Shown here one piece after another: positions 1-64,000 of a stretch of DNA of 64,000 nt. Source of the stretch: Coffea arabica (Eukaryota > Streptophyta > Magnoliopsida > Gentianales > Rubiaceae). The stretch spans positions 4,216,001 through 4,280,000 of the forward strand of contig NC_092329.1 of assembly GCF_036785885.1 (NCBI RefSeq), written 5' to 3'. Both the position numbers and the translations under genes were made by a program. The notes under the pieces are model-generated. The model ran no database searches, was not told where the DNA came from, and saw nothing but the letters and a program-made list of their open reading frames with translations. Position 1 is the stretch's first letter. Each line of letters starts with the position of its first letter.

Positions 1-1465
1 AATGAAATTAAATTTATTGAAATAATTTAATTTTTTTTTAAAAGATCAATTTCTCCCTATCTTTTCCAATAAATAAACATTTGATCTTTTCTTTTCATTC
101 CTCAATTTAAACAAAAACCCAGTATTTCCTTTCTTTTCCTTCCATATTTAATTCAAACAAGATGAATGTAAATCACTTTCCTTTACTCTCCTTTCTTTTC
201 TTTTCCATTGGCATCCTTTCCTTTCCTACAATCCAAATGGTGCCTTAATAATATGGAGCAAGGAATGGAGAGGGCTTCCCGCCCCGTCCCTAAGTTAACT
301 TGTTTGATTTGCAACTTATTTATACCTTATTTATATGTGCTGATTTACTTTTTTTTAATCATCTTTTTATTTCACATATATCACATTAAAAAAGTGCTAT
401 AATATATTTTTTTTCAAAAAATTATCCCAAATAATCTCCTATCCAAACACTCTTTCTAATAACAAATAATCTCCTATCCCAAATAATCTCCTCATTTGAC
501 ACTCTTTCTAATAACAAACTTCTCCTCATTTTGGCACTCTTTCTGAGAAATCTTAATTGCTCTAGCCCAGACCAGAAAGTTCATACTCGCAGCACCGTCG
601 ATAGAATTTCTCCTCATTTGGCCCAAAAGTGCATTTGGTCTTTTTTACGAGACAAGGAGAAACTGATTTTTTATAGTAAATTTTATATATTTTGTCAGTG
701 TATATATTATTATCATTAGATTCATGACACATATATAATAATCAAATTTTAAATTTAAATTTTGTATAAATATCATTCATCAAAGTGATAGTGTACGGAA
801 GATTAATACTTTTTTTTATGCTTTTCTACTAGTAAAGTTTAATCAATGAATAGTTCCTCAACCATTTCCGAAAAAGATAGCCTACCATACCAAAGGGAGA
901 ATTACATCACCTGGAAAAATATCCCTAACCAAGTCAATCATGGGGGATGGCATGTTGCAGTTTCTACGAAGATTTCAACCACTAGGATTAAATTGTCTAA
1001 TTTCGCAGAGAAAACAAATATGGTGTTTGTACATATTGAACAAAACATTACTGTCGACTGAATTAGTAGCTTAGTACGTGTGTACAATATCTGTACACTA
1101 AACATAAGGTTATGTGCAAAACATGGCACCTCCAGTCCACATCTTTTTAAGATTCCTACTACCAAAGAAAATATGTGGCCTCAAAATTCTGAAAAAGTCT
1201 TCCCAGCTTTCAGAGCTTAACAATTCTTCATCATGGATCACTTCTGTGACCCACCGGACACACATACACACACAGAGTATATATATGAATTTTTTTTTTC
1301 TTCCTCATTCGTAACATTGATTCGTTATATTACCCTATGGGATTGTGATCTTTTTCCAATTTTGATGTGATGGTCTCCCATTAGTACCTCTAAATAATTG
1401 GTGTTTAAGAAAAATGAAGACTACAAATAAAACCCAAAAGGAAGCATTTTTTACAGTTTGTACCA
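1..1465. other. Intergenic, 3' of WAKL14
   Basis: AT-rich DNA with pyrimidine-rich stretches near 60-230 ('cctttcctttcc', 'aatccaaatggtgcctta', which look like a MITE edge) and MITE family A copy 1. No gene recognised; short frames have no family features. Confidence 0.5.
674..809. mobile_element. MITE family A, copy 1 (diverged)
   Basis: Ends contain GTCAGTGTATATA on one side and GATAGTGTAC...GATTAATAC on the other, with the internal AAATTTAAATTT word found in the other copies at 44.1, 48.1 and 50.2 kb. The flanking T-rich target duplication is unclear. Confidence 0.5.
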
Positions 1466-4400
1466 CTAAGGAATTACATGACTGAGCAAACTATTCGACG
1501 ATGGTGAACTTTGTTCACTTGGCCAGGGATGCTGTACAGAAACTGGGGAATAATCCCTTTCCATGGAATTCAATTTCCCCGTAACAGATACAATAGTTCT
1601 GGTGATTTCTGCCCTCTGTACTGTCAGATTTAGTGGTTTCTCACAAGCAGAAGATGATGAAGAACAAGATGACACCTCTGCTGAAGCTGGAAGACCTGTG
1701 GTGTTCTCTTCAGAATTTGCCCATTTACTAAGCCTAATTTGTTCTAATTCAATGGCCACTTCCATCATTGATGGCCTCATATCCCTGTGAAAAGCAAGAC
1801 ACCTGAATGCCAATTCTGCCACTTTATGCGTCGATGAAATGGTCCAAGGATCCTTATGTGGCTCAAGAAATGGATCAATTATTTCGTGTAGACATCCTTT
1901 TCCTATCCTGTCAACAGCAAGATTTGCCAAGTTTATTTCGTGCTGTGGACGATTAAAGTCCACTGCCTTCAATCCTGTTATGATCTCGAGAAGAACTACT
2001 CCAAAACTGTAGACGTCACTTTTATCGGATAAATGGAAGTGCTGATGATATTGAGGATCAAGATATCCAGGAGTTCCTTGGGGTGCAGTTGAAATGTGGG
2101 ATGATTCTACCATCCCGAGTCTTGAAAGGCCAAAGTCTGCAACTTTTGACTTGTAATTGTAATCCAGTAGTATGTTACTGGACTTTATGTCCCTGTGATA
2201 AATGGGAGGGTGAACTGCATTGTGGAGATAAGCTATAGCCTGAGCAGTTTCAGCTGCAATCGTTATTCGAACAGCCCAGGGTAGTCCATTCCCTTTTTCT
2301 CTTTGCAAATGCTGAGACAGAGTTCCATTGGGCATGAACTCGTAAACTAGAATCTGTTCTCCTTTTTCTATGGAACAGCCTAAGAGGCGAACAAGATTCG
2401 GATGGCTGACAGTGGAAATAAGTTTGATCTCATTTAGTACTTGTTCAGTGCTCTCAGTATCTCTATGCCTGATCCTCTTGATTGCCACCCATTCATCATT
2501 GTGCAGCTTTCCTGAATACACTGTTCCATATGCACCCGTTCCTAGTCTTCTTTTCTCTGAGAATGACTCGGTGGCTTTCTCCACTTCTTTGTAATGATAC
2601 ACAGGAATAGTGATTCCGGTAGCTTTACACAATTCCCGCTTAGTTTTATTTCTGGTTTTTAGCCTCGAACGCCGTCGAACGAAGCAGCATACTAGGCCAA
2701 TACTAACCATTAAAGCAGCACCAGCAATAACACCTGAAATTAACAGTAGGCTTGGCTCATTTTAATACTATAACAAATTAAATTTTCTACGGAAGTTTCT
2801 CAACCCCTTGTCTGTTCAGAGAATTTTTTTTTTCTTTTTATTTACCTCCGACTAGAACGCCAACTCTTGTTGTTCCTCCACACTGGCCTGAAAGGTACTT
2901 AGCCGGGTTGCATCTTGTGGAGTCTGTTAATATAAGAAAACCCTGGAAACAATTAATTTATGAATAAAATAAAGAACAACTCCTCACACAATGAAGTCCA
3001 ATATCCAACAGTCTTGCGGCCGCTTGAGGGGTTATGGGCAGAAACAAACTTGTTAGTCGATTACTGATGGTATATTTTCTGGAATGAAACTGTACACATT
3101 ATTGACAACCAACATGCTGTGAAACTCCAATACAGTTTCCCAGGTACACGCTCGTTCTCATATTCTTGATTACGTTGGTGTTTACATATGTGCCTGTGAT
3201 CCAAAAATTACTTCCAAAAGAAAAAAAGGAATTTGGCTTGCGTTGGCTGATTGGCTCAAAATAAACCTTTTGCTCATTCACATTCTTTTTGTTTTTGGTA
3301 GATCACCTATGTGCGCAAATTATTTAACTTGATACAACAAGAAGTTCAAATAGTTCCCAGGGTCAAATCAAATGATAAGAAGCACTGCAGAATTCTCATT
3401 TAGTGAAAATTGTTACGTATTAACTATTATGGCTATATGGCTTGTGATTGTGCAGTTCCAAGGAGAATCCTATGTCAAAGGAAGTAGGTGAGCAATCCGT
3501 TTCAATTGAAGGTTAATGATTAATCCGCAGTTTTGGCTTACTCAGACTATATTTAAGTGTTTAAGGAATTGTTGGATACCAATACCATAGAGTGGTGGAA
3601 TAGGTTGACTCGACTCATTTCTTAGCGTGTATAGAGAGAAGTGCTGCTGCCAGTGCCAGCTGCATTAGCAGATAACAAAGACCATAATTATCATTATTTG
3701 GTCCTACAAGTACTTCGATGGAACATGATTATGATCCTGTCTTGAACAGCCCTTGATTACCTTGGAGTAATGATATAAAGCAATGCTCGACCATCACTCC
3801 TTCAAGTGCTGGGGAGACATTTTGATTCTTGCCCACAACCTAAAAGAGTTAGTGGTTGTATATGCATTTATTTTGCTGCAATAATAAGACAACCCTAGTT
3901 TCTCTATGCTGGTCAATGCATAAGATAGGAGTGCAGGTTTTCAACATTTCGGGTTTAAACTTTAAAATATGTTGCCTCCACATTAGACCCGCTCGTATGA
4001 GCTTTTGCCTTGTACTAAAATCAACCAGCAATAAATCATCCTATCATTTCAGCATGCATACTTTCTCTGGACGCTGGACCCGTTATTTCTTTTGTAATGA
4101 TAGTCAGATAAGGGAATCCTGACTCATCTTGCATTTAGATTGACGACTCAATTTGGTCAAGGATGCAGGAAGGCTAAAAAAAAAAAACATGGAAGTTTAT
4201 ATTATAATTATACACAAAAGGATCTAGTGAATTTAGCTTACGATCTAATTTCAAATTTAATGTTTGTCTGACATGCAAAATGAAAATTAGTTTCTTATAC
4301 AATCTAATTTTGCAGTTACATGGAAAAAAAAATTAAGCTAGACATGTAATTGGAGTTCATAATTAGCCATCATGGATTCTTCACGGTGACACGGGGATCA

Positions 4401-5307
4401 AATTTTAGCAAATAGAAGGAAAAAACGCAACAGATAATCATCAACTGAATTGAGGCAAATTATTAGTATTCTTGTTTAATCAATTGTCCATTAGAAAAGT
4501 TTCCCTTTTGGAAATCAGAACAGGAGGAAGTTGGCCCTGAAGAAAAAGAAAGCCAGCAGAAGTTTGAAAAAACATACCTCTCCGGCAGCCAACGCCGGCT
4601 ATGTAGCCATCTCCGACGTAGCCGTCTAAGCATTGGCACCGATAGCCCGGCTTCTCATCCGTAGGAGACCATATTTTTGTACAATTGGCATGTATAGAGC
4701 AGTGGCAGTGCCCCTGAAGCCACCAACCCAACTGGACCAACTGAACTGTGAGCGAGACGGATGATGAATTAGTACCATAAGACTCGATTGAAATCGCAGA
4801 AAACAGCGAGGAACACCGATTTTTCACCAAGCTATTGTAGTTCATAAAAAGGCTTTGCTTGCTGGGCTCAGAGTAACAGCTCAAATTACTACTGTTTTGA
4901 GCACCGCAATCAAGCAGCTCGAAATGAGTTAGGACCATGGTGGTTGGAATCACACAAGTTGGAACTGGAGCAGTGCAGTTTTCCATCAGAATTCCGTTAT
5001 GCGAAGTCGGGGCGTAGTTAGGACCGAAGAGATCGTCGATGGCAGACATGGATCGCCCACATTGAGCCTGAAGATTGACCATTATGCTCTCCTGACTTAT
5101 GTCCAGGATAGGAAAGTCATGGATGACCATCGTACCATTTGAGGTGCAGTTTAATTGGATTTGGCAGCCTGAGGAGAATCCGAAGGGGAAGGGAATATGG
5201 TTATATGAAACTGCCCCGCACGACTTTTGGCAAATTGCTGATGCATTTCCAAGTGATGAAAGGCGATACAGGACATACGAGATGATGCTCAGAAATGGTA
5301 TTACCAT
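1466..5307 (-). CDS. WAKL14: Wall-associated receptor kinase-like protein, WAKL14/WAKL20 type
   Basis: Transmembrane Ser/Thr receptor kinase expected at the plasma membrane, with a wall-facing ectodomain. The exons by GT-AG and phase are 5307-4578, 2923-2846 and 2733-1466, giving 691 residues, close to the usual length for WAKL14. The N-terminus (MVIPFLSIISYVLYRL) looks like a signal peptide. It is followed by a Cys-rich GUB_WAK-type ectodomain with CGAVSYNHIPFPFG near residues 30-44 and an EGF-like CQCLDGYVGDGY stretch near the end of exon 1. A short exon (CNPAKYLSGQCGGTTR) leads into a transmembrane helix at about 264-288. The kinase has the glycine loop GTGAYG (334-339), the VAIK lysine (355), HRDIKSSN (449 on) and DFG (469-471), so it looks catalytically competent. 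The start is the only ATG that precedes the signal peptide in frame. The family role in wall sensing and defence is known; the ligand is not visible. Confidence 0.93.
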
Positions 5308-8300
5308 GTTCTTGCAAATGGATGAAATAGTGCTTATTCAGTACTGACTATAGCACATATGCACTGGAGGGATGGATTCTTGTGTTTCATGGAATAAGGG
5401 GACAAGGGAATTCTTGCGATATCAGGAAAGAATCAGTTGAGGTATGAAAGTTTTGTCTCTTTTCGTTTGAGTCGTGTAAACTAAATGCAGATTTTGGTTG
5501 ATAGAGGAAGGATGATTAGAGGAAGAGATGGAGTGAGAGAGCCTCCAACTGTAATGTGGGGTTCTAGATTAGATGGGAAGATAACAAGGTGAAGGGGAAG
5601 TAAATTAAACAAAATTGACAAGATGATGATGCTACTAATTTGTCAATTTGAGGGTGACTTTTGCTCTCTCCACATCTTTATGTATCTTCGTTGAGACTAC
5701 GGATCATATTGACACCCAATAAATGTTTTGGATTCTTTGACTAAAATAGCTTCCATATTTGAACTAACAAGAAAGGATGATGAGAGAAGCAAGGAGAAAT
5801 TTTTTTTTTTTTTTTCATAAGGAAACAAGCAAAGAGATTTTACGTGAGAAGAACGACCGCAATTTCATAAGTTCTAATTATTGACTGGGAAGTCTTTGAT
5901 TTAGGTGCCTCTTTGGTCGCCCCTCTAGTACATTAGTCCACGTTAACAAAGCTAGGATTTTAGATTATCTACCCACCTGAAAATTAAAAAGAAAACACCC
6001 CACAAGAGGGGGAAAAAAAAGAAGTATCTATTATTTAGATAATCGAGAATAAATTCAGCTAGGATACACTTGATTTTTTAAATTGAATTTTCTTTCGTTT
6101 CTTTTAAGCTAGGATACACACAAATTGTGTGGCATGCAATAGGAAGAGTCAAACATTCAACTTTAATGTGGGGATAGATTTGTTAGACCTTAAAATGAGC
6201 CATTATATATTTGGCTTGCCATGCACTAGATTCTACTAACATTTATTATGGCAGGAAAATTGCTGGTAATAACCGTGTATTTGGATTCCTCATTTCTGAG
6301 TTCTCATCAAGCAAGTCAAAAAAGGGTGAAGCCGTGGATTCCCATTCCCTCTCCTCCCTTCCTAGTCAACAATTCAAGTCGTCGTGGTGGGTGTAATTGT
6401 TGGTCCACGTCCTCTCCAAGAATGCCAGTCACAAAAAATTTCTGGGATCGTCGTCACAGTTCAAACCCCCACCTCAGATCCAAAAATTTTTAATGCATGC
6501 AGGCCGATTTCAATTTGCAATACACTGCACGGCATTGTAGCATCTATTGCTTCTGTGGTGCACCCAAATTGAGGTTCTCCTTTTAACACTTTGCACAATC
6601 AATGCCCATGATATATTATGCTGTATGACCTTTGCTGAACTTGAAATGCTTCTTTATATCTTTTCCATAATCCAGTACTGTGTCAGATTTCCTTTTCGAC
6701 AATTACATTTTCAGAGTGTAATGCCAAATTAATCCTATTAAAGTGGGGCACATAACCTTAAAGTCTTAAAGAAACAAAATTGGTGTCTCAAAAAATGTTG
6801 TACACTAGGTTAAAAAGGCTGTAACATAATAATTCTTTCCGGTGCACTCATCCAGGATGATAGGCTACTACAGTATTAATTTCAGGTTTACTAGGTATAG
6901 AAGAAGAGCCCACAATGATCCGACAACGTTTAGTTGATTAATATATATATATGCTAGGCCCTTGTTTTGCTGATGCTGGCTTTTGTTTGGACTTTTCTTA
7001 TGGCCTGAAGTGATTTTCACAGTAATTTGGTTGAAAATGCTATTAAAATGGCATCTCCTGTTCTATTTGTCTCACAGTTTTGGACAAATCCAGTATCTTA
7101 AGGCAGAGAATTCTAAACATTTCACCATCAGAAACGGTGTAGATGAAGCTTAATTCTCATAATTAGTAATTATGATGAGGTTCAAATATTCAAAGCCAAA
7201 CACCGGGGAGGGAAGGTTGCTGGTGGTCCTGGACTCACGGGTTAGAGAATTTCTTTTATCAGTTTGTCCTTGATGTAATAATGCGATCACAGGGGACAAT
7301 TTAATTAGCTAGAGCGATATTTCATCCAAAGTTCCAAACAATCATTTTGTGGGAACCAGTTTCTGAATCATATCAGCGCAAGTGATATTTTCCTGAATCA
7401 TGATGGATCAAGAACATGCGTTTAAATTGGTTATATCAATTATTTCTTGAGTTGCTCTTCTATATAATAATCTTCTTGATGGTAAGTATTGCAATACATA
7501 CGGTATAGTATTTTTGGTGCAGAAATATTATGCCATCAATCTTTTGGTGCAAAAACATGTACAGTTATAAAACATGAATACCTAACTGGTTTGGGTAGGT
7601 GGGAAAAGAAAGGGTAGTATGAGAAGACTATGTGCGAAACATGGAAGTCGGTCATAAAAGAAGGAATAAAAATAATATTTAGTACGTATGCATATACATC
7701 TTAGGATGATAAAGCAAAAAAACTTTTCACCATAAAGATTTCTAGGATAGCGTTGAGAAGGAAAAAAAAATTCTCAGGGATACCTCAGCATGGGAGTGCG
7801 TTGAGAATTTAGCTGGTTAGAAATTTTCAAGAAATTTTAATGAAGACGGAGGGTAAGGACTTAGAACTTCTAACCTTAGACCAGCCCGAGAGGGACAAAA
7901 AGACCATCTTAAGGGTCACTTTTTCCTTGATTAGTCAAATTTTTAGTCAAAGTTGCCGTGTTTTGTTCCCTCTCCAATTTTTTTTTATTTTTTATTCGGT
8001 GCAAGATTATTAAAAGAAAATAAAGACAAGCGCGCTTATTTTGTTCACGAATCTAACCTCATCAGCAAGCAGAGGAAGAAAAAGAAAATTCTTTGTTAAT
8101 AGATGCAAAATATTGGCTTGTTTAGAAAATCAGTTGCAAAACTGGACACAAGTTCTTTGAGTGTGCACCACCATTCAAACAGAATTAATGAGGATTGAAA
8201 CGGCAAGAAAGGTTTTCGTCATCTAAACTATATTTTGGTATTCAGTACACTCTTTTTCCTTATTCTACATTTTGACAGACTGTGTCTAAGTGCCTGCTGT

Positions 8301-9806
8301 GGAATATTTCATGATTGGAGACACCAAAACCTCATCCGGTCCATGCGCTAACTTTCTTAAACAATTTGTCAAATTGGGCTGCTGTTGGGGAGGATTGTAT
8401 TGGGTGGTACGAGAAGAAGAAGAATTGTAAGTAAAAAGTGCCGGATTCAAGGCTTTTCACTTGAAAAAAAAAAATAGGCTGCTAAACAAAGAATTTTTCC
8501 TCTGTTAGGCCATGTACTAAAATATCCTCTCTGCCCCAAACTCCTAACACTACACAGGAGAAGTATTTATTTTTATACTGCAACAATACAGAAGGAAATC
8601 AAGCATGGCAAAATATGGAAAAGAAAAGAGTAAATTATTCGGATGGCCACTGAACTTTTGAAATAGTTGAGTTTTAGCCACTAAACTATTAAAATACTAG
8701 TTTTGGATATTGAACTATGAGTTATTCTATCAAATTTAATCGTTAACTATGTCTTTTTCTTTTGTCTCGTGAATCACTCAAATCTGTTATGTTTAAAAAT
8801 TAAATTTAATAAAATGGCTCGAAATCTAAATTTTAGATAATTCAGTAGGCAAAACCAAACTTTCAATAATTTAATGGTCAAAAATCGATGATTCCAAAAG
8901 TTTAGTAGCCATCCAGGTAATTTGCTCAAAAGAAAACAGGTTGAAATAATTCAGCTGGAGGACTTTATGAGAATGAGCTTTCTCTAAGCACGACTTTGTT
9001 GAATTACGGGCCCTGCGTCCACGACTTCATCCGTGACAGCTTCCCCTCAAAAGTCAAAAGCCCCCCTCAATTGCTGTCAGTTTCAAAGTATATACTTAGT
9101 AGCAATAGCAACTGAAGTACTCTCCACAACTAATTTCTCCAATTTCTTGTTGCTTTCAAATTTCACGGATATTCTTTACGAAGAAAGCGTGGTGCAGAAA
9201 CTTCCAAATTGTTATGCTTTAGGATCTAATCAAATCTGCAAGACTAGAAAGACGCACGGACAAGCAGTATATTAAATCAGCAATTGGGTGGTAATGAGGG
9301 AAAGATCCTAAATTAGAAGTCCAGAATTCAAAACTTCACACATATTAAAAGAAACAAAAAACATAATTGCTTCGAATGCTTATCAGATAAGTGTCAAGTG
9401 TATAACATAAGCAAACTAAAGATAAGAAGTATGGTGCTTTGAAGATGCCCTTCTCCAGTATTTGCATACCGATGATTCGCGGACATGCTGATTAATTAAT
9501 AAATTCGGTACTAGATTCTGCGTCACCTCTAAACGGATTTGGCTTTCCAAAGCAACTTTAAGTAAGCACTAATTATTTCTTCACTATCTCTGCTTTTAAT
9601 TTCTTTTTAATTATGATCTTCCTTCCTTATCCCCCCCAAAAAAAAAAAAAAAAAATGAACTGAGAGATGCATGATATCATACTCAAACAAGAACTGCCAA
9701 GAAATTTGCATTTAGAACCTGTACAAGTGATTCAGGGATCATCCAAGACCTCTCAATCTACTATTACTAACAAATACACTTGATTATGGGAATGGAATGT
9801 GGATCA
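5308..9806. other. Intergenic upstream of WAKL14
   Basis: Contains the WAKL14 5' region and the 300-bp MULE MITE at 8628. The rest shows no coding features; frames near 6211-6732 and 9033-9275 overlap one another and carry no motif. Confidence 0.5.
8628..8927. mobile_element. MULE-type MITE, 300 bp
   Basis: Terminal inverted repeats of about 60 bases: left GAGTAAATTATTCGGATGGC, right complement GAGCAAATTACCTGGATGGC. Flanked by an exact 9-bp repeat AAAAGAAAA (8619-8627 and 8928-8936). No coding capacity. This is a common plant repeat type of the 'ggatggccactaaactttt' kind. Confidence 0.75.
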
Positions 9807-10127
9807 TCAAGGGGCAGCAAACGCATCATCAGCCCACTTGATGATCGGAGGAACCGACACCTTATTATTGTCAATATTCTTGGACTCTGAAGAAAAGGGG
9901 GAGCTGAGAAGAGCTTGAACGGCTTTCTTGATCTTATTAACTCTCTTGCGGTGACGAATACGCCTCAGCGCTACTTCTTTGTCCAGCGTTCCAGCGGAGT
10001 GAGCGGGCTTCAGCTGTAAATGACTTGTCACAGCTCTGCTTGGTTGATGATTACTTTCTTCTTGATCTTCTGCATTTTTCTCAGGCTCTGAGGGATTGGA
10101 ATGCTTCTTCGAGACTACGGAAGACAT
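9807..10127 (-). CDS. Small basic conserved-looking plant protein of unknown function
   Basis: An intronless 106-residue reading frame beginning MSSVVSKKHSNPSEPEKN. The first half is polar and low in complexity. The centre is strongly basic (DKEVALRRIRHRKRVNKIKKA, about residues 49-69) and is followed by VQALLSSPF. The tail ends in WADDAFAAP. The basic helix-like core with a short acidic/aromatic tail resembles a small uncharacterised angiosperm family known to me only as hypothetical proteins. A nuclear or nucleic-acid-binding role would be a guess. A TATAAA-like box about 55 bases upstream of the ATG supports expression. There is no signal peptide or membrane segment. The sequence suggests nothing more specific. 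Confidence 0.62.
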   Translation of the reverse strand: MSSVVSKKHSNPSEPEKNAEDQEESNHQPSRAVTSHLQLKPAHSAGTLDKEVALRRIRHRKRVNKIKKAVQALLSSPFSSESKNIDNNKVSVPPIIKWADDAFAAP

Positions 10128-10178
10128 GTTAACCTGTATTAGAACTTAAAACTAGTCTGTGGGATGCCCAATTATATG

Positions 10179-10189
10179 CTTTATACAAT
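10179..10189 (-). promoter_or_regulatory. TATA-like box of the small basic protein gene
   Basis: On the minus strand the sequence reads TTGTATAAAG about 55 bases upstream of the ATG at 10127. That is a normal distance for a plant core promoter with a short leader. The assignment rests only on motif and position. Confidence 0.45.
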
Positions 10190-11113
10190 GAAATCCTGCA
10201 GCAGCATGATGGAAAATTGTGCGATTCCTTTCTTTTTAATTGCTTTAAATGCAACAGTGCGGCAGTAATCGTTTACTTGTCCCCAGGCATCTTGCTATAC
10301 TACTAGTTTTTAAAGGAATTAATTCCATTATATCCCTACAAGCTTTTCATTTTACGAATTTTTACTGGATTAACTGTCGGTGGGTTGGCTCTGGTTTTCG
10401 ATGCAGATGTTGATAACTTTTTAGGTTTAGGTAGAAAATGTGGAGTCTGGAAATTTTTAAGTGGTTCGCCGTTATGAAAGAGTACTCAGAAAAGATGAGT
10501 TAGTTTATATTAATGGATTTGAGGTCATATTATAGCATCTGATTATCTAACTCATTATGCATATTATGTCGAGCCATGACATGAGCCGATGATTCATGAA
10601 CTGGATTTAAGAGTCAGCTATCCATAAATCTATTCCGGTGCAAAGCAAACGGACTCATTGGGACCGCTGAACCCAGTACTGTGCCGTATTGAAATTGGGT
10701 GAAAGAAGCTGGTCCTTTCACTTACCATCCCAGTTTACTTGTCTTGGGCTTGAATGAATCAAGTTAAATGAAGTGTCCAACGGGCTAAATAGCTCCTAAG
10801 CTGAGGGAAGGCTTAAAACCTTATGCAATTATTGTGTAGTTGAATCCATATGAAAGATGCAGCTTTTCGTGATATATACTATGCTATGGTATCTGTCTCC
10901 TCTAAACTAGGTTGATCCTGGACAAAACCTGAATTCCCCTTTTCACATGCTTGGAAAAAAACCGTGCCCCTCCAAAGGAAAAAGGAAACGTGTAATCTAG
11001 CGAATGGCCTCCTTGCCTTCTGCTCTTCGGCTACTGTGTTGACACTTGCTGATCCACTAATTAACCCCCGCACCATATTTGATCTTATTACCATCAAATA
11101 AGCTTTTTTTTTT

Positions 11114-11274
11114 GCCGCTTGGGATTGGCTCGGATGATCTCGGGGTAATCTAATTTGATCTCGAGATCATGTGTTCGAATCATCGCTCTACCGCTTGTGT
11201 ATCTTTGAAAGGTGGGATGCATAGACGCAAAGAGATTAGTCTGGCAAAATTAGGATACTCTTTGTATTGAAAAA
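11114..11274 (+). mobile_element. tRNA-derived SINE (plus orientation)
   Basis: An A-box-like GGCTCGGATGATC and a B-box-like GTGTTCGAATCATC are followed by a tail of A. Imperfect direct repeats of about 17 bases (AAATAAGCTTTTTTTTT near 11096 and AAATGAGCCTTTTTTTTT near 11275) flank it. These are the marks of a tRNA-derived SINE. Confidence 0.5.
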
Positions 11275-13355
11275 AAATGAGCCTTTTTTTTTCCTTTTAT
11301 TTGTGTCAAACATCACATGAGCTATATCATATAATTGTGCTTAATGGAAGCGTAGAAAGACTTGGGGTTAAACGTATTTTTCATCTCCTACATCACTTGT
11401 CTATAACCCCACCCCCCCAAAAAAAAAAAGAGACACAAATGTATGTAACTCTTCGGCATCACAGAAGCTTCAACCACAAAAAAAAAAAAAAAAAAAACCA
11501 TGGATTATAACTTAAACCATGTACTTAATCGGAAAAAGAAAACCTGGAAAATCTCAAGGTGTTATCCAACCGGTTGCTATACCGATTAAAAATTCCTTAT
11601 TGGTCGAAAGACTGCATTATTCACCAAGTTTCTTTGTAGTTTCCATAGTACAAAGCAGCTTCAACAGATTGACAGAAATGACGTGTATTGACCAAAGCTC
11701 AGGGAGACTCGAGTCTTCTTTTACTATTAGACTTAACCTTTATTGCTAAACAAAAAAAAGACAAAAAGTACAATATAATTCGTGGTGAAATGAGAAAAAG
11801 AACACATCGGGTAGTCAGCAGTCACTACAAGTGTACTCTCGTGATAGTTTCAGTCGTCTTCATCGTGTTAGTTGAAGCAGGAGTGTCACCACTTAGTCGC
11901 ATCTGTCCTCTATTCCCAAACAGGTCCATGGCCTAGTCAGCTAGTTCCTCACTACACTCTGCAGCTGGCCCAAGTCTAGCTAAGATTATTGCTCTCGGCA
12001 TATTCACTCAAATTCTTCAGTCGGATGACATTTTAATGGCGGATCACTGAAATATATAGTCACCGTAGTTTCGATTTTTTTTTTTTACGTCAATCATGGC
12101 GATCTAAGTAATGCATAACTATGGTCAGTTCTCGAATTCATCCCCTATCGCTAAGAACCAAATGCGTCACTGGGCAAATTTTCTCAAAATAGTGCTTAAG
12201 GTCATCAGGACCAGACACGTTTTGGAATGGAGTCCCCATCCTGTTACGCAGGGTGTAGTAGGAGTAGCTGCTTTTTGCTGAAGCTGGCAGAAAATGATGC
12301 AACAACGCAAAGTACAAATTTCACGGTATCTTAACTAAACAAAGCAATTAGGACAAAGAACCTGGCTGATCATCATTCCTCATCCCCACAGGTCGCACCA
12401 AGATCAAAAATTAATATATCAGATGGAATGTATTATTGAGTCCATCTTTAGGAGCTAGCATATATCGTGTTTCACACCGAATTCTTGGCCGGAATATGGA
12501 TTAAAACTCGAGTTTCATTCTGGAAGCTGCGTTTTTTATGAGTCAGAGAGAGAGTAATTCGAAATCTCCGTGATTCGGGAATTTCCTAAGTTTGCTGGAT
12601 CTAACTAGAATTATTTAAAATTGAAAATAGTGAAGTACTAATGAAGGATTAACACCCCCTCCCCAAAAAAAAAAAAAAAAAAGAAAAGAAAAGTATATCA
12701 GTAGATCTTTGCCCAAATGATAAAAGGTGAAGTTGGTTGGAGCTGAAGTACCAAACTGAAAAATGATGCACATTCTTCTTTACTTTTTGTTTCACGATCA
12801 CAATGTCTTGTCATAATAATTCTATCGTTGGAGAAAATATCAGAACCTAAAAAAAGATGACTACAAAGAAATGGTAATCCTGTCTATGATTAATTTGGTA
12901 AAAAGACATCGCTGTAATGAGACCAATGTATCTAATGGATCAGGAAAATAATACAGCTCCTGCACCCAATTAATCCATATCATTGCTTCACGTAAACTTC
13001 TCTGGCAGCAAAACCTTGGGTGACTCGTAAATTTCCCAGCAGTCCGCATAACCAAGGCTCCATTGGCCCTTTCTCAGGGTACGGTATGCGTGCATGTGCA
13101 CTTCACCATTGTTTGTCAAGGCTTTTCTTTTTGCGGTATCGTGGCCGGCCGACAGTCAAATGATGAATCTGTGAAGGGAAAGCCTTCCATCACCGTGAAA
13201 TTCTCAATTTTCAATTATCTGGGCACTAAAAAAAATAAAAAATGAGAAAAAAAGAGAGAGAGAGAGAAATAATCATGCCTAAGGCACTTGCATTGTTTCA
13301 GTGATCATGCATGTGCCCACTGTAAATGTCATGAGGTGTTTATGAAGCCAATTAA

Positions 13356-13997
13356 TGCCCCATTTGACAAATAAATTTTTTAGCTATTTATCTAAAACTT
13401 TAATGTAGCATATTATAGAAATAATTTTTAAGATGAAAAATTCTTTTGCTTTCCTTCTTTTTCTCTTTCTCTATCTTTTTCTTTCTTTCTTTTTTCCTTT
13501 TCTTTCCTCTCTTCTTCTTCTCCCGTCCCCTCTTCCTCCCACGCCACCTCTCCCTCCTAGTCAAAACAAGCAGCAACAGAAACATTTTTTTTTTTTTTTG
13601 CTTTTTTCTCTCTCCCCCTCTTCTTCCTCTTTCCCCTCCCCTTCTCCCTCCCTCGCCACCCTTTCCCCCGATGTGATCTGGCAGCGCAACTAGATTAGGC
13701 AGAAGGAGAGGGAGAGGAAAAGGCAAGAGAGAGGAGAGTGAGAGGGAGAGGGGGAATAGAAAGGAAAAAAAAAGAGGTGGTCGGCGTCGTCTGGTCTTGG
13801 CCGGCGGACGACGGAGACAGTGGTAGGTCGATGTGGAAGAAAAGAATGAGAAAGGAAAATTTTTTTTGTATGTTTTGGGTACTTTGAAATGTGTAATTTA
13901 AAAACTTTGAGGAGTTTTTTAATATTATTATAGTTAAAATTATTAAAAAACTGGTAGGAGATAAACTTGACCAAAAACTTGTTTGGCAAACAGACCC
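13356..13997. mobile_element. Tourist/PIF-Harbinger-like element, 642 bp
   Basis: The left end TGCCCCATTTGACAAATAAA pairs imperfectly with the right end, whose complement is GGGTCTGTTTGCCAAACAAG. It is flanked by TAA (13353-13355 and 13998-14000), the 3-bp target of PIF/Harbinger elements. The interior is a long pyrimidine block (13440-13680) followed by a purine block. Long open frames there are low-complexity artefacts. It abuts the next element and shares its TAA. Confidence 0.6.
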
Positions 13998-14000
13998 TAA

Positions 14001-15298
14001 GGGCTTGTTTGGAAGTGAGTTTTTCGGCCAAGTTTTTTAACAACTTTAGCTACAGGAACCCAAAAAAACTTATCAAATTTTTTAATCTATACACTTCAAA
14101 ATATCTAATACACAAAAAACTTCTATCTTTCTTCTTCTTTCTCCCCCCACCCCATCCACCATACCTTCATCGCCGGCCACCACCTCTGCCGCCGTTTCCG
14201 GCGCCGGCCACCTATTCCGGCACCGGCGTTCCCAATTTTTTTTTTCCTTCCTTTCTCCCTCCCTGGCCAAACTCCCCCGACCGATGCAGTAGCAGCAGTT
14301 ACTTTCCTCCTGCTCTGGTACTTAAAAACCTTTCATCTATCGAGAAAACCTACCCAGATTCCATCGAGCCTGCCTAGCTGACTTCTAAAGAGGTTGCATT
14401 CCTCCTTGTAGGCAGAGGCAGCATGAAAATGAAAGTCAAACACAAGCAAGTCAATCCAGCAGAGGATGAAGATGACCAGTTCGTTTGAAAGAAGAGATCT
14501 TGATCAAATGGTCAAGCAGAAAGCACAATTAACTTCAGTCACGCCAACGCTACGGCTGACGGGGGAACAGGGGAACAGAGGGGGTGGGGATGGCGGGGCA
14601 GAGGGGGTGGCGGGAAACGGGAAACGAGAGAGGGGAGGGCTGGCGGGGGGAGGGGGTGGCGTGCGGGGGAAGGGGCTAGGGGGTAGCGGGGGCCAAGCTG
14701 GCGGGGGGAAGGGCTGGCGGGGGGAGGGGGAGGCGGGGGGCAGAGGGGGCCGGGCTTGCAGAGGGGAGGGGGAAGGGGCAGAGGGGCTGGGGGGAAGGGC
14801 TGGCGGGGGGAGGGGGAGGCGGGGGGCAGCCGGGGCCGGGCTTGCAGAGGGAAAGGGGAAGGGGCAGAGAGGCTGACGGGGGAAGTAGGATGGTGGGGGG
14901 AAGGGCTGGCGGGGGGGAGGGGGAGGCTGGGGGCAGCGGGGGCTGGGCTTGTAGAGGGGAGGGGGAAGGGGCAGAGGGACTGGTGGGCGTGGCGAGGGAA
15001 ATGCAGAGCAGAGGAGAGGAGTGGCGGGAGGGGGAAGGAAGAAGAAGAAGAAAAAGAAAGAGAGGAAAGAAAAGAAAAAGGAAAAAAAGAAAAAGAAAGA
15101 AAAAGAAAGAAAAAAAAAAGAAAAGGAAAAGAAATTCACCTCACAAAAACTTTTACAAAATTTTTTATCTTACAAAAACTACTACAAAAAAATTTTTCAC
15201 CTTACAAAACTTCTACAAAATTTTTTCAAAAACTTCTACAGTGCACTACAATAAAGTTTTAGACAAACTCCCAAAAAACTCAGGTTCCAAACAGGCCC
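14001..15298. mobile_element. Tourist/PIF-Harbinger-like element with G-rich core, 1298 bp
   Basis: The left end GGGCTTGTTTGGAAGTGAGT and the complement of the right end, GGGCCTGTTTGGAACCTGAG, are inverted repeats. TAA flanks both sides (13998-14000, 15299-15301). There is no transposase. The core contains a G-rich minisatellite (14559-15030) and a purine tract (15030-15135). The TIR GGGC[CT]TGTTTGG is the classic Tourist-like end. Confidence 0.72.
14559..15030 (+). repeat. G-rich minisatellite with strong G-quadruplex potential
   Basis: Almost pure purine with dozens of runs of three to seven G. A unit beginning AAGGGCTGGCGGGG restarts at about 14709, 14795 and 14901 (spacing 86 and 106). 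Several GGGCTTG[CT]AGAGG sub-units recur within it. Frames of 100-200 codons here on both strands are compositional. Confidence 0.85.
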
Positions 15299-16441
15299 TA
15301 AGTTTGTGTACACTAATTGAACTCGTTTCAGATGATCGATATTCTCTTTTTCCTTGATTACCATTGTAGTCCAGCTCTTATCTAGTACTACTACAAAATG
15401 TTTTCACGTCATAAAGAATTTCAGGGTATTGGTTAATTTGCTCAGGGATTATGACAAAAATATGAACATATGTGAGAGTGTCACAAAAGTTCATAAACAG
15501 ATCATGCAATGCGTATTACTGTTGTCCAACAAGAAAACAAAATGTGACTGTACATAGACAACTAAACATTTTTAATTGAGTCATAAACTTGTTAGACATA
15601 AGGACACTCGTAATTGCTGGTTAGCTTGTGACTTCAATCTGAATTAGTCCTCAAATGGCGGCTTTTTTGTTTTAGTAGAATTCTCAAAAAGTGAGGGCAT
15701 TGAAATCTGTTCTCAAAGTATTAAAAAAAACCCCATTTATAAAAATTGTTGCTTGTATAAATAATGAATTCAGAAGATGGCGCTCTTCTTAAAAACATGC
15801 ATCCACTGAAACAAAAATCTGAATAATAAAAGTTTCAAAATCTATCGTTATATGTGAATTATATATAGTCGAACCGGTAATCGGAGTCGAAATCACTAAA
15901 AATCTCTCTACTCTATGGAAATGTGAAATATGCACATGATATTTAAATTATCATGACATGTTGAGGACATACCGAACTACCGGTTGTCACAATTCAGTTC
16001 CCCAAATTGGGGAGATATGACAAAATGTACCATAAAGTAAAAAGATTTCCAATGCACCAATGGACGTGACAATTTTTACCGCATACGACAGTGCAATAAG
16101 GTCACATACTTTCGATCAAGCAATATAATAGTTTCCTCTAAAAGCTGCAGTGGGAACTGTCTGATCATGATACGGTATGGAAAATGCGTAGTAGATTTTG
16201 ACGTGGCAGCGAGAGAAGCGTTGAAGTAGGGCATCAGAGCACGTGTACTATATTATTCTCTGAGGAAACAGACGGTTGAGGTTTATTGTCGTGGCAGCTT
16301 CTGAAGCTACTTATGTCAACGTGTCAGCCTGACAGTTGCTTCGACCGTTGAGAGTGGGAATTCTTTATTGTCCGGTTCAAAAAGGAAGATTGTGTAAAAA
16401 GGGCAAAAATGAAAAAAAGAAAAGAAAAGTAGATTCAAATT

Positions 16442-17001
16442 AGAAGCATGCAAAATCAAAAAATTTCGATTTACTGATCGAATTCGAATTAAATTCGAAA
16501 TTTTTTAAATTGATAATTCTGAATTGGGAACTCAAATAGGATTTTTCGATTTCGAATTATGCGAATTTGGTTCGAATTCGGTAATGGGATTTTTCAAATC
16601 GAATATTTCGATTTCGAATTCACCATTCGAAATTGGAATTCAAAATTTTTATTTCGATTTCAAATTCGTTTTTCATATATATATATATATGTAATATAAC
16701 ATTTATATTATAATAATAATTTTTATATTCCTGAATTGGTGATTCGAAATTTCTATTTCGATTTCAAATTTGTTTTTCATATATATATATATATGTAATA
16801 TAACATTTATATAATAATAATTTTTATATTCCTGAATTCGGTGAAATTGGAATTTATCGAATTCCGAATTGAATTCGGAACGAATCTGAATTCGAAGTTG
16901 GTGAATTCGAAATCGAATTCGGTTGGAAATTCTGATGCCAAAATTCTGAAAAATTTTCAATTTCAAAGTTCCAAATTATCGATTTCAATTCACACACCTA
17001 G
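16442..17001. mobile_element. hAT-like MITE, 560 bp, rich in TTCGAA words
   Basis: An 8-bp direct repeat TTCAAATT flanks it (16434-16441 and 17002-17009). The right end, read outward, is CTAGGTGTGTG, like hAT termini; the left end AGAAGCATGC matches weakly. Inside, a unit of about 105 bp with an (AT)n stretch and TTATAATAATAAT is duplicated (about 16641-16735 and 16755-16840). No transposase. Confidence 0.58.
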
Positions 17002-17089
17002 TTCAAATTGGTTCAACCCATTAACATCGTGGCTTCCCATCCCTTCTCAGTTTGAAAAATAGAGAAGGGTTAAGTGCACGCCATCTATA

Positions 17090-17217
17090 GGATTAATTTT
17101 TCTTACACTATCAGATACACTGACGAGGTTGAATAAATGTCACATCATCTGAATTTGAATGTAGCATGTGTCTAGATCCGTCAGTATATATACTGCAAGT
17201 GCATAAAAGATTTACCC
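17090..17217. mobile_element. MITE family A, copy 2 (diverged)
   Basis: Starts GGATTAATTTTTCTTACACT and ends with AAAAGATTTACCC, matching the termini of the other copies. Length about 128 bp; no clear target duplication. Confidence 0.5.
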
Positions 17218-18324
17218 TAATATATTAAAAAAAACTTCTTTGCGAAAGGGAAAAAGAAAAAGAAAAAAAGGTCTAATTTTTTTTTTTGGTAAGAATCTTG
17301 GGTCATACAATGTGCTAGGTAGACTACATGTTTTAGCTGCCTAAGAATACTGTTTCGTAATAAAGCTTGGGACATATATAGTTGCGTGATTATTATTTGT
17401 TTGGTTATTATTTTCACATATTTGCTAAGATATCAGTTGTGGGGTGCTGGGCATTTCCCTAGAGAATGGGCAAGACGCACAGGAGTTTTCGCATGCTGGG
17501 TAATCGAACAAGTTGATGATCTGTATAATAATGCCAGAAAAACATGATCAAAGACGACAATTATAGCTTGTAGTTATGCATATGGTCGGTGAAAAACCGT
17601 AAGCTTATTTATCTCTTCTACAATTACAACAAAGCTTAAATTCATAAATTTCAATGTTTGTCTTTTTTCTCCCACCAGCTTCAGAGATCCTGTATACCCT
17701 AACAACTAATTAGTAGTCAAATAAAATTTTTCATGAATAAAAGCAAACCTGAAATTTCCAATATCATCATTATACGGGTGTGTGGATGCTTTTGATAACC
17801 CAATTCCAAGGTAAGCTATATATATAAACGATAGATTGCAACATATTTGTCTCTGGCTGTGGCATGTTTATAGTTTATACCCCTCTGAAACATTTCATTG
17901 TCGAACAAAAAAAAAAAAAAGATGAAAGGATGAGAATATCACCACCATATACACTCATAGATCACTTTCCCACACTGAAATCTGAATATTTCAAACGGCA
18001 ATAAGAACATATATTATGTAATGTGAAGTGTAAGGCCGTTTTCAAGGACTAACATGCTACTCAAAAGTGTCAAAATTTTTTGTATGCAGAGGGTATTGAA
18101 TTGAGATTTCTAAATGTAGTAACACTAGATGTTTCTATATCCGACCAATAGTTCCCTTCTACACTTTATTGTACCTGAATATCATCCACCTCTAATTCAA
18201 TAATTTATCTTAAATTTTGATTACAAAAACAATTACTTTAGTGCTGGTTTTTTTATCCAAATAAAAATCCCCTAATAGAGCTCTGAAGGTAACACTCTCC
18301 AAAAGGCCGAAACTTTTTCTTTTT

Positions 18325-18330
<6 letters not shown>

Positions 18331-18356
<26 letters not shown>
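18331..18356 (+). repeat. Poly-T tract
   Basis: Uninterrupted T run of about 27 bases, about 460 bases upstream of the JINGUBANG start. Other simple tracts of note are poly-C at 20647-20660, (AT)n at 16675-16690 and 55895-55911, and (GA)n at 13252-13267. Confidence 0.85.
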
Positions 18357-18815
18357 GTATCTCTTTTGGTCCTATACCTGTCAGCCTGCATGTCCAACCA
18401 CAATCTCCTCATTAAACTACTTAAACCACCCCAACGAACGCAAACTTCCGACCCGGATTATGAGGACCCGACAAATTCCTCTGCACGCAAGAATTACGTT
18501 TCTTGCTGACATGTGTCGACACCTCATTGGCCTCCACTCCCGCCTTCAAGACCTTTTATTCATTTATTTATTTTAAGTCATCCCCTACAAAGTCTCCCTC
18601 CCATTCCTTCCTCCTCTTCATTCTCCAATCTCCATTGCCTCTATCCCTTGTCTAGTCTCTCATCAGTTTTCCCTTCCCTTTGATCATTTTCATATCTGGC
18701 CTTCTCTCTCGATTTTTGTTAAACCATTCGTCATTTTTTTTGGTTTAGTTTTCATGGTTGAAATACACAACATCTTTTTTGAATGATATAAGAAAAGGAA
18801 GGAGGAAGGCCAAGA

Positions 18816-20150
18816 ATGTTTTCTGACACCTCAAGTTTGCCTCCAAAAATAGGCAACATGACCCATTCGGACCCCAACATTTGCTCCGCAGCCACAGATG
18901 ATGAAATGGCCGCCCGGCACAGCAGCTTCTCAGGCTATGATGTTAGCCGGTTGAGCGGCGAGATGTCCCCCATGACGATGTCTCCCTGGAACCAAAATTC
19001 ACTTTTTACCCAGTCCCCATGGTCCAAATTTGATGAAAATGTGCCACAAAATGTCCCTCAGAATGGCCTCATCGGTTCGCTTGTTCGCGAAGAAGGCCAC
19101 ATATATTCATTGGCCGCGAAAGAGGACCTTCTTTACACGGGTTCGGACAGCAAGAACATCCGTGTTTGGAAGAATATGAAGGAATTTACAGCATTCAAAT
19201 CCAACAGCGGCCTTGTTAAAGCCATTATCATCTCCGGGGACAAGATCTTTACGGGTCATCAGGATGGAAAGGTTCGTGTGTGGAAGATTAATCCTAAGAA
19301 CCCCAGTGTCCACAAGCGTTCAGGGACTTTACCAACTTTCTTTGATATCTTCAAAGCCTCAATGAAACCTAGTAACTATATCGAGGTCAAACGTAAACGG
19401 ACTGCCCTCTGGATCAAGCATGTTGATGCCATTTCTTGCTTGAGCATGAACCAAGAACAAGGGCTTCTTTATTCTGCCTCGTGGGACAGGACGTTTAAGG
19501 TTTGGAGGGTCGAAAACTCGAAATGCCTGGAATCTGTTAAAGCCCATGATGATGCGGTTAATTCCGTTGTGGCCAGTCTGGAAGGATTGGTGTATACAGG
19601 ATCCGCCGATGGGACTGTTAAGGTTTGGAGAAGAGAATCCAGTGGTAAAACAGTAAAGCATCATTTTATTCAAACCCTCTTGACTCAAGAATGTGCAGTG
19701 ACTGCTTTAGCTGTGAATAAATCAGGATCGGTGGTTTATTGCGGCTCATCAGATGGGCTTGTCAACTTTTGGGAACGTGAGAAGGAATTGACCCATGGTG
19801 GTGTCTTAAAGGGTCACAAACTGGCCGTCCTCTGCCTGACTGCAGCAGGGAACTTGGTTTTCAGTGGATCGGCAGACAAAACCATATGCGTCTGGAGGAG
19901 GGAAGGAAATGTTCATACCTGTCTCTCTGTCTTGACTGGTCATACTGGACCAGTCAAGTGCCTGGCGGCTGAGGAGGACAAAGACTCCTCCACCGGTGAT
20001 CAGCGGTGGGTGGTTTATAGTGGAAGTCTTGATAAATCAGTTAAGGTCTGGAGCGTTTCTGAGACAGCACCAGATTTGCGCCATATGGGTAACATGCAAC
20101 CAGGCCAGGGTGATTCTCCTTGGGACTCGATACCTTCAGCAAAGTATTGA
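18816..20150 (+). CDS. JGB: WD40-repeat protein JINGUBANG-like
   Basis: An intronless gene for 444 residues, about the length of Arabidopsis JINGUBANG, a WD40 protein reported to restrain pollen germination and tube growth. Residues 1-90 are a polar leader rich in Ser, Met and Pro. Residues 91-435 form a seven-bladed beta-propeller. The repeat ends can be read in order as IRVWKN, VRVWKI, FKVWRV, VKVWRR, VNFWER, ICVWRR and VKVWSV, with repeated YTGS/YSAS/FSGS strands before them. The start follows a pyrimidine-rich leader (18590-18720), and ATG lies in the context CCAAGAATGT. WD40 proteins of this kind are scaffolds; partners cannot be read from the sequence. Some members are labelled generically as U-box-type or vegetative incompatibility HET-E-like, but the intronless structure and leader fit JGB best. 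Confidence 0.92.
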
Positions 20151-22200
20151 TTACAATTTACAACAGACCTGGAGGAGTCAGTCATTCATCAAAGTTTGGT
20201 CGACGATCCCGGTAATTAATTGCTAATCCATGATATTGCGATAGTCTTTTGTTAGATAAAATCGTGAAACAGGTGCGAGAGAGATCTTGATTCTGGACTT
20301 GAAAGTACCAATGCTAATGTGATATTCATGAGCGGATGGATGATAATGGACGACTGAAACAGTGTATGGAGAGTTTACAATTCGCGAATAAAACTTGCCT
20401 GTAATTTAAGAACTACTTTAGCCTAGGATCGTTTATTTATAGAAAGTTCTTGATACATATTTATCTGTTATCTCCATGTTTAAGCCGTGTTTGGTGGTTC
20501 CACTAACAATGGATCGATAAGACGAAATTTGAAATCTTATTTTTTGAGTTTCCTGCACTGGTTGTCCTGAAGCTGGAAGAGTGACGATCACAAGGTTGGC
20601 CGAATCTGTCCAGCAAAAAAGACTGGGGAGCCAACCCCACCCCACCCCCCCCCCCCCCCCAACTCACCCATTGTTAAATTATTCAGATCTTAAGTTTGAC
20701 CCATTCCAACAATAATAATGATCATCCAGCAAGCATTTGGTAAAAGCACGGATCCCGTATTGATGTGTATAATTGGATTAGTACCTGCAAGCATGTTTAC
20801 CGAATCCTCTCGTACCCCTCCTAAAGTTTGTTTCTCTCAAAATTGGAAATTCTTATTTCTTCTTTTCAAGAATGGACTTTTAGGAACAAATTGAACGGAC
20901 ATTTGCTCGAGAGAGAGTGACCATATTTCTTCCCAGCAATATTATTTTCTATGATTGAGTTCAGACACTCCAATTTTATTGCTCACTATAACACTAGAGA
21001 AATCAAATTATGAGAAGCACCACAAAACACGACTAGAATGGCTACCCAGTTAATTGCAATTTTAATGCTTGGACCTCAATTATTAAATCAGCATCCTCAT
21101 TTCTTAGTTGTTCTTAGCATTAACTGCATGCAGAGGAGTAGGAAATATAATGATGTTAGTCCGTAAGACAGCAACTTTCTAGAGTATACTAGATTATTGA
21201 CGGATCTTCAAGATTTTCTAGTTGTAAGGTCAAATTAACCATCCATTGTTGAAAGATAATCTGGGATTAGTTGCGGACAAGTTGCTGCCATTCCTTTGGA
21301 CTAGACGTTTTATAATTACGAATTCCTGGAAAAACGATGGCTTTAATCCTTGGATATTCATTACCCAACATGACAAACAAGAGGGACAGAAATTGTAATT
21401 CAGATTCTTCGTAAAATGCTCTTTGCAGTGTGTTTGATATATCAACTACACTACGTAAATCAGGGAAAAAGTCCAGAAGATACAATTAAGATACAATCAG
21501 AGAACACAACCCATCAAATTTAGACAGGTTGATAATGTTCTGCTTGTGATCTGTACCTCCAACATCTTAGCCTCTTGTAATTCACTGTTGTTTTTCCAAG
21601 GAAAGAGAGAAATTTCCAAGTAAAACAGAAGTAGAGTCAAATTTACAAGGAAACACCAGAGCCTCATTCAGCTTTTCTGAGTGCCAAAATATTAATTTTT
21701 CTTTTCTTTGGGGTGCCCAAAGGTTTATATACTTCCCTTGCCCTTTCACATTACAAATCAAATAGGTTTCATGGGGTTCTAAAAGGGCATAGAATCTTTT
21801 CCTCATTATTCACCTGACCGTCTATGATAAGTGCTGAGAAACTTGATGATGAAATGAAACTGAACACGAAGCATATTGGATTGCCATCTATTTGAACATT
21901 TTGAAGCAACTGATCCTGTGCTATAGAGTTCAAGTCTTGGGCAAGAGAACAAAGCGTCACTTTCACTGATCAACGCTACAGGTTACTTTTTCACTGAAAG
22001 GTTGATGACCAAGGTCTAAAGGACAAAATGATGAAGAAAAATTGAAACTAACTCGTGTTTTTCTTTATAGCCATGAAATTTGGCTCTAGAAGTGAGCAAG
22101 AAGCATATACAGACAATGTAATACAGAAGTACACTCGTAACCGTAAGAATTTACTACACACTCACCAGTCAAAGATAAGGGACTACTTTAGGTGGACTTC
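20151..22200. other. Intergenic between convergent JINGUBANG and USP-kinase genes
   Basis: 3' flanks of two genes that point towards each other. It contains a poly-C tract near 20650. The minus-strand frames at 21230-21966 have no recognised domain and probably include the 3' UTR of the USP-kinase. Confidence 0.5.
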
Positions 22201-25200
22201 TTAGTGAGAAAGCCTCCGAGAATGCTTTCTTCTTGATGTAGTATTTATACCTGGATTCAATCCATTGATGTGCCCGCTTCTACTACCGATTGAGTTTGAA
22301 TCCAATACCAGAGGAACAACTTTACCCCCTCCTTCTAGTATTCTGAGAACCTAATATAATTTGAAAAAGTTATCAGGGCTTAAATTTCCACCTTTCTTAA
22401 ACGAATTAGAAAAAATAGCTAGACAGAAAGGCAAGACTAGTTCTGTCAACATGAGTGCAGAGGAGAGAATGCTACGGGTGATAACCATATTAAATTAACA
22501 CAGGGAGGGGAAACCTTTGACATTGGGGGCCGTAGATCAGGATCTTTCTGTAGGCACAAGGATGCAGCATTGCTCATTGCCCGTAGTTCATATGGGAAAC
22601 TTTGGAGCTCATAACTAACCAAGCAGGGATCCAGAAACCTCTGTTTATCTGCTAAAGAATGGCTTTCTTCCAGAGTACCCAAAGGGTGAAAGTTCTTGAA
22701 CAGAAATTGCTGTCCACTGTAATTTGGCAAGGCACCAGTTTTTTCACCCGTAATTAGCTCTAATAACACTAGGCCAAAAGCATATATGTCAACTTTCTCT
22801 GTAACTTTGGCATCAGTGAAGTACTCTGGTGCAAGATACCTACAGATGTCAAAGAAATCAGCCAAATTAAGTTTGATTCACAAAACAAGTTCAGAAACAT
22901 GTCAAGATATATAACTGAGGAAAATTCAACACACGGATTAAAATGAACGCTTCTACTACATTATTCTTTTAGAATTTAAGGTAGTCATAAATGAATAATA
23001 TATAGTGACAAAACAAAGTATTAAATTACCCATATGTTCCAATAACTTGCTCCTCATCACAAAGTTCCCATTCACGATGTAGTCTAGCAAGACCAAAATC
23101 TGCAACCTGAAAAGAATGCACTATATAATTGGGATGAAAATGATTATTTGACAGAGAAAATACACAAACTGTCAATAAAAAGCCAAAGTAGAGAGGTGGG
23201 TGCATGCTATTCAAAGATCTCAAATGGAATAGATTTTGCTAATTCAGAAAATACTTGTAAACAGATTACTCTGATTTAATCACAGTTGCATACTAAATTA
23301 TGCAAACTAAATGCTTCTAGCAATCATTTACCAGAGGTTCAAAATCATGGGTCAGGAGGATGTTGTGAGGCCTCAAATCTCTATGTATTATACATCCCAC
23401 CCTGCAATCTTCATGGAGATATCGTAAGCCTCTTGCTGTTCCAATAGCTATTTTGAGTCGCATGTCCCAATCAAGAATTGTATCCAAGTTTCCTATCAAT
23501 TTTAAAAACATCATCCAAGTCAGAGTGCTGTAGTTTGCTATAGTTGAGTAACTGAAATGGGGACTCCACTCTTTTATGTATCAACATGAAAGGGAACAGA
23601 AAATACCATGTAAGTGTAGATCCAAGGAGCTGTTGCATATGTACTCATATACTAATAATCTCCTCTTCTGCTCAACGCAAAATCCAATCAATAGCACAAC
23701 ATTTCTATGTTGCGCACAGCTTAAAACTCGCACTTCCCTACAGAAATCAGCGTCCCTTTGAGATCCAGAAAACTTCAGCTGTTTAATTGCGACAACTAGT
23801 CCATCCCTCAAAATACCTCTGTAAACCAAACCAAACCCTCCTTCAGCTAGGAAATTCATATCTGAGAAACCGTCTGTAGCCTCCTCTAGCTCTTCATAAA
23901 GGAATTGCCTAGGGGGCTTTCCAAAAGCTGGTGCCTTCTGTTGACATTGTGAACATAAAGGAGGGGGTGTTGACAAAGTTCTGCACAAAGAAACTGCATC
24001 TCTGATGTTCGAGTTAAATTCAACATCTTTACCATAGGTTAGATTGTGTTTATGCCCTTCTGTCAACATACATGGCACAAGGTGGTGATGGTCATCTCTC
24101 ATAGGTAGTGCTGTATTTTGCAATCCATTTTGGCAGTCTCCAATTTCTTGGGCTTTCTCGCTTATCTTGTGGTTCTGAGGAATCCAAAAGATTCTTTTAT
24201 CATCCAAACTTAAATTTTCTGAGCTCATAGAAAGGGTTACAGTCCTTTCCTCAACTGAATCTGGCAAAGCAAGTGGATGACCAAAGCCATTAGGTTTATG
24301 GCTAGGAGTGTGCTTGCCCGTAGTTAGTTTTTCATAAAGGGGATTTTGTTGATACACAAGGAATTTAGAAGTGGCAGTGTCAGGACTGGATAATGAAGTT
24401 TCTCCTGAGGTTTTTGTGTAGGACGTGCTTGGCTCCTCAGGGCTACTCACAGGAGTCGAATGCTTCATCCTCAGTCCATGCAACTTCTGCACATCCAAAA
24501 CAGGTGAAGAAGCAGCAGAATAAAAAGGGGTTTGAATTTCGTCTGAGCATTCAAGATTGAGCCTAAGGACTTTTGGCTGTGAACCCTTCATAACTACAAT
24601 GTTGCAGTGAAGCTGATCCATGCAATGCCGAAGTTCTAGCTTCAGTTTTCTGGCTAAGGAGAACAAAATTTTTGAGTGAGTGTTGTATTTCTGAGCAGAC
24701 AGTCACATGAACTAGGCGATTAAATGTTATTTTCCATTAAGGTGATGAGAGAACAAGATGGCTAAGAAATAAAATTTGATTAACAACCCTTAGAAACTCA
24801 TGTAACAGCTTAGGCAGACATGCAAGGTTGAGGGTTGATAGCAACATAAAAATACATGTAATTCAAATCAAAAAATAACTAATGGTATCCATCTTGATGA
24901 CAATATGAGCAAGCATTGATCATGTCATGTCCGAAAAATGCAACTCCAAAACAATGGCTCCGATGCTTCTAGTCAGGTCTAAGTGACATAAGTGGTCTAA
25001 AATGCAGGTAGTTAGCCAAACAAGGTTAACAACTAAAGAAATCTGCCACAGCAGAACTCTGAATTGCATTGAAGGGAAAGACATTAAGATAATGACTCGA
25101 ACAGACCAGCAAGTAAACTAGAACCAACTCAACCAATTATTAACACACAGGAGATCCTTGATTAGAATTTATTCAGATTCTAGTCTAAAGTAAAATCAAC

Positions 25201-26810
25201 TTTAATTCTCCTCACGAATAAAGACCAAAGAAATGGAGTGATGATCCATAAACATCGTTGACGTGTTTAGAACTCATCGTTTCAGGGAATACTTTATAGA
25301 TATTGCATTCCAATTATTATAAGCAGCAATTTGCTTATAATTATTGGGATTTGGAGCAGGACCAGTAATTGGTTCAAGGTATTAACACTTAGGATTGGAT
25401 ATAGCACCAATTCTTTGATATATTTGAAGTGTTAGTGAAGTTTAACTACTTACTGATCCAAATTACTATTAAGCATATTACAAATCGAGAACTACAACCC
25501 TTTCCGGACCTTTATATGCACAACTAAATCGCTGGATGAGTTTTCTCACATGCCCTTCAATCAGAAGAGATATAGAGGCAAAAGCTATCATATCTTGGGG
25601 AACAGTTTATTAGAAGCTAACAAGACCAAGAAAAGAAGACATCGTAAACACAGAAAACCAAGACTTAGAAAATAAGAAATAATACATTTATGTTAAATTA
25701 CTTGTCCAATACGACCCATTTGGCTGCATTATCCTTTGCTTCAGCTGCCACAGTGCCAGCAGGTGTAGCTGAGACGACTTTGATACGCACTCTGACCTAC
25801 AAACAACACCAAGCATAACTCTGATTTGTTTCTCATTTTTAGTCAAATGTCTTGCTTTCATAACCAAACAACAAATTATGTCTGATAACATTCGATTTTA
25901 AGCAATATAGCAAACTACCGTAGTCATTAATAACCCTTCCCTCAGTAAATATATCAGGAATTGACTCCTTATCCCTACATTCACCGCTATTGGCATCACA
26001 GCCCATTGTCCTCCAAACTCCAACTCCAATACAAAAAGACCCATCATAATTCTTCTAAAACTCAAAAGTAGTGCGACAAAAGGGATCTTTCATCTATTTA
26101 ATACAAGTAATGATTTTGTTTCCTTCGTCAATGCTCTAAACTTTAGATTTTACCACGCGTGACAAAAACAACACTATCAAAATTACCTAATTACCCATAA
26201 AAGTTAAAAAAAAATAAAGTTTAAAAGGTCTTGAAAGATGAAATCAGCATGGAATCTAGGAGAAGACAAAGAGGCCAATCGGCATCCCTTGAAAGTTACA
26301 CTAAAAAGTAAAAACTAGAAATGCAGCAAAATTTTACTACTAGTCACTAAAACGTACATCAATTCGATCGTGAAATTGAAGAACCATTTGAGAACACGAC
26401 TCAGAGATCTGGCCAATCCGGTCAGGCAACCTGTTCGTCGACGTCGGGTCAGCACCGCCAGCAGCAGCACGGCAGTCTCCTTTCAACCTCGGAAATCCCC
26501 AAAATCTCCTCCTCCCTGCATATATTACACACACTAATCACACCTTCCCAAAAAAAAAAGTCGATGTACTACTAGCAGTAGCTTGAGAATTACGGATATG
26601 CTTAAGAGTGCAGAAATTCTAACCGGTTTTCTCCTCGGGAAACACGGCGAGCAAGGTAATGCAGTCGCCGGGATGGACGACGTGAGTCAATGCCCAAGCC
26701 ATTGCCGTCTTCGTGATCACCTTCTCTGCCTTCACGGCCACGATGACTTGCTCCGACGACATTTTTCCGGCAGCACTCCTAGGTGTCAAAGTCGTGTTGC
26801 TAATTTCCAT
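22201..26810 (-). CDS. USP-domain/protein kinase fusion, SELMODRAFT_444075-like (probable pseudokinase)
   Basis: Eight exons by GT-AG and phase: 26810-26624, 26515-26358, 25796-25702, 24649-23607, 23492-23332, 23106-23030, 22839-22515 and 22350-22201. They give 731 residues. Residues 1-175 form a universal-stress-protein-like alpha/beta domain ([20 protein letters not shown] near the start, [18 protein letters not shown] at its end). A low-complexity Ser/Thr/Pro linker follows to about residue 390. The kinase domain starts at [13 protein letters not shown] and has the glycine loop AEGGFG (about 415-420), the VAIK lysine (436), HRD (531-533), DFG (551-553) and YLAPEY. The catalytic loop reads HRDLRPHN, with Arg at 535 in place of the usual Lys; the family is often annotated inactive for this kind of change. 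It probably acts as a cytosolic signalling scaffold. Substrate and pathway are not visible. Confidence 0.9.
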
Positions 26811-29697
26811 TTAACAGCTCCGGTGATCGTAAAATTGAGTGCGGGAGAAAAAGATTTTTGGTGAGAGAGAAGAATATGAAGCTGGTTAGCTATGTAGGCC
26901 TCTCCCCCACCTTTTTTTTTCCCAAGTGCTCCAGTCGAGTTTGTAATGCACTAGTTGCAATGCTTGTTTCAGTAGGCCAACGACTCCTTGGTAAACAAAC
27001 GTGACCTGTTAAGAAATTTCTTTTTTTTTTTTACGATTTTTTAATTCCTCAATTTGGAATTTTACATAACGAGTAACATATAGAAATACTTGATCCCAAA
27101 AAAAAAAAAAAAAAAACCTGAACACATTTAGATATTGGCAAAAACTTAGATACTTAATGCTATTTTCTAGAAAATTATTCCTAGCTTCTAAATTTCAAAA
27201 TTCATCACAACCAACACTGACCATCGAGACGGCAAAAAAAAAGGAAATACAAAGATATGTAAGAAAAAGGGGAAAATAAAAGTTGATTATGGACAATAAC
27301 TATCTTTCAATTGAACTTTGGTTTAGTTTTATGCTGAAAATGAACAGATTAATTGGTTTCAACAAAATAATTAAAGACACCTGATTAATCATTTTCTTTA
27401 GAAGAAGAGAAAGGTTGAGAAAATTCAATACAACTAACGTATGCATGTATGCAGCAAACAATGATAAGTGTTGTTTCTATCACTTTACTTGAATCGGGCC
27501 TAGAGTTGGGAGTCTTGCTGGCACCCAATTTCCCACAATTATAATGAGTTTTGACCCAATAATAATAATATGATTATTCTCATTAACTGAACCGGATTTC
27601 AACTTATGTTATCTGGGAAGGTCGCTGTTGCCTGTTGGCTTAAGAAATTAGACCTCCATTATTGATTTGTATTTTTCTTTTTTTCTTTTTTTTGCCCTTT
27701 TACGTGTCTCTTATGCCAACCCGGTTGGACCAATAGTATATATTTGCCTAATCTGCTCAAGTTGCGTATTTCTGGTTTGGTTTTATGATGAGGACCACAC
27801 TGGGGTCTGTCCAATTGAATTTAAATTCTTGGTTGAGACCTTGAAGTTTGAGCAGTGGAAAGAAAAGAATGGTACTAATAATTTAAGGTGGCGTGACCAT
27901 CTTGAGTTGGGGAGAGCTGCAATGATGGATCTTCATCATCATAAGCAGCCACCCAGACAGACATGGTCATGGAATACAAAGGTCGTGAAAGTGATTTGAG
28001 GGGGATGAATGGACGGTTGCCATTTTAAGATGATGAGAACTGTTGATTGAGAAATGAAAAATATGTATGTAGATAGTGTAGAAGGTAGAGGATGGCTTGT
28101 TTTGGCAGGAAAAGGCTGGCATGGTGTCTGTTCCGGTTATTATCATCATTTAAGACGTATTTCTCCGAAATTATAGACCGCATACAAGAATTTTTATATG
28201 GATCAAAATATGTTTTCGAAATCATAGATTGCATATTTGAGATTTTACAGATTATCCGCCAATATAGCTCTCACACCGACAAACAAGATTCGAACACACG
28301 ATTTATGTTTAACCAATTTATGTTGTGGCAGAGGATGACCTTAAAATAGAGGGAGAGTGGAAAACGGATGGGCATGTTGTTGTCAAGGAGGGATCAGGGC
28401 AGCCCACACAAGAACCGAATCATGTGATTACAATTATGATGCAATTAATGCAACCAAATCATTAGTTTCATCATTCAAAGAATAAGCGTAGTTTGTGAGA
28501 TACTAAGCCAATTATTCAGCTAAGTGGGCCTTTATTTGTCTGCAAATTGTGATTGTCTTGCTGGAGTTGAACTCTTTTCCATTTAGCTCAAAATAAATTA
28601 TTATCTCTTTGTTGTCTAATCTGATGCTCTGCAGTTCATTTGGATGGAAGTAATCGATGAGCAAAGAAATGATTCAGAAATTAATTATTATAACAATTTT
28701 GTAATGTGATGTATATGAGACCAAAAAAATGATTAAAAAAAATAAAAAGATGTGTTGAAAAATATATTATTGGTACAAACAAATAATTTTTGTGCAAATA
28801 ATGTCTATTCAAACACGCCTTAAACTTATTATTTTTCTTCATTTGAAAGTTTAAGCCGGGAAGAAAAGTAACGAAATAGAATAAACAGAATATGTCTCGC
28901 TAAATCCTTTTTTTTTTTTTTGGTAATGTCATTTTCACCAGTTAAACAAACATCTAGTTATTTGATTAAATGGACATATTTCTAAATTCAACATGTTACT
29001 TACCTTGCCTCTTGTTTTCTCTCCTAAGACCCCAAACTACAGAAAATATATAGTCGCAATATTTTGTTCTCTTTCTTTTCTTTTCTCATCTAAACTCTCA
29101 AACTAGGCAAAAATCTTGCACGGGGATGAAAAACCGAAAATGGCTTAAGGGACAATCCTTTGTTATATGCTTCTCAACTGGACTGGGTTTTGGCTTTTAT
29201 TTATTTATTTATTTATTTTTTTGGGTTCTGAGCACCAGCGGAGGTGGCTGTCAAGTTGTTGATCATTTGCATAGGATGTTCATGAAAGTAGAGGTCCGGG
29301 AGGACAGAGTACTCGGCCCAACCTATCATGGCTTGGGTCATCACTTTACGGACAGCCTGGCCACACAAAAATGTCGGCGTACGATTGGTAAAACAAACCA
29401 TAACACGAACCATCTAGAGTCTACAAACCATTACACAAACCAATATCCCCAAATAAATGGATTTTGTGGATCAATTTTAAAAAATTCCCTAAGCTCTTGA
29501 AATCCTAAAGAGCTAGTCTGATACCGTAGGAATTTGACCTGGCCATTAGCTAATTACTAGTAATTTGGAAGCAAAGCAAAAAGCTATGGTACTTTTAGAA
29601 TTTGATTACTAGCAATTTTAGAATTTGATTAGCAAATCCGACCCCGGCCACATATCAATTGATTGCCTATTCCTGATCCCATGACTTGTTTAGTACT

Positions 29698-29879
29698 TTT
29701 TTTTTTCTGTCATTCATTACTTAACTACTTTTATTCTTACTCTAACCTAATCTAGGAGGAGAGAAGGACTGAACCGCCATTAGACCAAACGAGTATAATA
29801 TGCATCCACATGAATTTAAGAAAATCACATAATGTAACAAATCTTTGGTAGTGACCAACAGGGCAAAAGGCTGTTGGTT
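29698..29879 (-). mobile_element. SINE-like insertion 1 (minus orientation)
   Basis: Read on the minus strand it has a B-box-like GGTTCAGTCC (29766-29775), then CCTAGATTAGGTTAGAG and a poly-A tail. Nineteen-base repeats that differ at one base flank it (29679-29697 and 29880-29898). Confidence 0.55.
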
Positions 29880-29898
29880 CCATGACCTGTTTAGTACT

Positions 29899-30008
29899 AT
29901 TTTTTTTTTGTCAACAACGATATATTGTATAACCAACTCTATCCTAATCTAGGGAGAAGGGGAACCTAAAGAGACTTGTGTATTAGGGGTTAGTAGGTAT
30001 AGAGCCCC
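29899..30008 (-). mobile_element. SINE-like insertion 2 at the same target (minus orientation)
   Basis: Minus strand ends CCCTAGATTAGGATAGAG then poly-A, like insertion 1. Flanked by GTTTAGTACT (29889-29898 and 30009-30018), so the same target sequence now occurs three times. Probably 5'-truncated. Confidence 0.5.
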
Positions 30009-30362
30009 GTTTAGTACTTCCAATGTGATTTACTAACTCATTTTGCAACTTCCTCAAAACCAGGAGACTGGGACTGCGAGGCTTTTAAAGAGGCCATAGC
30101 TTTTTGGCTGAGGAGTTAGATAGATTGTTTTTTTCTTTTGACTTAACTCCATTTTGCAATCTCAAACTTGTGGCACTTTTTTATTTTACATTCTAAATTT
30201 TAATTTTGAACGCTTTACAATCTAAACTCTCAATTTTGAACACTTTGCATCCTAAATTCTCAAATTTATCCAATTTAAATCTAATAAATGACAAAATTAG
30301 CAAAATTAACGAGATAAAGAGTGATGTGAATTAATGAGAATGTATAGTTTTGTTCTGGTTGC

Positions 30363-30500
30363 AATTGACAAAAAGTCTTGGTTGATTGATTTGAATCACG
30401 ACTTTCGTGGTTACGATTAATTATATGATAATTGACAAAAAAATCTTTCCTTGATTGATTTGGATCACGACTTTCGTGATTACCATTAATTACCGAGAGA
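30363..30500 (+). repeat. Two tandem 67-bp units
   Basis: Units start with AATTGACAAAAA at 30363 and 30430 and share 'ATCACGACTTTCGTG' followed by a TTACNATTAATTA block. A partial third unit (ACAATTGACAACCC) begins at about 30537. Confidence 0.7.
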
Positions 30501-31046
30501 AGTTTTGGATCAACAAGTCGCACCCGAGTACACGGTGACAATTGACAACCCTTATTAATTTGGCTCACGATCAATTATTGAGAGAGAGATCAACAATCAT
30601 TATCCCCCAGCGTTGTCATTTCTAGCTTTATTTGTCATTTCCCCCCTTTTTATTAGTCTTTTTTTAGCCCTTTTATCAGTATTCAATTTGAGCATATATC
30701 ATTGATGTATGGAACCGGCACCTGATGATACTATTGATTGACAGTGTTGAATTTGGTTCACAGTTCAGTTGAGGCTTCCTGAACTTTTTTGTCTCCCAGC
30801 TAATTACTCTTTTCATGTTTTGCAAGTGCATATAATCCTGTGGTCCGACGGATAAGGCCCTAGTAAATATATTTGCAACTTAAGTCTTGGTACGGTTTGT
30901 GCATGAAATGAAGCATAAACTACTACATATTTAAAACATATACTCCTGAAAAATAGGTATAGATGCTACATATTCTTCACACCATCCTTGGATGAGGCGT
31001 CTTCAAATACAATATACATAGATTATTTGGATAAGACTTAGATTTA

Positions 31047-32956
31047 TTAATAAAGATTAGGAGACAGGCGCGGTGCAATTAGCACATCAAGAGGCGTGGC
31101 TTTGGCATTTGTTAATCCAGCGCTCTCAGTCATATCAACCGGTTCATCGCTCGGCTTTGAGATGTCAAATGCATGAAGCAAATCTGCTAAAATCAGGTGT
31201 ATCATTTGAATGCCAAAATGCAATCCAGGGCAAATTCTTCTGCCTGCGCCAAAGGGGACCAGTTCGAATTGCTTTCCATTGATTTCAACACCTTTATGAG
31301 TCGAAAGGAACCTCTCAGGCCTATATTCGGATGGATCATCAGGCCATATGTTTGGATCCCGCTGGAGTTTCCACAGGTTGAATATCAGCCTCGTGCCTTT
31401 GGGGACATGATAATTACCACCACCGAAAGTGCAGTCTTCATTGAAGTCCCTAGTAACGCCCAGTGGAGAAGCTGGGTACAGCCGAAATGTCTCTTTGACA
31501 ATGGCTTGAAGGTAGCCCAGATTGTTGATGTCTGATTCTGTTACTCGTCTATCCTTGCCAATATGGAGATCTAGTTCTTCTCGAGCTTTTCTCAGGACTT
31601 GAGGATTGTTCAACAAGAGAGATAGTGCCCATGTTAGCACAATTGCTGTGGTGTCACTCCCACCGGACATCAAATGATGTCAAGTCCGAATAAGTCAGTA
31701 TAGCATTAGTAGAAACAATAGTACTAACTATTTTCTTTGCCATAAATAAAGGGAAAAGGGAAGAAAAAGAAGAAGAAGAAAAGTCTCGTGCTACCAGTAG
31801 GATTATAAACTCCAATTTTCATGTAAGTCTATTTCATGTTAGATTCTTTAAGAAAAGCCTAGGATGGTTTGAGCTAGCGGAGCAAATTAAGGCTATATTG
31901 TAGAGCATTAGATGAAAGAAAATGTAAGCCAAAAGAAAAAAAAATAAACGAAGACATTTCGCTTAAAATAGTGCATACTAGGCACGTGGCCTTGACAATG
32001 GTGTCAGCATCATAGCCTCGAGCAAGGTTCATTATTTCTCCTTGGCCACCTTGGGTGACCGAGAGCATTACGTCCATGAAGTCTTGTTGGCCATCACCCT
32101 TGCCGGACTCTTTTCTCCGTTTATGCTCCTTCAGCCATCCCTCAACAATCTGATCCATTTCTTTAGCAGTTTCCTTCAGTTTCTTCTCGTGTCCTTCTAA
32201 GTCTAACCAACCCAAGAAAGGAACGAAGTCGGCCACCACATATATCCCAACTAAATGAAAGAAATCCCTCGCCGCCTTCTGGCACTGCCTGGCTTCTTTC
32301 TCCTCACTAACATCTATTGCTCCCCCAAAGTATCTTTTTCCGGCAATCATTCTTATAATCACGTTTAAAGTCAAGCCCCCAACCCACCGCTTCATATCAA
32401 CCAAAGCACGACCCTTTGATGACTCCCTGTAAAGCTCTTTCACGAAAATCCCAGTTTCAGAAACTCTCACGTGCTTGAGGAGCTCGAGCCGGCGAGCAGA
32501 GAGCAATTTTTGGGAAATTATTTTGCGGATCTCCCTCCAAAATGGGCCGTAAGGAGCGAAGCCAAACATGGCATAGTTGTAGCCGAGGAGTTTAGCTGCT
32601 AAACAAGTTGGTCGTTGTGATACAACCGTATCCTGGGAGGTGAAAAGCTCCTTCGCCATTTCCAGGCTACTGACTACCACGGCCCTGTGAACTCCGAGTC
32701 TTAGGGTGAATGATGGCTCGTATTTGTCAGCCATGCCTCCCAATATTATGTGGGCGAGCTGTGAGCCTCCAGCTAAGAGGTGGAGGTGACCAATTATGGG
32801 CCATGCGCCGCCTGCTTCAACCGGTAAACAGCTTTTGATTGGTCTAACTTCAGCCTGCTTAGAGTTGGCAGACCTCCAAAGTAAAAAGGAGAGAACAAAA
32901 GCCAATACAAGTAGCCCAACTACTGCAGCCCTAGGGTATAAGAGAAGCAATTCCAT
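31047..32956 (-). pseudogene. CYP82: CYP82-type cytochrome P450 with lost intron acceptor (possible pseudogene)
   Basis: Exon 1 (32956-31979, 326 residues) and exon 2 (about 31676-31047, about 209 codons with the stop) are both open and encode a full microsomal P450. It has an N-terminal membrane anchor (VVGLLVLAFVLSFLLW), a Pro-rich hinge, SGGSDTT in the I helix, ETFRLYP (ExxR), YRPERF and the heme loop [10 protein letters not shown]. The donor is normal (CCTA|GTATG). At the position where the paralogue at 45-47 kb has ACAG|GGT, this gene reads ACAT|CAT, and no usable in-frame AG lies nearby. Correct splicing is therefore unlikely. A 985-bp Mutator-like element sits 83 bases upstream of the ATG. 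CYP82 enzymes hydroxylate or demethylate specialised metabolites (for example nicotine and phenolics); the substrate cannot be read here. If a rare acceptor works, the protein would be about 535 residues. Confidence 0.85.
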
Positions 32957-33027
32957 AGCTCAGTTTTGGGTAGAAACATGGTGGTATGCATATGCCACTC
33001 TTATCTACCTATTATCTCTGCCTTGTA

Positions 33028-33038
33028 TATAAAACTAG
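33028..33038. repeat. Left target-site duplication of the 985-bp MULE
   Basis: TATAAAACTAG, identical to 34024-34034. On the minus strand it overlaps the TATA-like motif of the CYP82 gene. Confidence 0.8.
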
Positions 33039-33118
33039 AGAAATTTCTAAAATTATGATGAATTTTAAAAAAATTCTACAAATGGGGCATTTTGAGTGTG
33101 GGGTTCTGTCCAAGGGAT

Positions 33119-33171
33119 CTTCGCATTCAGCAAATGCGAGTTGAGGGAACTCGCATTTGCTGAATGCGAAG
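33119..33171. repeat. Perfect 24-bp-arm hairpin inside the MULE
   Basis: Arms 33119-33142 and 33148-33171 are perfect reverse complements around a GAGGG loop. The core is TCGCATT...AATGCGA, which recurs in four more hairpins in the same element. Confidence 0.9.
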
Positions 33172-33225
33172 TCTCTTGAATTTTCCTCCAACGAAATCCA
33201 AAAAAAAAAAGAAAAAAGAAAACTA

Positions 33226-33281
33226 GACCTCGCATTTATGAAATGCGAGGTCAGTTACCTCGCATTTATGAAATGCGAGGT
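33226..33281. repeat. Two tandem short hairpins with AAATGCGAGG arms
   Basis: 33226-33252 has 12-bp arms (GACCTCGCATTT / AAATGCGAGGTC) around ATG. 33257-33281 repeats it with 11-bp arms around the same ATG loop. Confidence 0.9.
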
Positions 33282-33887
33282 CACTGTGCTCAGACCGCAG
33301 ACCGCAGAATGCGATCTCATCTCAAAGCTCAGACCGCAGAATTCTAGCGTGATGCCAGGAATACCGGAGATGGCACGGGCGTGTTACTAGTGCTGCTTAC
33401 ACCTCCCATGTCCTTGGTCTTGTGGAGAAGGAATGTTCCAGACAGGATAGTCACAAAACCACATACTTCAGAGACAATTTGCGATGCACAGCCACGAATT
33501 TGAAAGCCATTTGCGAAGGGAAAGAAAATGTGCAGCGCAAAGGGTCACAAAATTGGTTGGGGATGACTGCTGAGGTAGAAATGGCAGCTGGTTGGGGTGC
33601 AAATGGCGTCTGGTGGAAGCTTAACAATGGCGAACAACAACCGACGAGAAAGAAAGAGATTGAGGGATTTTGGGCAATTTCCTCTTGGAAGCTTGGACTG
33701 GTGTCTAGCTACGCAAAAGACGAGAGAGTGAGCTGGATGTGCAAAGTTTCGTTCCAATTTCTGCCCCTCTACTTATGGATTTGAATGCCGAATGTTTGAC
33801 GTAAAGAACGGAGCTCTGTTTTTGGGTTTAGGTGAAAGAGACAGAGAAATGCGAGGTACTTTTTTTTTTAAAAAAAAAATGTATCCT

Positions 33888-33940
33888 AGCTCGCATTTGC
33901 CGAATTCGAGCTAAGTAAGTTCACATTTAACAAATGCGAA
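33888..33940. repeat. Two imperfect hairpins near the right end of the MULE
   Basis: 33888-33912 (AGCTCGCATT / AATTCGAGCT arms) and 33920-33940 (TTCACATTT / AAATGCGAA arms, one mismatch) repeat the motif of the left-side hairpins. Confidence 0.7.
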
Positions 33941-34023
33941 CAACCCTATTTTAGAAACGCCTCCACCAATAGCCTTACTTGTAGAAACTCTTTTTTTTTT
34001 CATCATAATTCAAGAATTTACTC

Positions 34024-34034
34024 TATAAAACTAG
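34024..34034. repeat. Right target-site duplication of the 985-bp MULE
   Basis: TATAAAACTAG, identical to 33028-33038 and directly adjoining the right inverted repeat. Confidence 0.8.
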
Positions 34035-34309
34035 GAGGCATAAACGCGCTTCGCGCGATGAAAATATAAAATGCCCTGCCCAATTTTGAAGCAATAAAAA
34101 ATAATAATTTATGCAAAAAAGTACATTTTTAGCATAGGCATTTCACAAGTTTGGATAGTGTATCAATGCTTTAAATCTATAGATGTCAAGAGGGGTCTAA
34201 TTCATATATAATCATAATTCAAAATGGCTTAAAAAGTTATCATCAGCTATGTGCTCTTGGCAACCGAATAGTGTCTAATATTTTCCCCTACGAGTATTGA
34301 AGAGATTGG

Positions 34310-34500
34310 ATAATCTGTATACTTTTTATTTTGGTTGCCAAATTTCTTCAGAAGTTTAATTGCACTTTGAAAGAATTGGTGCAAAAAAACTTCTGATTTA
34401 GCGTTCATAGATTTTCATTAAGTAGTTGCTTCAATTTCAAGTTACTATCTTCAGTCCTTCAGTATACGCTACAATTTTTGTGCCTAAGTTCCACTGTATT
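34310..34500 (+). repeat. Diverged direct repeat, copy 1
   Basis: Matches about 35860-36035 in the order 'ttttattttggttgccaa', 'gcttcaatt' and 'gctacaatttttgtgcctaagtt', with many substitutions. A second shared phrase, 'agttgattgcataaaatt', occurs at 34690 and 35490. Probably parts of one decayed repeat. Confidence 0.5.
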
Positions 34501-35859
34501 TCATGTGTTAGTCATAGTTTTTTAGTTGTAAGTTCGTTTGGTTTCACTTATTACTTATCAACTGAATTTTTTTTTCTTACACTTTTTTTCTTATCCGTTG
34601 TAAGTTCCCTTGAAAGTATTAAGTTCATAAGTTGTAAGTTCTGCTATTTAACAGTCAAAGTTTGCTGGGTTCTTGTTACATGTTACAACAAGTTGATTGC
34701 ATAAAATTCACATTTTCATGCACCCTAGGGCCATAGAATGAAATGTTTAAGAGTACTAAACCATTAGCTATCAATCACTAATCACAACAGGAAAAAACAA
34801 TGCATCTGCTTCTAAAATGATGAGAAGATCTTCACATAATCTTTTGCTGAACAAAAAGAGACGAGATAAGAAAAGATAAGGCGCTATGTATCTCATACTT
34901 CCAGTTTTTTCTTAAAAAATTAAAAATAAATAAGTAAATAAATTTGGAGAAACAATCACATCACACTAAAGAGAGAGTAAGTTTAAAAAGGAAATTATAA
35001 AGGCTCCGAAGAAAGAGTTTTGCATAGTTCTCGTACGCTTTTTTGCTTTTTCTTTTCTTATTAATAATATACTACAACTGATTAGTAAGGAAGCGTTGTC
35101 ACCACTTGCTGAATAGAGATAACTAAGCTAAACAAGTTAAATTCTCAACCTCAACTTCAAACTTAAGTTCCAGTCTTATGTAAAGGCATCAAAATGAATA
35201 CTGCCATCCATGTCTTACAGATACGAGAAAAGCTTGCCAAAATTCCACTTATGGAAATGAGAATAAAAGATAAAGTCTTAAATATTAAAGTTTTGCCTCA
35301 CATTGGTGATATTATTCACAAAGGTTAGGTAGGCGATAGAAAAAACAAAATTTAGAGAATTTTAACATTGAGTTTCTAGGATTTTTTGCGGCTGGCTTAA
35401 AAGTATAGAATATTAGTTCCTCGGAGTTATTTTTAGAGGCAATGTTTTTTGTTCCACAGAACTCTCAAATATTAAATCCACAATATAAGAAGTTGATTGC
35501 ATAAAATTCACATCTTTGTTGAGGAAAAGTTTTTGTGATAGTCTGGCACTAAATTGAATCCAGGTCTACTATTGCAGTTTTAAATTACCATACACATGAT
35601 GTTGGTTTTATATTTGCTATCTTGATTTAGTGTTTCTGGTTGGTTGAATTTTGCCGTTGAAATTTGTGGATGAAATTATTGATATGTCCATTCTAGTATT
35701 TCTTAATATTTTAGCTGCTTTTATCCTTAGCAGCTTGACATTCATTTAAAGTATGCCTAATTATATCTTTCTCTTTTTCTAATTTTTTCTCGTGTGAGTA
35801 TAATTTAAACATATTGGATATTTGTATAGTTTTACACTAACTGATATCTTTCTTTTGCA

Positions 35860-36035
35860 TTTTATTTTGGTTGCCAACTTTGTTCAGGGGTTTAGTTACA
35901 ATTTAAAAAAAGTGGGTGCTAAAAAGGCTTTTGTTTGGGGTTGACAGATTCGTATTAAGGAATTGCTTCAATTCAAGGTCATTTCTTCTGTTCTTTCACT
36001 AAATACTGCAATTTTTTTGCTTAAATTTTGCTCTG
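35860..36035 (+). repeat. Diverged direct repeat, copy 2
   Basis: Partner of 34310-34500; see that entry. No coding capacity. Confidence 0.5.
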
Positions 36036-36639
36036 CTTGACTACACCCTGGACAATATCATAACTGAATGCATGCTTATAGCACTTTTCTTTCTTACATT
36101 TTGTCTTTTACTAGTTAATCACTCTGATTCGTCAAATACGATAGTCTCAAACAATTAGTCTTACATTTGTATCTCTTGATCAGCTGCTTGTATCTAGCAG
36201 TTTGGGCTTCATATATATAGAGGTTAGCTTTACTTTCTTCATTAGCTATCATTAGTCACATTTCGTTACTGCTACTTTCATTAAGATGAAATGAAAAAGG
36301 AATGCAAGTAAAGGATTTAATTTAGTAGATAAGTGGTTTGATGAATGTTACAATACCGAGACTTCATTAAAAGAAACCCAAATAGCTCTCATACAATAGA
36401 ACAATGTGAAGAGCTATCAAGAAATCTGCCATTTTCCCAGGCTCATCCTGCTAATCCAATCCATATGCGTTCTAATACTACATATGTAGATATTCAGACC
36501 TCAGGAAATAATGTTGATCTAATTTGTCCCACTGATAGGGAGATAATTGTGCATTTTATTCATTGATGTTTGGTCTTGATTTTGGCCGTTTATTGCTTAG
36601 AGTAATCGGTTTCTGCTCATATTTGATATTTGTGTTATT

Positions 36640-37935
36640 TGCAGGCAACCGGTGTTAAAAGTGACAAAAAGAGGCAAAATTTCAGAAGACTAGTCATTCT
36701 AGAGCGTGCCCACGCCAGAGACTGCAGAGTTGCGTGAAAAAGACGGACCGCGGGGCCTGTCCCTGGAAGCTGCCGCAATTTTTGGAAGATGTAATTGGAA
36801 GTTACGTGGGATTAGGAGACATCTTCAGAGCCTCTTTTTTGGCAACAATTCAAGGAGGAAAATAAGGAAGCAATCCTTTTAGAAACAAACTCTGTGTTAG
36901 CAAAAGGAAGCGGCGGCGCAAACACTATAAAGAAGACAACAATAGACTAGGTCTTGGGTCTTTTATCTTTGGACCTTTTATCTTTTGTCTTTTATCTTTT
37001 TTTTCCCTTCATATACGTGAGTTTGAGACTAGCGGTTATGCCGCTCTTTACTTCAATCGGCTAAACTCCATGAAAGCCTTCAATTGCTTCGTGATTATGC
37101 GGCAAGATTAGTTCTTTTATCTAGTTGAGGAGTAATCAAGTCCCGAAGCACGAATAATTGTGAGATCATTTTGTTTATTCTATATTCTACATTTGTGAGT
37201 ATTTAATTATTCTTTGTTTGAACAGCCTATTATTGTTTGGATTTATTGGATCAATATGGCCAATTATTCAATTGTCTAAATAATATATTGCCAATTAGAA
37301 CAGGGGTGCGTATCACTTGAATGTCTTAAATTAGTGGCAAACGGTACCAATTTCATTGCCTCGCAAGCAGTCTAATTTGGGTCGTAGGAATAATTAATCT
37401 AGTTTAAATGAACCCGCATATGTGTTTGTTAACTAAAATTGGGTCTCTCTAATTCTTAAAGCTGTAATTAGATTAAATCCTTCGAGCGTCTCTGGGGTTA
37501 TCTATTTTACAAGAGGGTAGTTTAAGAGCGTCTCTGGACTACCGTAAAATTAAGGAGAGATTGGGAGTTTGGCAGTTGCTAAATTGCTAGAACCAATTTA
37601 TTTGCGAATGTGTGAATTAATTCAGGTATCTATGATCAATTGTGTGAACCGGTGCCGAGATTATCTCCTTGATTAGGTTGTGTCAATTAATTGTTTGTTT
37701 CATTCTTGAGTCATTGCATTTATTGCGATTGTTTATTTAGTAATCTTACGTTTTTAATTTGTTTCATTTATCTCTCTCTCTTTGAAAAATTTCCCAATTA
37801 CCTGTGTGCAATAAATCTATCGGTTCCCTGAGGAGACGATTCTACTCACTGCTATACTCATTCAGTTTTGGAAGTAGGTATCATTATAAATTTTATCTTT
37901 GGTAGTTTGACAGCCACCAAATTTTGGCCTCCACT
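36640..37935 (+). mobile_element. Ty3/Gypsy-like LTR/leader remnant
   Basis: The stretch holds phrases typical of the LTR and untranslated leader of Tat/Athila-type plant retrotransposons: TATAAAG near 36930, a CGGCTAAACTCCATGAA segment near 37060, paired 'gcgtctctgg' phrases near 37486 and 37528, and GTTCCCTGAGGAGACGATTC followed by a 'ggtagtttgacagccaccaaattttgg' block that ends near 37930, just before the orphan frame. The usual primer-binding site is degraded and no polymerase genes follow. I assign it from memory of such leaders, not from a full element, so the class is tentative. Confidence 0.42.
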
Positions 37936-37937
37936 TT

Positions 37938-38597
37938 ATGACAGACCCAAATGGTAACATAAGTAGGAAGGATCATGAAAATTATAGTAGTGAAGTTGTC
38001 CCTATTTCTAAACATTTATCCTCTCCCAATGTCACATCTATGCATGGATCAGATGGTTCTCATCTAAGGACCTTTGATCAACCAAATCATAACCAGCTCC
38101 TATTAACCTTTAGTATTGATGAGGTTTATGCTCACTCTCAGGGTTTGCCTTCCATCAATTTTATATGTGTCCTTGAAATCCATACTTCTCATATCAGGAG
38201 CTTTCCTCAACCTAATGATATTGATCTTAGATCAACCTCAAATAGAACATTTTCCTGTGAAGATAGGTTCAATGAAAACTATAATCTCACGGTCACTCAA
38301 CTTCATGATATAAATAGAATAGCAAACGTTTCCACTTCTCAGCCACCTTTCTCTGCTATTTGTTCTTATCCTCCTCCATATTATGTTGAAGAAAAACGCT
38401 TGGAGAGAAAGAATTACAGAAAACAAGCATGCATAAAGTGGAAATCTAAGAAATTACGTAGACATGTTTGCACTAAAATCCAACATGTACTAGCTATGAG
38501 ATTGGAAAGGATTGAGAATTGCACAGCTGCTACCAACTTTGCATTACAATTTGATGTACAATCACTAACACGAAAAGGTAATCAATCCTCTATCTGA
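37938..38597 (+). CDS. Orphan 219-residue reading frame next to a retroelement-like leader
   Basis: Open reading frame beginning MTDPNGNISRKDHEN, with a basic C-terminal third (KKLRRHVCTKIQHVLAMRLE). It has no membrane segment and no recognised domain. It starts just downstream of a sequence that resembles the leader of a Ty3/Gypsy retrotransposon, where gag would be expected. However, it lacks a CCHC knuckle, and no protease or reverse transcriptase follows. It is probably a relic or a chance frame in repeat DNA. Confidence 0.25.
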   Translation: MTDPNGNISRKDHENYSSEVVPISKHLSSPNVTSMHGSDGSHLRTFDQPNHNQLLLTFSIDEVYAHSQGLPSINFICVLEIHTSHIRSFPQPNDIDLRSTSNRTFSCEDRFNENYNLTVTQLHDINRIANVSTSQPPFSAICSYPPPYYVEEKRLERKNYRKQACIKWKSKKLRRHVCTKIQHVLAMRLERIENCTAATNFALQFDVQSLTRKGNQSSI

Positions 38598-41050
38598 GAT
38601 ATGTCTATTTCCACTTTCTTCTATAAATGTTTTTGATACTATCCTAAGATATTAGGGGTTATATCAGCATTTTTTTTTTGATCGAAAGATTGGGATTTAT
38701 AACATACAGGTTAGCATCTTTGATTTTCTGAATGTTTGTTGTGTACGCTGTCGGTTTTCTATGGTCATTGTCTTATCCAATTCTATTCGGATCTGTGGAG
38801 GATAAAATGTCCATTTGTTTCTGTTTTTCTCCTTACTCTTTTCTTGGATCGCCTGTTGACGGTATCAAGCATTTGATGAAATGTTTGTGTCAAACTTGAG
38901 ATAATCAACTATTTTTGGTGGAAATGTACATATAACGTGCATATGCATTGCAAATGGCAAAATTGCTTGACCCTGGAGATGTCTATTCCAACTCCAGAGT
39001 GATTGCATAAAGAGATTGCACACAGAGACACCACAAAGGTCTTGATACTTGATGACACGGAAGCAGTAATTCAAATAAGTAGTCCTTTACAGTATTTCAT
39101 AAAATGCTTTTCCACTATTATCAGTTTGTGAGCACCAATGTTTTCCTTTACACTTAAATGTCTTCAATTGCAAATAGTTATTTTATAGTGGTCAGAATGT
39201 CTCTGTGTGCGTTTTTGTGTATGTATGTATGCAAGTGCATAAATATATTTAGGGAGATCTTGGCATCTTTTGGGTCCCTGTGTCCATCTAACGGTGGATT
39301 TACTTGACAATCTGGTGCAGCTTACTTTCCTTCTTAATGTTGTCTGGGAAGCAGATGACATGCATAGACATCTATCATGACTAACTGATTTTTAAGCAAG
39401 TACTTTCAGAAGTTTGTATATGTCTGCATTTGTTGCCAAGTTGACCACAGTATTATTGAATGATCTAGGTATGGGGAAAACACAAGGAGAAAATCTGCCA
39501 TTTGTATTATTCTACTGGAATGAGTTTTACTTCATTATGGAACATTGTCTACATTATTTGGTTATGGAACAATTGATCTAAAGTATTCGAGTTTTCTGCC
39601 TATTTTAGCTTAATTACAGTGTTGTGCTCCTGAGAAAATATAGAACAATGAAATTGACCGAGAAAAGCAAGCATTTGCAGAAACCATTAGCCATCAGCGC
39701 CAACAAGCTTGAACCACAGAGTCCATAAATATTCAAATTAAAAAGAAGCCATACATAATGCTAAAGTGAAAGAGTGCTTCTTGGTGATTTTCCCTCCCAG
39801 TTTTGTATCATTTCTAAAGAGCTGTTGCTCTACACTTGCAAAAAAGTGACCCTCTTCTATGCATTAGAATAGCTTTGACCATTTCATCATTGGATTATAG
39901 TCGATCTTGATTTAATTATGTTTATATCTTGATAAAAAGGTAAGTGTACTGATAATAAACTTGAAGGTTCAAAATTCTTTGGTCTACAAATCTGTAATTG
40001 ATGACATGTACCTCAACTTTACCTTTGGTTCCAAAAAAATATTTCCTTAACTTATGGTTCATTTATTTGCATGCCACGATGAGGCTTACTCCTATCTATT
40101 CTTCATATATGAGCTTTATGCATGCAGATTTGAGGCTCTTATTTATGATTATAGAAATCAATGCTTTAGCCAGAAAGCGCCCAGGTTGCTCATTAGTGAA
40201 GATCTTTCATATGCGCACAACCGTTCTGCTAAAAGCAATTCGTGTGGGCACAAGCCGTGGCAAGAAATTTTTCAATATTTTTTACACAATAAATTGGGTA
40301 TTGGCACAGCCAGAAATACTCTAGTACTAATGAGAAACATGCATAGTTTCCCAAGTGTTGCGTGACATTTGAAACTTATAATTTCTGTTTTCTATTAAGT
40401 TGTTAGAAAGAAAGAATATTTCTGGCATGGAAAATAAGATTGTCACAAATGGTGTGAGTGTGACTTTCAAAATTACACACAACTCTTACTGGTTTATCAT
40501 TTGTGCCCTATATTTTTTCGGTGTATCCCTACCTTACCGATCATCATTCATAGATACTTTTGTGTATCACTAATATCTCTAGCGATACAAAATTAAAGAG
40601 CATGTCTTCATGCTACTATGATCCATATGTAATGATTATAGAAATTTATGCTTGATTGATACCCAAATATCTAAGGCTATAACTTGTTGGGTTAACGACA
40701 TTTATTTGCAGAAGGTTTGGCCAAACTATCAATTACTTAATGAGGTTTAGCAAATTATGAAAGTAACCTTCAAATGAATATTTAATACCTTGTCGATTTT
40801 TCACGTAGGTTTTAGATGGGTTATTTAGGATTGGGTGCTGATGCTGTTGTGTTTTGTGCGATTCAGTCTGATTTTATACATGATTGAATTTTTAGTGTAT
40901 AATTACATTATAAAATTATATTGAATATATATAAAATATTTTATTTATCCATACTATTTTTGCCATGAGTACAATAATGTGATGAAATTGTATACCAAGG
41001 AATAATAACAAATACAAAAACTCACGTGAAATCACAATACTAGCGGCTAC

Positions 41051-41940
41051 GATCAATACTCTAAAAATATCCATCTACTATTTTTTTCATTTTTTTCCCT
41101 TGGAAATTACTTTTTGCTTCCGGACAAAATTGAAAGATCCACGCATAAAAATGTGTTTCGTCCTAGAAGATATTAATGATTTTTTTCGGCAACAATAGTA
41201 TTTGTATAAGCTAATCTATTAACATTTGTATATGGGAATTTATATAATCTAATATATCCTATTCTAGTAGAGGGGCTGTATAAGAGGATTTGTATAAGGG
41301 ATTCTAGTAGAGGGTAGAGGAAGGGGGAGTATCCTATTCTAGTAGAGGAATTTTCAAAGCAAGTGCGATTTGAACCCCGACTTACAGCTTAAAGAGGGGT
41401 TTAGTTCCCTTTTGGTGGCCACCGACCCAAAGTCAGTGATATTATTGATGATATTTCCAGATTAATAAATGTTTCCATTGTAGCTTTCAACTTTCAACAA
41501 TAGAGATTAATGGTCAAGTCAGTGTTATTTCCGTCGTGGTCTAGTTGCCAACTTGACCTCCCGAGGGTGGTGAACTCAAGATTGGGCAACATATTGGAAG
41601 AGACATATGGTGGAGTGAATCAGTTCCGGCACCCTAAGACAGTCCAATCAAAGAGGAGCAGCAATGTGTTAAAATTAGTACTAGTTATATACTTTTTAAA
41701 GTGGGGGAAAAAGCAAACATGTGAGCCTAAACGTTTTGCCTCGAGAGACATTGAATGATACAGCCTTGATCCTCGAGAGACGGTAATACACGTGTAGTTA
41801 CCTTTGCAGCCTTGTCTTGTGATAACATCTCAATGAATTTTCTTGACTTGGGTGGCACCGTATATTTGTCCCTGGTGACAAGTCACATGAAGATCTGTTC
41901 AGCCATATGTCAAGAATCAGATATGAAGATCTAGAAGAAA
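41051..41940 (+). repeat. CYP82-linked segmental repeat, copy A (with SINE insertion)
   Basis: Matches 49397-50060 in direct orientation with scattered differences, for example 'gtcctagaagatattaatgat', 'aatggtcaagtcagt' and 'ttgacttgggtggcacc'. Without the SINE it is about 620 bases. No coding function is seen. Confidence 0.75.
41181..41437 (-). mobile_element. SINE inserted into one copy of the CYP82-linked direct repeat
   Basis: Minus strand: B-box-like GGGGTTCAAATCGC (about 41365-41378), several CTACTAGAAT[AC] words and a terminal A run. A 12-bp target duplication with one mismatch (GATATTAATGAT 41169-41180, GATATTATTGAT 41438-41449) flanks it. The paralogous segment near 49520 reads straight through and is the empty site. 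Confidence 0.72.
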
Positions 41941-44122
41941 CGAAGCCTCTTCAAAATGGTATAGCGGTTTCTACCATTTCTTTGGTATTAGACTGACACA
42001 ATGGTACATGGTATTCTGCCTCACATCAAGTCAATAGGAACCAAAAGACAATTGACAAGGCTGACTTCACCCTGAAAATGAAGCACAAAATAAGAGAGTA
42101 GAACTAAAAGATTACCGAAAAGCTGATAAAGAGGTGGGCTGAGAATTGCATCACATGATAGGCAGGTTATGAATGTGAATGTTTAGTTATATATTAAAAT
42201 GATAATATTTCAATAAAAAAAATTTGGTCTCCAAAATTTATAATTTTAAGCACATTTAGAACAATTGATGGAACTTAACATTCATTAACAGTCAAAATCG
42301 TTTTAGCAATAAAATCCTATTTCAATTTTTCCTATACTATAGCCTCTTAATTTTTGTTCTGTATATCATATGTGTATTATTATCCAATTTAACTTATTTA
42401 ACGAAGATATACTTTTTAGCTTAAATGATAATGTTGTGCCTATATTATTCTATATAGAGTACATAGTGGTTAACGACACTATGTTATCTAATTTGAATTA
42501 TTTATCTATAGAACCAAAAAAGTAAAACAATCAAAATATATTTCATAAAAAAAAACTATAGTAGGTCAACTACATATAACCAAGAGACATTTAAATTACT
42601 TTGAACTCGTGCTAAATTGCTCTCGTAGTGGGGCACAATTTATTTCCTTTTCTCAGTTTTTTGTCTATTAAATCCAATGTTTCAATGGAAAGTTTTAAAA
42701 TAGTTACTTTGCTCTTTGTTTACTTTAATATTTTACCACAACCCTCCCCCCGATTACCTTAAGAATTTTATTGAATGATTCAAACAATTATACAAAATAT
42801 TAATTTCATCTTAAATTCAATTGATAATCTATTAAAATTGAAAAAAGAAAACAAATCTGATTTACTTATAGTTCATATTCTTTATAGTTTGAATGGATAT
42901 CTAATTGAACGTTTAAATATCAATACAAGTAACAAAAAAAAAAAGAATTCATTATCAATTAATTCTCCATAATGCAAAAGCATACATACATATATAATGC
43001 TACATTTGGGACCAGTCATGCAAGAGTAAAAGTCTATGAGAAACAAGTAGGATGAATACACAAAATAAAAGAATAAAAGAATAAAAGAAAGAAGTTTCCT
43101 GAACCTTTGCACATTTTCAACATAATTTCAATCTAATTTGCATTTCTTTTCCTTTGAAACCGTTAATATCACTATTTAAAATCTAAGATACCATGATGAT
43201 CCAAATTCGAAACATTGCTATAAAAAATGCAAAGTCAAAACTATTCAGTAGTGGCAACTTGACTTTGATCTTTAATCATCATTTTTTTCGTCAATTTACT
43301 AAATATGCTTAAGATTTGAAACACTGGGGACCAAATTTGTTTTGATCCAAGCATTAATGATCAGTCCTACACACATGCAGAGTATTATAAACAAGAATTG
43401 TATTTCTTCCAAATTTTGGATATATGTTATGTATTGATTTAAATTACAACTTTTAAACTTATTTTCTTCATAATGGTTGGTTAGTGATAATTTAGTTTTA
43501 ATATTATTGTGATATCATTTTCTAATAAAGTGGAGGTGATTTGTCACTTAATCATAAATTTTTATCTCCTTTTGCCTAAAAATATGTTCAAGTTCGGGAG
43601 TACCAATAGTAAAAAGTTTTTATGTTATTTGAAAGAAAATTATTCATTCATTAGTAAATTCGGGCATGTCATCTTGTATTATATTATCCATGAAAATATA
43701 TGGAATACTTTTAATGTGAAGATTGTTTGTTGTCCTACTTTTAGAATAGACAATGAGCAGTTATATTTTTGTATTTACACCTATTAAAAACACTTCTTAA
43801 CTGTATCACTACATAGTTTAATTAATACGAATATTTGATTTCAAGCATGTATACATTAGTACAAATAGCATTAGTATTACTAGTGATAAAGGGCGCACTC
43901 AATCTATGTACAATTTAAACAATCACTTTTTATATGGAAGAAATTAGTATAAAATTTTAATAAACAAAAAACTTTGATCTTTTAAAAGTTTTTTTAACAT
44001 TATTTTAATGAACTTGGTAATTATAATGTTTGTGGTTGGTTATTGGTGAAAGTTAGTTGTGGTATTGGTTGACAATACATAAGCAACATCTTAATCAGAT
44101 GATAAAAGTATAATTAAGTGAT

Positions 44123-44277
44123 GGATTAATCTTTCCTACACTGACAGTGTATACACTATCAACGTTTGGATGAATTACAAATATGCAAAATTTGAATTTA
44201 AAATTCAACTTTTACATATATGTCATAGATTCAACGGTGATAGTGTATACACTGTCACTGTATATAAGATTTGTTCG
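44123..44277. mobile_element. MITE family A, copy 3, 155 bp
   Basis: Inverted ends: GGATTAATCTTTCCTACACT at the left and the complement of AGTGTATACACTGTCACTG...AGATTTGTTCG at the right. Flanked by TAAGTGAT on both sides (44115-44122, 44278-44285), which extends to 9 bp with one mismatch. Confidence 0.72.
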
Positions 44278-45481
44278 TAAGTGATTGCGATGATAATGCT
44301 GAAAATTTAAAAGTGACAAATATGGTCTAATTAAATTTCACCTATATGCACTGCAGTTATTATGTCATCAATTCATTCTCATTAATTTGGTCTAATACCA
44401 TTACAAATGCATTTTTAAAACATTTCTTTATGTTCCACCGGCAAATATAATAAAAGAATCATATTAATTACTTCTCATATAATAAAACAACATATTACTT
44501 CTCCTACAAATATTCCATCTCAACTAATTAATTAACCATTCATTTACTCCTTTACAATTATTAATTCCTATGATCGGTTTAATTAATTGTATATATTATT
44601 CCAAATTTCTTCCAAAATATTTAAATTATCTACTCTTTTGTCAATTTATGTAAGTAAATGAATCAAAATTTATCTAATTCTGTACATACATATATTATTT
44701 ATTTTTTCTAATTTCTTTCAGTTATATATCCAACTTTGCATTTTCTTCATTATGTCTATTGTATATAAATTAGAAAACAATAATAATGTCTTGGGTCTTT
44801 TCACATGGGTTAACGTGGGTGAACCAATGTGACTGACAAATTGTCTTGGGCCATTTCAATGTGAAACCCACCATCACAACACTCATTAAGTTCCGGTAGC
44901 CTTAACCCACACCAAAAACAACCTTGAATTTTGCTTTTCCTAACGTGTCTGGCTCCTACCACATCCGTACCACATCAAACCACTTTACCAATGCATTGGT
45001 ACAAACCACTATACCAATCCTTAGAATTTTCGCTAGAAGAAAACTTAAAACTACCAGGACTTTGATGGATCAAGGCTGTGTCAGGAAATGCATGGGAATT
45101 GAGGCGAGTGGTGGGCAGCTGTGGCCTGTGAGAGGACCCCTTTCTTCTGCCATAGTTTTGGTACTAATACTAGAGGACTAACCTTCACAAAAAGAACCGT
45201 TTAAAAATACTGGCGCTACTGTTTACTTTGACTGTCATCTTTTTTCACTAATCTAAAACAACTCAAGATATGGATCAAAATGATGTAGTTTTGATTCATA
45301 CTATATCACTGTTAAGCATGTATATTCTGTTTTAAGTACTCTTTCCTGCCATTTAGGACAAGTAAGAAACATCTCATAGACAGAATATATGTAGTTGCAA
45401 TTCATTTGTATTATTCAGGTCCTGAATAAACATTTCTACGATTGCTTTTACTATGAAATACTAGATCCCTTCCAAACTGAG

Positions 45482-47197
45482 TTACGAGTAAAGGTGAGGA
45501 GGCAGGCGTGGAGCAACAAGGAGTTGGAGCGGAGTGGCTTTGATGTTTGTCAATCCGGCGCTCTCAGTCATATCAACCGGTTCATTAGAAGGAGTTGAGA
45601 GGTCAAAAGCATGGAGCAAATTGGCCAAGACTAGGCGTAACATCTGAAGCCCCAAATTAATACCAGGGCAAATTCTTCTACCAGCCCCAAATGGGATTAA
45701 TTCGAAATGATAACCTTTCACATCAATATGCTTATGTGTGGTGAGGAACCTCTCCGGCCTGAACTCCAACGGACCATCATGCCATACGTTAGGATCCCTC
45801 TGGATTTTCCACATGTTCAGGATTACTCTTGTGCCTTTTGGAATATGATAGCCACCTATAATACAGTCTTCACTCAATTCTCTGGTGCCCCCCAGTGGCC
45901 CGGGTGGATATAGTCGTAGCGTTTCTTTGATGATGGCTTGGAGGTAGACCAAATTACTAATATCTGATTCTGTAACCCGCCTCTCCTTGCCGACGTGCAG
46001 GTCTAGTTCTTCTTGAGCCGTCTTCAAGACTCGAGGGTTGTTCATTATCAAAGACAGCGTCCATGTTAGCATCACTACAGTGGTATCACTCCCACCAGAA
46101 ATCAAACCCTGTCAAGTCCAAAAGACAGCAAAATTTTGAACTCACTTGCAGTTTTCTTTAAACTAAACATATTCTAGATATTGATCAGCTGTAAAGAAAC
46201 AAATTGAGAATAAGCAAAATTAAAGTATATATACTGGACTTACTAAGCAAGTAGCTTTGGTGATAGTATCAGCATCGTAACTAGCAGAAAAATCTGCACC
46301 TTCTGTGAGTGAGAGCATGACGTCCATGAAGTCCTGATGATCATTAGTGGCCTCGCCCGACTGTTTCTTTCGACGATGTTCTTTCAACCATCCGTCGGCT
46401 AGCCGGTCCATCTCTTGAGCATTTACTTTCATTTTCCTTTCGTACCCTCCCCAGTCCAACCATCTCAGATAAGGAACAGAGTCCGCCAGTACAAACAGCC
46501 CAGTTAAATAAAAGAACTCCCTCATCACCTTTTGGCACAGCTTTGCTTCTTTCTCCTCGCTAACATCTGTTGCCCCAAAGAACCTTTTCCCCACAACCAT
46601 CCTAAGGATCACGTTTAGATTCAAGTCTGCAAACCACTGCTTCATTTCCACCAGGACAGGGCCTGATGAAGAATTCCAGAGATTGTAAAGATCTTTGGTG
46701 GAAAGGTCAGTCTCAGAAATCCTGACGTGCTTGAGGAGCTCAAGGCGTTTAGTGGAGAGTAGTTCGATGGAGATTACCTTACGCATCTCACGCCAATAAT
46801 CACCGTAAGGAGCGAATCCAAAACTGGCATAGTCATAACTTAGGAGTTCGCTTGCCAAAGAATTCGGACGTGATGCTGCAGCCAAGTCATGGGTGGTGAA
46901 TATCTCCTTTGCTAGTTCCCAGCTGCTTACAACCAGGTTTTTATGCACTCCTAGCCTGATAGTGAAGGCTGGTCCATATTTCTCGGCCAGGGCTGCCAAG
47001 GTAATGTGGGGAAGCTTTTCTGGACCTCTTCCTAAGAGGTGAAGGTGGCCAATAATAGGCCATGCACCGCCTGCTTCTGGTGGCACTGAACCATGTTTTT
47101 TGGCATCTTTGTTGAAGAAAAAGTAGACAAGGAAGAAGGAGAAAGCAAGCAGTCCAACTGCAGCAGCATTGAGGTGCTGGAAAGACCATTCCATCAT
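45482..47197 (-). CDS. CYP82: Cytochrome P450, CYP82 family, intact copy
   Basis: Two exons, 47197-46244 and 46108-45482, with a phase-0 intron (TTA|GTAAGT to GACAG|GGT), giving 526 residues, normal for CYP82. The order is: membrane anchor ([18 protein letters not shown]), [14 protein letters not shown] hinge, [10 protein letters not shown] (C helix), SGGSDTT (about 322-328), ETLRLYP (380-386), FRPERF (434-439) and [10 protein letters not shown] (458-467) with the heme-ligand Cys at about 465. The I helix has Gly-Ser-Asp-Thr-Thr rather than the more common Ala-Gly-x-Asp-Thr. The start is the first ATG of an ATGATG pair; upstream in-frame codons lack an ATG. The enzyme would sit on the ER and use P450 reductase. 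It lies in the same orientation as the damaged paralogue at 31-33 kb and about 13 kb from it, so the two are probably tandem duplicates. Substrate unknown. Confidence 0.94.
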
Positions 47198-47273
47198 GGC
47201 TCCTAGCACAAGATTCAGAAACAGCTTTCTGGGAACGTAGGATTAATTTGTTGGGCCGATTCGGCGCTTAATT

Positions 47274-47282
47274 CATTTATAG
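47274..47282 (-). promoter_or_regulatory. TATA box of the intact CYP82 gene
   Basis: The minus strand reads CTATAAATG about 80 bases upstream of the ATG at 47197. The damaged paralogue has TTTTATATAC at a similar distance (about 33024-33033), and there the motif overlaps the target duplication of the inserted element. Confidence 0.5.
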
Positions 47283-48114
47283 TAGTACTAAATAAATGTT
47301 GAATTAGCAGAGTGTATGGAAAGATTTCTTTTATCAAGATAATTCCCACGTTGTCCCTTTACTGTGATGTATTTTATAGTGGAGTCATTTCGTCAAAAGT
47401 TTAAAGAATTTAGTCTGTGCAGAATTAGTCTGGGAGAGTGATGGGATGTCACGAGGCACTTATTTATTTATTCATTTATCTTGGGCAACAATTATCTGTT
47501 GGAAACAAAAGGCTGTGGAAAATAGTATTGAAAACCAAGTGTAAGATTGCATGTTGCTAGCTAGTAGTCAAGGTTGGAATTCGGATGCATCTGTATTTGG
47601 TCTAATCTTGACTTGCGGCTTTAACTATGCCTCAATTTTTACAACCTTGACAGGAAGCAAATTACTACTACCTCTGTCCCAACACTGACAGTTTTGACTT
47701 TTTGTTTCAAATAATTTAAGAAAGATTAGCTAGCTTTATTGAAAACATAAATCTAGATTACTGGAGTGGAGCATGACTAATTAATTTTACATTAAATAAA
47801 TTAAATTATACTCAATAATAACCTATATGAAATATGAAATTTTTGAAAAATTACACGTTAATTATAAATTTTTAATTAAAAAATAGACTATAATTTGAGA
47901 CGAATAAAAAATAAAAACAACTCTATTAAAGCGGGACAAAGGGAATAGTTTAGAGCTAAGAGGCCATAATTACTCATCATCATAAAAATCGCGCGTAGAG
48001 TCCCGAAACCTTCCCGTATTTTCTTTTCTTGATTAATCAATTACAAGGCAGGCCCATCGCCATACTTGATGACAGCTAAAAATCGCTGGTGTCGTGATAC
48101 CTCGTATTTTCTTT

Positions 48115-48270
48115 GGATTAATTTTTCTTACACTGACAATATATACACTATCAATATTGGATGATAGGTAACCATGCAAAATTTAAATTTAAAATTCAAC
48201 TTCTGCATATATGTTATGAATCCAACGATGATAGTATATATGACGTCAGTAGTGTAGGAAAGATTTACTC
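48115..48270. mobile_element. MITE family A, copy 4, 156 bp
   Basis: Starts GGATTAATTTTTCTTACACT and ends TAGGAAAGATTTACTC. An exact 9-bp target duplication ATTTTCTTT lies at 48106-48114 and 48271-48279. The interior has the same AAATTTAAATTTAAAATTC word as copy 3. Confidence 0.78.
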
Positions 48271-49396
48271 ATTTTCTTTTCTTGATTACATTCTTTAACA
48301 GGTAAAGAAGGGTTTAACAAATCAAGATGCTCTCAGTAAGTAGAATTTTTTTTAATGCAAAACAAGACAGAACTTGCAGAGTCATCATCATTGACTCGCT
48401 GTCACTCTTGATTTTGGTCTACAATTTACAAACGAAACGAAACCAGACCATAATGCCTGATTAATTAATTGTAACTTTTACATGGGTTATCTATCTAGTA
48501 GGTGGAATTCGGAGTAACCCCAAATCGGTGCTAATGGTGGTGTTTAACTTCCCCTCATTTTCAGCTGGCCATGGAATTGATATTCAAAACTGATGGCTTG
48601 ACTTCTGAGTTCGGACTTGCAATCAGCAACAAAGTATGTGTGGACTGCTAAGTTATCTTGTGTCGTGTAGTAGCAGCAGCATCGTCTCAAGAGGATACCC
48701 TCACAATCTTAGACTAGGACTGCTTGATGCTATTGTCGTATTACGGCCATAGGATAGCCCCATGGCGAAGTCCAGAAGTACATGGGAGCTTGTGTCATTG
48801 TGTGTGGAATTTTGTCACGGAATGGGCCAAACTACGCTTTAAGGAACCTTGAGACCGGAAAAACTGGGCTTTCTTCTGTCAACTTAACTAGTTTGAAGGG
48901 ATGACAAAGTCAAGAGCCTAGCATGGGAATATGAACTGCTACAGAGAGATTATAGTGAAAATTGTCTCAAAAACAAGCCTGGAGCTTATCCAGAAGAACC
49001 CAGCAGAGAGCCCGCATCGTCACCTCATTTGGGCAAATTAGAAAGAAGCGGTGGGATTCCAAGCTGCAACACCAGTGCAGCGAAGGAAGTCCGTGCGCCG
49101 ACCACCACCTAGCGAAGGAACTAAAGTTCGGAGCCCAAAATTATGCAAATAATGTACCAAATCTGCAGCACCGTGGATTTAAAAAACTCTATCTAAAACT
49201 ATACTATCCCTTCCAAACAACGTCATTCATTTTTTCTTTTTTAAGCGCTATGCATCTTTATGGTTATTCAAGGGCATGGCATAAATCTTCTGGAATTTAT
49301 TTTGTGGTGGTGGGAGATCATACTGAGTGCTAAAGCAAACCAATTTTTCCAACATAAGAGATAAACTAGAGATGCCAACCTATATTTGTCTATCTG

Positions 49397-50060
49397 ATCA
49401 ATACTGCAAAAAACGTTCATCTACTAGTTTTCTCATTGCTTTTTTTTTTCCCCTAGGAATTACTTGTTGCTTCCAGACAAAATCGAAAGATCGGCACATA
49501 AAAATGCCTTTCGTCCTAGAAGATATTAATGATGATACTTCCAGATTAATAAATGTTTCCAGTTGTAGCTTTCAGGTTTCAACATTTGAGATTAATGGTC
49601 AAGTCAGTAGTATTATTTGCGTCGTGGTCCAGTTGCCAGCTTGACCTCCCGAGGGTGAACTCAAGATTGAGCAGCATGCCGGAAGATGCCAACATTGACC
49701 TATTTGTACTATTACTATCTAGCTTCTTCTCCATTTTCCCGGACATATGGTGGAGTGAATCAATTCCGGCACCCTAAGACAAGTCCAATCAAAGAGGAGG
49801 AACAATGTGTTAAAATTAATGCTACTACTTATATAACTCTTAAAGAATTAGAAAAAAAAAAAAAAATGTGAGCCTAAACTTTTTGCCTCGAGAGACGGTA
49901 ATACATGTGTAGTTACCTTTGTATCCTTGTCTCCATGTTGATAACATCTCAATGAATTTTCTTGACTTGGGTGGCACCATATATTTGTCCTTGGTGGCAA
50001 CTCACATGAAGGTCTGTTCAGCCATATGTCAAGAATCAGATGTGAAGATCTTGAAGAAAA
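49397..50060 (+). repeat. CYP82-linked segmental repeat, copy B (empty site)
   Basis: Direct repeat of 41051-41940, lacking the SINE. It starts about 2.2 kb upstream of the ATG of the intact CYP82 gene. Short open frames in it are not conserved between the copies. Confidence 0.75.
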
Positions 50061-50166
50061 CTTAAAATAGCAGGAATTTGATGGATGGTTGAACACAACT
50101 CATGATCTTTTACCACTAGGCATGTCCATTTTCCAATATCGGACAAAAGTAGAAATAAAACTTTTA

Positions 50167-50364
50167 GGATAACTTTTTTATATTCTATGCTGTCATACTA
50201 TCAGTGTAATTTTTTTTTTTTTTATATATAGAAGTAGATTTAGATCATGTCACATGATATGAATTTAAATTTGAAATTCAAATCTTGCACATATGCCATA
50301 TATCCAAAACTGTTTAGTGTAAAAAAAAAATTCACTACACTGTCATTACATAAAAAGTTAATCC
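50167..50364. mobile_element. MITE family A, copy 5, 198 bp
   Basis: Starts GGATAACTTTTTTATATTC and ends AAAAAGTTAATCC. Flanked by an exact 9-bp repeat AAACTTTTA (50158-50166, 50365-50373). It has an extra internal poly-T stretch that makes it longer than copies 3 and 4. Confidence 0.75.
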
Positions 50365-51273
50365 AAACTTTTAATCCATGTAAAATGCTATTTTCTTCAT
50401 TTCTGCAGTACAATTCTTTGCTGGCAAATTTCCTGATAGTAAATAATTACTTTGAATGATCATATCTGCGATTCTTTCATAATTAGTCTATATGAAAGAG
50501 TCCAACTAATTAAGTCGAGCCAATAGCGAAAGACTCCAACACTAGAAGCTAATAAGTAAACTAGTTTGCTAATGACTCGATTTCAAACTTCCTGCCGCAT
50601 GCACGGTACGCTAATTGGCACTGGAGTCTTGAACTGAAATGTTGTATTTTGGAATCCTTTTCCTACACAAATAGCATCGAGGTTTGAACCGACTACCTGA
50701 CCTTTTAGAGTGCCTTGAAATCCGTACGTGGACCATCTAAATCCTTAAAGTCTAAAGGTACGGTACAATACAATTGTAGTAGCATCAGATAATAATGCAA
50801 CGGAGGATTCCAATATCCTGTAGGATATGGCTAGCATAATAACTCGGAACCCTGCTCCATTTGTTTGTTTATTGAATTTTCTCTTTTGGAAAGGACCGAT
50901 GAATTGCTACCTTACTCATTTGAAACTATTATTCCTACCAAAAAGAGAAGAAAAAAAAAGTTGATTCCTTGCATTGCTAAATACAGCATCAGAAGAAACA
51001 AACACAGGAGTATGTTGGACCCGAAAAAGCCCCAAAGGCAAGGCATCTGTTTTGGTGTGTGACTCTGTGTAAAAGAGTGCCTGCATTCTAGCCCTGATGA
51101 TTAGATTCCTTTCATGTGTGACCAAAAATCTTTCAAATGTTAATCATTTGTTTGAGGAATATGCTTTATGTAGCTTGTCAATTGAAAAAGTTGGAGGAGT
51201 ACTATAAAAAACAAAAATGGAAAGACAGAATTGCTGCAGATTCTTCAGATGCACTAACTCACTACTCACTCAC

Positions 51274-52763
51274 CTCTGAGCATTGTGTAGTGTTGTTGGT
51301 AGTGATGGTGATGATGATGGTAGTGAAATATTGATTGAATTTGCAGAAGGGTTGGAACCGGCCTTCTCACAAGACAGTTCCACGCCTGCTTCAAGGCTCT
51401 CAACTTCAGCCATCCCTGTCCCTTGGCTCAAAACCAAGTCTGTCTGCCCTGCAAAACACACAATCATAGAGCCATTGCGTTAGCTTTATCAGACAAATAG
51501 CAAATAATTCACATGTACTCCAACTCTATTAATTGGTCCATACCAAACTAGACTCATATTGTATTCTAAATTAAAAAAATAAAAAGAAAAATCCTCAAGT
51601 TCGATCAAAAACAAAAATCAAGATGGAAGTGAAGAAAAACTGGGGTCCTTGAGGCAAAAAATCCAATTACCTATTGGTCCTGCTGCTCCTTTGTCAGTGC
51701 TCTTTACTGTTCTATACATCTGCATGAACATCCACAGAAAAAAAGATCAAAAAAAAAATAGAAAAAGAAAATCACATTGGTAAGATTACTCTCGATTCTC
51801 AAGATGCTTTTTTGTCCTAACCGTGTGTACTAGTCCACCACAACCCACTCACACACATTCATATCGCTAATACTAAGACATCAGAAGAGTACAGAAGCAA
51901 ACAATAAAATCAAAAGGAAGAATAAATGTTCCTCTTGTTTTCAAACAATACAAGATTGAGCACAGTAATCCCACCTGCAAATGACTCTTGACATGAGCTA
52001 GGGTTAGATCCTTGACGTTCATCAACTCCAGCACTGATTTTGGTGTAGCTCCTGGCGAAAAAATTATTGTCAGTACATCTAATTAGAACAAAAAAAAGAA
52101 AAAAAATTTCTCTTGAACACAGAGGTTATTGCAAATCAACGGCCTTTAATTCTCGTATTAGCATGAGAGGTCGATCAGTACTGTTACTATTTGTCTCGCG
52201 ACTTCTTCCTTCCTAGCCTTCCTCTTTAAGAAAATTTAAACTAAAGCAAAAGGACAGTAGCAAGAAATCTGTCAGTATAGTATTTTGTTGTAAAACGTAC
52301 TTTCATGGCCACCGAGGAGCTGAACTGCGTGAACAAAATGAGCATGAAGAGTTGAAGTCCATCGCATTCGAGGAGCTCTAACGCTTCTTTTAAGCCCATT
52401 TATCATTCTTGAATTTCTCTTGAAGTCACGTCCGTATATTTGAGGTTGATAATGGTGGTACGCTTGGAAATTTCTCGGAGGTTGGAGGGGAAGAGGATTG
52501 GAAACAGCCATGTCGAACCCTAGACTCAAAGTTGGATCGACAGAAGGATAACTTAAACTCCTTTCTGGATCAAACCCACCATTTTCATGGCTTAAATCGC
52601 TTCCGCAGCTTCCGGAATCAGTGGTCGAGCTACGGTCACTAGGATAAGAACTTTTCACCATCAATCCAATATCGTATCCTACTTCTTTGATATCATAATT
52701 CCTCAAGGATGGTGGACTGATTTGTAAAGAAAGATCAGGGAAACTAGAGCCTGTATTCCTCAT
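51274..52763 (-). CDS. KAN4: KANADI4/ABERRANT TESTA SHAPE-like GARP transcription factor (3' end not found)
   Basis: Four exons can be placed: 52763-52301, 52051-51975, 51719-51671 and 51448-51274, together 254 codons plus two bases. The GARP (Myb-like) DNA-binding domain spans about residues 125-186: KRSVRAPRMRWTSTLHAHFV in exon 1, ATPKSVLELMNVKDLTLAHV in exon 2 and MYRTVK in exon 3. An N-terminal FPDLSLQISPP motif, a DSGSCGSDLSHE segment and QPQIYGRDFKR are typical of KAN4/ATS. KANADI proteins are nuclear repressors of abaxial and ovule-integument fate. Exon 4 ends in a good donor (CAGAG|GTGAG), but the usual C-terminal part (WSS and LxFTLGRPSW-type motif) was not found downstream on this strand. 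If intron 4 is not spliced, a stop follows one codon later, giving about 255 residues. Either the last exons are diverged or distant, or the gene is truncated. Confidence 0.85.
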
Positions 52764-55700
52764 GGAGTCCGTGCTAGTAAGCAGATTTGAAGTGTAAAAA
52801 TTAAGAAGACGATGGGGTAGGACAAGCTTGGAACTTGGAGAAAGATCAAAAAGCAGGCGAATGAGAGTTGTGATTATATCATGATGAGTGGCTCATGATT
52901 ATCTTGACTGTCTAGGGAGTCGAAGGAAAGGAGAAAGGAGAAACTACTCAAACTAGCTAGGCTTTTTTAGGAAGTGACTTAGAGTGTTCGATACTTATGA
53001 ATAATAAAAGAAAATGCGTAGAGAATTGAAGGGATTGCTGGGACTACTGTCTATCTACTACCTCTAGACTCTAGTCAGAAAATTGGGATCTTTTTATGTA
53101 TTTCGGGAGCGCGTGTGGATGAAAGGAAGGTACCAAGGAAAAGTTGTTGAAAAGGGTAAGAATGTGCATTTAAGGATCCAGTGGCACCGGATAAACCTCA
53201 AGGGACGGGTAGCTTTTACCTTATCACTTTCTAATGACGATGGGAAAAGGGGTTACCGAGAAATGTAATTATAACGGTGGGTTCAGGGTTCTGAACAGGA
53301 ATGCTTGGAAGTCGAGAAAACAAAAGGGCTGGTCAGTTGGGAGAAGGAAATGGAGGGCTTAAGGAGAATGGGGTGGAGGATTGAACTGTCCAATGGAATA
53401 TTAGAACGGGATTGAATACCCGCCTGTCTCACTGATGATGGATTGTGACTCATTTAATTCCAATCTCTTTTTGTTTTTTTATGGGACTATGCTGTTTTGT
53501 TTTAGGGTTCTTACGTTTTCCCCTGACCTTAGAATATTCCTAATCCTAAATGTTTTTTCACGAAAGAGGCTTCCGGGGGAGCAGCAGGCCGAAATATCCA
53601 TATTTAAAGCTTCTTTTTACTTTCCACTCCTACACTTATTAATTAGTCCCCAGTCCTGACGCCCCTCCATAATGCATATATATCTTGCACTCCTGTCGGC
53701 TAGCTTCACTTGTGTAGCCTCAAACATGGTGTTTTACATGTTCATCTAACCTTTATTTTTTGCCTAGCCATAGTCCAAAAAATTGTTGCCAGCCTAGCTA
53801 TTTGTTGACCATATTGGTAATTGTGGAAACCCTTTAGTCATTTCATTGAAATCCTATAGATCAAGTTAACACTATTCTGGTTTTGTCTCTCTATTTCTTT
53901 GGATAAGAAAAAAGTTTTGATGGATTTGTTCTCAATCAATGCATGCTTTCGGGGTCATAGGTTACTTAAAGGAGTTTTTTTTCGATCCTACGTCAATACA
54001 GTTCTCACATCAACAATGAGATTCGAACAAACGACATTTTTATTCTTTGGAGACATTTTACTTTTCTTTTAATCAGAAAGATACATAATTAGCTAGTTAT
54101 GAGGGTTGGAGTACTATTTTAATCTTGGAGCTGGAGATTTTGGATCCGTTCACTTAGACATACGTTGCAAAAACTCCAAAGACCAATTATTTCCATGGCA
54201 ATATTATGGACGTGGAAATCTAGAATCACCAAAAGTGTATCACCTTTTTGGCTTTCTCTCGCGCATATTATCTCCTTTTTTAAGGTCCAAAGGCTTAACA
54301 TATATACTATTTCAATCTCAGAGACAATATCAGCTCCAAGATTCAACCTTTTGGCCTTTGGGATTTTGCTCTCTTTCCAAAAGAAAACTGTTGAAAATGT
54401 ACAAGTACAGATTAAAGAGTCTAGACAATAGATGAGATGAGAATGGATGTCAGAGAGCATGGCTTGAACCTTCGGCGACACGAGGCCACAGACTCACATG
54501 TTGCTGAATCTGGCCCAGCTCCTTCCAAGTTCCAGACCACCATGCAACGCGCTAGCTGGCTTCTTAATTTCCTTTTCTATTCCTAATGCAATTTATGACA
54601 CTTTTTTATTTACATGTATTTGATCCATCAGTTTGTTATACGGATAATGGATTAATCTAATGCAGCAAACTAGCAACAAGCATATTTGTTATTATGAGAG
54701 TTATGGCCATCTCAAGCAGATCATTTCGAACCCTAGATACAGTGATATGGTGACGGAGCCACATGCAATTGCATGCCTCTCAACCTTTGACGAGAAAAAA
54801 AAAATTAGTCCCTAAGCTCAGAAAGTTTAGCAATTTCTAACCTCAACAACTAAAAAATTGATAATCATTGCCAGAATTTTAGGTTGACTTAAATTTAATT
54901 CTGGAAGACATTTCAAAAATAAATTCTTTAGATGTTTCTATACTCAAATGTAAAGAATGATTCCCATTTCTAACTTCACGCACAATATCAACTTGAAAGC
55001 ACATTAGACTTAGAAAAGAGCCATGATTAACATATATAGACATTCTTTGGTTAATTTTAACTATACCATCACTACATTTTGTATGTTGTCGGATGATTGA
55101 TCCCTTTAACTCTCGAGTTTTGGCTCCGCTGCTAAATATACTCCCACCAATAGATACACAGCAATCCATATTTATGGTGTGTAAGCCAAATATTTTCATT
55201 GGTCAAATGCAATCATAAATCTAATGCCGTGGGGTGGATTAATTCTTCTCTCTGCCTACGCCAGTGGCAAATATCAAGCTTATTAGTAATTCTTTAAGAG
55301 GACTATAATTTAAGTTCTTCATTTTTTTTTTCTAATCCTACAATCTCAAATGAACTAAAAGAATGTGTTTATAACCATGATCACAAAAAATGAACAAATT
55401 ATCTAATTTCCAAGCCAAAATTAGCTAGTTTGCATAAATATACAAGTCTGGTCAAATTTAGTGCATATATATAGTTCTTTTTGTCTGCCAAAAGGGAAAA
55501 AATGGTGATATAAACAAGCTTTTATTCACTATTCATGTCTATCTACCATTAACTTGAAGTACATAAATTGATCACCTGTGCAATCCAGTAGTATAGTATT
55601 AAATAACAGGCTCAAACAAAGAAAAAGAAAAGGTACTAGTAACTAGCAAGTAAGTGGGAGATTCTTGAAGATTGAAGAAGTGGAGTGGGAGTAGTTGTGA

Positions 55701-58700
55701 TTTTTAGTCCACACTCAGAAAGAGAAAATACTCTAAAATCAACTGCTAGTATTTGTCTATTCCAGCAATTTGTCCCAACACCAATATTCCCGCTCCGTGT
55801 CCAAATATTCCCGGGTCAGGTCCACCTCCACCACCCTGTCGAGCCCGGGCCGGGCCGCGTGGATATCTGCAAAATTTACAATTAGAAAAAAAAATATATA
55901 TATATATATATAATGTTAAAAAAAAAAAAAACCCCCACATTCCTCGGCGTCAACATGGTTCCTGTCACGTGAGTGACTTGTGGACGTGACCTTGTCTAGG
56001 CGATCGATATAGGTTCATTCTTTATTCTCTTCGCTTGTTATATTTTATTTTTACCATGTTCCTACATTCATTAATTAATTCACCACTAAATTAATACTAG
56101 TACTAATTCTTACATCTAATCTACTCTTAGCACCTCCCTATTTAATAATTTTTCATTCCCTAGATGGGTAGAAAAACGTTAATCATTTTGTTAATACTTT
56201 CCAAAGCCACGGTCAGCGCCAGATCCGCTCTAGATTCTCCGGGAAATGCAAAATATTCAGCCTCATTCTACTTCAAAATTTAATTCGTTATATAGTAAAT
56301 AAATATCCACTTTGCCCTTTTCCTCTTTTGCGATCGTGTGTGTGTTGGATTGTGGAATGTTAAGATCTCGATCGGCTGACGATGAGGATAATAATAATCA
56401 CAGTATCTGGTCAACATGTCTGTCTCTCCATGGCTGGCTTTTCGTTGTTTTCAAATGTTTGTGATGTGCTTTTGCTTAATATTCCATCTATATTCCTTGT
56501 GTTTGTCTTTATCGTCCCGTCTCAATTCTCATCTCCCCTGACCGTCCAACCATTTCCTTTATTTTATGGTAAATATGCCCGTCCACAACTTTTGTTTTAT
56601 TCTTGGTTTTGCTCCTTTAGGACAACAAGTAGTGTTGTTGTTGTCAAAATTTTAACAAGGTCAATCGGTTACTACGATTGAATTTGAAACATGGAACTTG
56701 AGCAAGCTCCAGTCAATGTAAAAATTGACAGTAAAAAATGGTCAAAACTGGGTCATGAAGAATGAGCAAGAATCGACCGAATTCCAGAAGAACGAAATAT
56801 GTTTTCCTTCTCTCCTTTTCTTTTGGAGAAAGTTCCAACCTTCATCATCTTTTGTTGCATTTCCTTTGCTTTTCTTAATTTTATGGGGTCCGAAGGAAAT
56901 CAGTCGAATACATATAGTTACATCAGTGCACTCTCCATGTTGCTTAGTCGTCGGAATTTAACAGTATGCATGATTAATTGTACGCCTTTTCCATCAATGC
57001 ATTAGCTTCTCCAATATACGTTTTTGAGTTGGTATTGATATGAAAATGTTAATAACAAAGAAAAACCATTCGTACATTATAACTGGATGATTAGTTAATG
57101 TAGAGAAATGATGGTTAATTTTTGTTGTCATGGTTGAAGAAGTAAAGTCTATATCCACGGAAGTTCGATTTACTCTCCAGTTGACTGGATTTAGTGTTGG
57201 TTCGAAGCGTTGACATCATGGCTCAAAGATGAAACAGCTAACTAATGACTACAAGATGAAGATGATTTCACACTGGAACTCTTTTTGAAGAACTGCTTCT
57301 TGTATTATTGCTCAACGTTTCTGGGTGAAACCTCTGTTAGACATGCCAAAAAGAAAGTTGCTATATATATAGACTAGTTTTTCAATGTAGTATTCACTTC
57401 CAAGATTACATTTGTTTATTTTAGCCTCATTGGCTACTCTCCATCTAGTGCTAAGACGGTTATGGGGTTCAAGTAGTACTCCAGGGACCGGATCCAGCCA
57501 TGCATTAGTCTTCTTCGGCAGTGGCCAGAGCGGATAAGCATTGGCAAAAAAAAACTGCCAAATCAAGGAAATTGAGAAGTAGTTAAACCGTGGAGTCGTT
57601 CAAATTTGTTCTTGTTTTCTGTTTTAAATAACACTAATATATGGAACCCAATTTTTTATAGCTCGTGAACGGAAGCATTTTTGTGTGCATACGGGAACTA
57701 ACAGAAAATTTTAAAAAAAATTTACTCCTATACAAATTTTTTTGACAAAAATTGTGAAAGGGCAAAACTTTTTGTTTTTTTTTCCCTTTTTGTGAGCTTT
57801 GTTTGAATTGCATTTTTTTGGATTTTTTTGTAGAAAAATTACTGTAGCGATTTGATATATATGAGATAAAAAGATAATTGAAAAATATGTTCACGAAAAA
57901 TGTAGCAATTTTTCAAACGCGCAATTTTTAAAATACCTCACAAGGAGTAAAAGCAACTTTCTTTCAATCTTGAAGGTGCTCTCCCATACCTGCTCCTAAT
58001 CAGATATCATACATGATAGTACCTAATTTTCTTGGCCCTCATTTCCTAGTTTACAAGAATCAATCTACCACCTACCTCCTCCTAGGTGCTTTGTATATTT
58101 CTTTCTTTAAGCAAGACTTCAAAATAAAGAGATTTTTACAGCCTAACCATGATCAATCATTAATGAAAGTAGCAGTGAATTAATGAAGTGGACTGCACAA
58201 CTAGCGGGACGGTCATAACTCGATGCATTAACGGATTTAATACTCAAATCTTGTCTTAGACAAGTGTGCAATTACAGCTATAATGGTCAGAAGAATATTA
58301 GTTTGTTCTTAGGAATTCGCAATAGGAAGGATACAGACATATATGTTGCTGTGAAGTTTGAATTAATGTAAGCTTCTTCTTTCTTCTCCTTGAGTACGGT
58401 ACACAAGAGAATTGAAGACAAAAAAGAAAGAAAGGAATCACCGGAATCAACGCCGTTTCGACTGACGAGAGCCATGAGCCGCGACATTACATCACACATT
58501 TACATAGACTAAACAAATTACTATTAGGGTTGGGCGCGGGCGCGGGAGCGACGTAGTTCTTCCCATGCAATATTCTGGGTACTAATCTTTCAGTCTTATC
58601 TTCTTAATTAGCCCCAACATTGCCGTTTGTCTTTACATGTTTCCAAGTGCAACTAGACCCTCGGCTGAAAATAATATATGATTCTTGGGTGCAAAAACAT

Positions 58701-61700
58701 GGTGGTCAAAAACACATTGTAAGTAACATGGTAAAATGCTTTCAATAATTGAGAACCTAAAATTGGGGGGACTTCATTGATATCGATGGGAGACATCGTG
58801 ATAGCTACATCTTCCCGCTAAAGCCAGCCAGGGCTAGCTAACTTCTTCATCTTAAAAACTTGGAAGAGTCTCAATACTATTGACTATTCAAAAGTTAATT
58901 AATGTTACCATTTTTCTCCACCCTCATGAATCAATAAATTTAGATCCATGTAGCTTAATGATCATCTCAATATTTTGTTCCATTATCTAACACCAAGTTT
59001 TTCTTTTTGGGTTATTATTCGGACAAATGCCATTTAATTTGGCCGATTTGCTGAACAAAGCGCTCGACTTAATCTTTACTTTACCCTTTTGTCGATCGTG
59101 TTTTTGTATAAGAAAATGTCTAAAGTTCTTTGAAATAAAGCGAAACTCAAAATCCCACTCCTCTCCTGTTAGAAATTTTTTTTTAAAAAAAGGAGAGAGG
59201 AAAAGAGAGAAGGTGTTATTCAAAGAAAAGAAGAAAAGAGCAAGGAGTTTGACCATTAGACTACTTCCAATTTCTGAGAAAAATAATTTTAACCCTTTAA
59301 CTAATCTTCTTGTCGGTCGGGGAAAGAGTACAATATGAGATATTTTCTCTCTGATTCTGATTGGACTAACCAGAACTGTAAAACATGAATATTTCATCGC
59401 TCGGCTGTGAGTGCTGCTAAACAACACCGGCTCAATGGCCAAATTGTTAGACTAGTATAGAATTGAGATGCTGGGGAACAGATCTAGAACATTGTCATTT
59501 TCAGCGACTAGAGCTGTGGTTTTCCAATTAGAAGCATCGTACGTGTTAAAAATCTCATCCAAACAACCGAAATGCGAAAAGTGGTGTCTAAGTTATCCTG
59601 GTTTTGGTGCAAAGAAATTATATATATCACCCATCATTCCAGATAAACCCGGCATCCTGTGGCCTGCGCTAATGACAAGAGAAGCAGAAGAAACCATGTA
59701 TAGGGATTCCTGGCAGGTTTAGTTGTCACTTATCTCATTTTCTAGAAGTCGAAGAAACAATAGTAATCCTCGTGTGCTACGCAAGATTTGAAGCCATATT
59801 TGTCCATAAACCCCACCAACCAGCCCATCAAATCAAGAGGAAAACATAAAGGAATGTCGAGTTAGCACTCGAAGTCCAAATCACAGAAATAATGATGCAC
59901 TCGTTGAAAGTGGAAATTTGTGGCTAAGGAATAATATTTGATGGTTGGTGTAGGATTTGCCTGTCTTCCACCTGTGCCATATTGTCCTGACATCTAAGTA
60001 ACTCGAACTGAAGGTGGACTGTATGGTTGAGCTTGATCTCGATCGAGAAGGAAAAAGAAAAAAGAGAGAATAAACTAGGGGACCTCCATATCTCCAACAT
60101 ATGGTTTCCCTGTGTGTAAACCTATCTACAAATATAAACGATTCTCATAATGATAAGAGATGGTATTATTTTTTAATTTTAATAAGAACTCTTATTTTCT
60201 CAATCGCCTGAGTGCTTTTTGAAAATTACACACTATTTTTAATAATTAATTACTTTTCTAAATCTATTATTGTTATTCTATCTCCCTGTTCCTGAAATCT
60301 CCATATTCCTAAATTTTTGGTATCTCCACCCATTTTGCTCGGAGAAAAAAATAGAGCTTTCGAACCAAACAAAATAGTCTACTATAGTGCTTTCTTATCT
60401 CAGTTAATAAAATAAATATTTGCTCTGAAGAAACAAATAGTCTGCTAGTACTTTCGACCTCCCAATCTCTGCCATAAGTGCGTGTGATCTTCTTGAAAGT
60501 TAACAACCGTGGAAGGTTCTTTATTCTTTTCTTTTTTCAAGTACTAAAGTCTAAAAGTCGAATCAGGTACAACGTAGACAAGATAAGAAGGGTGGAAGAT
60601 GCCTTTTGCTGCAGCAGCGCATTAGTTTCCCTTGCATGCCATGCTAGTATACATATGAGCTCAATCAATAGAGAGTTCTTTGACGTAGATTGACACTCAT
60701 GACTAACAACCTCACCAAAAGTTTGGGACCAACTCCTGCACATTTTAATGCACACCATGTGCTTCAATAGTTTCTGTTGAACTGGAAATTACTAGATTCA
60801 AGTAAGGTCATACGTACTAAAACAGAAATTGCCAGAACTATTTACTGAAAAACTTCTTGATGACCACATTTTACCCAACCAAATTACTGCATCAGTATTT
60901 TTTTTTTTTTTTTGATTTATTCTCTTTTCACTGCTATTCCTAATTGTTAAGTATGTATGACCTTTCATCTCTTCCTATTTAATTTTTGGACCGTCTCAGT
61001 CCTAAGGACCAAAAAAAAAACCCCATTAATATATTAGGTAGAAATATGAATGTCAAAATGATCCCTCATGCATGATCAGTTTTTTCTAGTCGTTCACAAA
61101 AGATTATCTGCTAAAATTGTACAAGACTAAAAGGTTAATTAAGCAGGAATAATTGTGCGCTAGGACAAAAAGAGGAGAACTCAGGCGGGATTATCTGAAA
61201 CAGAAGATTCTTGTGCGGAATGTCGTCCAATTCTACTTGTAATTCCACTGAAGTCATTTTCTAAATCAATAGCGTGGTATGGTCATATGTTGATGGACAT
61301 TTTATGCCTTCTGCCGCACCAAAAACCTATTATACTCTTGTGTCTTTTATCTTTGTCATCATTACTCATAGAAAAATCAAGAATCCTACCATCTAAATAT
61401 CCATTACTGCTCAACATCCTATCTGCTAGGATGTATGAAATCTATTTGTGTCACTTTCTTCGCCCACTAAACTTGGAATGATGCTAGACATCCAAATCTA
61501 TTTTAAGCCTGATAATCATTGAAATGGTAATTATTGGAATTAATTATATTACTCATCACTATCCATAAAGTTGAATTTTGAACTGGTTAGCACTTTCTCC
61601 CTGTTCTTTTTTTTTTTTTCTTGGACGTTTAGTTTTCGACATCCTTGTCGCTCTGGCAATGACTTGGTTTTTCAAATGAAATGTTCCATTTTCTCCCACG

Positions 61701-63236
61701 TAAACCAAATTCAAGGATTTGGATAAAAACATGCATGCAAAATGAGAATGTCTTAAATTTTAATCGTACCTCTTATGTATTGTTTTAAAATCGACAGAAA
61801 GAGTGAAACTAGAAGCATTAGTGTGCGATAGTTAAGACGTACTTGAGGGAGACGAGAGTTTTAGCCTTTTTAGCTTATCCTAATTACTTCGACAGATATT
61901 AGTCAACAATTAAGTCAATCTGAGCAGAATATTGTTCAAGAGGCATTTCTTTTATCGACCATAAAGAACAAAAATGCATGTACTAAGACAATAATATATA
62001 TATATGATGTCACTTTCAAGAAAACAAAGGCAATGAAAACAGTAATATAAGCTTATGGCATCCAAGTGTTGCATGGGAATGAAAAAATAACGTCTAATCT
62101 TAAAAGCACGTAAAACCATCAGGAAGATGTAAATCATTAGCGATAAACTGGTTCCTAAGGCCAGCATATGCTATGGATAGGGTAACTGGCCGGTTTAGGA
62201 ATCTTTAAGTTGCCAAACGTATGTAAGATGGTCCTTAATTTCCCTTTCAATTATTTATCAAAACCTTTTTTTTTTCCTTTCAAACAATAACAAAACATTC
62301 TTCAAAAAAAAAAAAAAAGTAAGAAAAATACCATTGACACATCAGCTCCAACTATATCTATTAACCGAAAAACTACTCTCTCTAGGAGTTAATCATATCC
62401 CCGTAATTTCTTTTATTATTATTCCATTTCCTAATGGCCAAGTTTGAGGAGGATAAAGGATCTAACCTCCTTTTACGTAAAAGGTCAAACTAAGAATGAT
62501 TAGTCGTCTGAGAAATAAATGCGTCTTTCATTATTTCTGACATCTTGTCTTCCCACATATCCGTGCGGGTAAGTAATTCCAACAGAGAAGAAGTTGACTT
62601 CAACTCCTTGTCAAATGATCTAGAGATAATACATATTATTCCCTATTATTCCTAAGTTAATGGTAACAGTTCTCCAAATTTTACATGATTGAAGTTAATA
62701 AAATTTCAGGATCCAAAACGCCGCCACGTATTTCATCCTCCAGCGGTAAATTTAACTTGAGAATACGATACTCAAAGGCTTAAAACTTTACAAACTTTAT
62801 AGCTATCGTTACCTTTTTTATTAATGATTTAATGTAAGTCTCTTTGTTACCGACAAAAAAATTTTTTTAAAAAAAACAATTAATTTTTTGAAAATCTCCA
62901 AATCACCCGTCCATTATGCATGGACTGGATTAGCCCATTAGCTCAAGTTAGTTTCGCCTGGGAATTCAAAGTAGAAGCATGATGGGCTTGGAGGCTTCCT
63001 CTGCCAAATCTACAAGTATCAAAACTTACAATGATCCAGAAGCCGAGTTGTAGCCTGTTGGACTTGAAACCCCAGACAGTCCAATCTTGAAACAATACCC
63101 AACCCAAAAGGACTGCAAGAAACAACAATCACCGCTAGTCTGAACTTCCAACCGCCGATCTCCAAAACAGCAAAACAAAATTCCAAAGCACCGTCTCGAT
63201 TCCAACTCCACTCTTATCTGGTTTTCTTGAGGGAAC
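52764..63236. other. Long gene-poor stretch
   Basis: More than 10 kb without a recognised gene. The 52.76-53.3 kb part is the KAN4 promoter side. There is an (AT)n tract near 55.9 kb, a small GC-rich Pro-coding patch at 55790-55865 and a MITE-like relic at 57.66 kb. Overlapping frames on opposite strands at 54.1-54.5 and 59.0-59.4 kb lack motifs. Confidence 0.45.
57660..57935. repeat. Degraded MITE-like repeat
   Basis: AT-rich stretch with long A and T runs and the phrases 'actgtagcgatttgatatat' and 'aatgtagcaatttttcaaac', which are common in plant MITE relics. No clean terminal repeats or target duplication were found, so the class is open. Confidence 0.3.
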
Positions 63237-63313
63237 ATGACGGTGTTTCACTTCTTCAATTGTGCAATTTTAACGTTCGGCCCTCACGCCGTTTACTACT
63301 CCGCTACTCCCTT
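63237..63313 (+). CDS. First exon of a TMEM147-like ER membrane protein (partial)
   Basis: The ATG at 63237 opens MTVFHFFNCAILTFGPHAVY followed by YSATPL, ending at a good donor (CTT|GTGAG) in phase 2. This N-terminus is what I recall for the plant homologues of transmembrane protein 147, a multi-pass ER protein linked in animals to the translocon. No second exon was found between 63314 and the window end, so the rest lies beyond 64000 after an intron of at least 687 bases. The recognition rests on 25 residues, but the match is distinctive. Confidence 0.75.
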
Positions 63314-64000
63314 GTGAGTTTTCTTCTCCAATCTCCCTTTACTTTTATCACAATTTCCCTGTTGTTTAGAGTATCCCTTTGATCTGTTTTAACGAACCCA
63401 TGTTTTATATTTTCAATTAAAATGTTGTATTAATTGTACAACATAGCTGTTATTAGCTTAAATTGTCATTATGCATCTGGGATTTTTTTAAAAAAATTAG
63501 AGGTTGTGATTTAGTTTGATTATTAGTTCAAGTGGGATACGTGTACTCAACGAGACATCCATAATTGTGTAGCTTACAGTAATTAGTTGGAGTCTATAAT
63601 TATATCAGTAATCGGGCTTTTTTTTTAATTTGACATTAATTGTGTTTGAACCACGGGAATGAGAATAGGTTAGTGCCATGGCATTGAAGGAAACCTAGTC
63701 TTTAGATGCAATTTGTTCTATATTTTACCTTTTTGCTATGCTTAGTTGCTGTATGAGTAATATCTTTTGTTTAAGCCAACAATCCAAATTAAATGACTCG
63801 TTGTTCAATTGTATTTGGTCAGATGAATTTTCTTTGTATATCTAGTTGCTTAGCAGTATGGGAAAAAGTTGAAGGAGTTATAAAATGATGAGTCAGTACT
63901 AGTATGTGGATTTTGGATTCTACCCCAAGGACTTGCAAGTTTTTTGATAGGACATGCGAGATGTGGATACTTATTCGAGATTTATGGTTTTATGTGTTTT
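63314..64000 (+). other. Intron 1 of the TMEM147-like gene (partial)
   Basis: Follows the GTGAG donor of the first exon. No second exon is seen before the window ends. Confidence 0.5.

Follow-up and report, generated by a model that had tools for sequence, protein, structure and literature searches.

The P450 gene near 31 to 33 kb of the window (the whole 64,000-nucleotide stretch of Coffea arabica DNA analyzed here), hereafter gene A, is most probably a loss-of-function copy that was inactivated when its only intron lost its AG acceptor. We take gene A to be CYP82-like, which is plausible; the analysis itself covered membership in the P450 superfamily only. Assignment to CYP82 calls for an identity of 40% or more with named members of the family together with a place in their clade.

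The minus strand of the window carries two complete-looking P450 genes, A (32956-31047) and its intact paralog B (47197-45482); both are interrupted by a single phase-0 intron in the same position (Table 1). A tblastn search of the window with all four exons found no third P450 copy, the other matches having E values of at least 0.4. All four exons matched PF00067 (cut-off, 22.8 bits), and the scores of A and B were nearly the same. The DNA of exon 2 of gene A encodes the I-helix motif (A/G)GxDTT as GGSDTT, ExxR as ETFR, PERF, and the FxxGxRxCxG heme motif, to use the customary P450 motif names. An earlier note on this DNA had described both exons as open with the ExxR, PERF, and heme motifs; the open frames and the motifs of exon 2 bear this out. 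In a PDB search, the best solved relative was isoflavone synthase (8e83).

Residue identity between A and B is 55% for exon 1 and 70% for exon 2. Over the full length, dN and dS were 0.24 and 1.18 by NG86 and 0.25 and 0.99 by YN00, and dS ranged from 0.8 to 1.2 depending on the exon and the method. The dN/dS ratio between the two genes of ∼0.2 (NG86) points to a long history under selection.

Table 1. Features at the gene A and gene B loci (positions in the window; a slash marks an exon-intron boundary)
Feature	Positions	Strand	Details
Gene A exon 2	31047..31676	(-)	209 codons plus stop, open; PF00067 211.3 bits
Perfect inverted repeat GACATCA-TT-TGATGTC	31666..31681	(-)	Spans the lost acceptor; 7-bp arms, 2-nt spacer
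Changed triplet across the intron/exon boundary	31675..31677	(-)	TCA in A, GGG in B
TGA in the exon 2 frame	31680..31682	(-)	One codon upstream of the old junction; stop-to-stop frame from 31679
Gene A intron	31677..31978	(-)	302 nt; donor CTA/GTATGC; 3' end ACAT, not ACAG
Gene A exon 1	31979..32956	(-)	326 codons, ATG at 32956, open; PF00067 84.7 bits
Left 10-bp target site duplication, TATAAAACTA	33028..33037		Overlaps the TATA-like TATATA of A (33031-33026)
Mutator-like (MULE-like) element	33038..34023		986 bp; imperfect terminal inverted repeats
Right target site duplication, TATAAAACTA	34024..34033		Identical 10-bp copy
Gene B, intact paralog	45482..47197	(-)	Exons 47197-46244 and 46108-45482; GT-AG intron 46243-46109, 135 nt; PF00067 82.8 bits (exon 1), 209.3 bits (exon 2)

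Read directly on the minus strand, the junction is GGACTTGACAT/CATTTGATGTCC in A and GGACTTGACAG/GGTTTGATTTCT in B, and the two align ungapped; the intron of B ends as GGACTTGACAG/GGTTTG, and A has GGACTTGACAT/CATTTG. The change from AG to AT that the earlier note reported in this copy is real and the AG is absent, but the description understated the difference. Three adjacent bases differ (31677-31675), namely, the last base of the intron and the first two bases of exon 2, and the first codon of exon 2 is His in A and Gly in B. The note's further remark that there was no length change holds at the boundary but not for the introns as wholes, which are 302 nt in A and 135 nt in B. The ten intron bases that precede the acceptor, GGACTTGACA, are the same in A (31687-31678) and in B (46119-46110) at a dS of ∼1; this identity could reflect chance, constraint, or gene conversion. 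Candidate branch points in the intron of A were CTGAC (31698-31694) and CTAAT (31709-31705). These branch points, and the strength of the donor, were assessed by visual comparison to consensus sequences (CTRAY for the branch point).

Gene A has no AG acceptor that joins its two whole exons in frame, as a functional gene would. Going upstream from the junction, the first AG is met 47 nt away, ending at 31724, in agreement with the note's claim that none exists for dozens of bases. An upstream AG was rejected as the acceptor, since the TGA at 31682-31680 bars any AG further upstream in the exon 2 frame. The stretch between this TGA and GGSDTT contains no AG either, and therefore no AG acceptor keeps GGSDTT in an open frame. 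When the normal donor was joined to the AGs within 120 nt of the junction, a premature stop followed in 13 of 13 cases (5 upstream and 8 downstream), and the eight downstream cases confirm that such AGs lead to stops in the frame set by exon 1. With the intron retained, the frame continues for 34 codons into the intron and ends at 31874, a stop after 360 residues, while splicing to one of the weak AGs of exon 2, whose G is at 31657 or 31646, gives a stop after 326 or 329 residues. A transcript of gene A, if made, would probably keep the 302-nt intron or use one of these weak AGs, and retained or mis-spliced products with the normal donor would be truncated before ExxR, PERF, and the heme cysteine. 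We infer that gene A makes no working enzyme.

A U12-type intron was also considered and rejected. Introns of this type have the donor (A/G)TATCCTT and the branch sequence TTCCTTAAC near the acceptor. The donor of A, GTATGCACT, is unfit by this standard, and by eye no matching branch sequence precedes the site.

The earlier note had offered a choice among a newly dead gene, a retained intron, and a noncanonical acceptor. The outcomes predicted above favor a dead gene with intron retention or cryptic splicing. A dead copy is also favored a priori because P450 pseudogenes are common and minor noncanonical splice sites are rare in plants. For grapevine, 579 P450 sequences are reported, comprising 279 complete and 20 partial sequences, 11 putative pseudogenes with a single lesion, and 269 pseudogenes, with CYP82 found in large clusters (PMC6023221). 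Minor noncanonical sites are put at 0.09% of plant splice sites (PMC6310983), and the class termed "others" is put at 0.534% for plants (PMC7072748). Like gene A, the single-lesion grapevine copies are complete, with start, stop, and motifs and one fault, and the definition given there names a wrong exon-intron border as one such fault; gene A differs in that its lesion is a three-base change completing an inverted repeat and in that a transposon lies at its promoter (PMC6023221). By this comparison, gene A falls in a recognized class, that of P450 copies with one faulty exon border. Our literature search found nothing on splice-acceptor loss in plant P450s, which is not proof of absence from print.

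Continued removal of the intron through a GT-AT acceptor, either at ACAT/CAT or one codon further on after CATCAT, is very unlikely. It would give a P450 of 535 or 534 residues, with His or nothing at the position of the Gly of B, and would suit the fact that both exons are open and P450-like, that sequences judged by eye to be candidate branch points precede the site by 18 and 29 nt, and that the last ten intron bases, GGACTTGACA, equal those of B despite a dS of ∼1. Minor noncanonical sites do exist in plants, some of them supported by reads, and the 3' site is described as the more flexible end, but the same sources list pseudogenes as well as errors of sequencing, assembly, and annotation among the origins of such sites (PMC6310983, PMC7072748). 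The sites described (PMC6310983) resemble that of A in having a GT donor and a 3' end other than AG; A's site, in contrast, is most simply dead. The prior for such an acceptor is very low, and a literature search gave no frequency for GT-AT introns in plants. In addition, a scanning spliceosome would be expected to reach the AGs at 31657 and 31646, and a short hairpin formed by the changed bases covers the site. Less likely still is that gene A is alive, with the acceptor rewritten by one template switch and the tandem CATCAT still used next to intact branch points, in which case a full-length P450 with an altered entry to the I-helix would be made.

The lesion is known from one assembly, and a fault in the assembly or consensus, or an intact A on the other chromosome copy, would mean that the species still has the gene. 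In grapevine, too, P450s with a single lesion were marked as potential errors or as genes that still function in some varieties (PMC6023221), and a heterozygous null allele at A is possible. We nevertheless consider this explanation unlikely as a whole, because three adjacent substitutions that occur without an indel and complete a perfect inverted repeat would be an unusual sequencing error. An alternative donor used together with a cryptic acceptor in exon 2 could instead restore the frame and yield a shortened functional P450, whether enzyme or regulator. AG acceptors were paired with donors over a scanned range from 90 nt upstream to 110 nt downstream of the normal one. Of the pairs in this range, 61 reached the natural stop; the donor was GT in 12 and GC in the others. 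The most consensus-like pair by eye, AAG/GTGGCC at 32049 with CCACAG/CAA at 31646/31645, deletes 34 codons and leaves 501 residues in place of 535. All 61 pairs, however, place the acceptor 20 nt or more into exon 2 and so remove at least the GGS of GGSDTT. Activity would not be expected of a P450 that lacks this portion of the oxygen-binding helix, and we rejected rescue by these pairs as scarcely credible.

On the preferred reading of a dead copy, the form of the lesion suggests how it may have arisen. With TCA at 31677-31675, the sequence around the junction is a perfect inverted repeat; with the triplet of B, pairing is confined to the four outer bases of each arm (by eye). Among the 64 possible triplets at this position, the observed one alone gives arms of at least 7 bp at a spacer of at most 10 nt, and 2 of 64 and 4 of 64 triplets reach 7-bp arms at spacers of at most 30 and 60 nt, respectively. 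Template-switch mutations in yeast were called where a perfect inverted repeat had arms of at least 7 bp and a spacer of at most 70 bp (PMC8604942). The arms of 7 bp and the spacer of 2 nt in A lie within these limits, with the differences taken against paralog B. As in A, the yeast mutations are adjacent substitutions inside such a repeat; they were polarized on a strain tree and lie in coding sequence, whereas the change in A is not polarized and lies in a plant splice acceptor (PMC8604942).

How often such arms occur by themselves was assessed in both loci. At a spacer of at most 10 nt, 20 of 1907 triplet positions in the A locus and 10 of 1713 in the B locus lie in arms of this length, and half of the 20 in A belong to GACATCA-TT-TGATGTC itself (manual count of its two arms). 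A and B differ by 26 runs of at least three adjacent bases. Two of these runs in A and none in B have an arm at a spacer of at most 10 nt, and two in A and one in B do so at a spacer of at most 70 nt; the two runs in A are the acceptor triplet and one in exon 1. This amounts to a weak association of adjacent differences with inverted repeats. A templated origin is proposed because the changed triplet makes the stretch a perfect inverted repeat: the three-base change would be one event, copied from the neighboring TGATGTC by template switching. As a post hoc reading of a change that is not polarized, this origin is tentative, and we hold it to be possible, with the balance somewhat against it. 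In RNA folding, 31 nt over the lost acceptor gave -9.9 kcal/mol (z = -2.1), and 7 of 200 shuffles folded at least as well. With 81 nt the A site was unremarkable (19 of 200), and nothing notable was found at the B site (95 of 200).

The loss had also been called recent in the earlier note, for which the open exons are the sole support. Paralog B cannot date the acceptor change because the split between A and B is old, and a recent tandem duplication that could have dated the lesion was rejected at dS values of 0.8 to 1.2. The 1608 coding bases of A are free of stops and frameshifts, which bounds the age estimate at ∼0.011 to 0.023 neutral substitutions per site or less at 95%. In years the bound is 0.8 to 12 million, to an order of magnitude only, given assumed mutation rates, indel shares, and transition bias. 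The calculation also takes the acceptor loss to have preceded any other lesion and selection to have been absent from then on. This suggests that the acceptor loss is young, and the Pfam fit of A, equal to that of B, counts against a long-dead gene.

Comparisons of exon 2 lean toward faster change in A, though not significantly and with equal Pfam scores. Residues unique to A outnumbered those unique to B by 15 to 10 with isoflavone synthase and by 12 to 5 with ferruginol synthase as the reference, and the relative-rate test, made on exon 2 only, was not significant (chi-square of 1.0 and 2.9). In columns where the other three sequences agree, A alone differs in 7 (2 of them gaps) and B alone in 2 (1 gap). 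The PDB score of exon 2 against isoflavone synthase was 160.4 bits for A and 179.1 bits for B.

A Mutator-like element begins 82 bp upstream of the ATG of gene A. Its inverted ends are GAGAAATTTCTAAAATTATGATGA and GAGTAAATTCTTGAATTATGATGA, and its 80-nt ends (33039-33118 and 33944-34023) gave a local alignment score of 25 compared to a maximum of 17 in 1000 shuffles. A 10-mer common to two shuffled 50-nt flanks arose in 127 of 20000 trials. Mutator-like elements make target duplications of 9 to 11 bp (PMC4334395), and the 986-bp element has both terminal inverted repeats and a duplication of this size. The 143-codon frame inside it had no Pfam match, and the 64-kb window held no second copy, just two short matches outside the element (25 and 33 nt). 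Paired palindromes of the TCGCATTTnnnnAATGCGA type lie inside the element at 33119-33171, 33226-33282, and 33891-33939 and include a 24-bp perfect inverted repeat and a tandem 30-bp unit. Allowing at most 3 mismatches, the window contains 15 matches to TCGCATTTnnnnAATGCGA, whereas 0.8 would be expected; six places in the element, each counted on both strands, account for 12 of them.

In maize and rice, such elements are reported to peak just upstream of transcription starts, and maize promoter Mu insertions changed expression in none of four cases (PMC7337890). The element at A is like these insertions in its terminal inverted repeats, its 10-bp duplication, and its place in the proximal promoter; it differs from them in having no transposase match and no further copy in the window (PMC7337890). 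Its insertion at the TATA-like sequence may have changed expression, before or after the acceptor was lost, and from its position the element is a possible contributor to the decay of gene A.

Elsewhere in the window, two pairs of repeats with 80 to 87% identity flank gene B (41051-41940 with 49396-50059 and 44122-44249 with 48114-48240) and are possibly old transposon pieces. Strongly purine-rich tandem arrays occupy 14600-15130, with G-rich units of 16, 86, and 193 bp followed by A-rich units, and produce long open frames on both strands that are probably spurious. Other plant genes lie within 1469-5337, where a kinase frame (1469-2761) stands near a weak EGF match below the cut-off (4483-5337). 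One open frame encodes a WD40-repeat protein (18792-20147), and a further kinase piece (23584-24702) lies within 22446-24702, which also holds the frame 22446-22877. Searches of the 64-kb window for Rfam families (at gathering score) and for tRNAs gave no match.

On the dead-copy reading the finding is of use chiefly for annotation, where a gene finder would either report gene A as two fragments or impose an incorrect intron. If the templated origin is true, gene A would be a clean natural case of a quasi-palindrome mutation that destroyed a splice site in one step, and point-mutation models would score such a one-step three-base change as three events. Should the GT-AT border turn out to be in use, gene A would provide a rare testable example of a minor acceptor, set in an enzyme gene that is intact in other respects. 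On the best reading, that of a loss-of-function copy, gene A would be one more lost plant P450 copy, an instance of ordinary gene loss.
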